Source: Candidatus Gastranaerophilales bacterium (GTDB lineage: Bacteria > Cyanobacteriota > Vampirovibrionia > Gastranaerophilales > Gastranaerophilaceae). Taken from it: a stretch of 64,000 nt of DNA. Position 1 is the stretch's first letter; each line of letters opens with the position of its first letter. The DNA is taken from NCBI GenBank assembly GCA_944324385.1, contig CALUWD010000008.1:1-64000 (forward strand), given 5' to 3'. Below, in pieces: positions 1 to 64,000 of this stretch. The translations under genes and the position numbers were made by a program. The notes below the pieces were generated by a model. It searched no databases. It had not been told where the DNA came from and was given only the letters and a program-made list of their open reading frames with translations.

Positions 1-1340
1 TTTGTCTTATCGTACAGAGCAATATATGAAGCAGTACCACTGTAACCATTACTTGCATTAGTTCCAGAGGAGCTTGCCCCATTACCACCCTTTGCCCCCG
101 GGGCTGCATAAAATACAATTCTTCCTCCGATGTTATTTACTATTAAATCATCGGGAATTTGGTAGTTTTTAAAAAAAGATGCTCCACTACCTCCGCCGCC
201 CCCGTATGAGTTAAAGGTCTGAGCTCCGCCCTCCAGGACACAGCGAACCGAATTGGCGAAGCGAGGAAGATTGTAATTCGGGTAGAACGAACCGCTATCC
301 AGGTGGTATACGTAGTAATCGCCGTAATTGTAACCACCGGGTGTAGACGACCAGACGTCGCTCGGGCCGCATTGACCATTTGACCCATCGCAAACGCTGT
401 CGTAGTGGCATTCCGCTGCGCCGTAACCGTTGTAGAAGTCACAGAGCCTCAAGCCGTTATCACCTTTGTTTTTGTTAATAGTGTTAATGTTGCTTGCCCA
501 TTTAGATAATTCATTTTTAGTTGGTAATCTCCAATCACCAGCTTTTGTACCGTTGTAAGCTAATGCTTGACATGAAGCGTTACCTGCATACCAAGTGCAT
601 ACTGTTCTTCTGCAACCGCTGTAACCAGTTCCAGAGCTATTACATAGGTCAGCTGTTTTTCCTTGCCAACAACAACCATTTGTACTGTATCCATTACAAT
701 ATGAACCAGTTGATACAGTTGTAACACTTGCTGCTATCCCGCCATTTGGTGCATTAGGGATATCTCCAATATTCCATTTTGTAACACAAACCGGTTTTCC
801 ATTTTGCTCAGTAGTTAAAAATTTCGCATCATACTTATCACAATCTGCTTGAGAGGTTGGTGCACCACCTGTGCTTTCAGACCATGCTCCGCCTCCACCT
901 CCACCACCTGAGCCAGAGAGGTAACTTACAACAACATTTTTCATATTTTTTGTTATAGTTATTTCTTGAGTCTTAGCACTACCAATTGTAGAGTTTGTCA
1001 CTGTAAGTTTTTTACCATATTCAGTTGTTGGAGGCGTTCCACCTGCTCCACCTCCACCACCTGATACCATTACAACATTTACACTCTTTACACCAGTTCC
1101 TGTTGTAAAGTTGCAATCAAGAGCATTTTGCCCAGAAACTGCAGAGCAGTTTGGATCGGTTGGATTATACAAAAAAAGTTTACTTTCTTTTTTTGTACTT
1201 CCTCCTCCTGAAACATTAATATTACTTGTCACCCTTTTTGTAATTACAGGGGCTAAAACTACCATAATAATAGAAATAATAAGAGTTGATACCAACAACT
1301 CTGCAAGCGTAAACGCATGCCAATTTGCATACTTTTTCAT
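1..1340 (-). CDS. Type IV prepilin-like protein with DUF1566/FISUMP-like lectin domain (partial, 3' end outside window)
   Basis: The reading frame is open for 446 codons from the ATG at 1340 to the left edge, so the C-terminus is missing. The N-terminus is a prepilin leader: short basic stretch, A9|FTLAE with E14 as the +5 glutamate, then a hydrophobic helix. Gly-rich linkers follow (runs of G around residues 100-160). Residues about 200-370 look like a Lcl_C/DUF1566 or Fibrobacter-major-type C-type-lectin-like fold: many Cys, the hallmark GDWRLPTKNEL around 268-278, VWSST near 329-333 and VRCV at 365-368. A second Gly/Ser-rich part follows. It is probably a surface or pilus-linked adhesin. 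Bases about 205-470 are clearly GC-richer than the rest of the gene. The prepilin call is firm; the ligand is unknown. Confidence 0.85.
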   Translation of the reverse strand, partial: MKKYANWHAFTLAELLVSTLIISIIMVVLAPVITKRVTSNINVSGGGSTKKESKLFLYNPTDPNCSAVSGQNALDCNFTTGTGVKSVNVVMVSGGGGGAGGTPPTTEYGKKLTVTNSTIGSAKTQEITITKNMKNVVVSYLSGSGGGGGGGAWSESTGGAPTSQADCDKYDAKFLTTEQNGKPVCVTKWNIGDIPNAPNGGIAASVTTVSTGSYCNGYSTNGCCWQGKTADLCNSSGTGYSGCRRTVCTWYAGNASCQALAYNGTKAGDWRLPTKNELSKWASNINTINKNKGDNGLRLCDFYNGYGAAECHYDSVCDGSNGQCGPSDVWSSTPGGYNYGDYYVYHLDSGSFYPNYNLPRFANSVRCVLEGGAQTFNSYGGGGGSGASFFKNYQIPDDLIVNNIGGRIVFYAAPGAKGGNGASSSGTNASNGYSGTASYIALYDKT

Positions 1341-1511
1341 ATCTTATCCTTCTAAATTACCCATTTGAATAATAATTTTTAGAAAAATTTTACATTATAA
1401 TTCTATAAAATGCAATTAAAAATTAGAATAATTAAAAAAAATCTAATTTAAAATAAGTTTTTATTACCCCTTTTTAAAACTAGAATTAGAAAAAACATAA
1501 GGAAAATCAGT

Positions 1512-1838
1512 ATGCAGGATAACGAGGCTGCAAGGTTAAAAAAGAACCTTGGCGAGAGGATAAAATATTTTAGAAAAAAACAGGGTTTATCACAAACCCA
1601 ATTAGCTGAAATTGTAAATATTGAGATGAAAAGTTTGTCTAGGATTGAATCAGGGCATAATTATCCACAGTGCGAAAACCTTGTTGCAATTGCACGAGCA
1701 CTTAATGTTGCACCTTGGCAACTTTATTTTGACGACAGCCAAAAAGACTTAGAGGCAATGAAAAATGAGGTAATTAAAGCACTTGAGGATAAGGATAAAA
1801 TTTACCCCCTATATCAATACTTGGCATATTTAAGATAA
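1512..1838 (+). CDS. XRE-family HTH transcriptional regulator
   Basis: This is a 108-residue DNA-binding protein. Residues about 10-65 form an HTH_3 domain: LGERIKYFRKKQGLSQTQLA, then the recognition helix MKSLSRIESGHNYP and the closing LVAIARALNVAPWQLYFD. The rest is a short acidic tail that may help dimerisation. The start is supported by AAGGAAAA upstream of the ATG. Targets cannot be read from the sequence; the divergent prepilin gene 170 bp away is an obvious candidate. Its 3' end overlaps the convergent U32-like gene by 9 bp. Confidence 0.88.
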   Translation: MQDNEAARLKKNLGERIKYFRKKQGLSQTQLAEIVNIEMKSLSRIESGHNYPQCENLVAIARALNVAPWQLYFDDSQKDLEAMKNEVIKALEDKDKIYPLYQYLAYLR

Positions 1839-3497
1839 CACGCACATTTTTTGCATTGTGTTTAGGTAGTTAGATAAAATTTTTGGTACTAAAGGCGAGT
1901 GGATAGATGAAAAATCAATGACAAATTCATTTATTCCTAGTTTTGAATAATATGGGATTTTTTCAAAATTTTGCACAATGGTTTCTTCAAACATGTGCAT
2001 TTTGCAAAAACCGTCAACCATTATAGGAAAAGTTTTGTCAATTAGGGGGTCTGTAACACACCAGTGCCCAATGTGACAAGGTGCAGAACAAGAAAGCCTA
2101 GAAATTACTGCGCTGTCACAGTTTAGCGGGCAAAGTCCCATGCTCTCGACCCTTTTTGCGCCGCCGATGAACATTTTTTTGTTTGGAATTAAACGTTTTG
2201 TTTTTTTAATGCACGAGATAATATTTTCTTCATCGCCCAGTGTTGAAAAATCAATTGCGCGTATTGGGTGCAAATTTGAAAGGCATTTTATTGAATAGCT
2301 GTTTAAAAGGTTAATTCCGCCGCCTATTTCAATATTTATGTCATTTAATTTTAAATCGTTGATAATTGCCCACCACATGCCTATATTATTTACAACAATG
2401 CTTGAGGGCTTTGGTGTTTCAAGCGCAAGAGAGGCAATAAGCTCGTAAACTCTGTCAAAATCCCTTTCTATAAGTATTCTTGGTGTAGAAAGGTTGAGTT
2501 TAATTTTATGTTTTTTGCAAAAATCTTTTACGACATTTACAAGTTCATTAAAACTTTTTGTGTATAAATCAACAGTAGAGGCAACTTCGCCGTATTCAAT
2601 TGAATTTATCGGGTTAAAGCCTATTTTTTCAATGAATTTTTCAAGTTCTTTTAGCTGTTCTAAACTTGCAATTCTAAGGTTTATTTTTGGCAGTTTAAGT
2701 GCCTTATAGTCGCAGTTTTTCTTTATTGTCGACCCTTTTACTTTCCAGTTGTATTTGTGAATATTATTTGCAAATTTAAAATCTCCACCCTGCGCGCTTT
2801 GAATTTCGCCACAAAAATGGTTTGTGCGGTAAAAACTTTTCCTAACGTGTCTAAAGGGCAGTTTTTGTTCTTTAAACATTTTTGGTTTTGCTAAAATTTT
2901 CTCTATTAACTTAATAGCATTTAAAATTTCATCTGAATTATTAAACTTGCCTTTTATTACAACTGCCGAGATTGCACCTGATTTTATTATGTCATCGGCA
3001 AAATAAGGGAGATTATCTGTATCTATTGCAAGGGGAATTTTTGCGTATTTTTTGATTTTTTCAATGTTTTTGATGTAAAGTTCTTCGGTTATTATAAGCC
3101 TGTCGATTTTATGGAACATTTCCATAAATTCAATGCCACAAAGATTGTGTATGTCAAAATAAGAATCGATTATGACTTTAAAAGGTAAATCCATGGTTTT
3201 AATTATTTCTAAAATGCCGTATGAATTTACAAAAATTCCGTCGATTTTAGTGCTGTGCAAAAATTCTATAAATTTTTTGGTTTTTGAAACTTCTTCCTCA
3301 TCAATTGAGTGTTTAAAGTTTACAAAAATGCGCGCATTACACTCATGTGCCGCTTTTATGTATTCTTCAATGTATTCAAAATTATCGTTTATAAAACGAT
3401 GATGATAAACGTAAAATTCCCTGCATTTTGTTTTTTTGCAGAATTCCCTAATGTTATCGGGAGTTTTCACAGGAGATACTATAAAAATATCTTTCAT
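1830..3497 (-). CDS. Peptidase U32-like protein
   Basis: This 555-residue protein has two TIM-barrel-like halves. The C-terminal half carries Cys-rich U32 features: MGLCPLNCDSAVISR near 455-470, then a CSAPCHIGHWC cluster and a later GFCKMH cysteine. U32 proteins include collagenase-like peptidases and the tRNA/ubiquinone hydroxylation proteins RlhA, TrhP and UbiU/V, several of which bind Fe-S through such cysteines. No signal peptide is visible, so it should be cytosolic. The start is ATG 3497 with a TATTAT box 6 nt upstream (3504-3509), which may make the mRNA leaderless. Family membership is likely; the substrate is not determined. Confidence 0.7.
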   Translation of the reverse strand: MKDIFIVSPVKTPDNIREFCKKTKCREFYVYHHRFINDNFEYIEEYIKAAHECNARIFVNFKHSIDEEEVSKTKKFIEFLHSTKIDGIFVNSYGILEIIKTMDLPFKVIIDSYFDIHNLCGIEFMEMFHKIDRLIITEELYIKNIEKIKKYAKIPLAIDTDNLPYFADDIIKSGAISAVVIKGKFNNSDEILNAIKLIEKILAKPKMFKEQKLPFRHVRKSFYRTNHFCGEIQSAQGGDFKFANNIHKYNWKVKGSTIKKNCDYKALKLPKINLRIASLEQLKELEKFIEKIGFNPINSIEYGEVASTVDLYTKSFNELVNVVKDFCKKHKIKLNLSTPRILIERDFDRVYELIASLALETPKPSSIVVNNIGMWWAIINDLKLNDINIEIGGGINLLNSYSIKCLSNLHPIRAIDFSTLGDEENIISCIKKTKRLIPNKKMFIGGAKRVESMGLCPLNCDSAVISRLSCSAPCHIGHWCVTDPLIDKTFPIMVDGFCKMHMFEETIVQNFEKIPYYSKLGINEFVIDFSSIHSPLVPKILSNYLNTMQKMCVLS

Positions 3498-3538
3498 TCC
3501 ATAATAATAGGCTTTTGAGCTTTTTTAGTCAAGCTTTT

Positions 3539-4285
3539 TTATGGGTTTATTTTAATTGTTCCGCGAACATCTTTGTCTATATTTAAACTTTCAAAAAGAC
3601 TGTTTTTAAGCTCATCAGGCGAATTTGCACTGTAGAATTTGCCTGATGTGGTAAGGGCAGTACATCTTAGTTGATTTCTCGCCTCTTGATCATATATATC
3701 AAAGGCTATAACGTCAATTGAAATATCGTTTCTTGTTTTCATAAGTTCAATAGCATAGGTGCAGGGGCTTTCGTCGCAATTTTCGCCGCCATCTGTTAAA
3801 AGAATTATGTGTTTTTTACCGCCCACCCCTGCAAAATCTGAGTTTACGGCTTGTTTTAGAGAATATGTAATTGGTGTCCAGCCAACTGCCGAGGTTTGAT
3901 AAAGTGAGTTTAAAATTGCGCCTGAGTTATTTGGTTTTAGAGGTACTACAAGTTTTGATGCCATGCAGCCGTCCATATATGTAAATCCGCCGCGATGACC
4001 GTAAATTCTAAGCCCTGTTTGAACATTTGATGGGATTTGTGGCAATATTGAAGTTAGAGTATCAAGTGCTACGCGTAGTTTGGTTCTATCGCCCATTTTT
4101 TCGTTCATACTGTTTGAAAAATCGACAATGAAAAGTATCATTGACGAGGATTTTAAATACTCAGGGTCAATTTGATTTTTCTTATTGGGGTTCATTGTGT
4201 AGACATTGTAACTGTAATTTGGCTCACATAGTGCAGCATTTGCAAATGTTGCAAATAAAGTTAAAATCAAAAAGAATTTTTTCAT
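3539..4285 (-). CDS. Secreted von Willebrand factor A domain protein
   Basis: This 248-residue protein begins with a signal peptide (MKKFFLILTLFATFANA). A VWA domain spans roughly residues 45-235 with the MIDAS motif DFSNS near 57-61, a later Thr in the WTPITYSL region, and the acidic LLTDGGENCDES. It probably binds a metal ion and a protein partner in the periplasm or at the surface. An in-frame extension to 4435 exists but crosses a terminator hairpin (4332-4366) and has no ribosome site. I chose ATG 4285 because the signal peptide starts there and a TATAAT box (minus strand, 4292-4297) lies 6 nt upstream, suggesting a leaderless mRNA. Confidence 0.85.
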   Translation of the reverse strand: MKKFFLILTLFATFANAALCEPNYSYNVYTMNPNKKNQIDPEYLKSSSMILFIVDFSNSMNEKMGDRTKLRVALDTLTSILPQIPSNVQTGLRIYGHRGGFTYMDGCMASKLVVPLKPNNSGAILNSLYQTSAVGWTPITYSLKQAVNSDFAGVGGKKHIILLTDGGENCDESPCTYAIELMKTRNDISIDVIAFDIYDQEARNQLRCTALTTSGKFYSANSPDELKNSLFESLNIDKDVRGTIKINP

Positions 4286-4291
4286 AGAATA

Positions 4292-4297
4292 ATTATA
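4292..4297 (-). promoter_or_regulatory. -10 box of a probable leaderless promoter for the VWA gene
   Basis: Read on the minus strand this is TATAAT, followed by 6 nt and then the ATG at 4285. Transcription starting about 7 nt after the -10 would begin at or next to the A of the ATG. No Shine-Dalgarno sequence is present. Confidence 0.6.
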
Positions 4298-4331
4298 CAT
4301 TAAAATTAACTTTTTATACTGCCCTTTTGTA

Positions 4332-4366
4332 TATAAAAAGCCCCCTTTTTTGACAAAGGGGGCTTT
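4332..4366 (-). terminator. Rho-independent terminator
   Basis: A perfect 9-bp stem AAAGCCCCC / GGGGGCTTT (4337-4345 with 4358-4366) is followed on the minus strand by a run of T. It lies downstream of the small gene at 4536-4697 and just upstream of the VWA promoter, so it separates the two transcripts. Confidence 0.85.
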
Positions 4367-4470
4367 AACTCCGAACTTTTGTGTGCGCATTGGGGTATTA
4401 ACCCATATCAGTGGATTAAAATTTTTTACCAGCACACTTGAAAATGAGAAAAGACAGACAGAGATCTTAG

Positions 4471-4495
4471 GCGAGTCTGCAAAATACAGACTCGC
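4471..4495. other. Strong hairpin in the long 3' region of the small gene 4536-4697
   Basis: There is a 9-bp perfect inverted repeat GCGAGTCTG / CAGACTCGC with a 7-nt loop and no T-run on the minus strand. It lies between the stop codon at 4536 and the terminator at 4332-4366, so the transcript would carry about 170 nt of structured 3' sequence. Confidence 0.55.
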
Positions 4496-4535
4496 TAAAG
4501 ATTAAATTTTGATTCAACACCTAACTATTTTAAAA

Positions 4536-4697
4536 CTACATTAAACCTAACATTTTTTTGTACCAGCTGAACGTTTCAAGTTCAAGACCGTTAAATGTGG
4601 TTTTTAGGCATTGCTTTTTGAGGTAATGTTGAAATTCATCGTTGAATTTGGACTTGATTGTGGGTTTAACTTTTAATTTTTCTACAAGAGTTGACAT
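4536..4697 (-). CDS. Small protein of unknown function (53 aa)
   Basis: I do not recognise this protein. It starts MSTLVEKLKVKPTIKSK and ends in a Trp/Tyr-containing tail (FSWYKKMLGLM). ATG 4697 is preferred over the upstream in-frame Met at 4727 because GGGAGG sits 8 nt before it, one of the strongest ribosome sites in the window. It is basic and soluble, with no membrane segment. It is followed by a structured 3' region and the terminator at 4332-4366. Confidence 0.6.
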   Translation of the reverse strand: MSTLVEKLKVKPTIKSKFNDEFQHYLKKQCLKTTFNGLELETFSWYKKMLGLM

Positions 4698-4843
4698 AAT
4701 TTTTGCCTCCCATTTTTTAAAGCACACACGTAATCTAACAACCTTAAAAGTATTATATCATAAATTTTCAAATTTGTAAGCCCTTTTTATTACCCATGTG
4801 GCTAATCTTTAGGCTATTTTTGAATTTTTTTTGTAAATTTTTG

Positions 4844-5560
4844 TTAAACAGATATTGCATTTTCGTATATTCTTTTTATATCCTCTGCTAAGTTTGTAGC
4901 AGGATGCTTGTCATCACCGCTTTGCAGGTATCCGTACTTGTCTGCGACCCTTTTTTTAAGTGCTGTTTTGTAAAAATCAAAAAATAATTTAGGATAAAGG
5001 CTAACTCCTTGCGAGTATAAAAAAGAATTGCTGTTTTTGAAAACTCCATTGTATTTTTTTTCGTAAAATCTGTGTGCTAAGACATTTAAACTAAGGCAGT
5101 TAAGCTCCTCTTGAATAGAATTTTCATTGTCATAATCTTTGCCATGACCGCACTCGTGAAATATTGCTTCTGAAATTGCAAGTACATCAGGGTGCGAACA
5201 GTCATCTTTGTAGTTTGAATTTATAAGTATTTTAATGCCGTCTTTTTCACTGTAATCTAGGCAGGCGTGCACGTTTGGGTTTGAAAAATCAGCGTATAAA
5301 ATTTGTGCTTTACTTTGCTTAATCCACTCAAGGGCTTCTTTGCCGTTTTTAAAGGGAGGATTTGCACCCAGAGATTGCATATACAATAAGTCATTGGGCA
5401 GGTATTGAACATCCTCAAGCTCATCTAAGGCTTTTTTAATAGTTGAAATCTGCAGTCTGTCAGGTTTTTCAACTGTTGCATAAACAGGAGTTGCGCCTGA
5501 TGCACCATCAGGAGCAGTTTTAAAATAAGGCGATTTAAAAATTAACGGTGTAATTTTCAT
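4844..5560 (-). CDS. Putative zinc-dependent peptidase-like protein with N-terminal F-K motif
   Basis: This 238-residue protein has no signal peptide. The central motif AIFHECGHGKD (about residue 132-142) contains HECGH, an HExxH zinc-peptidase signature, followed about 15 residues later by EELNCLSLNVLAHRFYEKKY, where a third zinc ligand could lie. That fits a gluzincin-like metalloprotease, but I cannot name a family. The N-terminus MKITPLIFKSPYFK resembles the starts of several other unrelated proteins in this window (F followed by K or R in a short Ile-rich lead). AGGA lies 5 nt before the ATG. Substrate and location are unknown. Confidence 0.6.
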   Translation of the reverse strand: MKITPLIFKSPYFKTAPDGASGATPVYATVEKPDRLQISTIKKALDELEDVQYLPNDLLYMQSLGANPPFKNGKEALEWIKQSKAQILYADFSNPNVHACLDYSEKDGIKILINSNYKDDCSHPDVLAISEAIFHECGHGKDYDNENSIQEELNCLSLNVLAHRFYEKKYNGVFKNSNSFLYSQGVSLYPKLFFDFYKTALKKRVADKYGYLQSGDDKHPATNLAEDIKRIYENAISV

Positions 5561-5606
5561 AATATCCTGTAAGCTTATAAAACCTCTAAAAAATATTTTT
5601 TTATAG

Positions 5607-5612
5607 TATAAT
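5607..5612 (+). promoter_or_regulatory. -10 box of a probable leaderless purB promoter
   Basis: TATAAT ends 7 nt before the GTG start codon of purB at 5620. No ribosome site fits in the gap, so the mRNA should start at or within a base of the start codon. Confidence 0.6.
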
Positions 5613-5619
5613 AAAATTT

Positions 5620-6903
5620 GTGATTAAAAGGTATTCAAGAGAAAAAATTTCCTCTATTTGGGAATTAGAACAAAAATTTTCATACTATTTAAAAGTGGAA
5701 CTTGCTGTGTGTAAGGCTTATAACAAGCTTGGCAAAATTCCAGATAATGCACTAAAACACATTGAAAAAACAGCCTCTTTTGATGTTAATCGAATTGATG
5801 AAATTGAAAAGCAGGTGCGTCATGATGTCATTGCGTTTTTAACAAATGTTAATGAAAATGTTGGAGAGGAATTTTCCCCATATATTCACATGGGTTTAAC
5901 AAGCTCTGATGTTATAGATACAGCCTTTGCGCTGCAAATAAAAGACGCATCAGAGATAATAAATGAGGATTTAAATATTCTTTTAAATTCTATTTTAAAT
6001 TTAGCTAAAAAGCACAAAAATACAGTATGTTTAGGTCGCTCTCATGGTATTGGTGCTGAGGTTATAACCTTTGGTTTTAAGCTTTTAAACTGGTATGATA
6101 TGCTAGAGCGAGCAAAAGAACGCTTTAACTATGCCCTAAATGACATTTTGGTAGGGCAAATTTCAGGCCCTGTGGGTACTTATTCAAATGTTGATGTTGA
6201 TGTTGAAAAATTAACTTGCGAGCTTTTGGGTTTAAAGCCTGCTAAAATTTCAACCCAAGTAATAGCTCGAGATAGGCACAGTGCTTACATTAGCGCACTG
6301 GCGCATATTGGAGCTGCCATTGAAAACTTTGCAATTGAGATTAGACACTTGCAAAGGTGGGAAGTTTGCGAAGTTGAGGAAGGCTTTAAACAGGGGCAAA
6401 AAGGCTCATCTGCTATGCCGCATAAGAAAAATCCTATTGCAAGCGAAAATTTATCAGGGCTTGCACGTGTTGTAAGGTCAAATTCCATTGCAGCACTTGA
6501 AGATATTGCCCTCTGGCATGAAAGAGATATTTCGCACAGCAGTGTTGAGCGTGTAATTTTCCCTGATTCTACAATTTTAATTGATTATATGCTAAATCGC
6601 TTTAACAATGTGGTAAATAACCTTGTTGTTAAAGAAAAAAATATGATTAAAAATGTCCAAAAATATGGCGGGATAATTTATTCGCAAGCTTGCATGTTAA
6701 AATTAACCAAAAAAGGCTTAACTCGTGAGCAGGCTTATGAAATTGTCCAAAAAGAAGCACTTGGTGCATTTTCTCAAGGTGATGAGGGTAATTTTAAAGA
6801 AAATATGCGCGCACACTTGAGTGAGGATGAAATTCTTGAGTGCTTTGATGAGAAAAAATATTTAAAAAATATTGATGTAATTTATTCTCGCTTTGGTTTA
6901 TAA
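5620..6903 (+). CDS. purB: Adenylosuccinate lyase
   Basis: PurB catalyses two steps of purine synthesis: SAICAR to AICAR plus fumarate, and adenylosuccinate to AMP plus fumarate. The 427-residue length is normal for the short bacterial type. The fumarase/aspartase superfamily signature GSSAMPHKKNP lies near residues 260-272 and holds the catalytic Ser. The conserved GRSHGIGAE with the catalytic His is near residue 141, and GLTSSDVIDTA near 90. The start is GTG 5620, directly after a -10 box, so the mRNA is probably leaderless. No other purine gene is adjacent. Confidence is high. Confidence 0.96.
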   Translation: MIKRYSREKISSIWELEQKFSYYLKVELAVCKAYNKLGKIPDNALKHIEKTASFDVNRIDEIEKQVRHDVIAFLTNVNENVGEEFSPYIHMGLTSSDVIDTAFALQIKDASEIINEDLNILLNSILNLAKKHKNTVCLGRSHGIGAEVITFGFKLLNWYDMLERAKERFNYALNDILVGQISGPVGTYSNVDVDVEKLTCELLGLKPAKISTQVIARDRHSAYISALAHIGAAIENFAIEIRHLQRWEVCEVEEGFKQGQKGSSAMPHKKNPIASENLSGLARVVRSNSIAALEDIALWHERDISHSSVERVIFPDSTILIDYMLNRFNNVVNNLVVKEKNMIKNVQKYGGIIYSQACMLKLTKKGLTREQAYEIVQKEALGAFSQGDEGNFKENMRAHLSEDEILECFDEKKYLKNIDVIYSRFGL

Positions 6904-6907
6904 AAAA

Positions 6908-7492
6908 TTAATATATTTTTATAATATTTTTTGATAAATAAGGTTTTAAAAGATTGCAAAAATTTGGTGTTCTTGCGCTAAATCTATTAAAAAGTTCTTC
7001 TCTTGTAATTATGGGGTTTTTAAATGATTTTTCCATTTCAATATATGAATTAAAAACTTTATCAAATGAAAGATAAAATAAATTAGTAAGAAAAGTATCG
7101 GGGGATTGCGCTTCAATCGTATATTCTTTTAAAATTGAATTTGGAAAATCTTTTAAATTTGTGGTTACAATAACTTGAGCATTTGCGCATATTGCTGTAG
7201 CTAAAACATGTCTGTCTTTCTCATTTATTCTATCATCTAAAATATTTATTGCTTTGCAATAGTTGTCAATCAATGCTTCAGGAAAGGCTTCATTTATTAT
7301 TTTTATGATTTTTGAGGACTTTTCATCTCCTATTCTATTTTTTAAGTTTCTGTGAACTTCCTCACATATAGAATTGCTCCATATTGGCTGGTACAACTCT
7401 TTTTCTGCGAGTCTCAAAAGCAAATCTCTAATATGAGAATCATATAAGATACAAGCATCTAGAACAACATTAAAATTGCCTAATCTAATCAT
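6908..7492 (-). CDS. PIN-domain ribonuclease toxin
   Basis: This 194-residue protein has a PIN fold: NVVLDACILYDSHIRDLLLRL with the first Asp near residue 12, a conserved SICEEVHRN glutamate near 45, KDRHVLATAICANA with the third acidic residue near 93, and VTTNLKDFP near 112. PIN toxins are Mg-dependent RNases. Its start overlaps the end of the antitoxin gene (7485-7925) by 8 bp, so the two are translated together. The C-terminal about 60 residues are not part of a minimal PIN domain and match the longer PIN proteins paired with excisionase-like partners. The target RNA is unknown. Confidence 0.85.
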   Translation of the reverse strand: MIRLGNFNVVLDACILYDSHIRDLLLRLAEKELYQPIWSNSICEEVHRNLKNRIGDEKSSKIIKIINEAFPEALIDNYCKAINILDDRINEKDRHVLATAICANAQVIVTTNLKDFPNSILKEYTIEAQSPDTFLTNLFYLSFDKVFNSYIEMEKSFKNPIITREELFNRFSARTPNFCNLLKPYLSKNIIKIY

Positions 7493-7925
7493 ATAAATTA
7501 AATTCCTGACTTAGTTGTGACAATTTTTCTATTTTTGTTTTTCTATTATCGTTTCTTTTTTCCCTATATTCCATTAAATCTTGCATCAAAATTTTTCTGT
7601 GACTTCCAGTTTTTCTATAGTTTATTTCATTGTTTTCCAGTAATTTTATTAAATAAGGTCTTGAAACATTTAATAAATCTGCCGCTTGTTGTGTTGTTAA
7701 TTCTTTGTCCATTGGAATTAGTGTAATTGAATTGCCATAGTTCAAAGTTTTTATTACTTCGCAAAGCACTACAGAAATTGAATAAGGGATTTGCATTTCT
7801 TTTCCGTTGGAATAGATTGAAATATTGCTTATGTCAGGCAAATTGTTAAATAAATTTTCAAGTTCCTTTTTTTCATTTTCTGTATTTGGTGGTTGTAAAA
7901 TAAAAGCTTGTTTATTTGTTCCCAT
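7485..7925 (-). CDS. Excisionase-type DNA-binding antitoxin
   Basis: This 146-residue protein carries a MerR/excisionase-type winged HTH at about residues 75-125: LTTQQAADLLNVSRPYLIKL, then RKTGSHRKILMQDLMEYRE. It precedes and overlaps the PIN gene, the standard antitoxin position, and it probably binds both the toxin and its own promoter. I chose ATG 7925 over the upstream Met at 7976 because GAGG lies just before it and a -10 box (minus strand, 7948-7953) falls between the two. The TTCGAA repeats at 7975-7995 overlap the likely -35 and are the candidate operator. Confidence 0.82.
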   Translation of the reverse strand: MGTNKQAFILQPPNTENEKKELENLFNNLPDISNISIYSNGKEMQIPYSISVVLCEVIKTLNYGNSITLIPMDKELTTQQAADLLNVSRPYLIKLLENNEINYRKTGSHRKILMQDLMEYREKRNDNRKTKIEKLSQLSQEFNLYD

Positions 7926-7947
7926 AATTACACCTCGTCTTAATTTT

Positions 7948-7995
7948 ATTATATCATACAAACGAAATAAACGCAATATTCGAAATATTCGAAAA
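7948..7995 (-). promoter_or_regulatory. Promoter and candidate operator of the PIN toxin-antitoxin operon
   Basis: On the minus strand a TATAAT (7948-7953) is preceded, 17 nt away, by TTGCGT (7971-7976). Two direct copies of ATATTCGAA, each containing the palindrome TTCGAA, cover 7976-7994 and overlap the -35. This is the arrangement expected for antitoxin autorepression. Confidence 0.55.
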
Positions 7996-7999
7996 TAAA

Positions 8000-8019
8000 A
8001 AGCAGCCTAAAAGGCTGCG
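8000..8019 (-). terminator. Rho-independent terminator after the 8066-8569 gene
   Basis: GCAGCC / GGCTGC (8002-8007 with 8013-8018) closes a 5-nt loop and is followed on the minus strand by TTTTTATTTT. Confidence 0.8.
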
Positions 8020-8065
8020 TATATTTGAACAATAGAGGAGGAGAATAACAGAGTAATGCTTCTTT

Positions 8066-8569
8066 TTAAGCAAAAATGTTTAGGGGTTCATTATCTTCCT
8101 TTTTGCTTTCTTCTTGAGGTTTGTATGCAAATGGGTTAGAGCCTTTTGCATCTTTGTTAAGGTTTGCAATTTGATACAAATCAACTCTTTGCGCTTGTGG
8201 TTCAACGATGTTGATTGCTTCAGCTTCAGAGTTAGTTGGTACAAAAAGCTTGCCTTCAACTGCTTTTGCTACATTGTTGCCACCGTAAAGTGCGCTTGCA
8301 GCTTGAGAGTTTAGATAAGATGTGTTGATGTTTTGAGTGTTAATTCCTGATTGTGTGATTGCAATTTGTCTTTGTAATTCAAGGCTTGTTTTTGAATTGT
8401 AAAGATCAACACCTAAAGTAGGACGTTTAAATTGAGATAAATCAGTTTTTGAAAGGTCGATTGTTTTTTCTGCTGCGCGGGAGAAAATTTCACCTGATAC
8501 TTTTGCAGCATTTACACTGTCGATTCCTGCAAATAAATTTTGATTTAATCCAAGTCCTGAAACACTCAT
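8066..8569 (-). CDS. Lineage protein of unknown function (167 aa)
   Basis: I do not recognise a family. The protein is rich in Asn, Ser, Gln and Ala, has no signal peptide or membrane segment, and starts MSVSGLGLNQNLFAGIDSVN, which again has a Phe in a short N-terminal lead. The middle (SLELQRQIAITQSGINTQ) could be an amphipathic helix, and the tail is charged (EESKKEDNEPLNIFA). It is a single-gene transcript with its own terminator at 8000-8019. ATG 8569 is supported by GGAG somewhat far upstream. Confidence 0.6.
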   Translation of the reverse strand: MSVSGLGLNQNLFAGIDSVNAAKVSGEIFSRAAEKTIDLSKTDLSQFKRPTLGVDLYNSKTSLELQRQIAITQSGINTQNINTSYLNSQAASALYGGNNVAKAVEGKLFVPTNSEAEAINIVEPQAQRVDLYQIANLNKDAKGSNPFAYKPQEESKKEDNEPLNIFA

Positions 8570-8696
8570 TTTGTTTCTTTCTACTCCATTGTTCCTTATG
8601 TAATGTTAATCGGCGCAATTTCAAAAATATTTAGGATTTTAATTTATTTTTGTTACATATATTTACAAAAGTTCTTTATTTTAATTTTCTTTGGGT

Positions 8697-8702
8697 TATA
8701 AT
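8697..8702 (+). promoter_or_regulatory. -10 box of the pyr operon promoter
   Basis: TATAAT is located about 95 nt before pyrK. Transcription would start near 8709, giving a leader that includes a 12-codon reading frame and a terminator hairpin. No clear -35 is visible. Confidence 0.6.
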
Positions 8703-8725
8703 TTAGAAAAAGGAATTTGGCTTAA

Positions 8726-8764
8726 ATGAACATAAAAATGTCAAAACTTAAATATAGCAAATAA
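8726..8764 (+). CDS. Candidate pyr operon leader peptide (12 aa)
   Basis: ATG 8726 with AAAAAGGAA upstream encodes MNIKMSKLKYSK and stops at TAA 8762-8764, the base before the 5' arm of a terminator-like hairpin (8764-8791). A ribosome finishing this peptide would cover the 5' arm and block the hairpin. This is the same logic as E. coli pyrBI attenuation, where UTP-dependent RNA polymerase pausing sets the coupling. It is inferred from layout only. Confidence 0.45.
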   Translation: MNIKMSKLKYSK

Positions 8765-8791
8765 AAGAAAGGTTTTTGCCTTTCTTTTTTT
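8764..8791 (+). terminator. Attenuator hairpin in front of pyrK
   Basis: AAAGAAAGG pairs with CCTTTCTTT (8764-8772 with 8779-8787) around a 6-nt loop, and the 3' arm runs into a T-tract (8785-8791). It lies between the promoter and the first gene, about 10 nt before the pyrK start, so it can only act as a conditional terminator or as an RNA-stability element. Confidence 0.65.
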
Positions 8792-8801
8792 ATGGGTGAA
8801 A

Positions 8802-9518
8802 ATGAAAAAAATTCAAAAAGGAATTATTAAAAATATAGAAAAAATCGCACTTGATACTTTTGCGCTTGAAATAAGCTCAAGTGTATTAGAGGCACACTCA
8901 GGGCAATTTATTTCAATTTTATGTCCGCCAAAGACCCTGAGACGCCCCTTTAGCATAAAAGGCTTTAAAGACGGTGTGATTGAGGTATTTTTTAAACTCA
9001 AAGGCGAAGGCACAAATTACATAAAATCTCTTAAAATTGGCGATAGTGTTGATTTTATGGGACCTTTAGGACAAGGGTTTAAAATTCAAAATAAAAAATC
9101 CCTCCTTGTGGGCGCAGGGATTGGTATTGCGCCGATGTTATTTTTAAAAGACGAATTAAATAAAAAAGGAGTGGAAAACTTTTTAATAACAGGTTTTAAG
9201 GCTCAGGATGAGGCAATTGAAGGCTCGGATAAAACAGTAATTGGCGGCAGTGTGATTGATTTTTTACCAGAGATTATCGAAAAATTTAAACCCGAGGTAA
9301 TTTATTCTTGCGGGCCTGAAATTGTTTTAAAATTAGTTAGCAAAGTAGCGCAAGACTACAATCTTGAGGCGCAAATTGCCATGGAGAAAGTTTTTGCCTG
9401 TCAGGTCGGTGTCTGCAGGGGCTGTGTAATAAAAATTTTAAAAGACGGCAAGGTTCAAAATGCTACTATTTGCCACGATGGACCTGTATTTGATGCAAAG
9501 GCGGTAGTATGGGAATAA
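8802..9518 (+). CDS. pyrK: Dihydroorotate dehydrogenase B electron transfer subunit
   Basis: PyrK carries FAD and a 2Fe-2S cluster and passes electrons from dihydroorotate oxidation (PyrD) to NAD+. An FAD-binding barrel comes first (RRPFSIKGF near residue 46). The NAD-binding part has LLVGAGIGIAPM near 100. The C-terminal 2Fe-2S loop CQVGVCRGC plus a later ICHDGPVF Cys gives the four ligands. An in-frame GTG at 8796 (two codons upstream) is an alternative start; ATG 8802 gives MKKIQKG. The gene overlaps pyrD by 10 bp and is first in the UMP operon, directly after the attenuator hairpin. Confidence 0.94.
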   Translation: MKKIQKGIIKNIEKIALDTFALEISSSVLEAHSGQFISILCPPKTLRRPFSIKGFKDGVIEVFFKLKGEGTNYIKSLKIGDSVDFMGPLGQGFKIQNKKSLLVGAGIGIAPMLFLKDELNKKGVENFLITGFKAQDEAIEGSDKTVIGGSVIDFLPEIIEKFKPEVIYSCGPEIVLKLVSKVAQDYNLEAQIAMEKVFACQVGVCRGCVIKILKDGKVQNATICHDGPVFDAKAVVWE

Positions 9519-10420
9519 AAATTGCAAATTTTGAAATGAAAAACCCAATAATTGCAGCCTCAGGCACTTTTGGTTACGCTGATGAGTATGAAGATTTTTG
9601 CGATGTGTCTAAAATCGGCGCAATTGCTACAAAAGGCATTACTCTTGAGCCCAGAGGGGGCAATGAGGGAGATAGAATTTTTGAAACAAATTCAGGCATG
9701 ATTAACCGCATTGGGCTTGAAAATATTGGCATTGAGCGTTTTATTGATGAAAAAATTCCAATCTTAAAAAAGAAAAATATAACATACATTTTAAATGCGG
9801 CAGGAAGCACAATTGATGATTATTCAAAATTAGCTCAAATTGCGCATAAAAACGGAATTGAGGCAGTTGAACTTAATGTTTCATGTCCAAATGTAAAATC
9901 AGGCTGTTTAGAGTTTGGAGTAGATTCAAATTCACTCTATGAGCTTGTTTTGAATGTTAGAAAAAATTACGGCGGATGTTTAATTGTTAAATTAACTCCT
10001 AATGTTACAAGCATTGAAAATTTAGCGTTAGCTGCCCAAAATGCCGGAGCAGACGCAATAAGCGCCATTAACACCTTAAAAGGTTTGGGAATAAAAATTG
10101 ATTTTATAAACGGTAAATTTTATAAAAAAGAAGTGCAGGGCGGACTTTCAGGTAAATGCATAAAACCTGTTGCACTTAGCATGGTTAAGCGCATTGCTGC
10201 TGTTACAAAGTTGCCAATAATAGGCATGGGCGGCATTTCTTGCTTAGATGACTTATTTGAATTTATAAGCGCAGGCGCAGACGCTTTTGAAGTGGGTACG
10301 CAAAATTTTACTCAGTGTGATGTTTGCAATAATCTTGCCGATGAGCTTGAAAACTTTATAAAAACAAACGGTTTTAAGGATTTTGAAGATTTAAAAGAAA
10401 AAATTAAGGAGATAAACTAA
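9509..10420 (+). CDS. pyrD: Dihydroorotate dehydrogenase B catalytic subunit
   Basis: This FMN-dependent TIM-barrel enzyme oxidises dihydroorotate to orotate as a PyrD2-PyrK2 complex. At 303 residues it has the normal class 1B length. Conserved parts visible are NPIIAASGTFGY at the N-terminus, AVELNVSCPNVKSG near residue 129 with the catalytic Cys (class 1 uses Cys, class 2 Ser), VKLTPNV near 160, and the FMN phosphate region GMGGI and AGADAFEVGTQNF. It overlaps pyrK by 10 bp, and its TAA shares a base with the pyrE ATG, which means tight translational coupling. Confidence 0.96.
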   Translation: MGIKIANFEMKNPIIAASGTFGYADEYEDFCDVSKIGAIATKGITLEPRGGNEGDRIFETNSGMINRIGLENIGIERFIDEKIPILKKKNITYILNAAGSTIDDYSKLAQIAHKNGIEAVELNVSCPNVKSGCLEFGVDSNSLYELVLNVRKNYGGCLIVKLTPNVTSIENLALAAQNAGADAISAINTLKGLGIKIDFINGKFYKKEVQGGLSGKCIKPVALSMVKRIAAVTKLPIIGMGGISCLDDLFEFISAGADAFEVGTQNFTQCDVCNNLADELENFIKTNGFKDFEDLKEKIKEIN

Positions 10421-10995
10421 TGCCACAAGTGGATGTAAAACAGTTATTGATTGACTTTGACGGGTTATTAAACGGGCACTTTTGCTTAACGTCAGGTCTG
10501 CACTCTGATACTTATTTTCAATGTGCAAAGTTGTATCAGTACCCCCCTGTTGTTAAAACTATAGCTGGAGAGCTTGCTAAAAAGCTTAAAGGGCTTGAGT
10601 TTGACACTGTTGTTTCACCTGCAATCGGTGGTATAATTTTTGGTTACGAAGTTGCAGCAGCGACTGATAAAAGAAATCTTTTTGTAGAGAGAAAAGACGG
10701 CGAAATGCAGTTAAGGCGCGGTTATTTGCTTAAAAAAGGTGAGAGAGTTTTAATTGTAGAAGATGTTATTACAACTGCAAGAACAATTTTTGAAACAATA
10801 GAGGCGCTTAAACCCTTTGAAATAGAGGTCGCAGGAGTTGCGTGCATTGTTGATCGCTCTGCAGGAAAATTAAAAGACAAACTTAATATAACCTCACTTT
10901 TGCAGGTTGATCCCGTAACTTACACTCCTGAAGAATGTCCGCTGTGCAAGCTTGGAATTGAAATTACAAAACCGGGAAGCAGGACTGGCAAGTAA
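10420..10995 (+). CDS. pyrE: Orotate phosphoribosyltransferase
   Basis: PyrE joins orotate to PRPP to give OMP. The 191-residue protein has the PRTase motif VLIVEDVITTARTIFETIEA near residue 108-127, with the two acidic residues that hold the ribose of PRPP, and the substrate loop region ERKDGEMQLRRGY before it. The N-terminal FCLTSGLHSDTYFQ is typical of the PyrE family close to the thermophile/cyanobacterial type. It starts in the TAATG overlap with pyrD, and pyrB follows after 1 nt. Confidence 0.95.
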   Translation: MPQVDVKQLLIDFDGLLNGHFCLTSGLHSDTYFQCAKLYQYPPVVKTIAGELAKKLKGLEFDTVVSPAIGGIIFGYEVAAATDKRNLFVERKDGEMQLRRGYLLKKGERVLIVEDVITTARTIFETIEALKPFEIEVAGVACIVDRSAGKLKDKLNITSLLQVDPVTYTPEECPLCKLGIEITKPGSRTGK

Positions 10996-10996
10996 A

Positions 10997-11893
10997 ATGA
11001 AGCACTTAATTGACATAAAAAGTCTAAAAAATGATGAAATACTTGAAATAATAGAACTTGCAAAGTATTACGAAAAAAACGTACCTTTAGGCACTCAAAA
11101 AAAGAAACAAAAAGGCTCGGTTGCACTTTTGTTTTTTGAAAACTCAACCCGCACAAGGTTTTCTTTTGAAATGGCATCAAGAAAATTAGGGTTTGATGTT
11201 TTTAATTTTGAAGCACAAAAGTCCTCTATTTTAAAAGGGGAGGGCTTTTTTGACACATTAAACAACCTAAATGCCATAGGCTGTGATATTGCAGTTATCA
11301 GGCACTCTAGAGAAGGTTTTATAGAAGAACTTGCCCAAAAGAATTATTCTTACGGGCTTTCGCTTATTAACGCAGGCGAAGGCAAGTCTGCTCACCCGAC
11401 GCAGGCACTTTTAGATTTTTATACTCTTAATAAACACTTAGGAACGCTCGAAGGTAAAAAAATAGTAATTGTTGGGGATATAGTACATTCTCGCGTTGCA
11501 AAATCAAACATAGAACTGCTTTCACGCTTTGGGGCGCAAGTTGTCTGCTGTTCGCCTGATTATTTTGAAGACTGGACTCTTGAGCACATTAAATACGAAC
11601 CAAACATAAATATTGCGCTAAAAGACGCCGATGCCGTTATGGGGCTTAGAATTCAAAAGGAAAGAATTGAAAATAATGTCCCCTACGCACAATATATTGC
11701 AGATTATCAAATAAATGAAAAAAATATGCCCGATAGTGCCATTTTAATGCACCCGGGACCTGTTAACAGAGATGTTGAAATCTCAAGCACTTTGCTTGAT
11801 ACAAAAGGTGAAATAATAATCGAGCAGCCAAGAAATGGTGTCTTTGTGCGCATGGCGGTGTTGGATTTAATTTTTGAGGGGGTTCAAAGATGA
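10997..11893 (+). CDS. pyrB: Aspartate carbamoyltransferase catalytic subunit
   Basis: PyrB makes carbamoyl aspartate from carbamoyl phosphate and aspartate. This 298-residue protein has the carbamoyl-phosphate loop ENSTRTRFSFE near residue 50, the HPTQALLDFYT segment near 133 and HPGPVNRDVE near 252. Asp-binding features rather than ornithine ones support ATCase over ArgF, and the operon context settles it. I chose ATG 10997, 1 nt after the pyrE stop, over an in-frame start at 10952 inside pyrE. No pyrI regulatory subunit is present, so allosteric control of the E. coli kind is unlikely. It overlaps pyrC by ATGA. Confidence 0.95.
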   Translation: MKHLIDIKSLKNDEILEIIELAKYYEKNVPLGTQKKKQKGSVALLFFENSTRTRFSFEMASRKLGFDVFNFEAQKSSILKGEGFFDTLNNLNAIGCDIAVIRHSREGFIEELAQKNYSYGLSLINAGEGKSAHPTQALLDFYTLNKHLGTLEGKKIVIVGDIVHSRVAKSNIELLSRFGAQVVCCSPDYFEDWTLEHIKYEPNINIALKDADAVMGLRIQKERIENNVPYAQYIADYQINEKNMPDSAILMHPGPVNRDVEISSTLLDTKGEIIIEQPRNGVFVRMAVLDLIFEGVQR

Positions 11894-12867
11894 ATATAGT
11901 TGAACTGCCAGCTTTTATTGATATGCACGTCCACTTTAGAGAACCGGGGTATGAGTACAAAGAAACCATTGAAACGGGTCTAAATGCCGCACTAAAAGGC
12001 GGATTTTGTGCAGTTTGCGCTATGCCTAATACAAATCCGGTTTGCGATAACATTGAAACGCTAAATTATATTCTTGAAAAATCAAAAGGGCATAAATGCA
12101 AGTTGTATCCAGTTTGTGCGGTTACAAAAAACTTAAATACAAATGAATTAGTTGATTTTGAGGCACTTGCAAACGCAGGTGCCGTTGCTTTTTCTAACGA
12201 TGGTTTGCCGATTTTAAATCACAGTGTTTTTTATAATGCACTAAAAAGCGAAAAATTAATCCTCTCGCACCTTGAAGATGAAACAAGAGAAGCTATTTGG
12301 CAAATTCAAATATTTGAAGAACTTGTGCGTGAAGGCTTTTCACCACGTCTGCATTTTTGTCATATTTCAAAAAAATCTACCCTTGAAGCTATAAAAGCGG
12401 CGAAAACAAGAGGTTTAAAAATAACTTGCGAGAGCGCACCGCATTATTTTACTTTTACAAAGCAAAATGTTACAGACACCGGCGTTTTTAAGATGAATCC
12501 GCCACTGGGTGAAGAATATGACAGGCTGGCAGTTATTGAAGCTATAAATGAGGGCACGATTGATGTTATCTCAACAGATCACGCTCCGCATGGAAACGAT
12601 GAAAAAACTTTGCCTTATGATAAATCACCAAACGGCATAACAGGGCTTGAAACCTCTTTTTCGCTGACTTATGCGCAATTTGGCTTGCAAAAAACGCTTG
12701 ATTTAATGTCAAATAATCCTGCAAAAATTTTAGGAATTGAAATAAAACAGAAAAATAAGTTTGATTTAGATAAAACTTACACTGTGCATGGGGCGGAATT
12801 TGCCTCTAAATGCAAGGTTACACCTTATGAAAATATGATTTTAAAAGGAGTTAAAATTGATGATTAA
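11890..12867 (+). CDS. pyrC: Dihydroorotase, short N-terminus
   Basis: PyrC closes carbamoyl aspartate to dihydroorotate with a two-zinc centre. The zinc His pair DMHVHFREPG lies at residues 11-20, followed by MPNTNP, FSNDG, SHLEDE, FCHISKKS and the catalytic Asp in STDHAPH near 234. At 325 residues it is about 100 shorter than Bacillus-type PyrC. The barrel begins almost at the first residue, so the N-terminal half of the urease-type beta-sandwich is missing. All metal ligands are visible, so it should be active. It starts in ATGA overlap with pyrB and overlaps pyrF by 8 bp. Confidence 0.92.
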   Translation: MNIVELPAFIDMHVHFREPGYEYKETIETGLNAALKGGFCAVCAMPNTNPVCDNIETLNYILEKSKGHKCKLYPVCAVTKNLNTNELVDFEALANAGAVAFSNDGLPILNHSVFYNALKSEKLILSHLEDETREAIWQIQIFEELVREGFSPRLHFCHISKKSTLEAIKAAKTRGLKITCESAPHYFTFTKQNVTDTGVFKMNPPLGEEYDRLAVIEAINEGTIDVISTDHAPHGNDEKTLPYDKSPNGITGLETSFSLTYAQFGLQKTLDLMSNNPAKILGIEIKQKNKFDLDKTYTVHGAEFASKCKVTPYENMILKGVKIDD

Positions 12868-13591
12868 TGAAAAAATAAAAGAAAAAATTGTTTTAGCGCT
12901 TGATGTTGAAACCTTTGTTGAAGCAAAAACTTTAGTAGATGAACTATCTCCTTATGTTGGCACTTTTAAAGTCGGATTGCAACTATACACAGGTTTTGGC
13001 AATGAAATTATCGACTATATTAAAAATAAAAATTCAAATTTCTTTTTGGATGTTAAATTAATGGATATTCCAAATACTGTTAAAAAGGCAAGTGAAAATA
13101 TTGTTGCCCGTGGTGCAAATTTCTATAATGTCCACGCTTTGGGCGGGCTTGAGATGATGAAACAATCAAAAGAAGGCGCACTTAAAGCTGCGCAAAAAAC
13201 AGGTAAAAAACCGCCTATAATCCTTGCTGTAACTGTCTTGACAAGTATTTCTCAGGAAGTTTTAAACGATGAAATTGAAATAAATAAAGAAGTTAAGACC
13301 CTTGCAATTACACTTGCAAAATTGGCAAAAAAAGCAGGGCTTGATGGAGTTGTAGCCTCAGTTCATGAACTAAAAGCCATAAAAGAAGCTTGCGGTGCGG
13401 ATTTTAAAGTTTTATGCCCCGGAATAAGACCCTCTTGGAGTCTAAAAGATGATCAAAAACGAATTGCAACACCAAAAATTGCAATCGAGGGCGGTGCAGA
13501 TTACCTTGTAATAGGTAGAGCAGTGACAGCAGCACAAAACAGAGTTGAAGCTATGGAAAAAATTTATGAAGAAATAGGAGAAATTCTATAA
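12860..13591 (+). CDS. pyrF: Orotidine 5'-phosphate decarboxylase
   Basis: PyrF turns OMP into UMP, the last step of the pathway. This 243-residue TIM-barrel protein has the catalytic Lys-Asp array FLDVKLMDIPNTVKK near residues 62-75 and the phosphate-binding GADYLVIGRAV near the C-terminus. It belongs to the shorter, group I bacterial type. ATG 12860 is preferred over the in-frame TTG at 12857 because AGGAG (12846-12850) is well placed for it. The start lies inside the pyrC end, and the stop overlaps the carA ATG as TAATG. Confidence 0.95.
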   Translation: MINEKIKEKIVLALDVETFVEAKTLVDELSPYVGTFKVGLQLYTGFGNEIIDYIKNKNSNFFLDVKLMDIPNTVKKASENIVARGANFYNVHALGGLEMMKQSKEGALKAAQKTGKKPPIILAVTVLTSISQEVLNDEIEINKEVKTLAITLAKLAKKAGLDGVVASVHELKAIKEACGADFKVLCPGIRPSWSLKDDQKRIATPKIAIEGGADYLVIGRAVTAAQNRVEAMEKIYEEIGEIL

Positions 13592-14679
13592 TGGCAACAT
13601 TAATACTGGAAGATGGAACAGTAATGAGCGTGAAGTCCTTTGGGGCTGCGCGCGAAGTCTTTGGCGAAATTGTTTTTAACACCTCTATGGCGGGTTATCA
13701 GGAAATTATAACTGATCCCAGCTATGCCAATCAAATAATAGTAATGACTTATCCTGAAATAGGCAACTACGGGATTAATAAAGACGATTTTGAATCACTA
13801 AATCCTGCCCTTAAGGCACTAATTGTAAAAGAATACTGTAAAAATGAATCTCATTATAAAAGTGAAAAATCTTTAGGTGATTATTTAAAAGAGAGAAATG
13901 TTGCAGGTATTGAGTGTGCAGACACAAGGTCTTTAACTAAAAAAATCCGCGAAGCAGGGACTATGAACTGTTTTATCAGCCCGCGCGATTTATCTGAATA
14001 CGAAATAAAACAAAAAATCGAAGAAACAAAAAACTATAAACCAAACCCAGATGTTGTATATGATGTTACAACCCGTATGGTCTACACTCGTGGCGAAGGT
14101 AATCCGATAAAACTTGCTTTTATTGACTATGGTGCAAAATATGGCATTGTAAAAAGCTTATTTAATCGAGGATGTGAGGTTAAGGTTTACCCTGCAAATG
14201 TAAATGCCGAGTCAATTTTAAGCGGAGATTTTGATGCGGTGTTTTTATCAAATGGCCCTGGAGATCCACAAGATTGTAAAGTTGAGCTTGAAACAATTAA
14301 AAATCTTGTTGGCAAATTGCCAATTTTTGGCATTTGCCTTGGTTATCAGCTTTTAGCAATTGCATCAGGTGCAAAAACTTATAAACTTAAATACGGGCAC
14401 AGAGGGGGAAACCACCCTGTTATAAATCTTTTAACAAATAAAGTTATGATGTCATCGCAAAACCATGGTTATGCGGTGGATATAAACACTTTAAGCGACA
14501 TTATGACACCAACGTACAAAAATCTTAATGACGACACTTTAGAAGGTTTTAAAATTGACTCTTTAAAAATCCACGCGGTGCAGTTTCACCCTGAAGCAGC
14601 CCCCGGGCCAAATGACGCCTCAGTTATTTTTGATGAGTGGGTTGAATTAATGAAAGAATATAAAAAAGTGAGGGTGTAA
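13591..14679 (+). CDS. carA: Carbamoyl-phosphate synthase small subunit
   Basis: CarA is the glutaminase subunit that supplies ammonia to CarB. Of 362 residues, the N-terminal half is the CPSase small-subunit domain (FNTSMAGYQEIITDPSY near residue 30) and the C-terminal half is a class I glutamine amidotransferase. The nucleophile Cys is in FGICLGYQ near residue 249 and the His-Glu pair in VQFHPEA near 331-335. It sits between pyrF and carB with one-base stop/start overlaps on both sides. As no arg gene is linked, the complex probably also serves arginine synthesis if that exists. Confidence 0.96.
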   Translation: MATLILEDGTVMSVKSFGAAREVFGEIVFNTSMAGYQEIITDPSYANQIIVMTYPEIGNYGINKDDFESLNPALKALIVKEYCKNESHYKSEKSLGDYLKERNVAGIECADTRSLTKKIREAGTMNCFISPRDLSEYEIKQKIEETKNYKPNPDVVYDVTTRMVYTRGEGNPIKLAFIDYGAKYGIVKSLFNRGCEVKVYPANVNAESILSGDFDAVFLSNGPGDPQDCKVELETIKNLVGKLPIFGICLGYQLLAIASGAKTYKLKYGHRGGNHPVINLLTNKVMMSSQNHGYAVDINTLSDIMTPTYKNLNDDTLEGFKIDSLKIHAVQFHPEAAPGPNDASVIFDEWVELMKEYKKVRV

Positions 14680-17600
14680 TGAAAGATAATTCAATAAAAA
14701 AAGTTCTTGTAATAGGCTCAGGACCTATTGTAATCGGGCAAGCGGCTGAGTTTGACTACGCTGGAGTGCAGGCATGTCGTGCGCTAAAGGAAGAAGGGAT
14801 TGAAGTTGTACTTGTAAATTCAAACCCTGCAACGATTATGACCGATGAACATATTGCAGATAAGGTTTATATAGAGCCTTTGACATTAGATATGCTGACA
14901 AAAATTATTGAAAAAGAGCGTCCGCAAGGTCTTATGGCGTCTTTGGGCGGTCAAACGGGGCTAAATCTGGCTTGCGAATTAAATGACAATGGTGTGCTTG
15001 AAAAATATAACGTAAAAGTTTTAGGTACAAATATTGACTCCATTAAAAAGGCAGAGGACAGGGAATTATTTAAAAATTTGATGAATGAAATTGGCGAGCC
15101 TATTCCTGACAGTGAAATTGTTTCAAGTTACGAGGAGGCTTTAGAATTTGCAAATAAAATCGGTTTTCCTATAATCATCCGTCCTGCATTTACCTTGGGC
15201 GGTGCAGGCGGTGGTATTGCGCACGACGAAAAGGAATACGAGGAAATAGTCCACTCCGGCTTAACTCAATCTCCCATAAATCAAGTGCTTGTCGAAAAAT
15301 CAATTGCAGGCTTTAAAGAAGTCGAATACGAGGTTATGAGGGATTCTAACGACACCTGTATTATCATCTGTAATATGGAAAACATTGACCCGATTGGTAT
15401 TCACACAGGTGACAGCTTTGTTGTTGCGCCCTCTCAAACACTTACAAATAACGAATATCAAATGCTAAGGTCGTCTGCAATAAAAATAATCCGTGCGCTA
15501 AAAATTGAAGGCGGTTGCAATGTCCAATTTGCACTTGATACAAAGTCAAATCAGTACTATGTTATTGAGGTAAACCCTCGTGTATCAAGGTCTTCTGCCC
15601 TTGCTTCAAAAGCTACGGGCTACCCGATTGCAAAAATTACAACAAAAATTGCAATAGGTTACAATTTACACGAAATTAAAAACTCAGTTACAGGTAAAAC
15701 CGTTGCAGCGTTTGAGCCTGCGCTTGATTATGTTGTTGTTAAAATTCCAAAATGGCCCTTTGATAAATTTGCAACAGGGGATAGAATTTTAGGAACTAAA
15801 ATGAAAGCTACAGGCGAGGTTATGGCAATTGGCAGAACTTTTTGCTCGGGCTTTAAAAAGGCGATAACTTCTCTTGAAGGCAAAAAAACAGGGCTTTTGC
15901 ACTATAAATTTGAAAATATGTCGCTTGAACAACTTTTAGAAGAACTCCATATTCAAGACGACAGAAGGATTTTCAGGCTGGCGGAAGCTCTCTCTCGCGG
16001 TGTTGAAGTTGATGAGCTGAATAAAATTACAAAAATTGACAAATGGTTTATTAATAAAATCAAAGACATTACAAACGTTGAGCGTGAGCTTGAAGTTAAA
16101 CCGCTTGATTTTGAACTGTACAAAAAAGCAAAAGAGTTTGGGTTTTTAGATTCTGAAATTTGCGCTTATGCAAATGTTGAACAGCAAACCCTTGATAATT
16201 TTAATCTTGAGGCGTCCTTTAGGATTGTTGATACTTGCGCAGGCGAGTTTCGTGCCTCAACTCCTTATTTTTACTCGACATATTGCGAAGAATGTGAGCT
16301 TGAGGAATACAAAAAAGAAACAACTGACAAAAAAGGTAATGCAGTTAAAAAAGAAAACGTCATAGTCCTTGGCTCAGGCCCAATCAGAATAGGGCAAGGG
16401 ATTGAATTTGACTATTGTTCAGTGCATGCAAGCTGGGCGCTGAATGAAAACGGATATGAATCTGTTATGGTAAATTCAAACCCTGAAACGCTTTCGACAG
16501 ATTTTGATGTTGCAACAAGGCTTTATTTTGAGCCAATGAATGTTGAAAATGTAATGAATATAATTAAAAAGGAAAATCCAAAGGGCGTTATGGTGCAATT
16601 TGGCGGGCAAACAGCAATTAACCTTGCGCCAAAGCTTGCAAAATATGGTGTAAAAATCCTTGGAACGTCCTTAGAAAGTATTGACGCGGTTGAAGATAGG
16701 AAAGTTTTTGAAAAACTTTTAAAAGACTTGAAAATACCTCAGCCAAAAGGCAGAGGGGTAAGAAGTGCACAAGAAGCGCTTGAGACAACTCGTGAGCTTG
16801 GATATCCTGTTTTGGTGCGCCCATCTTACGTTATAGGCGGACGTGGCATGCAGGTTGTATATAACGATGATGAGCTTTTAACCTACATTAATCAGGCATT
16901 GCAATTCTCAAGCGAACACCCTGTTTTAATTGACCAGTACATTGAGGGCTTAGAAGTCGAGCTGGACGCGGTGTCTGACGGTAAAGACATCTTAGTCCCC
17001 GGGATTTGCGAACACATTGAGCGAGCCGGTGTTCACAGTGGTGATTCTATGAGCATTTACCCGTCAAGAAATATAAGCCGCAAAAACGAGCGAAAACTTG
17101 TAAATTATGCACGTGCAATAGCTAAAAAGCTTAATATTAAAGGCTTAATGAATATTCAATTTATTATAAAAGACGATGTTGTTTATGTAATTGAAGTTAA
17201 CCCGAGAGCCTCAAGGACTGTGCCTATCATGTCTAAAGTTACAGGTATTCCCATGGTAAAAATGGCAATTAATGCGGCTCTTGGCAAATCAATTCGCTCT
17301 TTTGGCTTTGGTACAGGGCTTTATAGGAAAACAAATCTTGTATGCGTTAAAATGCCTGTGTTCTCTTTCCAAAAATTAAACAGAATTGACCCTGCGCTTG
17401 CGCCTGAAATGAAGTCTACAGGCGAAGTTTTAGGGGTTGACACAAACTTTAAACGCGCGCTTTTAAAGTCTTTTATAGCGGCAGGTTACAAGTTTGGCGG
17501 TAAAAAACAAAGAGTGCTTGTATCGCTTAACGACCATTACAAAAAGCCTGCTCTAAAGATTGTAAAAAGGCTGTTTTCACAAGGCTTTTTCATTATGGCA

Positions 17601-17921
17601 ACTTGGGGGACGCACAAATTCCTTGAGCAAAACGGTGTGCCCTCAAAAATGATTGAGAAATTTATGATTGATAAACTCCAAAAACGTATGAAAAACGGAC
17701 GTTTGAGCTTTATTATAAACACTCCGACTCTGGGTAAAAACTCTCAAACAAGCGGTTTTCAAATAAGGACGATAGCTGAAATGTATGGTGTACCTTGCTT
17801 TACATCAATTGATACGGCAAGAGCCTATCTAAGAGCTTATCGCACATTTGATAAAAAAGTAAATCTTGATGTAGATACAATTACTAATTACCGCAAAAAG
17901 AAACTTTTTGGAATTTTTTAA
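14679..17921 (+). CDS. carB: Carbamoyl-phosphate synthase large subunit
   Basis: CarB makes carbamoyl phosphate from bicarbonate, ammonia and two ATP. The 1080-residue length is that of a full enzyme. Two homologous ATP-grasp halves are visible: SGPIVIGQAAEFDYAG at the N-terminus, and SGPIRIGQGIEFDYCS near residue 565 opening the second half. Each half contains EVNPR motifs (near 302 and 847). The last about 150 residues are the MGS-like allosteric domain, where UMP or ornithine binds in other bacteria. It is the final gene of the UMP operon and is followed by the terminator at 17944-17972. Confidence 0.97.
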   Translation: MKDNSIKKVLVIGSGPIVIGQAAEFDYAGVQACRALKEEGIEVVLVNSNPATIMTDEHIADKVYIEPLTLDMLTKIIEKERPQGLMASLGGQTGLNLACELNDNGVLEKYNVKVLGTNIDSIKKAEDRELFKNLMNEIGEPIPDSEIVSSYEEALEFANKIGFPIIIRPAFTLGGAGGGIAHDEKEYEEIVHSGLTQSPINQVLVEKSIAGFKEVEYEVMRDSNDTCIIICNMENIDPIGIHTGDSFVVAPSQTLTNNEYQMLRSSAIKIIRALKIEGGCNVQFALDTKSNQYYVIEVNPRVSRSSALASKATGYPIAKITTKIAIGYNLHEIKNSVTGKTVAAFEPALDYVVVKIPKWPFDKFATGDRILGTKMKATGEVMAIGRTFCSGFKKAITSLEGKKTGLLHYKFENMSLEQLLEELHIQDDRRIFRLAEALSRGVEVDELNKITKIDKWFINKIKDITNVERELEVKPLDFELYKKAKEFGFLDSEICAYANVEQQTLDNFNLEASFRIVDTCAGEFRASTPYFYSTYCEECELEEYKKETTDKKGNAVKKENVIVLGSGPIRIGQGIEFDYCSVHASWALNENGYESVMVNSNPETLSTDFDVATRLYFEPMNVENVMNIIKKENPKGVMVQFGGQTAINLAPKLAKYGVKILGTSLESIDAVEDRKVFEKLLKDLKIPQPKGRGVRSAQEALETTRELGYPVLVRPSYVIGGRGMQVVYNDDELLTYINQALQFSSEHPVLIDQYIEGLEVELDAVSDGKDILVPGICEHIERAGVHSGDSMSIYPSRNISRKNERKLVNYARAIAKKLNIKGLMNIQFIIKDDVVYVIEVNPRASRTVPIMSKVTGIPMVKMAINAALGKSIRSFGFGTGLYRKTNLVCVKMPVFSFQKLNRIDPALAPEMKSTGEVLGVDTNFKRALLKSFIAAGYKFGGKKQRVLVSLNDHYKKPALKIVKRLFSQGFFIMATWGTHKFLEQNGVPSKMIEKFMIDKLQKRMKNGRLSFIINTPTLGKNSQTSGFQIRTIAEMYGVPCFTSIDTARAYLRAYRTFDKKVNLDVDTITNYRKKKLFGIF

Positions 17922-17943
17922 AACCGCAAACACGATAAAATAA

Positions 17944-17972
17944 AAGGCGCAAAGTTAATTTGCGCCTATTTT
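17944..17972 (+). terminator. Rho-independent terminator of the pyr operon
   Basis: AGGCGCAAA pairs with TTTGCGCCT (17945-17953 with 17959-17967) around a 5-nt loop and is followed by ATTTTC. It lies 23 nt after the carB stop codon. It may also serve the convergent gene at 17978, since A-rich sequence precedes the stem. Confidence 0.82.
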
Positions 17973-17977
17973 CCATC

Positions 17978-18196
17978 TTATTCTTCAATAATTTGTTGCA
18001 TTTCTATATCGGGTTTTCCCAACACTCTCACTAATTCAAGCACAGCAGCCTTCATCTGGCATTTTTGCGAAGAATTATTGAAAAAATCTGTATAAAAACA
18101 GCCTTCGCAATTACAGCCTCTCTTATAGCATTCCATTGCCGTTGTAGTCCATCTTCTCACAGCAACTGCACGCCCAAAATCTCTACTTTTCAGCAC
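17978..18196 (-). CDS. Small Cys-rich protein with CxxxxCNCxxC cluster
   Basis: This 72-residue protein has the cluster CYKRGCNCEGCFY, followed about 13 residues later by QKCQMKAAVLELVRVLGKP. The five cysteines in a short span could bind zinc or an Fe-S cluster, and the C-terminal helix is regular. I recall similar small proteins in gut Melainabacteria and Elusimicrobia but know no function. I chose GTG 18196 because GGGGGA lies 7 nt upstream; an ATG at 18229 in the same frame has no ribosome site. A -10 box on the minus strand (18273-18278) gives a leader of about 70 nt. Confidence 0.6.
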   Translation of the reverse strand: MLKSRDFGRAVAVRRWTTTAMECYKRGCNCEGCFYTDFFNNSSQKCQMKAAVLELVRVLGKPDIEMQQIIEE

Positions 18197-18503
18197 GTTA
18201 AATCCCCCAAATAATCTCTGTCCGCACAAACCTTACAACCTCAAAAGGCTTGCCTGTATTGAATTTAATATTATTATAACGCCTAAGAGCGTTTAATCAA
18301 GCGAATTTGGTGTAAATATTACGCTTTATTACAAAGTTGCAATGGCTTACATGGCGCGCCTTTAGCGAGTCTTAACCACCTCTATGGCGCGTTGAGTCAT
18401 GCTTTCCATGATTGCACCCATGTAAAACTCATGCGCGGTGCATGATTTCATGGTTTTTAAGTGTAAAAAGTAATATTAAGAAGTGTAAATATTTGACTTT
18501 TTT

Positions 18504-18533
18504 AAAAAAATGACCATGCTTTTTTGGCATGGA
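18504..18533 (-). terminator. Second terminator hairpin after the RHH gene
   Basis: CCATGC / GCATGG (18514-18519 with 18527-18532) with a T-rich loop is followed on the minus strand by TCATTTTTTT. It stands about 15 nt after the first terminator, making a tandem pair. Confidence 0.55.
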
Positions 18534-18545
18534 CAAAATTTTTTC

Positions 18546-18579
18546 ATTAAAAAAGCGGACTAATTTTGTCCGCTTTTTA
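18546..18579 (-). terminator. Rho-independent terminator of the RHH gene
   Basis: An 11-bp perfect stem, AAAAAGCGGAC / GTCCGCTTTTT (18550-18560 with 18568-18578), has T-runs on the minus strand. It lies 28 nt after the stop codon of the 18607-18795 gene. Confidence 0.85.
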
Positions 18580-18606
18580 AATCTCCTCCATAAATCCGTA
18601 GCCTTT

Positions 18607-18795
18607 TTAATCAAGTAAAGCTTCAAGGATTGCTGCATTTTTAGATGCAAATGAATTTTCTCTAATTTTTGTGCGTTGGATGTAAGTTCTCAATGCCTCA
18701 CGAATAAGTTCGCTGCGTGAGCGGTTTTCTGTGTCTGCTACTTGGTCGATTTCGTCTAAAAATTTTTCGGGCATTGAAATAAGTACTCTTGCCAT
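18607..18795 (-). CDS. Ribbon-helix-helix (CopG-like) DNA-binding protein
   Basis: This 62-residue protein has an N-terminal beta strand ARVLISMPEKFLDEID followed by two helices with the RHH pattern NRSRSELIREALRTYIQRT, so it should dimerise and bind DNA through the strand pair. Such proteins are either antitoxins or small global regulators. No toxin gene is adjacent: dxr lies 166 bp upstream on the same strand and terminators follow. ATG 18795 has AAAGGAG just upstream; the longer frame to 18954 crosses the promoter region and is unlikely to be used. Confidence 0.85.
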   Translation of the reverse strand: MARVLISMPEKFLDEIDQVADTENRSRSELIREALRTYIQRTKIRENSFASKNAAILEALLD

Positions 18796-18960
18796 TGTTT
18801 TTTCTCCTTTAAAATATTTTTTCTCTAATTCTCTTTTATGGGGATTTACTTTTTGTGCTCTCGTACTTATATAAAAAATATATTTCTTGAAAAATTGACT
18901 AAAAAAGATATATTTTGTATATTTTATGTTACATAACTTAACAAAAATCCCCAAAACCCG

Positions 18961-20088
18961 CTAGGCACTGTATTTCTTTCTTATTTCATTATCAATTTCA
19001 AAAATGTCATCAAGTGAAAGATTATAAACTATATTATGCTCGCAAAGTGCCTTTTCAACTGTTTTTTCAATATCTAAAAAGCTTATTTTACCCATCAAAA
19101 AGTCATTAACGGCAACTTCATTTGCTGCATTTAAGACGATAGGCGCGCTTCCACCTTTTTTGCCTGCGTCATATGCCATTTGCAAACAGGGGAATTTTTT
19201 AAAATCAGGTTTTTCAAATGTCATAGATTGACCAAACAAGCTAAAACCGTTTGTTTTAATACCTTTTTGGCGTTTAGGGTAAGTAAGCGCATACTGAATT
19301 GGGATGTGCATAGAGGGAAAGCCTACTTGCGCAAGCATTGAGCCGTCTATGAACTCTACAAACGAGTGTACAAGGCTTTGCGGATGAATTACAACTTTAA
19401 TGTCGTCATAATCCATATTAAACAAGTGATGTGCTTCGATGACCTCTAAGCCTTTGTTCATAAGGGTTGCACTGTCTATTGTAATTTTCCTTCCCATGTG
19501 CCAACGTGGGTGTTTCAGCGCTTCAAGCGCATTTGATTTTTCCATTTCCTCGCGCGTTTTGTTTAAAAAAGGCCCGCCGGAGGCTGTTATTATAAGCCTG
19601 TAAGCGTCGTTATTTTTATCACCTAAGCACTGCAAAATTGCCGAATGCTCAGAATCCACAGGCAAAATTTTAACCCCGTTTTCGCGCGCTTTTTTCATTA
19701 CAATTTCCCCTGCCATAACAAGGGTTTCTTTGTTTGCAAGTGCGATGTCAATTTTGTTTTCAATCGCTCTAAGCGTGGGCTTTAAGCCAATTTTGCCTGA
19801 TGTGGCTACGAGAATAATGTCATTTTTTGTATCAGAACAAATCTCCATTAAACCGTCTAACCCCCAGAATACCTCAAGATTGGGGAATTTTGACTTTATA
19901 AACTTAACATCTTCCTCTTTTTGCACGCTTACGCGCTTGGGGTGGTATTTTTCAATTTGCTGCGCCAAAAGTTGCACATTTTTACCTGCAGCCAGCGCTA
20001 AAACTTCATATTCATTAAGGTAATCCAGCACTTCAAGAGTTTGAGTGCCTATTGAACCTGTTGAACCTAACAAAGTAATCTTTTTCAT
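18961..20088 (-). CDS. dxr: 1-deoxy-D-xylulose 5-phosphate reductoisomerase
   Basis: Dxr (IspC) converts DXP to MEP with NADPH, the committed step of the non-mevalonate isoprenoid pathway. The 375 residues show the Rossmann start LLGSTGSIGTQTLEVL at 5-20, the metal and substrate site PVDSEHSAI near 147-155 (Asp, Glu), TASGGPF near 181, HPRWHMGRKITIDSATLMNK near 204-223 and NKGLEVIEAHHLF with the third acidic ligand. Length and motifs are complete. A TATAAT on the minus strand at 20095-20100 lies 6 nt before the ATG, so the mRNA is probably leaderless. Confidence 0.96.
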   Translation of the reverse strand: MKKITLLGSTGSIGTQTLEVLDYLNEYEVLALAAGKNVQLLAQQIEKYHPKRVSVQKEEDVKFIKSKFPNLEVFWGLDGLMEICSDTKNDIILVATSGKIGLKPTLRAIENKIDIALANKETLVMAGEIVMKKARENGVKILPVDSEHSAILQCLGDKNNDAYRLIITASGGPFLNKTREEMEKSNALEALKHPRWHMGRKITIDSATLMNKGLEVIEAHHLFNMDYDDIKVVIHPQSLVHSFVEFIDGSMLAQVGFPSMHIPIQYALTYPKRQKGIKTNGFSLFGQSMTFEKPDFKKFPCLQMAYDAGKKGGSAPIVLNAANEVAVNDFLMGKISFLDIEKTVEKALCEHNIVYNLSLDDIFEIDNEIRKKYSA

Positions 20089-20094
20089 AATGCC

Positions 20095-20100
20095 ATTATA
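20095..20100 (-). promoter_or_regulatory. -10 box of a probable leaderless dxr promoter
   Basis: TATAAT on the minus strand, then GGCATT, then the dxr ATG at 20088. The 6-nt gap leaves no room for a ribosome site. Confidence 0.6.
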
Positions 20101-20125
20101 TTAAAAAAAGGGTTTAAAACAAACT

Positions 20126-20440
20126 TTAATTATTCCCCTTTGCCTCATCTTTTTTAATAAAATCGCAAAGTTCTTCAAGGCGCTTATCTTCCATAGCGTC
20201 AATCAGTGTTTGAATATTATCAAATTTTTTAAGTGCAAAACCGGTTTCAGCAAGCAAAACACAAGAATTACAAAGTCTGTATTTGCCATATTGAATAGAA
20301 CCTGCTAATGGTGCGTTTTTTCCGCAAGCGCTGCAGTCAAAATACTCATTTAATGAGTCAGGATTTTCCTCAACATCATCTTTAAACATTTGCTCTACAA
20401 CTTGTTGCATATTTGCAACAATTTCTTCTTTTTCCGTCAT
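20126..20440 (-). CDS. Small zinc-ribbon protein of unknown function
   Basis: This 104-residue acidic protein has two CxxC knuckles, CSACGK near residue 37 and LCNSCV near 57, separated by 18 residues, which is a classical zinc-ribbon spacing. The N-terminus is helical and acidic (MTEKEEIVANMQQVVEQM) and the C-terminus is a charged helix. I cannot name a family. It overlaps the upstream gene 20437-20781 by 4 bp (ATGA), so the two are co-translated and probably work together. Confidence 0.6.
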   Translation of the reverse strand: MTEKEEIVANMQQVVEQMFKDDVEENPDSLNEYFDCSACGKNAPLAGSIQYGKYRLCNSCVLLAETGFALKKFDNIQTLIDAMEDKRLEELCDFIKKDEAKGNN

Positions 20441-20781
20441 TTTACTTCATTCCTTAAACTCAGGGAAATTCCCTGCATAATGTTTTGAAAATCCTCGTCA
20501 GGCAAGCAAGATGCGGTTTTAAAAATTCTTGACAGGGGCATAGAATTATCATACCATCTTCTTTTATTTTGTTCTTTATAAAGCCCTAAAACCCTATCCA
20601 GCCCAAGGCTCAGGGGTACTTCGTCGCGTTCTCTGTTATTTGCCCTTATGACATCAATTACTTTAATTACTTCGCGCGCAATTTCATAATGCGAGCGAAT
20701 GGTGAGTGTTTGCAGAACGTCAAGAACCTCTCCTGTCCAAGGTTCGCTGTCATACCAACGTTTTTTATAGTAATTTGCCAT
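20437..20781 (-). CDS. Conserved protein of unknown function (114 aa)
   Basis: This soluble, mostly helical protein is rich in Arg and Trp (KKRWYDSEPW and a second KRRWYDNSMPLSRIF near residue 73-87). The repeated RWYD motif suggests an internal duplication or a common binding surface. It contains no signal peptide or membrane segment. It is first in a two-gene unit with the zinc-ribbon protein at 20126-20440. I do not recognise a function. Confidence 0.6.
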   Translation of the reverse strand: MANYYKKRWYDSEPWTGEVLDVLQTLTIRSHYEIAREVIKVIDVIRANNRERDEVPLSLGLDRVLGLYKEQNKRRWYDNSMPLSRIFKTASCLPDEDFQNIMQGISLSLRNEVK

Positions 20782-20833
20782 AATTTAATCTTAGACTTAT
20801 TTTTGTTCTTTGGCAACTTTCAAAAGAGTAACT

Positions 20834-21910
20834 CTAGTCGTCCAAAAATTCGCAAAGCACTGAATTTGAAAGCATTACGCCGGATTTTGTGAGCCTGTAG
20901 CCATGTAAAGTTTTTTGAATATGTCCGCTTGAGATGAATTTTTTTAGCTGTGGTGCATATTTTTTATTAAAATCAATAGAAAAAATTCTGTTGATTTCTT
21001 CGACATTTATGCCCTCAAGTTTTCTAAAACCTAAGAAAATATGTTCATCCAGTACATTTGTTTTATAAAATTTTTTTTGCGCTGTCGGGTTTTTCAAGTA
21101 TTTTTCAATATCAATTTCATTTTCATATCGCTGGTCGTTTAAAAAGCCTGCGGCACCTATGCCAAAACCCCAGTATGGCTTGATATTCCAGTATGTTAAG
21201 TTATGTCTTGAGCAAAAACTTTTTTCTTTTGCAAAATTTGAAAATTCATAGTGATAATAGTTTTTAAAGCTATCAAGCGCAAGTTCGTACATATCAGCCT
21301 GCATATCTTCATCAGGCAAGTCTTTTGGCGGGTTGGAATAAAAATCACATCCCTGTTCAATTTTTAAACCGTATAGCGAAATGTGCGGCGGGGTGAGCTT
21401 TTTAGCCTTGTTTAAAGTATCTTGCCAAATTTCTAAGGTTTGAGTTGGCAGACCATACATTAAATCAATACTAAAGTTTTTAAACCCTGCAAGTTCAATG
21501 TTTTCAATGCTTTTGACAGCATCATAAGAGTTGTGAATTCTGCCTGCAATTTTTAAAATGTCATCGTTAAAAGACTGCACCCCGAGGCTTATTCTATTTA
21601 TGCCAATGTCAAAAAATGCTTTTAATTTATCTAAATCAGCGGTTTTTGGGTTCATTTCAAGCGTAATTTCGCAATTTTGAAAATTAAAACAATCAAGAAT
21701 TTTTTTAATTTCAAAAGGCTCTAAAATCGAGGGCGTGCCTCCACCAAAGTAAAGAGTTTCTAAAATTTCGCCCTTGTAAAAATTTTTAATTTCTAAGATT
21801 AATTTATCAATGTAAACGCTTTTATAGCGCGGATTTATACCTGATAAAAATGAGCAGTACGCGCATTTTTTTATACAAAAGGGTATGTGAATATAGACAC
21901 TTTTGGGCAT
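20834..21910 (-). CDS. hemW: Radical SAM HemW-like protein
   Basis: HemW is a heme chaperone related to oxygen-independent coproporphyrinogen oxidase HemN. The 358 residues open with VYIHIPFCIKKCAYCSF, giving the CxxxCxxC that binds the radical SAM 4Fe-4S cluster, then YFGGGTPS near 52, RISLGVQSFND near 131 and the DLMYGLPTQT segment. HemN has an N-terminal extension that is missing here, which favours HemW. The C-terminal HemN_C winged domain is present. A -10 box on the minus strand (21917-21922) lies 6 nt before the ATG and overlaps the -10 of the divergent SIS gene. Confidence 0.9.
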   Translation of the reverse strand: MPKSVYIHIPFCIKKCAYCSFLSGINPRYKSVYIDKLILEIKNFYKGEILETLYFGGGTPSILEPFEIKKILDCFNFQNCEITLEMNPKTADLDKLKAFFDIGINRISLGVQSFNDDILKIAGRIHNSYDAVKSIENIELAGFKNFSIDLMYGLPTQTLEIWQDTLNKAKKLTPPHISLYGLKIEQGCDFYSNPPKDLPDEDMQADMYELALDSFKNYYHYEFSNFAKEKSFCSRHNLTYWNIKPYWGFGIGAAGFLNDQRYENEIDIEKYLKNPTAQKKFYKTNVLDEHIFLGFRKLEGINVEEINRIFSIDFNKKYAPQLKKFISSGHIQKTLHGYRLTKSGVMLSNSVLCEFLDD

Positions 21911-21916
21911 AATAAT

Positions 21917-21924
21917 ATTATAAT
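21917..21924. promoter_or_regulatory. Palindromic back-to-back -10 (ATTATAAT) between hemW and the SIS gene
   Basis: The 8-bp palindrome gives TATAAT on both strands: 21917-21922 for hemW (6 nt to ATG, probably leaderless) and 21919-21924 for the SIS gene (19 nt to ATG, with AAGGTGA in between). Confidence 0.55.
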
Positions 21925-21943
21925 ATAGTTAAGGTGATTTATT

Positions 21944-22993
21944 ATGTTCTTTAAAAAACAAACGCAAATGGAACTTGAAATACTTGAGCAGCCTGCTGTT
22001 ATAGGCGCTTTTATTGAAGGGCTTGTTGAAAATTATGTGCTTAAAATTGATATGCCATCAAAAATTCAAAGCATAAAAATAGTTGCAAGCGGTTCATCTT
22101 ACAATTGTGGGCTTTTAGGTAAAAGGTTTTTTGAAGATATAGCGCAAATTGATACTAAAATTGAGTTTTCAGGCGAATTTGTCTGCAAAAATAAACAACC
22201 TGAAAAAGACGCGCTGTATATTTTTATAAGTCAATCAGGCGAAACTTATGACACAACGCTTGCGGCAAAAAAAGTTAAAGAATCTGGCGCAATGACCCTT
22301 GCAATTGTGAACAATGAAAACTCGACCCTGTGGAATTTGTGCGACTATAAAATTAACATTAACGCAGGCAAAGAAAATTCAATTGCAGCTACAAAGTCCT
22401 TTAGTGCCTCACTTTGCGCGCTTTATTTGTGTGCGGTAAAAATTGCACAAAATAACTCAAAAGATGTTACACCTTATTTAAAAAATATTTTAGATACGCG
22501 AAATAAAATTGAAAATGTGCTTGATTTGACACTTAACATTGATAAAGCTGCAAAATTTTTATCGAAATACAGCGCATTCCCAACAGTGGGGCAAGGGGTG
22601 AATTATGCTCTTGCGCGAGAGTGTGCGCTAAAGATAAAAGAAACCTCCTACATTGATGTAAATGCTTATTCTATGGGCGAATTTGTCCATGGGCATGTGG
22701 CAATTTTAAATAAAATTAATACCCTTATTGAAATTATTACAAGTGATTTTTGCGAGTTTGAAATTAAAACACTAAATAAAATTACAAATGATTATAAGCC
22801 TAAAAGTGTTGTAATTACTGATAGTGAGGAAGATTTTGGGGCAGGAATTTCTGTTATTATTCCATATTGCGAAGATATGCTTGTAAGGGTGTTGAGTGTT
22901 GTTTTTGTAATACAAATGCTTGCGCTAAAAATCGCACTTGGGCTCAAGCGCAATGTAGATAAACCCCATGGGCTGAATAAAGTTGTAAGTTAA
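21944..22993 (+). CDS. GlmS-like SIS-domain sugar-phosphate isomerase/deaminase
   Basis: This 349-residue protein matches the isomerase half of GlmS without the glutaminase domain. The start QMELEILEQPAVI corresponds to the MxKEIxEQP linker that opens the GlmS isomerase part. First SIS domain: VASGSSYNCG near 43-52 and ISQSGETYDT near 93-102. Second SIS domain: VGQGVNYALARECALKIKE near 212-230 with the catalytic Glu region. The end DKPHGLNKVV matches the GlmS C-terminal tail. Members of this group (AgaS, FrlB, NagB-II) work on amino sugars or fructosamines. It could supply or recycle glucosamine-6-P; the substrate is open. Confidence 0.85.
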   Translation: MFFKKQTQMELEILEQPAVIGAFIEGLVENYVLKIDMPSKIQSIKIVASGSSYNCGLLGKRFFEDIAQIDTKIEFSGEFVCKNKQPEKDALYIFISQSGETYDTTLAAKKVKESGAMTLAIVNNENSTLWNLCDYKININAGKENSIAATKSFSASLCALYLCAVKIAQNNSKDVTPYLKNILDTRNKIENVLDLTLNIDKAAKFLSKYSAFPTVGQGVNYALARECALKIKETSYIDVNAYSMGEFVHGHVAILNKINTLIEIITSDFCEFEIKTLNKITNDYKPKSVVITDSEEDFGAGISVIIPYCEDMLVRVLSVVFVIQMLALKIALGLKRNVDKPHGLNKVVS

Positions 22994-23016
22994 AACCGCC
23001 TGTTTAGGCGGTTTTT
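22991..23016. terminator. Bidirectional terminator
   Basis: AAAACCGCC / GGCGGTTTT (22992-23000 with 23007-23015) has T-runs in both directions. It separates the convergent SIS gene and the 23020-23370 gene. Confidence 0.85.
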
Positions 23017-23019
23017 AAA

Positions 23020-23370
23020 CTAAAACGGTTTTGTTTGCGAAAGTTTATTTCTTAATTCCCTAAACCTTGCAATGTCTTCTTGTGCTTTTGAGGTTTCTTT
23101 AAATAAAACCTGTGTTGCAGGGTGAATTATAACAATCGAGTCCATGTGAACTTCAAGAAAGTCATATCTTCTTGGTGCGCTGGAGGAGTTTTTGCCCATT
23201 ATCTCAGCATTTGTAACCGCCAAAAAACGTCTTTCTTTGTCGTTTAAAAGTTCTGTTAATTCACGATTTGCCTTTGTAAGTTTTGAAACATGCACTGTTC
23301 CTTTTATGTCATGATCTTTTGTCAATATGCAAACCTCTATGGGCATTGTTTGGGTGTTGTCGTTTACCAT
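23020..23370 (-). CDS. Conserved protein of unknown function (DUF6812-like)
   Basis: This 116-residue soluble protein starts with a beta-rich part: IEVCILTKDHDIKGTVHVSK, RELTELLNDKERRFLAVTNAEI near 36-57, then VHMDSIVIIHP. The pattern of a short barrel with an RELxxLLND helix resembles DUF6812-type proteins found widely in bacteria, but I give this from memory only. AAAGGAG precedes the ATG. No functional partner is linked. Confidence 0.55.
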   Translation of the reverse strand: MVNDNTQTMPIEVCILTKDHDIKGTVHVSKLTKANRELTELLNDKERRFLAVTNAEIMGKNSSSAPRRYDFLEVHMDSIVIIHPATQVLFKETSKAQEDIARFRELRNKLSQTKPF

Positions 23371-23446
23371 TTTTAACTCCTTTTATGTAAAATATTATAT
23401 ATTATTTTTTGCACTATGTAAAATTTTTGTGTAAAATTAAGGGGTA

Positions 23447-25279
23447 ATGAAAAAGTTTTTTGCGATAGCTTTATTTTTAGTATTACTTTCAAACATACCT
23501 GTGTATGCTGCTAAAGACGCGCTTTTGCAGGTTTCTGATACCTCTGTTCAAAAGTATGATTCTTCAAGCGAATCAGGGGTTGAATACGGAAAACTTTCAA
23601 AAAGAGATAGAATTATTGCAAAATCTTCAAGGAAAATTGATGCTATTTACCCCGGCAGTCGCTCAAATAAGCTTGGAATATCTTTCCCTGGAAATCGTGG
23701 GCCAAATCAGCTTGTAATTTATAAAAGAGAATATGGCAGAAGAACACTAACAAATGAATTTGGTAAAGAAGCTGTTGTAGTGGGCGATACAGTTGTACGC
23801 TTAACCGGTGCGGATTCAATCATCCCCCATGATGGCTTTGTTATAAGCGGTCATGGCAGTGCTAAAAAGTGGATTAGTGACAATTTAAAAGTCGGCACAA
23901 AAGTTAGAATTGACGCTAAAAATAATGTTTTGCACTCTTTTACAACAATAGATAGTTATCGCTATTGTGCAAAAGTTAAAATAAAAGAAGTTGAACAAAT
24001 TCTTGAAACTACTAAAAAACAGTACAAAAACAGGGATGAAAGAAAAGTAAAAGAGTATTTAAAACTTGCAAAAAAACAACTAAAACGCTCTTATTCTTCA
24101 AATTCAAATACCGCGCTGCAGTGTGCAAAAGAATCAATTGCATCTTCTCAAACTGCACTTAGCTATACCCTGCCTTATTTAAAAGATGAATTAAAAGGTG
24201 TTTGGGTAAGGCCTAAGGAAAAAAGCGAAGCTGAAGTTGAGCGCACACTTGATGAAATGGCGCAATTGGGAATAAATACAATATTTTTAGAAACATATTT
24301 CCATGGCAAAACAATTTTTCCATCAGAAGTAATGAAAAGCTACGGTTTTGAGGGACAAAACAGAAACTTTAGAGGCTATGACCCGCTTTCTGTTTGGGTT
24401 CGCGGTGCGCATAAGCGCAATATGACTTTGCATGTCTGGTTTGAATCTTTCTACATTGGCAATAAACTCCCACAGGAAGATGCTTATAACATTCTTGCAA
24501 TAAGACCTGCTTGGGGCAATCGAAATAAGGCAAATAGTGAATCAAATGAGCCTGTAGCCCATATTAGCGAGCATAGAGGTTATTTTATCGACCCTGCAAA
24601 TCCTGAAGTCGTTGACTTTTTGACAAAATTAATCCTTGAAATTTGTGCTAAATATAACATTGACGGTGTAAACCTTGACTATGTGAGATACCCGCTAAGC
24701 GCAAAAGCCTCTTCATCAAACTACGAGGCAAGTAACTGGGGCTACACCCCTTATGCAAGAGAAGAATTTAAAAAGATTTATGGTGTTGACCCAATAAACA
24801 TAAGCGCAAACACTGCTATGTGGAATAAATGGGACAACTACAGGCAAGATAGAATTACAAAATACGTTGCAAATATTAGAGAAACACTAAAGGATAGGGG
24901 CGTAGTGCTTTCTGCGGTTGTTTTTCCTGATTACAAAACAAGTCTTGAAACAAAACAGCAAAATTGGCAAAGGTGGAGTTCCTATAATTATGTTGATGCA
25001 CTTACACCTTTAATTTTAACAGCAGATTATAACCTTGCAGATAGTATGATTGATGAGCTAAAGCGCAAAAGTTCATCTAAAACAAAAATTTACCCAGGGC
25101 TTTTTGTTGGTTTTATGGAAGGTGAGAGCGAAGATTTATTGAAACAAATTCATATAATAAGAAATCAAAGGCTGGAGGGGGTTGTGCTTTTTGATTGGGC
25201 GCATTTGGATAAAAAATATGCTGATGTTTTAAGGGCTTGCGTATTTTCAAGAGAATGTGATGGGGTTGATAATAAATAA
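23447..25279 (+). CDS. Secreted GHL10-type glycosyl hydrolase-like protein
   Basis: This 610-residue protein has a signal peptide (MKKFFAIALFLVLLSNIPVYA). The N-terminal part up to about 245 includes a segment VISGHGSAKKWISDNLKVG seen in cyanobacterial proteins of this group and a short coiled region. From about residue 248 the GHL10 (YngK/UPF0748) TIM barrel begins: ELKGVWVRPKE, LGINTIFLETYFHG, TLHVWFESFYIGN, GYFIDPANPEV and DGVNLDYVRYPLS near 414, with candidate catalytic acids. It probably cleaves a glycan in the envelope. The TAA ends 1 nt before the 3' end of the SRP RNA gene on the other strand. Confidence 0.86.
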   Translation: MKKFFAIALFLVLLSNIPVYAAKDALLQVSDTSVQKYDSSSESGVEYGKLSKRDRIIAKSSRKIDAIYPGSRSNKLGISFPGNRGPNQLVIYKREYGRRTLTNEFGKEAVVVGDTVVRLTGADSIIPHDGFVISGHGSAKKWISDNLKVGTKVRIDAKNNVLHSFTTIDSYRYCAKVKIKEVEQILETTKKQYKNRDERKVKEYLKLAKKQLKRSYSSNSNTALQCAKESIASSQTALSYTLPYLKDELKGVWVRPKEKSEAEVERTLDEMAQLGINTIFLETYFHGKTIFPSEVMKSYGFEGQNRNFRGYDPLSVWVRGAHKRNMTLHVWFESFYIGNKLPQEDAYNILAIRPAWGNRNKANSESNEPVAHISEHRGYFIDPANPEVVDFLTKLILEICAKYNIDGVNLDYVRYPLSAKASSSNYEASNWGYTPYAREEFKKIYGVDPINISANTAMWNKWDNYRQDRITKYVANIRETLKDRGVVLSAVVFPDYKTSLETKQQNWQRWSSYNYVDALTPLILTADYNLADSMIDELKRKSSSKTKIYPGLFVGFMEGESEDLLKQIHIIRNQRLEGVVLFDWAHLDKKYADVLRACVFSRECDGVDNK

Positions 25280-25537
25280 AAGCCACGCCCTGCCTATCGT
25301 CACATCAAAAATAAAGCTACGATTATAATATCTACTCCCTAAAATGTCACACCCGTTAACATCAACTTAGTGCTGCTATGTTTCCATCCTGACACGGTTC
25401 GCTGCATAATCGCCGCAACAGATTAAGTTATCAACAATATTACAACTTTCAATTTACACTTAATGCGCCTCATAGCAGGCTTTGCACCCGACATAAGCTT
25501 TCGGTCAAGGGCTTGCAACACCCCGTGAAGCGTGGCT
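25280..25537 (-). ncRNA. ffs: Signal recognition particle RNA, large bacterial type
   Basis: On the minus strand, the core GTCAGGATGGAAACATAGCA followed by GCACTAAG matches the conserved SRP helix 8 with a GGAA-type tetraloop and the asymmetric AGCAGC loop where Ffh binds. The ends pair (GCCACGC at 25530-25536 with GCGTGGC at 25281-25287) and the RNA ends in TTTT. The 5' part has two small stem-loops (one around GACCGAAAGCTTATGTCGGG, one around GCCTGCTATGAGGC), as expected for an Alu domain. At about 258 nt it is the long form rather than the short 4.5S form of about 100 nt. The helix 8 match is clear; the exact ends are inferred from the closing stem. Confidence 0.9.
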
Positions 25538-25640
25538 ATAAAATAATAACACAAATAAGTGTATTTTTTCCATTATTAAATATTATTACAATATTTATAT
25601 ACGAAAAATATACATGCCGTTTTTTTAGAAAATTAAAGGT

Positions 25641-25646
25641 TATAAT
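25641..25646 (+). promoter_or_regulatory. -10 box for the 25671-26003 gene
   Basis: TATAAT is followed by an 18-nt leader that holds AAGGAAG before the ATG. This is a leadered promoter, in contrast to the leaderless ones in this window. Confidence 0.55.
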
Positions 25647-25670
25647 ACTTATAGAGAATAAAGGAAGACC

Positions 25671-26003
25671 ATGAGAGTTATTAGCACACAAGCAACTACC
25701 CCAAATGGAAACAAATATAATAATACAAGACTTGGAAGGATTATCGGCACTACAGCATTTACAACCTATGGCGTGTATCAGGCGAAAAAATTTATGAATT
25801 CTGATGAATTTATAAAAGAGCTTGAACAAGCTGCAAAAACTGCTGCAGAGAATAAAAAAAGCTATTTCAAGGGCGCAAGAAAAGCAGCTCTTATAGGCAC
25901 AACTGCTGCGATTATGGCAGTTTGCGGTTTTTTGGCAGGTGGCGCAGTTGATTTTGTTGTAAATAGAATTTCAAAAAAGAAAGCAGACGAGAAAAAAGCA
26001 TAA
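25671..26003 (+). CDS. Small membrane protein of unknown function
   Basis: This 110-residue protein has a polar N-terminus, an amphipathic middle (about 45-65), and one clear membrane segment, AALIGTTAAIMAVCGFLAGG near 72-91, ending in a Lys-rich tail. A weaker hydrophobic stretch lies at 23-40. AAGGAAG precedes the ATG. The Gly/Ala-rich transmembrane part resembles that of the lineage protein at 55578-56258. Function unknown. Confidence 0.6.
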   Translation: MRVISTQATTPNGNKYNNTRLGRIIGTTAFTTYGVYQAKKFMNSDEFIKELEQAAKTAAENKKSYFKGARKAALIGTTAAIMAVCGFLAGGAVDFVVNRISKKKADEKKA

Positions 26004-26023
26004 ATTTATGATAAAATAAATGT

Positions 26024-27469
26024 ATGTTTAAACCAACGCGTCAGGAATTTTCCATAAAAGTTTGCCCGAGTGATGAAATTTCACTCCTTGAAAATACGCT
26101 TAACTCCATGTCAAAAGAAGGTTGGGATTTATATTCTATTTATGAATCTGATAACGGTTCAAAAATAGTGTATAATTGCCTTTTTGTGCGTGAAGTTGAA
26201 AATATTTACGATGAAGCTGAGTTTGAAGACATTTTAGGCTTTAAATCTCAAATGGAAAAAATGCTTTATTCAAAAGAGCAACCTTGGGAATTGTGTTTGA
26301 ATATTCAAAAGAAAATTCGCGAAAAAAGGCAAAAAATAGAGGAAATAAAAAAATTCCTTGAAAATGCAAAAGACGACGAGCGTGAGTTTTTAAACGAAGA
26401 AATTTCAAGGGAAATTGATAAATTAAACAATTTAAAAAAACAATTAAAAAGTCTTTTATCTCCCTCAAAAATGGCTCAAAACCTTGGTGTTGAAAAGCTT
26501 TCAATTAATTTAAGCGAAGAATTGTACTGTTTGAACGATGCACAAAATGTGCATAATTTGCTTGAGCAGACAATAAAAGCGCGCCAAGATTTAACTTTTG
26601 ACTTAGGTTATATAATACCTAAGGTGCAATTTGTAGAAAATCCTGAGCTTGATGAGTATGCTTTTACCATTTCAATCCACGCTGTACCTGTAATAGAGGC
26701 AAAAGCATATCCAAATCATTTAATGTATTTTGAGGATGAATTAAACATTGATAAATTTCCTAAAAATACAATTAAAGCAAAAGACGAGCTTAGTGGCAGA
26801 AAAGTTGTTTGGATAGAGGAAAATGCCTGCAAGGACTTTTGGGTAAAAGGTATTACGCCTTGCGAGTATGTGGTTGAGTACTTAAAACATTTTGCAATAA
26901 CAAATGTTAGCGAAATATTTAGCTATAGTGACATAAATCGCTATATAGAGCTTGTTTCTGAGCACAACTCTTTTCTTATAGATTCAATTTTAGGAGATTT
27001 TATTTCAGTAGGTGAGCTTAAATACATTTTCTGCAATTTAATAAGAGAAAGAGTAAGTGTAAAAGACGTTGACTTTATTTTTGAAAAAATAAATGACTTT
27101 TCAGATGAATCAACAAAAGCAGACTTGCTTGATAAGTTGCGTGTTGCGCTCTCAAGGCAAATTTGCTATTCGCTTGCTAATGAAGACAATCAAATCTTCG
27201 GTTATGAGGTTTCAAATGAGCTTATTTCAATGCTTGAAAGTCAATCTGAAGACGAGCAAAATGGAGTTGTAAAAATCGATGGCACTAAGTTTTCTAAATT
27301 TAAAAAAGAATTAAAACAAGTGCTTGAACAAAAAGCAGTTCTTGTTGCTCCACAGCATTTGCGCCAGCTTTTATTTGTTTTAATTTCGCAAATTTATACA
27401 GACATTCCTGTTATTTGTCTTGAAGAAGTCGCAAATGAGTTTGAACTCAAGATTCTAGGGCAAGTATAA
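26024..27469 (+). CDS. Soluble FlhA C-terminal-domain protein with N-terminal DUF4177-like and coiled-coil parts
   Basis: This 481-residue protein has no membrane segment. Residues 1-60 resemble DUF4177 (two strands and a helix with EGWDLYSIYE). Residues about 70-150 form a charged coiled coil. From about 185 to 475 it matches the cytoplasmic domain of FlhA: DLGYIIPKVQFVENPEL, AVPVIEAKAYPNHLMYF, GRKVVWIEENACKDFWVKG, and FISVGELKYIFCNLIRERVS followed by VKDVDFIFEKINDF and LRVALSRQI. FlhA normally has about eight membrane helices ahead of this domain, which form the export-gate channel. Here they are replaced. It may dock chaperone-substrate complexes as a separate soluble ring or compete with FlhA. 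A TAAAAT 6 nt before the ATG suggests a leaderless mRNA. Confidence 0.82.
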   Translation: MFKPTRQEFSIKVCPSDEISLLENTLNSMSKEGWDLYSIYESDNGSKIVYNCLFVREVENIYDEAEFEDILGFKSQMEKMLYSKEQPWELCLNIQKKIREKRQKIEEIKKFLENAKDDEREFLNEEISREIDKLNNLKKQLKSLLSPSKMAQNLGVEKLSINLSEELYCLNDAQNVHNLLEQTIKARQDLTFDLGYIIPKVQFVENPELDEYAFTISIHAVPVIEAKAYPNHLMYFEDELNIDKFPKNTIKAKDELSGRKVVWIEENACKDFWVKGITPCEYVVEYLKHFAITNVSEIFSYSDINRYIELVSEHNSFLIDSILGDFISVGELKYIFCNLIRERVSVKDVDFIFEKINDFSDESTKADLLDKLRVALSRQICYSLANEDNQIFGYEVSNELISMLESQSEDEQNGVVKIDGTKFSKFKKELKQVLEQKAVLVAPQHLRQLLFVLISQIYTDIPVICLEEVANEFELKILGQV

Positions 27470-27470
27470 A

Positions 27471-28193
27471 ATGACATTAAAACACTATATAGCTTTAAAA
27501 ATATACGGGAGTAAATTTTTAAAAAAAATATTGCGCCCGCTTGCGTTGTTTATTTTAAGCAAAGAAAGAAATAAAACAAATACTGTTGTTTATGTAAAAA
27601 AAGACGGAACAAAAATTTATAATAAAAAAATTAAAAACATTAAAATTGAGTTTTTAGGCAATGCTTCAAATAATTATATAGAAATTCGAGAACCTTATAG
27701 TGTAGGTAATCTGAATATTACAGTAGAGGGCAATTCAAATACTTTCATTTTGGACTATGGGGCAAAAATAGTAAGGATGACAGTTGCGTTTGGAAATGAA
27801 ACAAAAGTGAGTATAGGAAAAAACTTTTATGTAGGTGGCATGACAATACAGGTAACAAATTCTATGGGTAAAAAGGTAGAAATTGGCTCAGATTGCTTAT
27901 TTAGCTATGGTCTTGTTCTTAGAACATCAGATGCTCATACTATTTATGATATGAATACTAAAAAGATTTTAAATCCTTGTGATGATGTTATTGTAGGTAA
28001 TCATGTCTGGGTTGCAGCACATGCCAATATTTATAAGGGCGCAAAAATACCTGATGATTGTGTTGTTGCGGCGCATTCCCTTGTAAATAAAAAATTTGAT
28101 AAAACAAATTGTCTTTTAGCAGGCATGCCTGTAGTAGTTAAAAAAGAAAATATAAACTGGAATTCTTGCAGTTCAGAACAGTGGGATTTTTAA
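27471..28193 (+). CDS. Hexapeptide-repeat acyltransferase
   Basis: This 240-residue protein has a left-handed beta-helix C-terminus: repeats such as KVSIGKNFYVGGMT, KVEIGSDCLFSYG and DVIVGNHVWVAAHANIYKGAKIPDDCVVAAHSLV. The catalytic His is likely in LRTSDAHTIYD near residue 162. It resembles WcaF/CysE-type O-acetyltransferases that modify capsule or LPS sugars. It starts 1 nt after the FlhA-C gene with AGGGCAAG before the ATG and is followed by 28198-28605, so the three may form one transcript. Confidence 0.83.
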   Translation: MTLKHYIALKIYGSKFLKKILRPLALFILSKERNKTNTVVYVKKDGTKIYNKKIKNIKIEFLGNASNNYIEIREPYSVGNLNITVEGNSNTFILDYGAKIVRMTVAFGNETKVSIGKNFYVGGMTIQVTNSMGKKVEIGSDCLFSYGLVLRTSDAHTIYDMNTKKILNPCDDVIVGNHVWVAAHANIYKGAKIPDDCVVAAHSLVNKKFDKTNCLLAGMPVVVKKENINWNSCSSEQWDF

Positions 28194-28197
28194 TTTT

Positions 28198-28605
28198 ATG
28201 AGTGAGTATTTAAAAAAATATTTAGAGAGTATAAATTTTCAAAAACAGCTTAATAATATTGAGAGAAAGTATAAAAATAAAAGGATATTAATTTATGGCA
28301 CAGGTTTACTTTTCTCAACAATTGTTGAAAATTATGACATTTCAAAATTAAATATTATAGGTGTAAGTGATTTAAAATATGATATTTATGATGAAAACAG
28401 ACTTTGCCATGGATATAAAATTGTCCATTTTTCAAATATAAAAGAGCAAAATCCTGAGTGCATTTTAATCTCAGTTTTTCATTTTTTACCTGTGCTGTAC
28501 AATTTTAAAAATAAATTTTTTAAAAATACAAAAATAAAAATTATTCCTTTTGCAGATAAAAGTTTTTTAGCCCTTTTAAGGGAAATTTGGAGCACTTGTG
28601 TTTAA
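28198..28605 (+). CDS. Small Rossmann-fold protein, possible glycan biosynthesis partner
   Basis: This 135-residue protein has a nucleotide-binding-like start, KRILIYGTGLLFSTIVENYD near residues 28-47 (GxGxxx variant), then INIIGVSDLKYD-type and ECILISVFHF strands, as in the small sugar-processing Rossmann proteins next to glycosyl- and acyltransferases (PglD N-terminal-like). It directly follows the acyltransferase, which supports a joint role in a surface glycan. Its stop overlaps that of the convergent murT by 4 bp (TTAA). Confidence 0.55.
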   Translation: MSEYLKKYLESINFQKQLNNIERKYKNKRILIYGTGLLFSTIVENYDISKLNIIGVSDLKYDIYDENRLCHGYKIVHFSNIKEQNPECILISVFHFLPVLYNFKNKFFKNTKIKIIPFADKSFLALLREIWSTCV

Positions 28606-29990
28606 ATTTTTCCTTTAATTATTTTATTTAACTTTAAAAGTGCAGTGTAGGTTGGCAAAATAACTAATTTTTCACCCATATACATTGATTTAAGGGCATA
28701 ATCAAAAGTTTTTTTAATGCTGTTTTCAATAACCATAACTGATGGGTCAACCCCTGCGTATTTGAGCCTTAGCGCCATATCATCGGCACGAGTACCACTT
28801 ATAAATATTTTATTGTTAAACTTTTCAAGAACTTCAAAATCTGCATCCCAAAGCCAAGAAACATCTCTGCCATCAGCATATTTATCGTTAATTGCTATCA
28901 TTAATTTTGTATTTTTTGCGTTTTTTAGCCCTCTTAAAACTTCACATGCGCCTGTCGGGTTTTTAATTAAGTATAAATTAACGTCTTTGTTATCGATGTT
29001 AACTTTTTGTGCTCTACCAAAAACAGGCCTGTAGTTATCAAGTGCGCGCGCAATAATTTTTCTGTCAATTCCTGCTAAATAAGCGCAAGCTATTGCGCCA
29101 AGGGCATTGTAGGCATTATATAGTCCTGATAAATTGAGCTTATACATAATGCTCTTGCCTTCGTATTTTACATTTAGCATTGAATAGTTTTTAAAAACTT
29201 TAACATCTGCGCTAATATCAGGTTTTGGGCGTCTTATGTGGCAAATGCAGCTCCATAAACCAAGTTGAGAGTAAAATCTTTTTGAATATTTAAGCGGTTT
29301 TTTGCAAACAGGGCAGTAAATAACCTCAGATGGGCTGTTTGACTTTGCATCAAAGTCGCAAAACTCAACATTTTCAAAACCAAAATATGTGAGTTTCCTT
29401 TTTTTCTTGCTTGCAATTGTGTCGTTTGCTATGTCTTTGTCAATGTCGTAAAGCGTTGGGTCATCTGCGTTTAAAACAATTTTTAAATCAGGATTAAGCC
29501 TGATGCCCTCTTGTATTTTTCTTTTTGTGGTGTCCAGTTCGCCGTATCTATCCAGTTGATCGCGAAAAAGATTTGTAACAAGTAAATAGTCAAATACTAT
29601 ATTTTCGAAAATTTCTTTTAAATACGCTTCATCAGACTCAATTACAAAGTTGTCTACAGTTGTATCTTGCCCGTTTTCTTTAAAGTTTTCATACAATCCA
29701 AGCGCAATAGAGGTAGCTATACCATTTGGCATATTTGCACCTAATTCATTGTGAATAACACTTTTTTGTGCTTCTCTTAAAATTTGCGCTAAAATCCCCG
29801 CGGTTGTAGTTTTGCCGTTAGTACCTGTTATTGCAAATTTATAAGATGTCACATAGTTTTGCGATTCACTTAAAAAATCAGGGTAAAATTTTCTTAAATA
29901 CTTCCCAGGTAAAGATGTGCCTTCGGTATTTATTTTTTTTAGGAGGTTATGAAATTTTGTTGTGTAGTTTATCGCCTGTTTAAAGTTCAT
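28602..29990 (-). CDS. murT: Lipid II isoglutaminyl synthase, MurT subunit
   Basis: MurT activates the D-Glu of lipid II for amidation by GatD. The 462-residue protein has a Mur-ligase ATP site FAITGTNGKTTTAG, the zinc ribbon YCPVCKKPLKYS with a second pair in LWSCICH that is specific to MurT, and a C-terminal DUF1727 domain (DGRDVSWLWDADFE near 355). MurT normally sits next to gatD, but no gatD is visible here. I chose ATG 29990 over an in-frame start at 30044; the segment between has no typical Mur features and covers the promoter region. The presence of MurT implies amidated peptidoglycan stem peptides. Confidence 0.88.
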   Translation of the reverse strand: MNFKQAINYTTKFHNLLKKINTEGTSLPGKYLRKFYPDFLSESQNYVTSYKFAITGTNGKTTTAGILAQILREAQKSVIHNELGANMPNGIATSIALGLYENFKENGQDTTVDNFVIESDEAYLKEIFENIVFDYLLVTNLFRDQLDRYGELDTTKRKIQEGIRLNPDLKIVLNADDPTLYDIDKDIANDTIASKKKRKLTYFGFENVEFCDFDAKSNSPSEVIYCPVCKKPLKYSKRFYSQLGLWSCICHIRRPKPDISADVKVFKNYSMLNVKYEGKSIMYKLNLSGLYNAYNALGAIACAYLAGIDRKIIARALDNYRPVFGRAQKVNIDNKDVNLYLIKNPTGACEVLRGLKNAKNTKLMIAINDKYADGRDVSWLWDADFEVLEKFNNKIFISGTRADDMALRLKYAGVDPSVMVIENSIKKTFDYALKSMYMGEKLVILPTYTALLKLNKIIKGKI

Positions 29991-30032
29991 AAAAATCGCC
30001 CGCACTGCGTATGGAATAATCTCAATACATAA

Positions 30033-30040
30033 ATTATAAT
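30033..30040. promoter_or_regulatory. Palindromic back-to-back -10 (ATTATAAT) between murT and the 30047 gene
   Basis: Minus-strand TATAAT is at 30033-30038 and plus-strand TATAAT at 30035-30040. The plus box lies 6 nt before the ATG at 30047 (leaderless); the minus box gives murT a leader of about 35 nt. Confidence 0.55.
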
Positions 30041-30046
30041 ACACAA

Positions 30047-30427
30047 ATGGAACAATACATATATATTTTTACAATTATCCTTGAAATTATTGTTTTTGTA
30101 CAAGTTGCAAATGCAATTATAAAGCTTGATAAAAAAATTGTGGCAATTAATCGGGAAGTCATTTTGCTTAAAGATGAAATTGAAATTGGCATAAAGACTT
30201 TTAGGAAATTAATCAAGAAATTTAATAAAGTTGCTTCTTTTATTGTTAAAGTTAAAAGTTTTAATATAAAAAAAATTATACTAATAAGTGCCGATGTTAT
30301 TAATCTTTTCTTTTTGTTTAGAACATTCAGGACTTACAAAGGCTTGAGCAAAATAAAATTTTTGCAAAAACTTTTTTCATATTCGCTTATAAAAGGTTTT
30401 GTTTTGAATTTGAAAAATTTTATATAG
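30047..30427 (+). CDS. Small membrane-anchored protein of unknown function
   Basis: This 126-residue basic protein has one N-terminal membrane segment (YIFTIILEIIVFVQVANAII, residues 5-24), then a Lys-rich helix. A second hydrophobic stretch, KIILISADVINLFFLF, lies near 75-90. I do not recognise a family. The ATG lies 6 nt after a -10 box and has no ribosome site. Its stop overlaps the 30420-31322 gene by 8 bp. Confidence 0.55.
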   Translation: MEQYIYIFTIILEIIVFVQVANAIIKLDKKIVAINREVILLKDEIEIGIKTFRKLIKKFNKVASFIVKVKSFNIKKIILISADVINLFFLFRTFRTYKGLSKIKFLQKLFSYSLIKGFVLNLKNFI

Positions 30428-31322
30428 TTTGTCTTAACTTTGTCCAATCGTTTCTATCAAGAGCTACATTTTCGTATCTTTCACCTTGCGGATTTTTTGT
30501 AAAATCAACAAAAACCTCTGCATTTGTTGTGAAATCTGAGTTAATATATCCGTTTGTGTGGTTTTGAGCTTGTGCTCTAAGACCGTTTTTATCAAAACTC
30601 AAAAGCAAATCTGCCTTTTTGTAGCTTTCTTCAAATTCGTTAAGATGTATATTTTCGTAATTTTTAAAGTAATCCCATCTGCCATTTTGATATGGCATGT
30701 AGACAAATTTTTCTTCAGCATACTGGTTGTCATAGGGTTCTTCCATATGCTTAATCATAACAGATTTTAACTGTCCGTTATTGTATTCATATAATTTTTC
30801 ACAAGAAACTTGCTTGCCATCTTTTGTTTCGTTGTGTTTAATTTTTTCAATTTTACCTTTATCTAAAAATATTTTGCTATAGCCTTCTTCTTCTTTTTTA
30901 ACTATATTTTCAATTCCTTTTGAATTAAATTCTGCGCTAAGAAATAATTCCTCACCATCGTATGCGTTGAGGGTGGTATTTTTTGTATCTTCATTGTAAT
31001 CAAAATCTACTTTTAACCCTAGTGCAGAAATATTTTCAAATAACTGTTGTTTGCCTGCACTTATTAAGTAAGATACACTGTCAATTGCGTTTACTGCATT
31101 CAAGAACGCTTTTTGTCCTTCGGTGTAGTTTAATTTACCCGTTTGTTTAATTGAAGCAAAACCTGACAAGTTTACATCATATTGACCGCAAAGAGCAGCA
31201 GCTTTTCTAGTGTAAATACTGTTAATGTCATTTTCAGGATAGCTTACATTTGCTTGTTTTTGCTTGAAATTAATGTTTGGCGCACTTTTTAAAGTATGCG
31301 AAGATAGTGCTTGAATTCTCAT
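30420..31322 (-). CDS. Lineage protein of unknown function with N-terminal F-K motif
   Basis: This 300-residue soluble protein starts MRIQALSSHTLKSAPNINFK, with the Ile lead and FK seen in other proteins here. The remaining sequence is Asn/Tyr/Lys-rich with many short beta-like stretches (KTKDGKQ-type turns, VSCEKLYEYNNGQLKSVMIK near 170-190) reminiscent of YD-repeat-like antiparallel sheets, but I cannot assign it. No signal peptide. GGGAA precedes the ATG. Confidence 0.55.
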   Translation of the reverse strand: MRIQALSSHTLKSAPNINFKQKQANVSYPENDINSIYTRKAAALCGQYDVNLSGFASIKQTGKLNYTEGQKAFLNAVNAIDSVSYLISAGKQQLFENISALGLKVDFDYNEDTKNTTLNAYDGEELFLSAEFNSKGIENIVKKEEEGYSKIFLDKGKIEKIKHNETKDGKQVSCEKLYEYNNGQLKSVMIKHMEEPYDNQYAEEKFVYMPYQNGRWDYFKNYENIHLNEFEESYKKADLLLSFDKNGLRAQAQNHTNGYINSDFTTNAEVFVDFTKNPQGERYENVALDRNDWTKLRQTI

Positions 31323-31520
31323 TTCCCATTCCCTTTTTGTCTAGTTGTAATTAATGCTTGTTTTTGGATTTTAACAAATAATATAAATTATACAAGTGTT
31401 ATTTTAAATTTTATTAAGCAAAAAGTCTAATCCTTAAATTGCCACTTCGGTTATTTTTTTTAAGTCTTAAAAAGGCTAGACTAATAACAAAGAAAGGACA
31501 TTTAAACAAGGGAGTGTTCA

Positions 31521-31829
31521 ATGCTAGTTGATAAAAGATGTTTACAAAATGAAGAATGTGTATTTATGGAATTTAGAGATGTTAACAAAGAATACATCGA
31601 GTGGCTGGAGGACTTGGCGCTTGAATACCGTTGTCGAGTCGAGAAAAAAGAGTGGCGCTCAAAATACAATAACTATGTAGTTTATGACTACGAACCTTTT
31701 TGCTCTGACGGTTTTGAAATAAGCCTTACATTATCCTCAAAAAACGTATGTTTTTTGAATTTTGTAAGATACCTGTATGAAATAAAAGTGCAGACAATAA
31801 ATTATTTAAACAACTGCATTGCGATTTAG
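31521..31829 (+). CDS. Small protein of unknown function (102 aa)
   Basis: This 102-residue protein starts MLVDKRCLQNEECVFMEFRD and ends in a hydrophobic tail. It contains five cysteines spread along the chain (VEKKEWRSKYNNYVVYDYEP between them), not in a metal pattern. GGGAG lies 8 nt before the ATG, which supports translation. The last 24 bp overlap the convergent rfbA. Confidence 0.45.
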   Translation: MLVDKRCLQNEECVFMEFRDVNKEYIEWLEDLALEYRCRVEKKEWRSKYNNYVVYDYEPFCSDGFEISLTLSSKNVCFLNFVRYLYEIKVQTINYLNNCIAI

Positions 31830-32702
31830 CTTATTTGTATTTGCTTGAATAATTTTTTCTATGTACTCGCCATAGCCGTTATTATATTTTTTTGCAAGGT
31901 TAGATAATTCATTTGTTGAAATATAGCCCATTCTCCAGGCTACTTCTTCAATACAGGCAATTTTCATGCCTGTATTAACTTCCATTGATTTAATAAAGTT
32001 TCCTGCTTGCAAAAGGCTTTCAAAAGTACCCGTATCAAGCCAGGCAAAGCCCCTGCCCAGTATTTCAACATCAAGCTGTTTGTTTTTAAGATAAATATTG
32101 TTAAGGTCTGTGATTTCTAACTCACCTCTTTGAGAGGGTTTTAGGGTTTTTGCATATTCAACAACGTTTTTATCATAAAAATATAAGCCCGTTACAGCAT
32201 AGTTAGAGCGTGGGTTTTTAGGTTTTTCTTCAATTGAAATTGCTCTGTTATTTTCATCAAACTCAACTACACCAAAGCGATGAGGGTCGTTTACAGCATA
32301 GCCGAAAACGGTTGCCCCTGTTGTTTTTTGACCGACTCTTTTTAACATGGAAGAAAATCCAAACCCATGGAAAATATTATCGCCCAAAATAAGCGCACAA
32401 GGTTCATTGTTTATAAATTTTTCAGCAATTAAAAAGCTGTCTGCAATACCTCGTGGCACATCTTGCACCATATACGAAAATTTAACACCGATTTGCTCAC
32501 CTGAGCCCAAAACTTTTTCAAAATTTTGAATATCAGAGGCATTTGTGATGATTAAAATATCCCTGATTCCCGCTAAAAGCAGTGTGGTTATAGGATAGTA
32601 AATCATCGGTTTATCATAAACCGGAAGTAAAATTTTTGATATTGGTAATGACGCCGGATAAAGTCTTGAACCTGCGCCGCCTGCAAGGATTATGCCTTTC
32701 AT
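31806..32702 (-). CDS. rfbA: Glucose-1-phosphate thymidylyltransferase
   Basis: RmlA/RfbA makes dTDP-glucose, the first step toward dTDP-rhamnose and other deoxysugars of LPS or capsule. The 298 residues show GIILAGGAGSRLYPASLPISK at the N-terminus (nucleotide-binding loop and the reactive Lys), VYDKPMIYYP, LILGDNIFHG near 104-113 with the metal Asp, and the EEKPKNPRSNYAVTGLYFYD segment. Length is normal. It starts in a TAATG overlap with recA, so it is co-translated with a repair gene. No rmlB, C or D is visible in the window. Confidence 0.95.
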   Translation of the reverse strand: MKGIILAGGAGSRLYPASLPISKILLPVYDKPMIYYPITTLLLAGIRDILIITNASDIQNFEKVLGSGEQIGVKFSYMVQDVPRGIADSFLIAEKFINNEPCALILGDNIFHGFGFSSMLKRVGQKTTGATVFGYAVNDPHRFGVVEFDENNRAISIEEKPKNPRSNYAVTGLYFYDKNVVEYAKTLKPSQRGELEITDLNNIYLKNKQLDVEILGRGFAWLDTGTFESLLQAGNFIKSMEVNTGMKIACIEEVAWRMGYISTNELSNLAKKYNNGYGEYIEKIIQANTNKLNRNAVV

Positions 32703-33769
32703 TATTCTTCCTTATTTTCTTCTTCTGTTTTTTGATTTGCTTTTTTAGCTGCTGCAAGTTTTTCTCTTACTTTTGTTTCAATTTCAGCTAAAATATCAGG
32801 GTTAGCTTCCAAAAATTCTTTTGATTTATCTCTGCCCTGACCGAGTTTTTCATCGTTGTAGCTAAACCAGGCACCTGCTTTTTTAACTATATCCATATTA
32901 ACCGCAACATCCAGAATATTGCCTATAGCGCAAATGCCTTTGCCGTAAATTATGTCAAATTCAGCAACTCTAAATGGCGGAGCAACCTTGTTTTTAACCA
33001 CTTTTACTTTTACTCTGTTACCGATGTCCTCGCCGTCTTTGTTTTTTACAGAGTCAATTCTTCTTATGTCAAGTCTTACTGAAGCATAGTATTTAAGGGC
33101 ATTTCCGCCTGTTGTTGTTTCCGGATTACCAAACATAATGCCGATTTTTTGCCTTAATTGGTTAATAAAAATAACTGTTGTGTTGGTTTTGCCCACAATA
33201 CCTGTTAATTTTCTTAAAGCTTTTGACATTAAGCGTGCTTGCAGACCCATTTGCTGTTCATCCATTGCTTTTTCAATTTCAGCCTTAGGTACAAGTGCTG
33301 CAACTGAGTCAATAACAATAACATCAATAGCACCTGAGCGTACAAGCTCCTCTGTAATTTCAAGCGCCTGCTCACCTGTATCAGGCTGAGAAATTAAAAG
33401 CTCATCCACATTTACGCCTAAATTCCTTGCATACTCTGGATCAAGTGCGTGTTCTGCGTCGATGAATGCCGCAATACCTCCTTTTTTTTGAGATTCTGCA
33501 ACAATGTGCTGAGCTAAAGTTGTTTTACCGCTTGATTCAGGCCCGTAAATTTCTATAACTCTGCCTTTTGGAACACCGCCAATGCCAAGTGCTATATCAA
33601 GCGCTAAAGCGCCTGTTGGGATGTATTCCACATTAAGAGTAGACTTATCGCCAAGGCGCATGATTGAACCTTTGCCAAAGTCTTTTTCAATTTTATCTAG
33701 TGCAAGTTTTAAAGCCTTGTCTTTGCCTGCTTTTATCTCATCGAGTTCTTTTTCTTTAGTTTCAGCCAT
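32702..33769 (-). CDS. recA: Recombinase RecA
   Basis: RecA forms filaments on single-stranded DNA, drives strand exchange and activates the SOS response. The 355-residue protein has the Walker A loop GPESSGKTT at 76-84, the [16 protein letters not shown] segment, the Walker B region [17 protein letters not shown], the L2 loop [19 protein letters not shown], and an acidic C-terminal tail. GAGGA precedes the ATG. Its -10 box on the minus strand (33803-33808) overlaps the -10 of divergent kdsA. No LexA-type box could be recognised. Confidence 0.98.
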
Positions 33770-33802
33770 TTAAAAATCCTCTATTCCCTAATCTTTATGA
33801 AT

Positions 33803-33812
33803 ATTATATAAT
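33803..33812. promoter_or_regulatory. Palindromic back-to-back -10 (ATTATATAAT) between recA and kdsA
   Basis: A minus-strand TATAAT (33803-33808) serves recA with a leader of about 25-30 nt containing GAGGA. The plus-strand TATAAT (33807-33812) lies 7 nt before the kdsA ATG, so kdsA should be leaderless. Confidence 0.55.
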
Positions 33813-33819
33813 AAAAGTT

Positions 33820-34638
33820 ATGAAAACAGTACAACTTAACAATTTTGAAATCGGCGGCGATAAGCTTACTATTTTTGCAGGGCCTTGTGTAATAGAAAAT
33901 TCTGACATGCTTTTTTTATGCGCACAAAAACTAAAAGAAATATGTGATAAGCTTGATATTAACTACATTTTTAAAGCAAGTTTTGATAAGGCAAATCGCT
34001 CGTCAATTGATTCTTACAGAGGCCCAGGGCTTGAAATCGGATTAAATATGCTAAATGAGGTAAAACAAAAGTTCAATGTGCCTGTTGTGACTGATTTTCA
34101 TGAGCCATATCAAGCACAAATGGTCGCGCAAGTGGCTGATGTTTTGCAGATACCTGCTTTTTTGTGTCGTCAGACGGATATGCTTGTTGCAGCAGCAAAA
34201 ACAGGGAAAATTGTGAACATTAAAAAAGGGCAGTTTTTATCCCCTTATCAGATGGATTCACTTGCAAAAAAAGTTATAGACACAAATAATGATAAAATTT
34301 TAATAACAGAGCGCGGTACAAGTTTTGGCTATAACAATTTAGTTGTTGATATGCGCGCAATACAAATTGTTCAGGAAATGGGCTATCCTGTTGTGTTTGA
34401 TGCTACTCACAGTGTTCAAATACCAGGAGGACGCGGAGAAAGCTCAGGCGGTGAGCGTAAATTTGTTCCTTTGCTTGCAAAAAGTGCAATTGCAGCAGGC
34501 GCAAGGGCTTTATTTTTTGAAGTTCATCCATGCCCAAATTGTGCTAAGTGCGACGGGGATAATATGATTGCGCTGGATGATGCTTATGAACTATTTTCAA
34601 ATTTGAAAAAACTTTTTGAACTTACAAAAACAATTTAA
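33820..34638 (+). CDS. kdsA: 3-deoxy-8-phosphooctulonate synthase
   Basis: KdsA joins PEP and arabinose-5-phosphate to Kdo-8-phosphate for the LPS inner core. The 272-residue protein shows FAGPCVIEN near 19-27 with the Cys that marks metal-dependent (class II) enzymes, FKASFDKANRSS near 51-62, DFHEPYQ near 91, CRQTDML, ITERGTSFGY near 167, DATHSVQIPGG and a C-terminal FEVHPCP. It implies an outer membrane with Kdo. The ATG is 7 nt after a -10 box and has no ribosome site. The stop overlaps convergent fliR by 4 bp (TTAA). Confidence 0.96.
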   Translation: MKTVQLNNFEIGGDKLTIFAGPCVIENSDMLFLCAQKLKEICDKLDINYIFKASFDKANRSSIDSYRGPGLEIGLNMLNEVKQKFNVPVVTDFHEPYQAQMVAQVADVLQIPAFLCRQTDMLVAAAKTGKIVNIKKGQFLSPYQMDSLAKKVIDTNNDKILITERGTSFGYNNLVVDMRAIQIVQEMGYPVVFDATHSVQIPGGRGESSGGERKFVPLLAKSAIAAGARALFFEVHPCPNCAKCDGDNMIALDDAYELFSNLKKLFELTKTI

Positions 34639-35414
34639 AATATACTTGCGTAAGATGTCATATAATCTGTTATAACGTTAATTAACATTGGTAAAATCCA
34701 AACTAAAATTAATGCGCCTAAGACAGGTTTAAAAAGAAAGCTCAATTGGAAAACGTTTACTTGCGGTGCGGTTTTTGAAATTATACCTAAAATTATATCC
34801 TGCCCTAAAGTTGCAAGTAAAACAGGCGCTGCAAGCTGCATGCCAAAATATAAAACATTTGAAGTTATGACAACAAGATAGTTTGTATTTATGACTTTTG
34901 CTAAAGGAATTATTGTTTGATACATTCCAAAAACGTCAAAACTCCTGATAAAAGCGTTTATTAGCCAATATGCTCCGCCTGCGCTTATAAAAATTATTAA
35001 TCCTAAAACTGTAAAATAGTTTCCTAAAATAGAGGTCTGAGCGCGCGTTGTGGGGTCTAAAACCATGGCAGAAGACAAGCCCATTTGGGTGTTTATCATA
35101 TCACCGCCTGCGCTTATGGCAGCTAAAACACAATTTGCAATAAAGCCTAAAATTGCGCCAAAGGCAAAATTTAAAAGAATGCCAAGCATAATTGAGGTGT
35201 TAGGTGGAATTGGCTGTGGCTTAATTAGCATAGTCACAATAACTGTTACAATAAGCGCAATTGAAATCCTTACCATTGAGGGGATTTCTTTTCTGTTAAA
35301 TGGCGGCGCGTATTGCATAAGCCCAAGCATGCGGCTGAACACCATAATTCCTGCGCCCAATGCTAAATTGAGCTCAGGAAAAAGTTTTGCAAATTGTGCT
35401 AAAAATAAGTCCAT
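34635..35414 (-). CDS. fliR: Flagellar export gate protein FliR
   Basis: FliR, with FliP and FliQ, forms the helical core of the type III export gate in the basal body. The 259-residue protein has the normal length and several membrane segments (near 10-30, 43-62, 73-100, 130-155, 175-210, 215-250). MVFSRMLGLMQYAPPFN and GGDMINTQMGLSSAMVLDP are family motifs. It is last in the fliMN-O-P-Q-X-R unit, and no flhB follows, since the convergent kdsA comes next. Confidence 0.92.
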   Translation of the reverse strand: MDLFLAQFAKLFPELNLALGAGIMVFSRMLGLMQYAPPFNRKEIPSMVRISIALIVTVIVTMLIKPQPIPPNTSIMLGILLNFAFGAILGFIANCVLAAISAGGDMINTQMGLSSAMVLDPTTRAQTSILGNYFTVLGLIIFISAGGAYWLINAFIRSFDVFGMYQTIIPLAKVINTNYLVVITSNVLYFGMQLAAPVLLATLGQDIILGIISKTAPQVNVFQLSFLFKPVLGALILVWILPMLINVITDYMTSYASIF

Positions 35415-35424
35415 AGGTTATTTT

Positions 35425-35808
35425 TTAAGGTTCAATTCTGCAATTGCCAACAATTGCGCCCATTTTTTTGTATTTTGAGTCAATGTTGTAGTTAATTGAT
35501 TGATTTTTTCCATCTTGAGTTGTTATTTCAAAGCTTGAGCTTGATTTGTCAAAAGTCCTTATAACAAGTGTGCTTGCAGCTCTATTGCCCTGTTCAAAAG
35601 GTTCATTGTCCATAAAGAAAAATCTTAAATTTGCTCTGTCACCAAGTTCTACCTGTTCAATTATAGAGGGGCAAGAAATTGTATATCTTGAATAAGGTCT
35701 TAAACCAACACTGTCCCCTTGTCTAAAAATGCTGTTTGCATCGATTTCATAAGCGCATACTGTACCTATTGAAAATAATAGTCCTAAAATTGCTAATAGT
35801 TTTTTCAT
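35425..35808 (-). CDS. Secreted protein of unknown function inserted in the fli operon
   Basis: This 127-residue protein has a signal peptide (MKKLLAILGLLFSIGTVCA) and a mature part with two cysteines, in YTISCPSII near 47 and the C-terminal GNCRIEP, that could form a disulfide. It lies between fliQ and fliR, with its GGAGG ribosome site inside the last fliQ codons, so it is a true operon member. I do not recognise a family. A periplasmic role around the basal body is inferred from position only. Confidence 0.65.
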   Translation of the reverse strand: MKKLLAILGLLFSIGTVCAYEIDANSIFRQGDSVGLRPYSRYTISCPSIIEQVELGDRANLRFFFMDNEPFEQGNRAASTLVIRTFDKSSSSFEITTQDGKNQSINYNIDSKYKKMGAIVGNCRIEP

Positions 35809-35811
35809 TTT

Positions 35812-36303
35812 TTACCTCCCCATCATTTTGTTTCTTTCAATAAAGTTAGGTGTTGGGTTTGCTCCCTTTCGCGTTGGGCCATAAAGGTTTTTATCGGCTT
35901 TATCAACCCATGGGAGTTTCCCCGGATTTTTCATGATTTCTTTTAAATCCTTTTGTGAGCCGTCAATTTTGTCATACATTTCATTTGTAAAAGGACGAGT
36001 GTATTTGTAATAGTTTGAATCAAGTACATATTCTTGATTATGCGGGACAACGTTAAAAGCAACTGCTGTCCCTTCGATAATGTATTCTGTTAGAATCCTA
36101 ACATACCACATTCCAAGAATTATAATAGTTAAAAACACCGCAATAATTTTTGGTGCGGCTGCTATTGTTTGTTCTTGAACCTGCGTTACGGCTTGCAAAA
36201 TACCTACCACAAGACCTATTGCTGCCGCAACCAAAACGCAAGGTAATGATATCATTAACATTACCATAAAGCCTTTTGCCAAGTATTCTACAAGTATTTC
36301 CAT
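35812..36303 (-). CDS. fliQ: Flagellar export gate protein FliQ with long C-terminal extension
   Basis: FliQ has two membrane helices and packs around FliP and FliR. Residues 1-80 match the family (KGFMVMLMISLPCVLVAAAI, VGILQAVTQVQEQTI, PKIIAVFLTIIILGMWYVRIL). The usual length is about 90, but this protein has 163 residues; the extra about 75 (Tyr/Asn/Lys-rich, ending NFIERNKMMGR) are hydrophilic. The gene overlaps fliP by one base (TGATG). Confidence 0.9.
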   Translation of the reverse strand: MEILVEYLAKGFMVMLMISLPCVLVAAAIGLVVGILQAVTQVQEQTIAAAPKIIAVFLTIIILGMWYVRILTEYIIEGTAVAFNVVPHNQEYVLDSNYYKYTRPFTNEMYDKIDGSQKDLKEIMKNPGKLPWVDKADKNLYGPTRKGANPTPNFIERNKMMGR

Positions 36304-36941
36304 CAGTTAAAACTCTCCACAAGTCCTTTTACAATTAAGCTCCAGCCATCTACTGCAATAAATATCAAAAGCTTAAACGGCAGAGAAATAATTGTCGGTG
36401 ACAACATAAACATACCAAGCGCAAGCAAAATATTTGCAACAACAAGGTCAAGCACAATGAAAGGTATAAAAATTATAAAACCTATTTCAAAAGCTGTTTT
36501 TAGCTCACTTATAATGTAAGCAGGTGCAACCTCCCACATAGTAAGCTCATCAGGGTTATTTGGCGCTTGTTTTCTTGTTTTTTCTACAAAAAACGCTAAA
36601 TCACCCTGACGGGTTTGTTTTAGCATGAATTCTTTCAATGGTTTTGAACCTTGCGCAATGCACTCTACCATATTGCCATTTTTATAGGAAACTTGTCCTG
36701 CTTTTATCATTTGATCAAAAACAGGGGACATGGTGTAAAAAGTTAAAATCATCGAAAGACCAATAAGGACAATAGCAGGAGGCACGCTTTGAGTACCAAG
36801 TGCTGTTTTTAACATTGAAAAAACAATCGTAAATCTTAAAAAAGATGTCATACAAGTAAAAACAAAGGGCAGTAATGAAAAAAGAGTCATTACCACAAGC
36901 AGTTGTATAACAGGATTCATATCTTTTAAAAGTACGTCCAT
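36303..36941 (-). CDS. fliP: Flagellar export gate protein FliP
   Basis: FliP forms the pentameric ring of the export gate. This protein has 212 residues, at the short end for the family, and lacks the cleaved signal peptide found in enteric FliP. Family motifs visible are MTSFLRFTIVFSMLKTALGTQSVPP near 31-55, the extracytoplasmic loop, and the C-terminal FEIGFIIFIPFIVLDLVVANILLALGM. It is preceded by fliO with 1 nt between them and coupled to fliQ. Confidence 0.95.
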   Translation of the reverse strand: MDVLLKDMNPVIQLLVVMTLFSLLPFVFTCMTSFLRFTIVFSMLKTALGTQSVPPAIVLIGLSMILTFYTMSPVFDQMIKAGQVSYKNGNMVECIAQGSKPLKEFMLKQTRQGDLAFFVEKTRKQAPNNPDELTMWEVAPAYIISELKTAFEIGFIIFIPFIVLDLVVANILLALGMFMLSPTIISLPFKLLIFIAVDGWSLIVKGLVESFN

Positions 36942-36942
36942 T

Positions 36943-37347
36943 TTAATATCTTTCCTTGTTTGAATTTATTTCTTTTAAAATATTTCTCATCACGTTTTTT
37001 GAGTTTGTATTTTTCTTTAGTTCAATTAATTTTTCCTCAAGCGAGTCTGTTGGTTTTTCTATTTTTTCTACAATTTTAGCAGATGGTTTTTCAGGTGTTT
37101 CTTTTGAGTTTAATTTTGAGATAAGTGTAGTTGAATCAATGTCAGAGGCTATTAAAAATTTTTCGCCTTCGTAATTTATCACATATAAAGATTTTCTTTG
37201 GTTAAGTCTTAGCATATCTTCAATTTTTAATTTTGAGATGTGGGAGTTTTGACCTAAAACCACGTTTTTATATACTGCAAAGGCTACAAACATTACTCCA
37301 AGCATTGCAAGTGTATAAAAAATAAAAGCTATTATATGTGTTGTCAT
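36943..37347 (-). CDS. fliO: FliO-like flagellar protein
   Basis: FliO assists FliP ring assembly. This protein has 134 residues: one N-terminal membrane helix (IIAFIFYTLAMLGVMFVAFAVY), then a small beta domain KSLYVINYEGEKFLIASD near 53-70 that matches the FliO cytoplasmic part, and a Lys/Glu-rich tail. Sequence conservation in FliO is low, so the call leans on position directly ahead of fliP and on this layout. Confidence 0.8.
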   Translation of the reverse strand: MTTHIIAFIFYTLAMLGVMFVAFAVYKNVVLGQNSHISKLKIEDMLRLNQRKSLYVINYEGEKFLIASDIDSTTLISKLNSKETPEKPSAKIVEKIEKPTDSLEEKLIELKKNTNSKNVMRNILKEINSNKERY

Positions 37348-37356
37348 TGTTTTTTC

Positions 37357-38625
37357 CTATTTTTCTTCTTCAAAATCCGAATAATCAAAATCTTCTTCTA
37401 CATCATCCTGTTTTGGCGCAGGTTTAGGCGCAGGTTTTGGTGCGCTTTGAGGTTTTGCTGCAGCCTGAGGTTGAGCAGCAGGTCTTTGCGCACTTTGAGC
37501 TTTAGGTGTAGGTCTTTGTGCGCTTTGCGCTTGTGGTTTTGCTGCAGCCTGAGGCTGAGCTTTTGCAGCTTGTGGCTGTGGTTTTGGTGTGTCACTTATA
37601 ATTTCATTAATTTTAACGGCGTATTTGTCATTTATTATTACAAGTTCGCCTTTTGCAACTGTTTTATCTTCAACAAGCAGTGAAATTTCATTGTTAAAAA
37701 CTGAACCTAGGTCTATTACAAGCCCTTTTGAAATGTGTTTCAATTCGCCCAGAGTCATTTTAACTTTTTTAAAACGGGCGTTAACTTCTATTTGTATATC
37801 ATCCCACATATTTTTTGTTGTGTTCTCCTCTCCGTCAATATCATGTTCATCTTCGTCAAGTTCAATCATAAGAGCAGGATCGGGATTGATTTTAAATTCT
37901 CTTATGTTTTCACCCGTTATCATTTTCATTTTGTTTACAAAACTGTCCTCAAGAAGTATTATGTCGCCATCTGAGATGTTTTTCAAATCGTTAAGGGTTA
38001 ATTTTGAACTTCCTGCTTCAATGTCAACGTAAGCGTTTATGTTTTTAAACTCGTCTTCGCCAAAGTTTTCTTCTTTTTTAATTTCTTTTCTTTTTATCCT
38101 TGAAGACGGTAGCGTTATTATGATTTTTGAGTTTTTTTCATCTTTATCTTTAATGATAATTACAAAATTGTAAATTTCTTTGTTTTTAAGTTCAATTTTG
38201 CTCAGGTTTTCCTGAGGGATAAGTGCATTTGAAAAAGATTTATACAAAAAATCGCAATACGCATTTAGGATTTTTACTTCCAATTCGGATAAGTCATTTA
38301 GTTCAAAAAGAGGCAAATTTGAGCCAAAAGCGTTGTGCAAAAATAACCTTGCAAATTCTTCGCTGAGTCTTATTGTGACAGGTGGTGCAATCTCTGATGG
38401 CACTTGGCTTATGAAAAAAGAATCATCTTTTAAATATTTATCTTCTTTAACTTTTTCAAGGTTATTTATATCAAAAAGGCGAAAATCGTATTTTTCTTCC
38501 CAAAAATTTTGTGTAGCGTCAATAATTTTAGGCAAAAATTCGCTGTCAAATTCCATCGTGACGCTTGAAATTTGACCGCATTTTTTTTCGTCAAAGATGT
38601 TTTCTAAACCCCCTTGTGCGCTCAA
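37357..38625 (-). CDS. FliM/FliN-type switch protein with two SpoA domains and Pro/Gln/Ala tail
   Basis: This 422-residue protein has an N-terminal part of about 185 residues. Two SpoA (surface presentation of antigens) domains follow, near 190-260 (LTLNDLKNISDGDIILLEDS) and 275-345 (MTLGELKHISKGLVIDLGS). The final about 70 residues repeat PQA/AKPQ/SAQRP units and end in an acidic stretch. Two SpoA domains in one chain is the arrangement of SctQ/HrcQ and some FliY-like proteins rather than separate FliM and FliN. It heads the fliO-P-Q-R unit, so it is probably the switch or sorting platform protein. Whether a separate FliM or FliN exists is unknown. Confidence 0.82.
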   Translation of the reverse strand: MSAQGGLENIFDEKKCGQISSVTMEFDSEFLPKIIDATQNFWEEKYDFRLFDINNLEKVKEDKYLKDDSFFISQVPSEIAPPVTIRLSEEFARLFLHNAFGSNLPLFELNDLSELEVKILNAYCDFLYKSFSNALIPQENLSKIELKNKEIYNFVIIIKDKDEKNSKIIITLPSSRIKRKEIKKEENFGEDEFKNINAYVDIEAGSSKLTLNDLKNISDGDIILLEDSFVNKMKMITGENIREFKINPDPALMIELDEDEHDIDGEENTTKNMWDDIQIEVNARFKKVKMTLGELKHISKGLVIDLGSVFNNEISLLVEDKTVAKGELVIINDKYAVKINEIISDTPKPQPQAAKAQPQAAAKPQAQSAQRPTPKAQSAQRPAAQPQAAAKPQSAPKPAPKPAPKQDDVEEDFDYSDFEEEK

Positions 38626-38702
38626 TTTTTACCTTATTCAACTATACTTATCCGTAATTATTATATATTCTAGTATAAAATGGGGCAATTTGTTAAATTT
38701 TG

Positions 38703-38927
38703 TTATTCTTTAAAAGGATTTTGTTTTTTCATTTTAGTTGGGTCGACTTTTACCATAAAACCGCATTTTGTGCAGGCAAGGACTTTTTTAGTCGAGTCAA
38801 TGGGAACAAAAATATGTTCGCATTTTTGTTCTTCTTCTTTTTCTTTGGGCTTTTCTTTTTTTAAGAAATTAAAATCCCGATTTTTAATTTTTGTGCTTAA
38901 CTTTGCAACAAGTTCAATTATATACAT
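38703..38927 (-). CDS. Small zinc-binding-type protein (74 aa)
   Basis: A charged N-terminal helix is followed by KCEHIFVPI and, 15 residues on, LACTKCGFMVKV. The Cys/His set CxxH...CxxC suggests a small zinc knuckle. Function unknown. AGGATT lies just before the ATG, and the -10 box (minus strand 38942-38947) overlaps that of the divergent TIM-barrel gene. The strand opposite has a longer, unlikely frame. Confidence 0.6.
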   Translation of the reverse strand: MYIIELVAKLSTKIKNRDFNFLKKEKPKEKEEEQKCEHIFVPIDSTKKVLACTKCGFMVKVDPTKMKKQNPFKE

Positions 38928-38941
38928 AATCCTATTTTTTA

Positions 38942-38949
38942 ATTATAAT
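38942..38949. promoter_or_regulatory. Palindromic back-to-back -10 (ATTATAAT) between 38927 and 38958 genes
   Basis: TATAAT on both strands overlaps in one 8-bp palindrome. The plus box (38944-38949) ends 8 nt before the ATG at 38958 (leaderless or nearly so); the minus box ends 14 nt before the ATG at 38927. Confidence 0.5.
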
Positions 38950-38957
38950 TTTATTAT

Positions 38958-39755
38958 ATGAAAAATCAATTTAAAAAATTTATATCTTCAACTGTAGACT
39001 ATCACAATTTTAAAGGTGCGCTTGAAATTGCAAATGAGCTTAATTGTGGTATTGAAATTAGTCGTTTTGGTAAATTAAAAGACATTGAAGATTTATTTGA
39101 CATAACAAAAAAAGAGTATAAGGCAGCGCTAAAAGATTTTGAGGGCGAAGTTACTTTGCATGGGTTTTTCTCAAACTTAAATGTTGCTGCAAAAGACCCT
39201 CTAATTCGTGAGGTGTCTGAAAAAAGGTATTATCAAAGCTTAGAGCTTGCCTGTGAATTTAATGCTAAAACTGTTGTTTTCCACACTTGTTTTAATAATT
39301 TATTGAAACATCAAGAATATAGGCAGCTTTATTTTAGAAGGAATATTGAATTTTTCCATGAGTTTATTCCATATTTTGAAAAAGAAGGGATAATTGCAAC
39401 TATTGAAAACGTTCATGAGTCTGATTGGGAGCTTATAAGAAGTATTGTCGCAACTATTAATTCGCCTAACTTAAAAGCTACAATTGATGTTGGGCATTGT
39501 AATTTGCACTCTGATTATCCTGTATCTAAGTGGATAGAAAATTATGGAATAATGCTCCATCATATGCATTTTCATAACAATTTTAAAGATGAAGATTCCC
39601 ATAGCTCGCTGTTAAAAGGTTCTCTTGATATTAAACCTATTATAAAAACACTAAATGAAATGCAGCTAAATCCTCAAATTACTTTTGAAATTTTTGATAA
39701 AGATGCGCTTTTTGAAAGTGTTAAATACTTTGATGAAGTGGTTGAGGGGGTTTAG
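38958..39755 (+). CDS. Sugar phosphate isomerase/epimerase-like TIM-barrel protein
   Basis: This 265-residue protein belongs to the AP-endonuclease-2/xylose-isomerase-like superfamily. Metal-site strands are visible: VTLHGFFSN (His), TVVFHTCFNN (His), TIENVHE near 148-154 (Glu), ATIDVGHCNLHSDY near 173 (Asp, His), HHMHFHNN near 197, and FEIFDKDAL (Glu). Substrates in this group vary (sugars, inositols, hydroxypyruvate, DNA). No linked sugar gene helps. Its 3' end borders the repeat-rich block. Confidence 0.82.
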   Translation: MKNQFKKFISSTVDYHNFKGALEIANELNCGIEISRFGKLKDIEDLFDITKKEYKAALKDFEGEVTLHGFFSNLNVAAKDPLIREVSEKRYYQSLELACEFNAKTVVFHTCFNNLLKHQEYRQLYFRRNIEFFHEFIPYFEKEGIIATIENVHESDWELIRSIVATINSPNLKATIDVGHCNLHSDYPVSKWIENYGIMLHHMHFHNNFKDEDSHSSLLKGSLDIKPIIKTLNEMQLNPQITFEIFDKDALFESVKYFDEVVEGV

Positions 39756-39889
39756 TTGCCTGCGTAGGGTCTGCCACGTAGTCGCAAAAATAACCCCGTC
39801 ACCCTGAACGCCAAACCCGTTACCCTGACGACCCAACCTGTCACCCTGAACTCGTTTGACTGCTTTTGCCAAAATCTTTGATTTTGTGC

Positions 39890-39990
39890 AAAATGTCCCT
39901 ACTGGGCAGGGTCTTATTAACTTACTGGGCAGGGTCTTACCGTTTTGCAAAGTGTTCATTTTTCAGATGCAGCCCGAATAGGGACATTTT
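39890..39990. repeat. 101-bp element bounded by perfect 12-bp inverted repeats
   Basis: AAAATGTCCCTA (39890-39901) and its exact reverse complement TAGGGACATTTT (39979-39990) enclose two copies of ACTGGGCAGGGTCTTA. It could be a MITE-like insertion or a long hairpin. Confidence 0.6.
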
Positions 39991-40000
39991 CTATTGCTAA

Positions 40001-40370
40001 CTTTTCAGATGCTGAAATAAATTCAGCATGACAATTAGTTGTCACCCTGAACAAAAAACCCCGTCACCCTGAACTTGTTTCAGGGTCTTATAACCCTACT
40101 GGGCAGGGTCTGATCCCTTTGCGCGTTAACTTTTCAAATGCTGAAATAAATTCAGCATGACAATTAGTTGTCACCCTGAACGACCCAAACCGTCACCCTG
40201 AACTCGTTTCAGGGTCTTATAACCCTACTGGGCAGGGTCTAATCCTTTTGCGCGTTTACTTTTCAGATGCTGAAACAAGTTCAGCATGACGATTAATTGT
40301 CACCCTGAACGACCCAAACCGTCACCCTGAACTCGTTTCAGGGTCTCATAACCCTACTAGGCATCGCCTA
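40001..40370. repeat. 129-bp tandem repeat, about 2.9 copies, built from palindromes
   Basis: Copies start at 40001, 40130 and 40259. Each contains hairpin B (ATGCTGAA - TTCAGCAT), hairpin A (ACCCTGAA - TTCAGGGT) and the small hairpin ACCCT ACTGGGC AGGGT. A and B share the arm core CTGAA/TTCAG. Copies differ by a few bases and by an insertion of A's in the first. Confidence 0.85.
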
Positions 40371-40380
40371 TCAACAGTTG

Positions 40381-40735
40381 CGTTTTCGACCCGCTCAACG
40401 CGGCTCTCAAACTCACTCTGGCTCACGCATTAGGTACGGACTACGTGCTCTGCGCCAAGCTCCTCGCTTGCCGCTATCGCACTTCGCACACCAAAGCGCT
40501 CGCCTTCGCTCGTTAAGCGCAGTCGTGCCCACAAACTCTTAGTGAGCTAATGCGAACTTAGAGTTTGGAAATGCCCTTGGGGTACGCTAGCTTTCAAGCT
40601 TCGCTTCTTTTCAGTCCAGTGTCGAGCTGTCCGCCTGCTCATCGCAGCCGTCACGCTCTCACATCCTATCGGTCGCTTGCTTTCAAGCTGTGCAGTTGCA
40701 CTAGCTTTCAAGCTTCGCTCCACTCTGGCTCACGC
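40381..40735. repeat. GC-rich stretch with short direct repeats
   Basis: CTAGCTTTCAAGCTTCGCT occurs at 40587-40605 and 40701-40719; CACTCTGGCTCACGC occurs at 40414-40428 and 40721-40735. The base composition differs sharply from the AT-rich flanks. The second 15-mer supplies the stop codon of the histidine kinase. Confidence 0.7.
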
Positions 40736-42736
40736 GTTTTTATCTCGTACTTCAAAAGTTATTTCCCAACCGTCATCAGGGTCAACAGGAGCTTTTTTAG
40801 GTTTAACATCAACAAATTCAGCATCTTTTTGCGCTTTTGCTTCAAAATCATTTATAGTTGCAACTTCAGGTTGTTTATATACTTTTTCATCTTGTCCTTG
40901 TTGGGTTTCTTTTTGCATTTCAATATTCATAGCTGCAACAGGCTCTTTTTGAGGCTCATTTTCCTCTTGCTCTACGCTAAGCGGCAGCCAAAAACCAAAA
41001 GTCGAGCCTTCGCCAACTTTAGAGTGTACAAAAACCTTTCCGCCATGGTGTTTTTCAATAGCAATTTTTACAAGGTGCAAACCAAGTCCTGTGCCTTTTA
41101 TTGTATGGGTTGCATTTTCAATTCTAAAGAATCTGTCAAATATTTTTTCCTGATACTCCGGTGCTATGCCCATGCCCATATCTTCAACTGTTACTTCAAG
41201 ATATTTCGGGTCTTTTGCAATTTCAGCACGAACTTTAACGCGCGAATTATCAGGGGAATATTTTATAGCATTTGTAATAAGGTTAGATAAAACCCGCTCT
41301 ATACTTTGCTCATTGAACTCAAGCTCAGGCAAGTTTGGTTCTTTTATAACTGAAAAAGTTATATTTTTTTCTTGCGCAAGGATTTTATGGTCTTCAATAG
41401 AGCGCTCGATTACAGGCATGATGCTTTGTTTTGTTTTTTCAAGTTCAACATTGTTTTGTAATTTTGAAAAATCTAAAATATCATTAACCATTTTATTTAA
41501 ACGGATAACTTCCTGATTAATTGTGCCTATGAACTCTTTTTGCTCGTCGTAATTAAAGTCTTTTCCATAATGATAAAGCGTTTCAGCATAACTTGTAAGA
41601 ATTGTTACAGGCGTTCTTAATTCATGTGATACATTTGAAATAAAGTCATTTTTAAGCTTATCAACTTCTGCTTCTTTAGTTATGTCAATAAGGATTATAA
41701 TGTAGCCCATGTAATCATGGACTTTTGAATACATTGGTGAAATTAGAGTTTTAATTATTCTTTTATCCACTTCGATGTTGAATTCAAGCGGTTTTTTCTC
41801 CATTACATCAAGCGGTGTGTCTTTAAAAATGCTTATTTTTTCCCTAAAACATAGTACTCCATCAGTATCGCAATAATTTTGAACAGATGTACCTACAATA
41901 TCTTGTACTGTGACGGATAAAATCTTTTGCGCTGCGGGGTTAATCATAGAAACTTTGTCATAGTTATCACACACAACAACGCCGTTTGCAATGCTCATAA
42001 GAACAGCCTCAAGCTTATTGCGCTCAAGTGTTAGCTGGTCGACATTTTGTTCTTCATAAGCATGGAGTCTTTTTGACATATCGTTAAATGCGTTAAATAA
42101 TTCTTTTATCTCGCCTGAGGCTTGTTTGTAATCCAGCACTGTTCCAAATTTACCACTAGAAATTTCTTTTACACCATGGTGCAAAAGGGTTAATTCCCTT
42201 GTTATAAGGAAAGTATTAACTAAGATTACTATTGTAAAAATTATCCACACAAGAGTAAATACAACAAGCATGGAATTTTTTGTAGTTCTAGCTACAATGC
42301 TTGCCATATCAGCACTTAGACCAATTTCAACAACACCTACAATTCTGCCAAAAGAATCTGTCATAGGCGAGCTTATATTTATTCTTGTATCTTGCGCGCG
42401 GCGGTTGTAGGCGTCTGCTGTTGTGTAGATTATTTTGCCTTTTGAGTCTTTAAAAGTTATAAAAGAAATATCTTTATTGCTTGTAAGGATTGAATTGGCA
42501 TGAGTTCTTAAAAGATTGTATTTGTACTCTTGAGGGGTGTCTTTTGTAAGTTCGTAACTTTGTATGGCAAGGGTTTTGGTTAAAAGTTGTCCGAAACTGC
42601 CATAGGAGTCATAAAGTTTTTGCTGGATATTACTTATTGCAAAAACAGCTACTGCGACAATTAAAATTGTCGAAACAAGTAACCCCGTAATGATTAATTT
42701 ATTTTGCGCTGTTAAATCAAATTTAACTTTGTTCAT
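40730..42736 (-). CDS. Membrane sensor histidine kinase (HAMP-PAS-HisKA-HATPase)
   Basis: This 668-residue protein has a membrane helix near 15-35, an extracytoplasmic sensor to about 150, a second helix near 160-180, HAMP near 185-235, and PAS near 250-360 (VMSIANGVVVCDNYDKVSM). HisKA follows with the phospho-His in FISNVSHELRTPVT. HATPase has NLITNAIKYSPD, DMGMGI and GTGLGLHLV. After the kinase core comes a tail of about 80 acidic residues. No response regulator is adjacent. ATG 42736 is preferred over TTG 42745; the -10 (minus strand 42747-42752) lies 10 nt upstream. The stop TGA lies inside a 15-bp repeat. Confidence 0.92.
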   Translation of the reverse strand: MNKVKFDLTAQNKLIITGLLVSTILIVAVAVFAISNIQQKLYDSYGSFGQLLTKTLAIQSYELTKDTPQEYKYNLLRTHANSILTSNKDISFITFKDSKGKIIYTTADAYNRRAQDTRINISSPMTDSFGRIVGVVEIGLSADMASIVARTTKNSMLVVFTLVWIIFTIVILVNTFLITRELTLLHHGVKEISSGKFGTVLDYKQASGEIKELFNAFNDMSKRLHAYEEQNVDQLTLERNKLEAVLMSIANGVVVCDNYDKVSMINPAAQKILSVTVQDIVGTSVQNYCDTDGVLCFREKISIFKDTPLDVMEKKPLEFNIEVDKRIIKTLISPMYSKVHDYMGYIIILIDITKEAEVDKLKNDFISNVSHELRTPVTILTSYAETLYHYGKDFNYDEQKEFIGTINQEVIRLNKMVNDILDFSKLQNNVELEKTKQSIMPVIERSIEDHKILAQEKNITFSVIKEPNLPELEFNEQSIERVLSNLITNAIKYSPDNSRVKVRAEIAKDPKYLEVTVEDMGMGIAPEYQEKIFDRFFRIENATHTIKGTGLGLHLVKIAIEKHHGGKVFVHSKVGEGSTFGFWLPLSVEQEENEPQKEPVAAMNIEMQKETQQGQDEKVYKQPEVATINDFEAKAQKDAEFVDVKPKKAPVDPDDGWEITFEVRDKNA

Positions 42737-42769
42737 TTCAGACAATATTATAGCATAACAATCTTGTGT

Positions 42770-42775
42770 TATAAT
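42770..42775 (+). promoter_or_regulatory. -10 box of a probable leaderless smpB promoter
   Basis: TATAAT, then CCTTTT, then the smpB ATG at 42782. The 6-nt gap holds no ribosome site. Confidence 0.6.
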
Positions 42776-42781
42776 CCTTTT

Positions 42782-43228
42782 ATGCAGAAAAAAATTATTT
42801 CAACAAATAAAAAAGCGTATCATGATTTTTTGATTTTTGACAAGTTCGAGGCAGGACTTGTTTTAACTGGTACTGAAATAAAATCAATTCGAAAAGGTGC
42901 AATAAATTTAAAAGACAGCTTTGTTAAAATTGAAAATATGGAAGCGTTTTTATACAACGCTCATATTAGCGCATATGAACAAGGGAACAGATTTAACCAT
43001 GAGGAAAAGCGCACAAGAAAATTGCTATTGCATAAAAAAGAAATTTTAAAAATGTTAGGCAAGGTAAAGCAGGAAAATTATACCATAGTGCCGCTTGAGA
43101 TGTATTTTTCAGGGCGCTGGGCAAAGCTTGAAATAGCTCTTGCAAAGGGTAAAAAACTTTATGACAAAAGAGAGTCCCTAAAGCAAAAAGACATCCAAAG
43201 AGATATTTCAAAAAATATTAAACGTTAG
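42782..43228 (+). CDS. smpB: tmRNA-binding protein SmpB
   Basis: SmpB binds tmRNA and rescues stalled ribosomes. The 148-residue protein shows ISTNKKAYHDFLIFDKFEAGLVLTGTE with the family core, EIKSIRKGAINLKDSF near 34-49, YEQGNRFNHEEKRTRKLLLH near 66-86 and the C-terminal GKKLYDKRESLKQKD basic helix that reads the mRNA channel. ATG 42782 is chosen over an in-frame start at 42764 that would lie inside the promoter. The stop overlaps the convergent pilin by 4 bp. No tmRNA gene is visible in the window. Confidence 0.96.
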   Translation: MQKKIISTNKKAYHDFLIFDKFEAGLVLTGTEIKSIRKGAINLKDSFVKIENMEAFLYNAHISAYEQGNRFNHEEKRTRKLLLHKKEILKMLGKVKQENYTIVPLEMYFSGRWAKLEIALAKGKKLYDKRESLKQKDIQRDISKNIKR

Positions 43229-43809
43229 GGAGTTTGGTTGGAAAAAGCTACTGTTGATACATTTTGTATGTATGGCATTACTATACTTTTTCCATCATCA
43301 TTATAGCCTATGTAAAATACATCAGAAAGAACTACGTTTTCCCAGCCAGCAGAGTCAAATAAGTCGTCTTGTTCGTCATATCTTGCTTGTTTCCACTCGG
43401 CAATGGGCGTATTTATCTTTGTAGGGTTATTATCCCCGTTTACATCAACATAAATTTCATTAGTATTTGCAATGTGGTATGCAAAGCCGTCATTTGTAAA
43501 TATTACCAAATTGCCTTGCGCATCTGTTTCGGTTTTTAATACTAAAAGCTTGCTTTGTAATTTTTCGTAGTAATTTTGTTTTTCTGCATCTGAGCCGTTA
43601 CTGTATTGCTCTGGTGTCATACCATCTTGAGCGCTTACTGTTTGGACTGCGTTACTGATTATTGAAAATGCTTTTTTTGCTGCTGTTTTGTACTCGTGTT
43701 GTTTTACTTTTGCGCTTACAACAGGAATTGTCATAGCGGCTACAACGCCAATTATGGTAAGTGTAACTAATACTTCTGCAAGTGTAAAAGCACATTTTTT
43801 AAAATTCAT
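43225..43809 (-). CDS. Type IV pilin-like protein (prepilin leader A|FTLAE)
   Basis: This 194-residue protein starts MNFKKCAFTLAEVLVTLTIIGVVAA in pieces typical of class III leaders: a short basic part, Ala7 at the -1 position instead of the usual Gly, F8 and E12 (+5), then a hydrophobic helix to about 32. The helical spine HEYKTAAKKAFSIISNAVQ follows, and the C-terminal half is polar with DVNGDNNPTKI, as in many minor pilins or pseudopilins. The start is ATG 43809 rather than 43818. It should be processed by a prepilin peptidase and assembled at the inner membrane. Confidence 0.88.
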   Translation of the reverse strand: MNFKKCAFTLAEVLVTLTIIGVVAAMTIPVVSAKVKQHEYKTAAKKAFSIISNAVQTVSAQDGMTPEQYSNGSDAEKQNYYEKLQSKLLVLKTETDAQGNLVIFTNDGFAYHIANTNEIYVDVNGDNNPTKINTPIAEWKQARYDEQDDLFDSAGWENVVLSDVFYIGYNDDGKSIVMPYIQNVSTVAFSNQTP

Positions 43810-43875
43810 AATCTTCACCCGAAAAATTTATAGACCTTAATTAGTATATATTATTTTGTGTTTTTGGTCAAAAGT

Positions 43876-44025
43876 TCACACATCTTTACCAAAATTTTTT
43901 TTAAAACTGTTGTTAGGACGCGCGGAGTTTGACTCTACGATTTCATAAAATTCGTTTTTATTATAATTAATTCCCCAATTTTTGGTATTTAATCTTATTT
44001 TTTTAATTTTTTTCTTTTTTTCCAT
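43876..44025 (-). CDS. Small basic protein coupled to the 44025-45692 gene (49 aa)
   Basis: The ATG at 44025 overlaps the TAA of the upstream gene by one base (TAATG), the same coupling seen across the pyr operon, which supports a real gene although it is short. The protein is very basic at the start (MEKKKKIKKIRLNTKNW) and continues GINYNKNEFYEIVESN, ending in KKNFGKDV. No family was recognised and no membrane segment is present. Confidence 0.5.
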   Translation of the reverse strand: MEKKKKIKKIRLNTKNWGINYNKNEFYEIVESNSARPNNSFKKNFGKDV

Positions 44026-45692
44026 TACATTTCAAGTTCAAGTTTCATTGATGAATCAGTTACTTTTACAAGTAGTTTATATTTATCAACTTTTACTATA
44101 AAGAAAGTCTTAGAGTCTTGTTTTTCGCTTATTCTGAATTTTATTTGATAATCGGAAATAAAATCTTTAAATTGATATAGTAAAAATACATCATCAAAGA
44201 TATAGCCAAAAAGTGCCTTTGTGCCTTGTTGTTCAATAACCATAAAGCCCCTATTTGGTGCAATTTCTGTGGAAGATAGAACCTGTGGTTCTTCATATTC
44301 TTCTTCAGGTTCTTGCTGTTCAACTTGTGTGTCATATGCTAAATCTTTAAATTCATCTTTGAAAGATTGTATTTCATCATTATTTACATCATCTTTAGCA
44401 TCTTCTGTTTGCTCTAAAGGTGTTTGCGTTGTTTCTTCAGGTGTGGATTCAATTTGAGTTTCTTCTTTTTCCATATTTTGAGCGGCTCCTCTTTTTTTGC
44501 TTTTGCCTATTGCTGCTAATATTAAAATTCCTACAAATGCTATTAATAGCGCACTAAAAAGTATAAAGTTGTCTTTTATAATATAATAATAAGGTTTTAG
44601 ATGAACAGCAAAAGGTCTTAGTTTATTTTTTAAAACTTTTTTAATATATGCCTTTTTACCTAATTTTTCTGGGTTTTCAGGAATTTGTGTTAAGGTTTTT
44701 TCAATTTCTTTGGTATTTGGAATTTCCTGAGTTACAATATTTTGTTCTTCATTAGACAGGTCTTCACTCGGAGCCTTATTCAAAGACTCCGTATCGAACT
44801 TTTTTTCGTTTGTTCCCTGTTCATATTTGTTTTCTATGTTATCAGGCAATTGTAAATTATTGGTATTTTTAGTTTGTGCTGCAGGCTGGATTTGTTTTTG
44901 GGTTGCTTGTTGTGCTTGTCTTTGCGCTTCTTGTTGCGCTCTTGCCTGAGCCTCTCTTTGAGCTTTAGCTCTTGCTTGTGCCTCTTGTTGTGCTTTTATT
45001 TGCGCTTGTTTTTGTGCTTCTTGCTGCGCGCGCAACTGCGCTTCCTTTTGTACAGTAGCTCTTGCCTGAGCCTCTCTTTGAGCTTTAGCTCTTGCTTGTG
45101 CCTCTTGTTGTGCTTTTATTTGCGCTTGTCTTTGTGCTTCTTGTTGCGCTTTAACTCTTGCTTGAGCCTCTTGTTGAGCTCTTTGGGCAGCAAGCTGTTT
45201 TTGTTGAGCAGCGTACTGTGCTTGACGTTGCGCCTCATTTGTCTGAGCTTGTTTTGTGTTAAAAGCACTGTCTAATTGTGATAATTTTTTAGGGTCAATT
45301 GATGGTGCAACCGCTCCTGTTGAAGAATTAAGCTGTGCGCTTATATTGAGTGGTTTTGATGTAAAAATGCTTATTTTTGTATAACCGTTGTTTAAGTCTT
45401 GTCCTGCGTAAGGGAAAAGCTTAACTTCAGTACTTTTTATGTCGCCTGTTGGTGCAACAGAGCCTATTGAGTGAAATGTTTCAGGTAAAAGAATGTAATA
45501 ATTTGTATTTGTTTTTTTAATTACCTTAATTGGCTCACTGTAGGGTTTTTGGGTGAAAAGCCTTATGGTGTAGCTATCAGCACCTGTTCTTACGTAATCA
45601 ACTTTTAAAAGGCTGTTTTTAAAATCACTTTCTATTGCAAATGCGCATAAATTAAAAGCTATTATCCCCAATATTAAAAGAAATTTTTTCAT
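44025..45692 (-). CDS. Membrane protein with AMIN-like domain and Gln/Ala/Arg repeat helix
   Basis: This 555-residue protein has a signal peptide (MKKFLLILGIIAFNLCAFA). A beta-rich domain at about 25-125 (SYTIRLFTQKPYSEPIKV) looks like the AMIN fold that localises cyanobacterial envelope proteins. Residues about 147-285 form a long repeat helix built of QEAQARAKAQ-type units. One membrane segment lies near 375-395 (FILFSALLIAFVGILILAAI), and an acidic cytoplasmic tail ends in a compact domain (GTKALFGYIFDDVFLLYQF near 495). The layout of domain, periplasmic rod and membrane anchor resembles TolA/TonB-like spanners. The DNA of the repeat contains a 120-bp period duplication. Confidence 0.72.
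   Translation of the reverse strand: MKKFLLILGIIAFNLCAFAIESDFKNSLLKVDYVRTGADSYTIRLFTQKPYSEPIKVIKKTNTNYYILLPETFHSIGSVAPTGDIKSTEVKLFPYAGQDLNNGYTKISIFTSKPLNISAQLNSSTGAVAPSIDPKKLSQLDSAFNTKQAQTNEAQRQAQYAAQQKQLAAQRAQQEAQARVKAQQEAQRQAQIKAQQEAQARAKAQREAQARATVQKEAQLRAQQEAQKQAQIKAQQEAQARAKAQREAQARAQQEAQRQAQQATQKQIQPAAQTKNTNNLQLPDNIENKYEQGTNEKKFDTESLNKAPSEDLSNEEQNIVTQEIPNTKEIEKTLTQIPENPEKLGKKAYIKKVLKNKLRPFAVHLKPYYYIIKDNFILFSALLIAFVGILILAAIGKSKKRGAAQNMEKEETQIESTPEETTQTPLEQTEDAKDDVNNDEIQSFKDEFKDLAYDTQVEQQEPEEEYEEPQVLSSTEIAPNRGFMVIEQQGTKALFGYIFDDVFLLYQFKDFISDYQIKFRISEKQDSKTFFIVKVDKYKLLVKVTDSSMKLELEM
44938..45129. repeat. Internal 120-bp-period duplication in the repeat helix
   Basis: The 72 bases at 44938-45009 are identical to 45058-45129, exactly 120 bp (40 codons) apart, and the similarity continues beyond with single differences. 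This keeps the reading frame. Confidence 0.85.
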
Positions 45693-45739
45693 TCAATTTG
45701 ACCCTTTATTGCCTTTTAGGATTTAAAATTTAATTTTAT

Positions 45740-45747
45740 ATTATAAT
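45740..45747. promoter_or_regulatory. Palindromic -10-like ATTATAAT between 45692 and era
   Basis: TATAAT on both strands (minus 45740-45745, plus 45742-45747). Both genes then have leaders of about 40-50 nt. A second plus-strand -10-like TATACT lies near 45764-45769, so the true era promoter is open. Confidence 0.4.
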
Positions 45748-45802
45748 ATTAACTGTTGCAATTATACTATGAATAATTTTTTGTGGCAAAGAAAGGTGTA
45801 AA

Positions 45803-46702
45803 ATGAGCGAAATTAAAACAGGTTTTGTAGCAATTATTGCGCGCCCTAACGTTGGTAAATCAACCCTTTTAAACAGACTTGTAGGGCAAAAAATTGCAAT
45901 AACAACCCCTGTTGCCCAAACTACAAGAAAAAATATAAAAGGAATTTATTCTGACAATGATTCGCAGATAATTTTTATCGATACCCCTGGGATTCACAAG
46001 CCTCTAAATAAGCTTGGCGAGGCACTTTCAGAGCAGTCAAAAAGTGTTTTGGATGATGTTGATTTGATTTTGTTTCTTGTTGATGCTCAAGATGAGGCAG
46101 GCAGGGGCGACAAGTGGATTGTCGAGAATTATTTAAAAGACACAAAAACGCCAATTTTGCTTGTTTTAAACAAAGTCGATTTAATAAAAGACCTTGCAAA
46201 ACGTGAACTAAACACCTACACTTACAAGTCATTGTTTGAAAAGTCTTTAGATACTGTAAAAGTAAGCGCAAAAACAGGCAGAAATGTTGATGATTTGATT
46301 GAAAAAATAAAAAATTATTTACCTTTGGGGCAAAAATTGTACGATGAGGATGAAGTAACTGATCAAAATATGCGAGAAATCGCCTCAGAAATTATAAGGG
46401 AGAAAATAATTTTTGCAACAAAAGATGAAATTCCGCACAGTGTGGCTGTTGTGATTGAAAATTATAAAGAAGAAGAAAATATTGATAAAATCAGCGCGCA
46501 GATTATTGTTTCAAATGAAAGTCAAAAAAAGATTTTAATAGGCAAGAGTGGCTCTATGCTCAAAAAAATAGGGACAAATGCAAGGTTAGAGTTGGAGAAA
46601 ATTGTTGATAAAAAAGTTTTTCTTGAACTTTTTGTAAAAGTTGTCAAAAACTGGCAAAAAGACAATAATTTTATTAAAACCTTGGGTCTTGATGTTAAGT
46701 AA
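45803..46702 (+). CDS. era: GTPase Era
   Basis: Era binds 16S rRNA near its 3' end and helps assemble the 30S subunit. The 299-residue protein has the GTPase loops ARPNVGKST (G1, 14-22), TTRKNIKG (G2 region), IDTPGIH (G3, near 60), LNKVD (G4, near 125) and VSAKTG (G5). A C-terminal KH domain follows with IIVSNESQKKILIGKSGSMLKKIG near 232-255. Length is normal. AAAGG lies before the ATG. Confidence 0.96.
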   Translation: MSEIKTGFVAIIARPNVGKSTLLNRLVGQKIAITTPVAQTTRKNIKGIYSDNDSQIIFIDTPGIHKPLNKLGEALSEQSKSVLDDVDLILFLVDAQDEAGRGDKWIVENYLKDTKTPILLVLNKVDLIKDLAKRELNTYTYKSLFEKSLDTVKVSAKTGRNVDDLIEKIKNYLPLGQKLYDEDEVTDQNMREIASEIIREKIIFATKDEIPHSVAVVIENYKEEENIDKISAQIIVSNESQKKILIGKSGSMLKKIGTNARLELEKIVDKKVFLELFVKVVKNWQKDNNFIKTLGLDVK

Positions 46703-46767
46703 TTTTAAAATGGCGCAATTTTTTTATGTAAAAATACTTTAATAATATATAAAAGGTATATATTATC

Positions 46768-46932
46768 ATGGAAAAAGACAAACTTACATTTATTGAAGAA
46801 AAAAAACTTGAAAAAGAGCTTGAAAAAAAAGACTCTTTTGTGCCCTCAAATACTGCAAGTAACCCTATTAAAGCTCGTTTTGCTAAGTTTTGTCTTGACA
46901 AAAAACAAATTAAGCCTGATGATTTAATTTAG
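46768..46932 (+). CDS. Small charged protein of unknown function (54 aa)
   Basis: The frame encodes MEKDKLTFIEEKKLEKELEK, then a KDSFVPSNTASNPIKARF stretch and a basic end. It ends 1 nt before the next gene (46934), so the two should be co-transcribed. There is no other gene in this 230-bp gap. AAAAGG lies somewhat far upstream of the ATG. Translation is plausible, not proven. Confidence 0.45.
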   Translation: MEKDKLTFIEEKKLEKELEKKDSFVPSNTASNPIKARFAKFCLDKKQIKPDDLI

Positions 46933-46933
46933 T

Positions 46934-47437
46934 ATGCAATACATTAAAAATAGCGTGTTTTTGTACCTTACGCCCCGCCAGCGTTCACAGTTGGTGAGTT
47001 TTTTAAGGTCTTTTGCAAAAAAACATCAAAAATTAAATGAAAACGAGCTTTTAGATAAATTTATTGAGGAGGAAAACTACTACAGCGAGGTTGGTTCGCC
47101 CCATTTTGAATTTGCACTTGAAAATTTTTCAAATGATGAATTTTTGAGTGATATTAAAAAATTTTTTTCTTATATTTTTTGGGAGCTTGAGCAAAAAGAG
47201 GCTCAAAAGCCTCTTATTGAGCGTCAAAAGGCTATTCAAAAAGAGGCAAGAAAACGCGCAAATGATTTTAAAATGTCAAAATTAAAGCCTACAAAAAAAC
47301 AACTGTGGTATTATGAAAAAGTATGCAAAGCGCACAATGTGCCTCAAAAATCGCTTGATGGCGCAACGAGGCTTGATTTAAGAAATTGGATTATGGAAAT
47401 AATTGAGCCTGTGGAGGAAAATGAAAAAGACTCTTAG
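46934..47437 (+). CDS. Conserved protein of unknown function (167 aa)
   Basis: This 167-residue, highly charged, mostly helical protein has no signal peptide or membrane segment. Its middle (RQKAIQKEARKRANDFKMSK) is basic. Its C-terminus, PTKKQLWYYEKVCKAHNVPQ followed by DLRNWIMEIIEP, looks like a small helical SAP- or HeH-like DNA/RNA-binding module, but this is only a resemblance. It overlaps prmC by 17 bp and sits in a row of translation-linked genes (era, prmC). Confidence 0.6.
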   Translation: MQYIKNSVFLYLTPRQRSQLVSFLRSFAKKHQKLNENELLDKFIEEENYYSEVGSPHFEFALENFSNDEFLSDIKKFFSYIFWELEQKEAQKPLIERQKAIQKEARKRANDFKMSKLKPTKKQLWYYEKVCKAHNVPQKSLDGATRLDLRNWIMEIIEPVEENEKDS

Positions 47438-48278
47438 TGAAATTATTAAAATTTTACAAGCCGCAAATATAGATGAGGCAAGCGTTAAGGCAAGAATTAT
47501 CCTAAGAGAAGTTGCCAATATGAGCGTTGAGGACATGCTTTTAGATAGGGATGTTAAAGATGAGCAAAAAGTCCTTGATTTTGCAAGGAAAATGGCGCAA
47601 ACTAAAGCTCCCCTGCAGCACCTTTTGGGCTATTGGTATTTTATGGGCGAAAAATTTATTGTGAGTGAAAATACCCTTGTTCCTCGTGAGGAAACGGAAT
47701 TTCTTGTAAATTGCGCAATAGAGAAAATTAATAAAATTAAAAAAGATACCTTGCAAGTGCTTGATATTGGCACAGGCAGCGGTTGCATTGCCTGCATGAT
47801 AGCTAAAAATGCGCCGCAGGCTGAGGTTTTGGGGGTTGATCTGTCATCTGATGCGCTGCAAGTTGCGCTTGAAAATGCTCAAAAATTAGACTTAATTAAA
47901 AAAGTTGTTTTTCGCAAGTCTGACTTGTTTAGCGCATTAAGAGAGGGTGAAAAGTTTGATGTAGTTGTGTCTAACCCTCCTTACATCAGCGAAGATGATT
48001 ATAATAATTTGGATAAAGTCGTAAAAGATTTTGAGCCAAAAAGCGCGCTTTTAGCTAAAGACAATGGTTTAGAGTTTTACAAAAAAATAATTAAACAAGC
48101 TGCAAAATACGTTAATTATGGCGGCTACATTGCCTTTGAGTGCGGTATGGGACAGGCAAGAGAAATTTGCATTTTGCTTGAGCGCAATGGTTTTCAGGTA
48201 AGTGATGTTATAAAAGATTTAGCAGGTATTGAGCGTGTTGTGGCAGCGCGTATGGTGCTTGTTGATGAGAGTTTTTAG
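47421..48278 (+). CDS. prmC: Peptide chain release factor glutamine methyltransferase
   Basis: PrmC (HemK) methylates the Gln of the GGQ motif in RF1 and RF2. The 285-residue protein has a helical N-terminal domain, PLQHLLGYWYFMG near 65-77, VPREETEFLV near 88, the SAM loop LDIGTGSGCIA near 115 and the NPPY catalytic motif near 185. ATG 47421 is chosen because GGAGG lies just before it; the frame extends to TTG 47403. The start lies inside the preceding gene, and the stop overlaps the convergent helicase by 4 bp (TTAG). Confidence 0.95.
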   Translation: MKKTLSEIIKILQAANIDEASVKARIILREVANMSVEDMLLDRDVKDEQKVLDFARKMAQTKAPLQHLLGYWYFMGEKFIVSENTLVPREETEFLVNCAIEKINKIKKDTLQVLDIGTGSGCIACMIAKNAPQAEVLGVDLSSDALQVALENAQKLDLIKKVVFRKSDLFSALREGEKFDVVVSNPPYISEDDYNNLDKVVKDFEPKSALLAKDNGLEFYKKIIKQAAKYVNYGGYIAFECGMGQAREICILLERNGFQVSDVIKDLAGIERVVAARMVLVDESF

Positions 48279-51163
48279 GCAAGTGAAAATATTTCATAAA
48301 TTTCATCGTCGCTTAATTCTGTAATCATTTTTTCGCCTGCAAATACTGCAGCGTCAGCCAGTTCGCGCTTGTCTTTTATAATTTTATCAATTTTTTCTTC
48401 AAAAGTTGAAAGTGTTATAAACCTGTGCACCATAACGTTTTTGTCTTGCCCGATACGGTAAGTCCTGTCTGTAGCTTGGTCTTCAACCGCAGGATTCCAC
48501 CACAAGTCGTAGTGAATAACGTTTGACGCTGATGTTAAGTTAAGCCCCAAACCGCCTGCTTTTAGCGACAGTATCATTATTTTTTTATTTAAATCGTCGC
48601 TAAATTCTTTAATCATCTGCTCTCTTTGTTTTACATTTAGCGAACCATGAAAAAACAAAGGATCACAGTTAAATTCATCTGCTAGAATTTTTTCAAGAAT
48701 TGAGCCCATTTCCTTGTATTGCGTGAATACAAGTGCTTTTTCGTCATTTGAAATAATATTGTGCAAAATGGAAATAAGTTTTTGAGTTTTTCCTGATGCA
48801 CCCTGGCTCATATCACCATGTTTTAAATAGTGATAAGGGTGATTACACACTTGTTTTAGCGATGTTATGAGTTTAAAAATAGCTCCTCGTCTGTTTATTC
48901 CGCCACCAGAATTTGCAATATCAGCCATAGACTGGTTTAAAACTCTTTCATAAAGTGCAGCCTGAGCTTTTGTCAGATAGCAAAATTCATCCAAAACAAC
49001 TTTGTCAGGTAGGTCTGAAATAATTGACTTATCTGTTTTTAAGCGTCTTAACATAAATGGCGAAATTGCCTTTTTGAGCTTTTGCGCACGTGTTGTTTCT
49101 TTAAATCTCTCAATTGGTACGGAATAATTTTTGCTAAAGTCGCTAATTGAGCCTAAATAACCTTTGTTTATAAAGTCAAATATGCTCCATAGCTCGCTCA
49201 AGCGGTTTTCTACAGGTGTACCCGTCATTGCAATTTTCATTTGCGCTTTTAGTGTTTTTACTGCCTGAGTTTGGCTTGTAGATGGGTTTTTGATATTTTG
49301 AGCTTCATCAATTACAAATAAATCCCAATTGTGTTTTTTAAATTCTTCAAGGTCAATTCTAAGTATTGCATAAGTGGTTAAAATTACGTCGCAGTCTATG
49401 TTAAAGACTCTATCAAAACCATGGTAAATAAATGTTTTTAAAGACGGTGCAAATGTTTCAAGTTCGCGCTCCCAGTTGCCCATAAGGGTTGTGGGGCATA
49501 CGACAAGGACAGGTTTTTTAAGTTTGTTTTCTTCTTTTAATTTTAAAATTAAACTTATTACCTGAATTGTTTTACCAAGACCCATATCATCTGCTATTGC
49601 ACAGCCAAAACCTTTGGTAACATTGGTATATAGCCATCTGAACCCAATTTCTTGATAAGGGCGCAGTGTGCCTGTTAAGTTTTTAGGCAGACTAATTTCT
49701 TCTACACGTGTAAAATCAGATATAATGCGTGCAAAAGCCTCATCATAGTCAAAGTCATACTCGTCAATTTTGCCCGATAGAGCATGGTGCAAAAGCTGCA
49801 TTTTGTTTACTACAAAATCAGGCTTTTTCTTTAGTCTTTCAAGGAGTTTTTGTGTTTCATCCCTGTCAATTAAAATATATTTATCTTTGTATTTAATAAG
49901 CCCATTTGTATCTTTTGCAAGTTTTTGAAATTCCTCTGCACTGATTTTTTCATTTTCGCCAAGTGCAACTTCAATTGAAAAGTCCATAATCTCATCAAGT
50001 GAAATAGTTGAGCTTGAACCGTTTTGCAAAAGCTCTTTAACATCATCAAGTCTTTTTTGTTTGATTTTTGCATTAATTGAGGCACGAGGGATAATAACGT
50101 TATCCATGCCTTCAGGCAAATTAACTTCCATGCCTGCTTGCGCCAAGTAGTAAGTAATTTGCGTGATTAACTTGTAGACCCCTGATAAATCAAGCTCTAG
50201 AGTAACGTCTTCTAAGTCTTCAATGTATTTTGTTGCCCAATTGATTTGCTTTTCGATGAGCGTTTTTTGCATTTCATCAAGATTTTCAAGGTCGATGATT
50301 TCATTTTTCAGCTTGTCTTTAGCTAAAATCCTCATTAAGAATTTTTCATCATCTAATTTTTCAATGTTAAAGACAGGGATTATATCGTAAGTGCCAAGCG
50401 ACATTTCATCAAGCCAGCTTTGGATATCAAGCCCTAAATCATTGCCTTTTAAAATTCTTTTGTGAGAGGTGTTTTTGGTAAAATAAATTGCTGCTTTTAA
50501 GTCTTTAAATTTGTAGTGTTTAACACCTAAGAATGTAAAAATAAGATAGTTTAAATACCTGTCGATTAGTTTTTTTGTTGTATCAGGGTCTAAAAACTCA
50601 TTTTCTAAAACACTTTGGTAGGCTTTTAAATAGTCTTTATTTTTAAAATAAGGTTCCCAAACTATTGAAAAAGTTTCCTTTTTAAACTTAACGGCAGGTA
50701 TGAAATTTAACTTTTCAACAGTTTTTTTAACAAATTGGAATAAATTAAAATAAAAACGATAATTTTCACTGACATCTTGAGGAAATTCATGGTTTTCATC
50801 AACCCCTGTAAAGTATTCAAAAAGCATATCTAAAGTGATGTCATAGCCGTATTTATCACCTTTGTATTTAGCTTTAAGCTTATATAGTGAGCCTTTTGAC
50901 TTTAGATAGTATTCAAAATTGTAAGGCGGAGTAATAAAAATCTCAGCCAGATTGTCTTTTGTTTCAAAAATAATGTCAGTTGCACGCAAAATTTGATTTT
51001 TTGTATCAAAAGTGTCGCAAAATTCTTCTTCAATTAATTCGTACACCAAAGAAAGCGTGTAGCGAAAGTCTTTATTCTTTTGAGAATACGGGTTTTGATC
51101 CAAATTCAAAAGAAGTTTTTCAACGTCATTTTTCTTAAAAGTAAGATTGTCCGTAACTATCAT
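48275..51163 (-). CDS. SNF2/Rad54-family helicase
   Basis: This 962-residue protein uses ATP to remodel DNA-protein complexes. The N-terminal about 500 residues are of the bacterial SNF2 N-type; a zinc SWIM motif is not visible. The ATPase follows: PYQEIGFRWLY, ADDMGLGKTIQVISLIL (Walker A), LTTYAILR, FVIDEAQNIKNP (motif II) and MTGTPVENRLSELWSIFDF. The helicase C half has VFTQYKEMG, FHGSLNVKQR, LKAGGLGLNLTSASNV and TYRIGQDKNV. ATG 51163 is preferred over an in-frame start at 51247 that would lie inside ricT. The role in this organism (repair or transcription recycling) is open. Confidence 0.92.
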   Translation of the reverse strand: MIVTDNLTFKKNDVEKLLLNLDQNPYSQKNKDFRYTLSLVYELIEEEFCDTFDTKNQILRATDIIFETKDNLAEIFITPPYNFEYYLKSKGSLYKLKAKYKGDKYGYDITLDMLFEYFTGVDENHEFPQDVSENYRFYFNLFQFVKKTVEKLNFIPAVKFKKETFSIVWEPYFKNKDYLKAYQSVLENEFLDPDTTKKLIDRYLNYLIFTFLGVKHYKFKDLKAAIYFTKNTSHKRILKGNDLGLDIQSWLDEMSLGTYDIIPVFNIEKLDDEKFLMRILAKDKLKNEIIDLENLDEMQKTLIEKQINWATKYIEDLEDVTLELDLSGVYKLITQITYYLAQAGMEVNLPEGMDNVIIPRASINAKIKQKRLDDVKELLQNGSSSTISLDEIMDFSIEVALGENEKISAEEFQKLAKDTNGLIKYKDKYILIDRDETQKLLERLKKKPDFVVNKMQLLHHALSGKIDEYDFDYDEAFARIISDFTRVEEISLPKNLTGTLRPYQEIGFRWLYTNVTKGFGCAIADDMGLGKTIQVISLILKLKEENKLKKPVLVVCPTTLMGNWERELETFAPSLKTFIYHGFDRVFNIDCDVILTTYAILRIDLEEFKKHNWDLFVIDEAQNIKNPSTSQTQAVKTLKAQMKIAMTGTPVENRLSELWSIFDFINKGYLGSISDFSKNYSVPIERFKETTRAQKLKKAISPFMLRRLKTDKSIISDLPDKVVLDEFCYLTKAQAALYERVLNQSMADIANSGGGINRRGAIFKLITSLKQVCNHPYHYLKHGDMSQGASGKTQKLISILHNIISNDEKALVFTQYKEMGSILEKILADEFNCDPLFFHGSLNVKQREQMIKEFSDDLNKKIMILSLKAGGLGLNLTSASNVIHYDLWWNPAVEDQATDRTYRIGQDKNVMVHRFITLSTFEEKIDKIIKDKRELADAAVFAGEKMITELSDDEIYEIFSLA

Positions 51164-51195
51164 TTTATTTATTTTAATATAAAAAAAATTTGTTG

Positions 51196-51201
51196 TATAA
51201 T
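51196..51201 (+). promoter_or_regulatory. -10 box of a probable leaderless ricT promoter
   Basis: TATAAT, then 7 nt of T-rich sequence, then the ATG at 51209. No ribosome site is present. Confidence 0.6.
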
Positions 51202-51208
51202 TATTTTT

Positions 51209-52129
51209 ATGAAATTTGCAGTAAGGATTATTAAAAATACTTTTCATCCTTTAAATGTGCCTGATGGGGCTAATTTGCACCATGGGCAAAAGGTTCTTGT
51301 AAGGACAGATAAGGGCGAGGAGGTTTTTAGCGTTTTTATTGTAAATTCACAAGTTTTAAAAGAGTGGCAAAAGTTTAAACCAGAGCCCCTGCCTTTAATT
51401 AGGACAATTAACGAAAATGATAAACCCATTTTAGAGGAACAAAAGCAACTTGAGGCGCAGGCGTTTTTTAAATGTAAGGCTTTAGTTGAAAAGCGTGGGC
51501 TTGTAATGAATTTAGTCCAAACCCGCTATACTTTTGACAGAAAAAAAATTACTTTTTATTACACAGCACCTGAGAGGGTTGATTTTCGTGAACTTTTAAA
51601 GGATTTAACTCAAGAATTTAAAAGGGTAAGAATAGATTTAAGACACATCGGCGTTAGAGATGAAACCTCAATTTTAGGCGGTCAGGGTGTTTGCGGTCAA
51701 GACTACTGTTGTTGCAGATTTTTAAAGAAATTTGAATCAGTTAATACTAAGCTCGCTAGAGATCAAGGAATACCAATGACTCCTGGGAAAATCACAGGTG
51801 CATGCGGTAGACTTTTGTGCTGTTTAAATTATGAATATCCAAATTATCTTGAAGCAGCTAAAACCTTACCTCCAATAGGTTCTGGTGTTATGACTCCAGA
51901 CGGGGTTGCAAAAGTATTCTCGCTTAATTTCTTGAAAAAATCTGTTTCAGTAAAGCTGGAAGATGGCAAAATTAAAGAGTATTCAAAAGACGATATTGAA
52001 ATGTTGGATCAGGAAGTCAACATTGAAATTGATACTGCACAAAATGCCCTAAATTACCATGAGGATGGCGAAGTGCTGGATTTAAAATCTTTAGATAACG
52101 ATAAAAACAGTTCAACAGGTAACATATAA
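51209..52129 (+). CDS. PSP1-domain protein (RicT/YaaT-like)
   Basis: This 306-residue protein has a PSP1 C-terminal domain: FKCKALVEKRGLVMNLVQTRYTFDRKKITFYYTAPERVDFR, given here in shortened form, then HIGVRDETSILGG and the Cys clusters CGQDYCCCRF and CGRLLCCLNYE. In Bacillus the RicT protein forms an Fe-S complex with RicA and RicF and acts on RNase Y processing. In other bacteria the function is less clear. The start at ATG 51209 removes a basic extension that lies within the divergent promoter. It is coupled to rsfS by TAATG. Confidence 0.88.
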   Translation: MKFAVRIIKNTFHPLNVPDGANLHHGQKVLVRTDKGEEVFSVFIVNSQVLKEWQKFKPEPLPLIRTINENDKPILEEQKQLEAQAFFKCKALVEKRGLVMNLVQTRYTFDRKKITFYYTAPERVDFRELLKDLTQEFKRVRIDLRHIGVRDETSILGGQGVCGQDYCCCRFLKKFESVNTKLARDQGIPMTPGKITGACGRLLCCLNYEYPNYLEAAKTLPPIGSGVMTPDGVAKVFSLNFLKKSVSVKLEDGKIKEYSKDDIEMLDQEVNIEIDTAQNALNYHEDGEVLDLKSLDNDKNSSTGNI

Positions 52130-52530
52130 TGATTGAAACAAAAGAAATTTCTTCAAAAAAGCTATCAAGCGTAATTGCACGAATTTTAGATGATTCTAAG
52201 GCAGATGACATTGTAATTTTAAATGTGGCAAATGTTTGTGTGCTATCTGATTATTTTGTAATAGCTTCAGCGCAAAGTTCAACTCAGGTAAAGGGTTTAA
52301 CATCAACAGTTCGGGAAAAAATTAAGGAATACTTTGGTAGAATTCCTGCAGGGGATGAAAATGATGTTAAAAATCGCTGGAATTTGCTTGATTACGGTGA
52401 TGTGGTGGTTCATATTATGCATTTTGAACAAAGGGAAACCTATGCACTTGAAAAATTTTGGAATCATGCCTTTAAACTTGAGCGTGATGAGTGGGAAGAA
52501 GAATCTAAAGAGTTTGCAAAATATGAGTAA
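52129..52530 (+). CDS. rsfS: Ribosomal silencing factor RsfS
   Basis: RsfS binds ribosomal protein L14 and blocks subunit joining in starvation. The 133-residue protein shows DDIVILNVANVCVLSDYFVIASA near 25-47, STQVKGLTSTVREKIKE, WNLLDYGDVVVHIMHFEQR near 84-102 and the tail YALEKFWNHA, all typical. It starts in a TAATG overlap with the PSP1 gene and is followed by the bidirectional terminator. Confidence 0.95.
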   Translation: MIETKEISSKKLSSVIARILDDSKADDIVILNVANVCVLSDYFVIASAQSSTQVKGLTSTVREKIKEYFGRIPAGDENDVKNRWNLLDYGDVVVHIMHFEQRETYALEKFWNHAFKLERDEWEEESKEFAKYE

Positions 52531-52565
52531 AATATAACCCCTCTTAGTTAAGAGGGGTTATATTT
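52531..52565. terminator. Bidirectional terminator between rsfS and rplI
   Basis: A 16-bp perfect stem AATATAACCCCTCTTA / TAAGAGGGGTTATATT with a 2-nt loop lies directly after the rsfS stop and 15 nt before the rplI stop, in the middle of a convergent pair. Confidence 0.85.
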
Positions 52566-52579
52566 ATATTTGATTTATT

Positions 52580-53071
52580 CTAAGCTTGTTCTTCTTCAAC
52601 TTCAAGAGTTTCTTTAATAGTTTCAGAAGCGCTTACTTCAACGTTTAATTTAGCTTTTACTTTAGATGACAATTTAACTGTCATAACAAAGCTGCCAACG
52701 TGGTTAATCGGGTTGTCAAGAATAATTGATTTTCTGTCAACTTCGATACCTGTTTTGTTAAGTAATTCTTCAGCAAGTTTTTTAGTTGTGATTGTACCGA
52801 ATAGTTTGCCTGATTCACCTGCTTTTGCGCTAAGTGAAATAAGTTCAACAGCTTCGATTTTTTCAGCTTTTTCAAGAGCTTCTTGGTGAAGTTTTTCAGA
52901 TTTTGCTTTAATTCTTGCAATATTTCTTTCTCTTGCAGCAAGTGAACCTTCTGTTGCAATTTCAGCCACATTATTTGGAAGCAAGAAATTTCTTGCATAG
53001 CCGTCTTTTACATTAACTAAATCCCCTGCTTCGCCGAGGTTTTGAACATCTTTTTTTAATATAACCTGCAT
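52580..53071 (-). CDS. rplI: 50S ribosomal protein L9
   Basis: L9 binds 23S rRNA at the base of the L1 stalk. The 163-residue protein has the N-terminal signature VILKKDVQNLGEAGDLVNVKDGYARNFLLP (cited in part; G and Y residues conserved), the long connecting helix around 42-75 and the C-terminal domain with KLFGTITTKKLAEEL. The tail is acidic and slightly longer than usual. It is not next to rpsF, ssb or rpsR as in many genomes; it is a lone gene before minE. GGAG lies before the ATG. Confidence 0.96.
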   Translation of the reverse strand: MQVILKKDVQNLGEAGDLVNVKDGYARNFLLPNNVAEIATEGSLAARERNIARIKAKSEKLHQEALEKAEKIEAVELISLSAKAGESGKLFGTITTKKLAEELLNKTGIEVDRKSIILDNPINHVGSFVMTVKLSSKVKAKLNVEVSASETIKETLEVEEEQA

Positions 53072-53143
53072 GGTTTTCTCCTTTTTTGACTTGTGTTTAG
53101 TACAAATTTTAATTAAAACATGCTAAAAACACAAGTGTTGACT

Positions 53144-53671
53144 TTAATTTTCCTTAACTTTAGTTTTTTTTGATTTTTCTTCTTTGTTTTCTTCCTGCTC
53201 ATCTTCTTGAGGAAGGTCTTCTGATTCTTCTTCATCTTGAGCAGCTTCTTCCTGAGTTTCTTCGCTAACTCCTGCAAGGACTGCAGCACGCTCTTTAATT
53301 AGTTCTTCTAATTCTTCAACTATTTCTTGAGCTTTTGCCTGAGTTTTAATTGCCTGTTCCTTAATTGCCTCATCAATTTCTTCGTCAGTTTTTGCACGAG
53401 TTACAGGAATTGCAAGGTTTAAAATAGTGCAATTATCCTGCGCATTTATTTCAAGGTCAAATTTTTCTTCATCAATTTCCATGTATTTTGAAATTGTAGC
53501 AACAAGTTCTTCTTTAAGCATTTGCATTGCACGCTCTGAAAAACCGACTCTATCTTGCATAAGCACAGTTTTAAGCCTGTTCATAGCAAGGGCTTTTGTC
53601 TCATCATGCGGAGTTTGATTTACAAAGAAACTTAAAACTTTGTTGTATAAATCTGAAAAAATATCTCTCAT
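53144..53671 (-). CDS. minE: Cell division topological factor MinE with long acidic tail
   Basis: MinE stimulates the MinD ATPase and drives Min oscillation. Residues 1-90 match MinE: membrane-binding start, ALAMNRLKTVLMQDR near 27-41 (anti-MinCD helix), MLKEELVATISKYMEID, then LNLAIPVTR. MinE usually has 80-100 residues, but this protein has 175; residues about 95-175 form an acidic, Glu-rich tail that begins with a predicted coil (EIDEAIKEQAIKTQAKAQE) and ends in a Lys/Glu cluster. It follows minD with 1 nt between them. Confidence 0.92.
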   Translation of the reverse strand: MRDIFSDLYNKVLSFFVNQTPHDETKALAMNRLKTVLMQDRVGFSERAMQMLKEELVATISKYMEIDEEKFDLEINAQDNCTILNLAIPVTRAKTDEEIDEAIKEQAIKTQAKAQEIVEELEELIKERAAVLAGVSEETQEEAAQDEEESEDLPQEDEQEENKEEKSKKTKVKEN

Positions 53672-53672
53672 G

Positions 53673-54482
53673 CTATGCCTTCACTTTCTTTGAAAAGAAT
53701 TTTTTAACTTTTTCAATAAAAGTTCTGGGTTGGTCAATGTCAAGGAAAGGCACTTCTTCACCTTGAATTCTTTTTGCAACGTTCATGTAAGCTTGACCTG
53801 CAAGAGAATTTTCATCATTAACAATAGGTTCGCCCTTGTTAGTTGAGGTTATAACCCCTGTATCTTCAGGGATTACACCGATTAGGTCGCAAGAGAGAAT
53901 TTCAACAACATCTTCAACACTCATCATATCATTTGTTTTAATGAGGTTTGGACGAACACGGTTAACTAAAAGACGATATTTTTCAACTTCTTCTTTTGCT
54001 TCTAAAAGTCCTATAATTCTGTCAGCATCGCGAATTGCGCTCATTTCAGGAGTTGTTACGACAATAGCTTCGTTTGCGCCTGCAACAGCGTTTTGGAAAC
54101 CTTGCTCGATACCTGCCGGACAATCAACTAAAATATAGTCAAAGTCTTCTTTTAGAGTGTCGCAAATTTCTTTTAATTGCTCAGCTGTAACTGCTGATTT
54201 ATCGCGTGTTTGGGCTGCTGCTAAAAGACAAAGATTTGGATTTTTTTTATCTTTTACAAGTGCTTGTTTTAGTTTGCAGCGTTCTTCAACAACGTCAACT
54301 ATTGTGTAAACAATGCGGTTTTCAAGACCTAAGAGCAAATCAAGGTTTCTAAGACCAATATCAGTGTCTATTAGAACAACTTTATTGCCATCTTTGGCAA
54401 GCGCGGTACCAATATTGGCAGATGTTGTAGTTTTTCCTACACCGCCTTTGCCTGAGGTAATTACTATTACAGAACCTGTCAT
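53673..54482 (-). CDS. minD: Septum site-determining ATPase MinD
   Basis: MinD binds the membrane in its ATP form and recruits MinC. The 269-residue protein has the deviant Walker A SGKGGVGKTTTSANIG near 10-25, VVLIDTDIGLRNLDLLLGLE near 34-53, DYILVDCPAGIEQGFQNA near 115 and TTPEMSAIRDADRIIGLL. It ends in a basic amphipathic helix (EKVKKFFSKKVKA) that is the membrane-targeting sequence. AAAGGAGC precedes the ATG. It lies between minC and minE. Confidence 0.97.
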   Translation of the reverse strand: MTGSVIVITSGKGGVGKTTTSANIGTALAKDGNKVVLIDTDIGLRNLDLLLGLENRIVYTIVDVVEERCKLKQALVKDKKNPNLCLLAAAQTRDKSAVTAEQLKEICDTLKEDFDYILVDCPAGIEQGFQNAVAGANEAIVVTTPEMSAIRDADRIIGLLEAKEEVEKYRLLVNRVRPNLIKTNDMMSVEDVVEILSCDLIGVIPEDTGVITSTNKGEPIVNDENSLAGQAYMNVAKRIQGEEVPFLDIDQPRTFIEKVKKFFSKKVKA

Positions 54483-54498
54483 TTATTTTTGCTCCTTT

Positions 54499-55446
54499 TT
54501 AGTTAATTTTAAATAATACAATTGAATCATCAACAATTCTTGCTTCTTCAGGTATAAATGTCGATGATTTTATAATATATGGGATGTTTGTGCCATCTGG
54601 ACGTCTTGAATAGCAGTCTGCTATTCTTAACTGTACCGCGTTCATTTTAAGTGCGCGAATTTTAGCATCCCTATTACCTTTAGCACCAGCATGTGCTATA
54701 GAACCTAACACACCCCAAACAGTAATGTCACCTGTTGCTTTTATTTCAGACCCAGGGTGACAATCGCCTATAATTACTATGTTTCCGTCAAATTCTAAAA
54801 CTTGACCCGAGCGTAGCGTTTGCGTTACGTAAATTGTTTGTTTTGAATCTACAATAACAGGCTCATCAGTTGGAGGTGCGTAGTAGTCAACTTCTTCCCA
54901 AGTTTGTTTTTCTTCTTCATTCTCGTCATAAGCTTTTTTGTATGTTTCCATGGTTTGTTTGCCATCTTCATTAAATTCATTAGGTTTGAATTCTTCAAAG
55001 CCACTGTTTGGCATTTCACCATTTGCGCCCATGCCAACATTTAAGCCATTACCTTGAAATTCTAAAGTATTATTCCCAGCAAAGTCCTGCGCATTGTCAC
55101 TCTCAGCCTCGCCATTACCTTGGAATGTTTTTGGAATTTCAAAAGCAATTTCTGCTTGTGCGCTTGTTTGGGGTTTTTCGCACAGTTGAGCGTTTATGCC
55201 CATATTTTCGCATATATTTTTAGTTGCTTCGTTTGGTGTTTCAATGTAGCTTAATTCTGAAGCATAACTTGCAATAAGTGATTGTATGGAAATCATTTGC
55301 GCTTGATTAAGTGTAATATCGTTTAATTTCAAGCCAATTTTTCGCTCTTTTGCTTCTGGCACTTCAAAAGCGGCGCTTACGCTGGTTATTATTTCACCTG
55401 TGTTATTGCAACCACTTAAATCTATAACAAATAAATCATTATTCAT
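54499..55446 (-). CDS. minC: Septum site-determining protein MinC
   Basis: MinC blocks FtsZ assembly away from mid-cell. The 315-residue protein has a MinC N-domain at 1-100 (KERKIGLKLNDITLNQAQ), a very long linker from about 105 to 205 rich in Asn, Glu and Gly, and a C-terminal beta-helix from about 210: LRSGQVLEFDGNIVIIGDCH, then GDITVWGVLGSIAHAGAKGN and KMNAVQLRIADCYSRRPD. Usual MinC is 220-270, so the linker is extended. It is first in the minC-D-E unit, with AGGGA before the ATG. Confidence 0.94.
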   Translation of the reverse strand: MNNDLFVIDLSGCNNTGEIITSVSAAFEVPEAKERKIGLKLNDITLNQAQMISIQSLIASYASELSYIETPNEATKNICENMGINAQLCEKPQTSAQAEIAFEIPKTFQGNGEAESDNAQDFAGNNTLEFQGNGLNVGMGANGEMPNSGFEEFKPNEFNEDGKQTMETYKKAYDENEEEKQTWEEVDYYAPPTDEPVIVDSKQTIYVTQTLRSGQVLEFDGNIVIIGDCHPGSEIKATGDITVWGVLGSIAHAGAKGNRDAKIRALKMNAVQLRIADCYSRRPDGTNIPYIIKSSTFIPEEARIVDDSIVLFKIN

Positions 55447-55577
55447 GGTATATCCCTGCTAAACTTCTCAATATCAACAATAGCGTAAATTTGTAATAAT
55501 TACAATTAATTATAAAGTCATGTAAAAAAATAGCAATAAATTTTTTTTCACGTTTTATAATTATGGTGGTAAAAGTT

Positions 55578-56258
55578 ATGTCAGTAGAAAATATCCAACA
55601 AAAATACCTAATAAATAATAATATAGAGAAAAAAGAGGGGATTAAAGATAAAATAGCAAAGCAAGCTCCCTTGATAGGTTCGCTTTTAGGTTCTATTGCT
55701 CCTGTCGCAATAATTAGTTTAGCTAGAAAAAACAAACTTAGTTTTGACGTTTTTGAAAGTGGAAATCTTGCCAAAGACTTAGCAACAATTGTTACAGTCG
55801 GTACAGGCGGTGTTTTAGGCGGTCTTGCAGGCGCTATGACACAGGAAAATTCAAAAGAAGACAAGAAGGCAAAATATAAAGAATCGTTTTTCCACATTTT
55901 AACTGTGGCAATTCCTGCAGCCATTGCAACAGGAATTTTAGCAATGGCGAAAAAAACTAATTATAAAGGGATTTTAGATAAAGTTTTTGCGCCGATTTTA
56001 GGTGTTGGAATTGGCATGCCTCTTGCTCAACATTTTGCAAATTTGTTTGATAAAAAAGTTTTAAATAAAAATAATCCAAATTACAAGCCACAAGCTAAGT
56101 TGCAGCTAAAAGACTACATTGTACATATTGACGATATTTTATCTATTATGGTAATTTCAAAAATTCCTTTTGTAAATAAAATCCATGCTGATAAAATTTT
56201 ACCCTTAATTTACGCTTATAATGGTTATGAATCAGCTTCAGCAAAGGCTAAAGACTAG
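55578..56258 (+). CDS. Membrane protein of unknown function
   Basis: This 226-residue protein has several Gly/Ala-rich hydrophobic stretches: about 30-50 (PLIGSLLGSIAPVAIISLAR), 75-92 (IVTVGTGGVLGGLAGAM), 110-128 (FHILTVAIPAAIATGILAMA) and 142-160. It resembles other small membrane proteins seen in this lineage (see 25671-26003) but has no named family. I chose ATG 55578 because the -10 box at 55556-55561 lies too close to the in-frame ATG at 55563. The stop overlaps the convergent phosphoesterase by 4 bp (CTAG). Confidence 0.58.
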   Translation: MSVENIQQKYLINNNIEKKEGIKDKIAKQAPLIGSLLGSIAPVAIISLARKNKLSFDVFESGNLAKDLATIVTVGTGGVLGGLAGAMTQENSKEDKKAKYKESFFHILTVAIPAAIATGILAMAKKTNYKGILDKVFAPILGVGIGMPLAQHFANLFDKKVLNKNNPNYKPQAKLQLKDYIVHIDDILSIMVISKIPFVNKIHADKILPLIYAYNGYESASAKAKD

Positions 56259-57892
56259 TTTATTCTTATTTCTTCTTTTGCTTGAACTTCATCAAGATTT
56301 TCATAAAAATGTCTTAAGAACTCTGATTTTGCATTTAAGTCTGTTTTAATTGTATCTTTGCTTGTGTATAGTTCTTTTTCTATTGGGTTTTTGGTTTTTA
56401 AAAAGGCCTTTTCAATGTTTGCAAGTTTATATTCCTTATCAAGTTCAAGAGGTTCGCCTGTATCTGTTCTTCTTAAAAATTGAATTAAAATTTCTTTTGG
56501 TAAATTGTGTTTTATTCCATCTAAAAGTAACGTTTTTTCTATTTTTAGTCCACTATAGTGGTTAAGTGGGTTTTTATTTTTGTCTTTTTCGTTTACAATG
56601 AGATTGTCCATGACAATATTAAGCAAATTTTTTCCGCTTATTTTGCTTATAAAAATTGTTGAGTCTTCATTTTTTGCACCGTTTAGGGTTAAAAGAAAAT
56701 CTAAATTGTTTACACATCCGCCATTTTTGGTTGACAGTCCTCCCCTTATAGAACTTGCATTTAGGCTGAAAAAGTCTGTATCAGGGTATTGTTTTTTAAT
56801 TCTGTTTAAAATTACATCTGTAATGTAGTTTGCAAGGTAGCTGTTTTGGTATCTCACTCCTTTTAATTGAAGTTCGCTAATATCGTCAGAGGTTGGAATT
56901 TCAAAGCTTTTTTCTATGTCTTTTCTAAAAATTCTATTATAAAATTTCTGCATTACACCTGCATTTTGAGATTTTTGAGGATATAATGCGCGAGATTGGA
57001 TTGAGCTTATTTCTCCAAAGTCATCGAATTTTATTTTGACATTTTCAAGTTTTTCAAAGTTTTGATAAAGCGAAATTATATATGTATTACCTACAAGTTT
57101 ATTAAAATCATTGTGCTCATGTGCGTTTAAAATAAGGTCTATGGGCAATTCTTTATCTAAAAGTTCTCTTTGGAAATTTCCACCAAAGTGATCAAGTAAA
57201 ATAACCGCACCTTTTTTGTTTTCGTCTTTGAATTTTTTAATTTCTTCTTCTACAGATTTTATTGTGTCTTTAAAGTCTTCATATTCAAGTTCGCTCTGTG
57301 GTTTAGCAGCGCTGTCCAAAAATTTTATTTGAGTTAATTTTTTCTGATAATAAGGCATATTTGCAGGTGCTATACCTAAAAACAATGCTTTGTGCGATAA
57401 ATTTGGAATTTTATCGTCTGGAATTTCAATAGTATAAGATTTTAAAATTTCATCCTTCAGGGATTCTTTTGAGTTTTCAAAATCAAGGTTAGTTGAAACA
57501 ATTTTAGCGTTCATTTTTCGAATGCACTGTTCAAATTCATCAAAACCTGCGTCAAGTTCGTGGTTGCCTAGTGAAAAAACAGCTTCGTTATCCGGACACA
57601 ATTTTTTTAGTTCATTTATTAATTTGTTAAAAAATAAAAGTTGAAATCTTTGGGAATTGTATTGGGGTTTTGATAAATAACCTTTTACATTTCCTGCCAT
57701 ATACCAATCGCCTGCAATTGCAGTTATGTTTTTTGCGCCTTTTTCTTCTTTTACAAATAAATCTTCTTTGTTGTCTTCTATGGTGTCATAAAATGCGCCA
57801 ATATTTTTAAGGCACCCATGGGTGTCTGAAAATGCATTTATATTAAGGGTTGCACCCCTAAATGTTGTTGTTAAGTTCGGATAAATTTTCAT
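56255..57892 (-). CDS. UshA-type 5'-nucleotidase/phosphoesterase without signal peptide
   Basis: This 545-residue protein has a metallophosphatase domain: NAFSDTHGCLKN near 18-29 (Asp, His), AIAGDWYMAG near 58, SLGNHELDAG near 105 and LNAHEHND near 255. The second domain is 5_nucleotid_C with FSLNASSIRGGLS near 372-384 and a later substrate-binding part. UshA relatives hydrolyse nucleotides and are normally exported, but here no signal peptide is present; instead the protein begins MKIYPNLTTTFRG, the F-R form of the lead motif shared by several proteins in this window. Metal ligands look complete. Confidence 0.85.
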   Translation of the reverse strand: MKIYPNLTTTFRGATLNINAFSDTHGCLKNIGAFYDTIEDNKEDLFVKEEKGAKNITAIAGDWYMAGNVKGYLSKPQYNSQRFQLLFFNKLINELKKLCPDNEAVFSLGNHELDAGFDEFEQCIRKMNAKIVSTNLDFENSKESLKDEILKSYTIEIPDDKIPNLSHKALFLGIAPANMPYYQKKLTQIKFLDSAAKPQSELEYEDFKDTIKSVEEEIKKFKDENKKGAVILLDHFGGNFQRELLDKELPIDLILNAHEHNDFNKLVGNTYIISLYQNFEKLENVKIKFDDFGEISSIQSRALYPQKSQNAGVMQKFYNRIFRKDIEKSFEIPTSDDISELQLKGVRYQNSYLANYITDVILNRIKKQYPDTDFFSLNASSIRGGLSTKNGGCVNNLDFLLTLNGAKNEDSTIFISKISGKNLLNIVMDNLIVNEKDKNKNPLNHYSGLKIEKTLLLDGIKHNLPKEILIQFLRRTDTGEPLELDKEYKLANIEKAFLKTKNPIEKELYTSKDTIKTDLNAKSEFLRHFYENLDEVQAKEEIRIN

Positions 57893-57929
57893 AGGTATTA
57901 ATATTAAAACGCGTAAATAAAAATTGTGC

Positions 57930-57935
57930 TACAAT
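57930..57935 (+). promoter_or_regulatory. -10 box of a probable leaderless amidase promoter
   Basis: TACAAT, then TTTTGT, then the ATG at 57942 that opens the signal peptide. The 6-nt gap has no ribosome site. Confidence 0.5.
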
Positions 57936-57941
57936 TTTTGT

Positions 57942-59114
57942 ATGAAAAAAATATTTTTTATTGCGGGTTTATTTTTATTAACATTTTCAAACGCTTTTGC
58001 TCTTGAGGAGCTTGAAGATGTAGGCATTGCAAAATATGCTGTAATTGAGGCAAAAAGAGATTACACCCCTGTTCGAGTTTTGCCAAATGAAAATGCAGAG
58101 CGCTTTTTGCATGTCAGAAAGGGTTTTGTACTTTATGCTGACAAGCAAAATAAGGATTTTTACAGAGTTGATTTAGGTCTGGATAAGCCTTTTTGGTTAG
58201 AGAAAAAATATGCTGATGTTCAGGCTGTTATTGATGAAAAGAGAATCCAAAAAATAGATAAAATAGAATTTGACGAGGATAAGGAAAAGTATAAAATTTT
58301 TATACCAGCTTACATACAAAATGCCTATTCTTTCAAGGAAACTCCTGACGGGCTTGAGTTTAGCCTTTATGATGTTGATTATGAAAATCTTGAGATAAAA
58401 AATAAACGTGGAAATTTTAATGTTGTCCCAACAAAAAAATCTGTTTTGACTTTGAAATACACATCCCCTGCACTTTTTGGTTATGATGTAGTGCCACATA
58501 AAAAAGGGCTTGTGCTTGAGGTAAGAAAAATTCCTAAAATTAACCGCAAAAAACCCCTAAAGGGTATAAAAGTGGTGCTTGATGCCGGGCATGGCGGTGA
58601 GGAAAAAGGGGTTTGCGCCTTTGGAGTTGAGGAAAAAGATGTAAATTTAAAAATTTCAAAACAAATAAGAAAAGCTCTAAAAAAGCGTGGCGCAAAGGTT
58701 TATATGACAAGGACGAGGGATAAATATGTGCCACTGTACGATAGATTAACTTTTGCGCAAGATAAAGAGGCAGATATTTTACTTAGTATTCACCAAAATT
58801 CCCTGCCCAATCCAAAAGATGTTGTAAACAGGCATGGGGTAGGTACGTATTACTATAATAAGCAGGCCTACGCGCTAGCAAGTCATCTGCAAGAGCATTT
58901 GCTAAAGCAAACAGGTTTTAGAGATGATGGTATTAACTTTGCCTCATTTGCGCTAACTCGCCCTACAAATCCGGTAAGCGTGCTTGTTGAGTGCGGATAT
59001 TTAATTGACAAAAACGAAATGCAAAAATTAACGAATAAAAAATTTCAAAAAGATTTTGCAAAAGCTTTTGCCCTCGGGGTTGAGGACTATATGAGATATT
59101 TAGTTGTCTTTTAG
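57942..59114 (+). CDS. Secreted N-acetylmuramoyl-L-alanine amidase (Amidase_3)
   Basis: This 390-residue protein has a signal peptide (MKKIFFIAGLFLLTFSNAFA). The N-terminal half is beta-rich, perhaps an SH3b/AMIN-like region. The Amidase_3 domain starts near 205: KVVLDAGHGGEEKG (zinc His), the VEEKDVNLKISKQIRKALKK segment with the Glu ligand, ADILLSIHQNSLPNP (zinc His) and the catalytic Glu in VSVLVECGYL near 345. It cuts the bond between MurNAc and the stem peptide, for cell separation or wall turnover. ATG 57942 is preferred over the in-frame ATG at 57924, which lies upstream of the -10 box. Confidence 0.92.
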   Translation: MKKIFFIAGLFLLTFSNAFALEELEDVGIAKYAVIEAKRDYTPVRVLPNENAERFLHVRKGFVLYADKQNKDFYRVDLGLDKPFWLEKKYADVQAVIDEKRIQKIDKIEFDEDKEKYKIFIPAYIQNAYSFKETPDGLEFSLYDVDYENLEIKNKRGNFNVVPTKKSVLTLKYTSPALFGYDVVPHKKGLVLEVRKIPKINRKKPLKGIKVVLDAGHGGEEKGVCAFGVEEKDVNLKISKQIRKALKKRGAKVYMTRTRDKYVPLYDRLTFAQDKEADILLSIHQNSLPNPKDVVNRHGVGTYYYNKQAYALASHLQEHLLKQTGFRDDGINFASFALTRPTNPVSVLVECGYLIDKNEMQKLTNKKFQKDFAKAFALGVEDYMRYLVVF

Positions 59115-60467
59115 AGCGCCTAAAAATGCAACATTTAGCCAGAAAAGAATTTGTAACTGCGGTCTAAACCAGACTGTGTCGAATAGTCCATGAATCATTG
59201 TCGGGAAAATGCTTAAAATTAGCGAAAATATAACAATTTTTGTTCTTTTTGGAGCATTTTTTATGGCTTTTAGACAATCTCTGCACCATAGAACAAGGAA
59301 AGTAATAAAACTAATTAGCGCAAAAATGCCACTTTCGACAGCTATTTCAAGAGGCACGCAGTATGAGCCAAGCGCATCAAAGCCTGTTTTCATGTATAAG
59401 CCATAAATTTCTCTAAAGTTTTTATTGCCAACACCAATACCTAAGAAAGGATTGTCCAGAAACATTTTAAAAGAGGAGGCGTAAACGTTCATTCTAAAGG
59501 CAATTGAGCTGTCTTCTCTGAATTCAAAAATTGACAAAATTCTATTTGTAATTGCAGGATTTGACATGATGAAAACTAAACCTGCGCAAATTACAGTCAG
59601 CGCAAGGTTTTTGTATCTTTTTCTAATTGATTTAAACCCGCCTAAATATTTTTCAATGTAGTAAATTACACCAAGTGCAAAAATGCCATAAAACCCTGCT
59701 ATTCCAAGGTATCCGCCGCGAGAGCCTGTGTATATTATTGCAATTGTTGCAAGCAACATTAAAATTAAAAACCCTAAAAACCTTTTGTAGTGCTTGTTTA
59801 AAAGGTTAATCATAGAAAGGCACCAAAGGCTTGAAATACCTGTTACCAAGTATCCTGCAAGCAAATTCGGGTTATAAGGTTTTAAAGTGCCGTAAGCTCT
59901 TGATATTACTTGCGTTGGGTCAAGATTTGAGGTGTCTTGCCAGCCTGCAATCGCTAAAATTCCAGAGTTATTTTGAATAATTGCGATAATGCTTTCAAAA
60001 CTTATAAGTCCAGACACAACAAGGATTGTAGGCAAAATTTTGTTTTTGTTATCAAGAAAATATGAAAGTGCGCTAAAGTAAAAATAAGTATAAATTGCAG
60101 TTTTCATAAAGCCTTTTAAACTGAGCGCAAAAAGTGTCGAGCCAAAAAGACTTAAAACAACAAAGGCAAAAAATATTAATATTGCCTTGTCGTAGAGTGA
60201 TATTTTAGTCCTTGCGCCTTTTTTTACACACAATTTAAAACTTTGCAGAACACTAAAACAAAGTGCAAAAATGCCAATATAGCTTGATTCACAAAAAATA
60301 CAGGAAACAAGCGTCAGCATTAGGAAAATGTATAAAAACGAGTCAATATTTTCAAAAAATAAGCTTTCTCTAACGCATGCCGCAGCCTGAGTGTTTTGAA
60401 TATTTCTCAAAACACCGTTTTTAAGGCTTATAAAAATACTTTTTGTTCCAAATTTTCTATTGAACAT
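59100..60467 (-). CDS. O-antigen ligase/polymerase-like membrane protein
   Basis: This 455-residue protein has about ten or more hydrophobic segments. The family marks of O-antigen ligase (WaaL/Wzy_C) are visible: IAIIYTGSRGGYLGIAG near 240-256, the large periplasmic loop with DNPFLGIGVGNKNFREIYG near 335-353 and a conserved CVPLEIAVESGIFALISF after it. It probably attaches or polymerises O-antigen or a related glycan at the periplasmic side. It overlaps the DUF4330-like gene by 11 bp, so three genes are co-translated from the heptose kinase onward. Confidence 0.85.
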   Translation of the reverse strand: MFNRKFGTKSIFISLKNGVLRNIQNTQAAACVRESLFFENIDSFLYIFLMLTLVSCIFCESSYIGIFALCFSVLQSFKLCVKKGARTKISLYDKAILIFFAFVVLSLFGSTLFALSLKGFMKTAIYTYFYFSALSYFLDNKNKILPTILVVSGLISFESIIAIIQNNSGILAIAGWQDTSNLDPTQVISRAYGTLKPYNPNLLAGYLVTGISSLWCLSMINLLNKHYKRFLGFLILMLLATIAIIYTGSRGGYLGIAGFYGIFALGVIYYIEKYLGGFKSIRKRYKNLALTVICAGLVFIMSNPAITNRILSIFEFREDSSIAFRMNVYASSFKMFLDNPFLGIGVGNKNFREIYGLYMKTGFDALGSYCVPLEIAVESGIFALISFITFLVLWCRDCLKAIKNAPKRTKIVIFSLILSIFPTMIHGLFDTVWFRPQLQILFWLNVAFLGALKDN

Positions 60468-61029
60468 CCTGATTTTGATTTACCTGTTTTTCTAAATCAT
60501 CATTATTTTTTTCATCCGGTTTTGCAACAACTGTTATGTTAGACACAATGCCGTTTAGTTTATAATCCGAACCCTCAAGGGTAATTGGTAAACCTATTTT
60601 AATTTTGTTTCCGCCAACAACTGCGCCGTCGCGGTCTTTTGTAATTTTAGCTTTATCAAGAACAGTTACAAGAAAATCATATTGGTAAGGTGCTGTAACA
60701 TCATCCACTACATCAAAGGGTTTTTTTGCGTTAAATGTAGGAATCATGGCTTTTTTTCTGTCGAATTTAACATCTTTAATTTTTAATTTTGTGTAAGGTA
60801 CGTTTCTAATTGTAATAAAAGTTTCGTCACCTTCTTCAAAAATGTTATTTGAAGCACTTATGGTGACGCTTCTCAAGAATACTTCAATTTCAACATCTGC
60901 AGTAGTTTCAATTTGATTTGACGAGGTTGCTCTTTTGCCAAAAAATGTTAGTATTCCAACTAAAAGCGCAACGATAATTACACCTATAATTATTAAATCA
61001 AAAGTTCTAAGTTTTTTAAGAAATTTCAT
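60457..61029 (-). CDS. DUF4330-like membrane-anchored protein
   Basis: This 190-residue protein has one N-terminal membrane helix (DLIIIGVIIVALLVGILTFFG, residues 10-30) and a beta-rich domain outside: EVFLRSVTISASNNIFEEGD near 48-67, YQYDFLVTVLDKAKITKDRD near 115-134 and VGGNKIKIGLPITLEG. The layout matches DUF4330 proteins, often found beside envelope glycan genes, but I give this from memory. The start overlaps the heptose kinase end by 14 bp, with GGAGAAG before the ATG. Confidence 0.7.
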   Translation of the reverse strand: MKFLKKLRTFDLIIIGVIIVALLVGILTFFGKRATSSNQIETTADVEIEVFLRSVTISASNNIFEEGDETFITIRNVPYTKLKIKDVKFDRKKAMIPTFNAKKPFDVVDDVTAPYQYDFLVTVLDKAKITKDRDGAVVGGNKIKIGLPITLEGSDYKLNGIVSNITVVAKPDEKNNDDLEKQVNQNQDVQ

Positions 61030-62050
61030 ATATTTCTTCTCCTTTTAAATTTTTAAGTTCGGATTTTAAACCTTCAACAGTTACACTGTGACAGCCAAAA
61101 TACCTGATAACAATGCTTGCTGCAAGGTTTCCTATGTACATTGCCTCGTACGCGCTAAACCCTGCGCAAAGTGCAAGGGTAAATGCTGCAACAACAGTGT
61201 CGCCTGCACCTGTTACGTCAAAAACCTCTTTTCTGTTAAAGGCTTCTACTTCATGGTGTTTAATTTTTCCGCAAACATTTTCAAAAAGTGCCATTCCGCG
61301 CTCACCACGTGTGATTAGCACATTTTCAAGTTCTAAATTTTTAATTAAATCTTCGCCTGCTTTTTTAAGCGCATCTTCATCTTTTAAAAAGTAGCCGACA
61401 AATTTTTCACAATCTGGCTGATTGGGCGTTATTGCAGTTGCACCTTTGTATTTGTCTAAATCTTTTTGGGCATCTGCGACAATGATTTTATTATATTTTT
61501 TTGCAAGTTCAATTGCTTTTTTTACAACATTTTCGGTCAAAAAGCCTAAATGATAGTCTGATAAAATAATTCCATCGTACAATGGTATTGCCTTTTCAAG
61601 ATTTTTAATAACTTTTTCTTCACTTTGTGCGCTCAGTGGATCTGTTGTTTGCCTGTCAATGCGCACGATTTGTTGAGTTATGCTTTGAGAGCATGAGCCT
61701 GAAATGCGTGTTTTAGTAGTAGTTTTACGCATTTTATCTTCTATCATGTACTCTACATTTATATTTTTTTCATTTAGCGCAGCAAGAAGAACTTTTGCAT
61801 AGTAATCATCACCATAAACGCCTATTGCTGCTGCTTTTCCGTTATTTAAGGAAGCAATATTATTTGCAGCGTTTGAGGCTGTACCTAAAATAATTTTTGT
61901 TTTAGAGTGTTCTAAAATTAAAACAGGTGCTTCACGAGAAATTCTCTGGGTATTTCCAAAGACCATTTCATCTATGCCAAAATCGCCGACAATAAGGATT
62001 CTCGGTTCTTTTAACTTGTCTAACTTTTTTAGTAATTCCTGCTTTTCCAT
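61016..62050 (-). CDS. rfaE1: D-glycero-beta-D-manno-heptose-7-phosphate kinase-type protein
   Basis: This 344-residue PfkB-family kinase corresponds to domain I of HldE/RfaE. ILIVGDFGIDEMVFGNTQRISREAPV near the start (cited in part), GTASNAANNIASL near 58, SGSCSQSITQQIVRIDRQ, DYHLGFLTENVV near 165 and the ATP/anion-hole motif DVTGAGDTVVAAF near 278-290 are visible. It phosphorylates heptose-7-P to the 1,7-bisphosphate for LPS core heptose. The ADP-transferase domain II of HldE is missing, so a separate partner (HldC-like) should exist. It is the first gene of a three-gene unit with the DUF4330-like and O-antigen ligase-like genes. Confidence 0.88.
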   Translation of the reverse strand: MEKQELLKKLDKLKEPRILIVGDFGIDEMVFGNTQRISREAPVLILEHSKTKIILGTASNAANNIASLNNGKAAAIGVYGDDYYAKVLLAALNEKNINVEYMIEDKMRKTTTKTRISGSCSQSITQQIVRIDRQTTDPLSAQSEEKVIKNLEKAIPLYDGIILSDYHLGFLTENVVKKAIELAKKYNKIIVADAQKDLDKYKGATAITPNQPDCEKFVGYFLKDEDALKKAGEDLIKNLELENVLITRGERGMALFENVCGKIKHHEVEAFNRKEVFDVTGAGDTVVAAFTLALCAGFSAYEAMYIGNLAASIVIRYFGCHSVTVEGLKSELKNLKGEEIYEIS

Positions 62051-62143
62051 ATGTTTGCAACTAATATTCTACCACAAAAATCAAATCAAGACTAAAAGTA
62101 AATTTTATGCTAAAATATTGATTATAATTTGTGGGGTTAAATA

Positions 62144-62800
62144 GTGGAAGAAAATTTTGATATAGATAAACACATTAATAAAATTAAAAGTCAAATGGAG
62201 CAAGAGTCTGAGGTTTCAAATATTTCCGATGTTCCTGAGGATGTTTTGGCAGATATTCCAAATTTAGAGCCTTCGCTCGAGGGTTATGGTGAAGCAGAGG
62301 AAGAAACAAGCGCGCAAGAGCTTAAAAACCCTGAGCAAGTTTCACAAGAGGCGCAAAGTGATAGTCAGCCTGAAGCAACCATGCAGGAGGAATTACCAAG
62401 TGCACAAGAAAGCGAGTGGCATGACCCTTTTGGGACTAATGAAAATGACGCGGTTAAAAAATATGTAATTTATATTGCAAAAGACTTTGTACCTTTTGTT
62501 GACCACATGGATAAAGACGCCAGAAGTGCCTTTGTGAATGAATCTATTCACCTAAAATTGCAAATGGAAGGTAAAGACAGGAAATGGCATGCTTTTGTCA
62601 GGGTCTTAAGGCACATTATTGTTTCTGTTTTTACTCTTTTAATAGCTGTTCCTGCGCTTTTTTGGCTTGCGGATAAGTCAATTACCGCAACAGTTCAAAA
62701 TTATCAATATGTTCAACAAAATTTTGAAAAACTATACAAAGATAAAGCAGAAAGAGATAAGGCAGCAAGAGAAATTCAACAAATGCGCCTGGGGCTTTAA
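62144..62800 (+). CDS. Acidic membrane protein of unknown function
   Basis: This 218-residue protein has an acidic, Gln/Glu-rich N-terminal half (residues 1-100), a helical charged segment, and one membrane helix near 160-178 (VSVFTLLIAVPALFWLADKS), with a short helical tail beyond. The start is GTG 62144. TATAAT lies at 62123-62128, which leaves a leader of about 8 nt. The stop overlaps convergent mutS2 by 4 bp (TTAA). I do not recognise a family. Confidence 0.55.
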   Translation: MEENFDIDKHINKIKSQMEQESEVSNISDVPEDVLADIPNLEPSLEGYGEAEEETSAQELKNPEQVSQEAQSDSQPEATMQEELPSAQESEWHDPFGTNENDAVKKYVIYIAKDFVPFVDHMDKDARSAFVNESIHLKLQMEGKDRKWHAFVRVLRHIIVSVFTLLIAVPALFWLADKSITATVQNYQYVQQNFEKLYKDKAERDKAAREIQQMRLGL

Positions 62801-64000
62801 TTAATATCTACAATGCTTACCCCATCGCCGCCTTCACCTTCTTCGCCTGCGCGGAATTTTGCAACATAAGGCGAGTTTGCAAGGTAGTTTCTAACGGCGT
62901 TTTTTAGCGCGCCTGTGCCATGTCCGTGAATTACTGTAATTTCTCTTAAATTTCTTAATGATGCCATATCAAATTGTTTATCAAGAAATTCAATAGCATC
63001 TTCTGCCCTCATGCCGCGAATATCAAGCCTGTTGGAGAGGCTTTGTGTAATATCATCAAAACTTACACTAACTTTTTTTAATGCTTTGCTGATTTTTTTA
63101 TCAGTTTTTGCAAGTTTTTTAATATCCACTTTTGTTTTCATAAGCCCAATAGACACAAGGACTTTGCCTTTTTTATCGGGCAGACTTTCAAGGCGGGCAA
63201 CCTGTTCAAGCCCTTTTATAAGTACATTTTGACCGATTTTTAAATTTTGAATATCAAGAGCTTCGTATTTGTTTTGCAATTTTTCTTCATCGGACATAAA
63301 TTCTTCTCTTGCAGCGCTTTCAAGCTTTGCCAGTCTGGAATATGAGCGCATGGCAATCTTTTCTGACTTTTCTTTTCTCATAATGTCGAGAGTGTCTTTA
63401 ATTTCGGCACGTGCATTTTCAATTTGAGCCTGATATTTTTTCTTAAAACTTTCAAGAGATTTTTTCTTTTGGGCTTTTAATTCTTTTAATTTTTCTTGAT
63501 ATTCAGCCTCAATTTGAGCTGTTCTTTGCCGTATTTGTTCTGCTTCACGCTCTTTTTGAGAAAGTTCGCTATGCGTTTGTTGAATTTTGGCAAAAACTTC
63601 GCCCTCAGGGCTTTTTGCCTTGTTTAGAATATTTTTTGCATTGTTAATAATTTCATCGTTTAAATTTAGGTTATGAGCTATACACAGCGCATTTGAGCTG
63701 CCTGCAAGTCCTAAAATTAGCTTATAGGTGGGCTTTAGCGTTTCAACATCAAACTCTACACTTGCGTTTTCAAATTTAGAGTTTTCATATTTTAAAATTT
63801 TTAATTCCCCCAAATGCGTTGTGCAGACGCATAAAATATCTTTTTTGGATAAATATTCAAGTATGGCACGAGCAAGGGCTGAACCTTCCTCCGGGTCTGT
63901 TCCTGCGCCTAATTCATCAAAAAGCACAAGGGAATTTTCGGTTGCGTTTTCAATAATCGTTGAAATGTTTTTAATGTGTGCGCTAAAGGTGGAAAGGCTT
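62797..64000 (-). CDS. mutS2: Endonuclease MutS2 (partial, 5' end outside window)
   Basis: The frame is open to the right edge, so the N-terminus is missing; about 401 codons are seen. The first visible residues SLSTFSAHIKN and VLFDELGAGTDPEEGSALAR are the end of the MutS ATPase (Walker B and signature). A long coiled clamp-like segment follows (about 120-235), rich in Gln, Glu and Lys. The final Smr endonuclease domain has LDIRGMRAEDAIEFLDK and ITVIHGHGTGALKNAVRNYL. MutS2 suppresses recombination or rescues collided ribosomes in other bacteria. Confidence 0.95.
   Translation of the reverse strand, partial: SLSTFSAHIKNISTIIENATENSLVLFDELGAGTDPEEGSALARAILEYLSKKDILCVCTTHLGELKILKYENSKFENASVEFDVETLKPTYKLILGLAGSSNALCIAHNLNLNDEIINNAKNILNKAKSPEGEVFAKIQQTHSELSQKEREAEQIRQRTAQIEAEYQEKLKELKAQKKKSLESFKKKYQAQIENARAEIKDTLDIMRKEKSEKIAMRSYSRLAKLESAAREEFMSDEEKLQNKYEALDIQNLKIGQNVLIKGLEQVARLESLPDKKGKVLVSIGLMKTKVDIKKLAKTDKKISKALKKVSVSFDDITQSLSNRLDIRGMRAEDAIEFLDKQFDMASLRNLREITVIHGHGTGALKNAVRNYLANSPYVAKFRAGEEGEGGDGVSIVDIN

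Follow-up and report, generated by a model that had tools for sequence, protein, structure and literature searches.

A lectin-like prepilin gene of a Gastranaerophilales bacterium very likely carries a variable region rewritten in trans by a diversity-generating retroelement

The stretch of DNA analysed here (the window) comprises bases 1-64000 of contig C8 (76,067 bp), from a Candidatus Gastranaerophilales genome of 1.69 Mb in 42 contigs that is 99% complete. The gene at 3-1340 on the minus strand runs off the contig start. The following features were identified in it, including the putative variable region (VR) of a diversity-generating retroelement (DGR):

3..1340, minus strand: putative DGR target gene (prepilin, C-type-lectin-like domain and start of a glycine-rich tail), 446 codons, truncated by the contig end
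1233..1316, minus strand: prepilin-type N-terminal motif and hydrophobic helix, residues 9-36, AFTLAELLVS..., with weak N_methyl and competence-pilin profiles
234..854, minus strand: lectin-like domain, residues 163-369, with an Lcl_C match and a model pLDDT of 85.5
233..447, minus strand: DGR VR (very likely), homologous to the template repeats at C8:70756-70964 and C19:1074-1282
233..251, minus strand: invariant 3′ end of the VR, IMH-like, TCGGTTCGCTGTGTCCTGG, common to the templates
324..332, minus strand: 9-nt insertion relative to all known templates, residues YNY, from the VR/template comparison
3..230, minus strand: start of the glycine-rich tail, which reaches ~400-430 residues in an intact ortholog

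That this gene encodes a prepilin is inferred from the sequence alone, and rests on weak profile matches together with the FTLAELL motif. PF07963 (N_methyl) matches the N-terminus at 0.0087 and ComGC-type profiles match residues 8-45 at 1e-4, both below cut-off. Further along the protein, Pfam Lcl_C (PF07603, formerly DUF1566) matches residues 221-368 above the gathering score and is followed by the start of a glycine-rich domain. A full-length structure model shows a helix at residues 12-39, and as a whole is too uncertain (pLDDT 57); therefore, the lectin domain was modelled alone (pLDDT 85.5, pTM 0.87). Its top PDB fold match by Foldseek was the C-type-lectin tip of the Bdellovibrio fibre Bd2740, with a probability of 0.96 and a TM-score of 0.67 by target, but with E=0.09; snake C-type lectins came next, at low probability. 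The authors of the Bd2740 structure likened its trimer to Mtd (PMC10769870). A PDB profile search with the lectin domain gave no match. The lectin-like fold is thus a model prediction that is supported by the fold match and not proven.

The original prediction was that a G+C-rich segment of this gene, with codons ending mostly in C or T, might be a DGR VR. The composition held exactly: G+C counts are 31/60 at 241-300 and 36/60 at 361-420 against 19/60 at 961-1020, and a count as high as 36/60 occurs in only 0.27% of 60-base windows across the 64 kb. The segment had been placed at 200-480 (205-470 for its repeat), which is sharpened here to 233-447, the stretch homologous to template; homology ends right after the IMH-like TCGGTTCGCTGTGTCCTGG. 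Within 233-447 G+C is 54%, compared to 39% for the gene upstream of it and 35% over the full window, and 77% of codons end in C or T versus 53% upstream. W330, the VRCV at residues 365-368 and the lectin-like DUF1566 assignment also held, the last for the Lcl_C match. So did the statements that neither a reverse transcriptase (RT) nor a template lies within the window and that the segment is not at the gene end. In the closest named relative, a sister species represented by the Candidatus Gastranaerophilales MAG G007 (RT 97% identical), the intact ortholog has 793 aa and its VR spans approximately residues 300-365, ending near 369, and is thus mid-gene and not at the 3′ end. The reading as a VR is itself supported, as an RT, an Avd-like protein and adenine-rich templates are present in the same genome. 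What failed was the expectation that these parts would lie just beyond base 1: they are ~70 kb away, towards the opposite end of contig C8, and the base-1 side in G007 holds an unrelated CorC-like gene and no DGR parts. As the parts are this remote and act in trans, the absence of an RT or template within ~10 kb, which had been offered as a refutation, is not valid here. The idea of a hypervariable adhesin on a type IV pilin fits, with the reservation that the pilin profiles are weak and the adhesin role is inferred.

A search for RT families across the whole genome returned two RTs. The DGR RT (C8:73.7-74.9 kb, minus strand, 392 aa) carries the motifs IGNLTSQ and YVDD and has BPP-1 bRT (8ub7, E=2e-33) as its top PDB match, the next RT following at 3e-6; it was typed by best match and motifs, without an RT tree. 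An IMG/VR pattern scan found no relative of this RT, and a viral origin is not supported. Upstream of it and overlapping its start, a position that fits an Avd, is an Avd-like ORF of 130 aa (C8:74.9-75.3 kb), which matches PF22296 bAvd (1.4e-7) and NF033474 DivGenRetAVD (2.5e-8), both below curated cut-offs. The second RT (C2:95243-96121, equal to L002:1390-2268; 292 aa) was rejected as a part of the DGR, being closest to retron RTs (PADLOC RT_VI, 3.8e-56; NCBIfam retron St85).

Two template repeats (TRs) of the window VR were found. TR_C8 (C8:70756-70964, minus strand) is adenine-rich, with AAY in 18/68 codons and 24, 31 and 5 template adenines at codon positions 1, 2 and 3, respectively; between it and the RT lies a paralog of the window gene on the opposite strand. 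The other TR (C19:1074-1282) adjoins a gene that we take to be ahcY, as read from the sequence without a profile. At least 11 VR-bearing gene copies occur in the genome. Contig ends fall in or beside this gene family (C8 start, C9 end, C16 end, C19 start, C23 start, C30 end, C31 start and C37 end), so that the family fragments the MAG and the counts of both copies and templates may be too low. On either side of the DGR locus lie numerous scattered short repeats of the GTCACCCTGAAC type (L003:5620-6110 and 11470-12068).

Comparison of sibling genes with these templates shows adenine-specific rewriting. The gene adjacent to the RT differs from TR_C8 at 20/60 template adenines and at 1/144 other bases (p=3e-11). 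Its counterpart in G007 is an adenine-only copy of a template 193 kb away (A 14/50, non-A 0/158, p=5e-10), and not of the template beside the RT; use of the remote template demonstrates action in trans. Moreover, the same pattern is seen between TR and VR in G253, a member of another genus, g22 (A 19/56, non-A 1/161, p=8e-12). Across the 11 VRs of the source genome there are 2.93 distinct bases at template-A columns versus 1.54 elsewhere (p=2e-18) and a mean of 4.4 amino acids per A-codon versus 1.4 at other codons, with a nearly invariant scaffold of Cys, Gly and Trp. For two diverged G007 targets (C10 at 31 kb and C12 at 44 kb), comparison with the known templates gave no clear A bias. A compact DGR is also present in a cyanobacterial-lineage MAG (JAKLDH010000007.1), with an RT 56% identical, a TR directly before the RT and a VR upstream; the pair (L057:346-460 and 1746-1860) differs at 12/42 A versus 0/73 non-A positions.

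The window VR differs from TR_C8, its nearest template, at 25/58 A and 16/144 non-A positions (p=1.1e-6), and no enrichment was found when C, G or T was taken as the reference base (p>=0.85). Whilst template repeats were found as predicted, the exact template of the window VR was not: the four templates of the source genome and G007 were each considered as its source and none fits by A changes alone. Relative to TR_C8 there remain 16 non-A mismatches, the 9-nt insertion and a 3-nt deletion, and we therefore infer that the true template is absent from the assembly, which breaks at these genes, or gone. The G007 C10 copy has the same 3-nt deletion and the TGCGGCCCG stretch, and from this it is likely, though an inference, that a common unseen template lies behind both. 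A syntenic ortholog of the window gene exists in G007, with matching neighbours on the upstream side and a distance of 74 kb from its RT, as in the source genome. The two differ at 50/202 sites in the VR, 4/117 in the 5′ flank (p=1e-7) and 0/33 in the 3′ flank; thus the VR has been replaced between flanks that are 97-100% identical. These differences fall at 29/58 template-A columns and 21/144 elsewhere (p=4e-7). The evidence for the window copy consists of homology, A bias and replacement relative to this ortholog, and includes no exact template.

The TRs themselves reside in cassettes of ~400 nt in which a near-invariant leader lies upstream of the TR, as is the case for both TRs of the source genome, both of G007 and one in G013. 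The cassette RNA folds such that closing helices (AAACACGUCU/AGACGUGUUU and ACUAAAC/GUUUAGU) pair the leader with bases just past the IMH-like end, and the cassette ends ~30 nt after the IMH-like sequence. The C19 cassette RNA folds 4.3 sd better than shuffles. When leaders of TR cassettes and of short cassettes lacking a TR were taken together, they showed covariation: 92.6% of cells were paired and 8 pairs had changed on both sides, a signal that collapses on a one-base slide. A search of Rfam with the leader-TR RNA returned no family and only a chance-level match. A covariance model of the leader alone, trained on the source genus only, matches 8/288 family genomes, including three in two other genera. 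All three have the same RT at 64-67% identity, and A-rich templates come after the leader in G253 and G079. By inference, the leader may recruit the RT and Avd. A match in G010 was rejected since it covers 23 bases only and has no cassette at the site. In genus g37, leader matches are followed by lectin-like cassettes (L162, L169, L175 in G050 and L186 in G079), two of them in tandem at L186, and these loci are further candidate cassette arrays. G004 has no detectable DGR RT, keeps the leader without a TR body at an ahcY-like locus and retains a lectin-prepilin gene (L115 = C26; L085 = C23), an apparent loss of the DGR.

In the congener G003, ~31 complete tandem silent lectin cassettes (L139:7284-15770, equal to G003:C1:341283-349770) come after the RT, Avd and target. 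The unit is 251-281 bp, with a GC of 51% in cassettes versus 22% in spacers; there is no stop codon in the 29 that were fully translated, and leaders occur at the ends and once inside. The expressed RT-adjacent VR is identical to one cassette (L139:14476) at 212/215 positions. From cassette to gene, both substitutions are A to T and one T is lost; with only two substitutions A-specific copying is not proven, and neither is RT-driven copying.

The RT-adjacent gene is one base short at the same spot at the VR 3′ end in four genomes (the source genome, G003, G005 and G012). The short allele is TCGGTCGC or similar, in place of TCGGTTCGC (sites L003:8374, L046:17, L048:103 and, on the minus strand, L139:5687), and the glycine-rich frame downstream stays open. 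The G007 RT-adjacent gene is in frame, as are the remote copies examined in G007 and the source genome. No slippery heptamer for programmed ribosomal frameshifting, which might rescue the RT-adjacent gene, was seen by eye. Short cassettes without a TR are found in four species (the source, G007, G003 and G013) and combine the DGR leader, the closing helix, a one-base-shorter IMH-like end and a terminator-like hairpin:

L003:6500-6700 (= C8:70499-70699), minus strand: short cassette
L105 ~4560-4750, minus strand: short cassette
L114:1490-1640: short cassette
L143 ~6000-6170, minus strand: short cassette

In those of the source genome and G003, the bases before the shorter IMH allele match the RT-adjacent gene. 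Decay of a TR was dropped as the sole reading of the cassette at C8:70499-70699, given its conservation in four species. As for the frameshift, an OFF allele, the inherited IMH of a spare acceptor copy and simple decay all remain possible. A bolder reading, which is no more than possible, is that the DGR of this lineage is a cassette-archive system in which dispersed leader-TR RNAs and, in G003, ~31 silent cassettes that are already diversified are copied by the RT into prepilin adhesins, while the short cassette with the shorter IMH-like end found also in the frameshifted RT-adjacent gene supplies an OFF allele; if true, one retroelement would both rewrite and switch its main target.

Taken together, we consider it very likely (probability ~0.94) that 233-447 of the window is the VR of a DGR target that is rewritten in trans, although ongoing variation is not shown. 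The work is based on one genome per species and on MAGs broken within these genes, with neither reads nor experiment. In the proposed mechanism, the DGR RT and its Avd-like partner would copy the leader-TR RNA into cDNA, with random bases inserted opposite template adenines. This cDNA would replace the homologous stretch in one of the prepilin-lectin genes, of which there are at least 11, and would reach targets in trans over tens to hundreds of kb. The product would be an adhesin or minor pilin whose prepilin helix serves as an anchor in the membrane or pilus, whose lectin-like domain displays ~30 hypervariable residues, and which continues into a glycine-rich region of ~400 residues. The parts and the adenine-specific rewriting of sibling genes are shown; RT activity, surface display and ligand binding are inferred.

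It could be argued that the window VR was assembled by RecA-type gene conversion among paralogs or silent cassettes and that the DGR acts directly on other copies only. Near-identical paralogs are numerous, no known template gives the window VR by A changes alone, the first codons of this VR (TTC TAC AAC) are also those of the C10 copy, and in G003 the expressed VR matches a silent cassette at 99% identity. However, the differences cluster at template-A columns even against the syntenic ortholog, and new variants would still need a source. Conversion of DGR-made variants would leave the same pattern and so the two explanations are not exclusive; conversion in place of direct rewriting appears unlikely. 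Ordinary positive selection on an adhesin patch, without targeted mutagenesis, would suit a surface-type protein that is variable in only part of its lectin-like domain. Yet sibling genes differ almost exclusively at adenines from a non-coding template in the three TR-VR pairs given above, which refutes selection as the sole explanation; with near-identical flanks and a genome that has a DGR RT and an Avd-like gene, it is all but excluded. It remains possible, though rather unlikely, that the window copy is a former target, now frozen and out of reach of the machinery, as non-A mismatches to every known template suggest that it was last rewritten from an older or lost one. Against this, the reading frame and IMH-like end are intact, and the VR differs from the ortholog at 25% of sites compared to 0-3% in the flanks.

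Much of this system resembles the DGR of BPP-1 (bRT, Avd, TR and Mtd), namely the RT type by best match, the Avd-like partner, the A-specific differences between TR and VR and the C-type-lectin-like target. Unlike BPP-1, the present system has a conserved structured element 5′ of the TR, mid-gene VRs and many targets. The structured spacer by which BPP-1 recruits bRT-Avd lies on the 3′ side of its TR RNA (PMC12875486), and therefore the 5′ arrangement is a variant. The Treponema denticola DGR (TvpA family; PMC4891356) is likewise chromosomal, with remote targets that are surface proteins of C-type-lectin fold; those are lipoproteins with a C-terminal VR, whereas the targets here are prepilins whose VR is internal, and the genome has several free-standing templates in place of one. 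DUF1566 (Lcl_C) is the commonest known DGR target domain, pilin-linked DUF1566 targets have been reported, and multiple VRs with two TRs are known, for example in Stenotrophomonas SKA14 (PMC6642488). In known DUF1566 targets the VR is described as C-terminal, in contrast to the ~400 glycine-rich residues that follow it here. Diversification in trans by an RT or TR elsewhere in the genome is shared with Thiohalocapsa PB-PSB1 (PMC10907252) and the multi-locus DGRs of cyanobacteria (PMC8867640), although their targets are described as putative conflict-system sensors and the relevant passages mention no such leader RNA. The anatomy of the G003 array, with one expressed copy and ~31 tandem silent cassettes, is like that of Borrelia vls (PMC11499132), but is accompanied by a DGR RT, an Avd-like gene and leader RNA elements.

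DUF1566 targets, their link to pilins, multiple VRs and TRs and remote targets are therefore already known (PMC6642488, PMC4891356, PMC10907252). The departures from textbook DGRs are the mid-gene VR, templates as compact RNA cassettes, the ~31-cassette array and an unexplained frameshift in four species. We found no description of leader-TR RNA cassettes or a cassette array in the DUF1566/pilin DGR literature searched. Nor did we find a paper on DGRs of Gastranaerophilales/Melainabacteria, or on a cassette array beside a DGR RT, in the open-access literature searched, subscription papers being mostly outside it.

In summary, these data add uncultured gut Gastranaerophilales to the bacteria with programmed hypermutation, here of pilin-like adhesins, and offer a testable way in which a commensal might go on altering its adhesion partners. 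Roux et al. note that remote targets escape their survey method, and the leader-only covariance model gives a handle on remote DGR templates missed by RT-centred surveys. Moreover, the presence of silent cassettes next to a DGR RT suggests that two variation mechanisms, usually kept apart, are linked.
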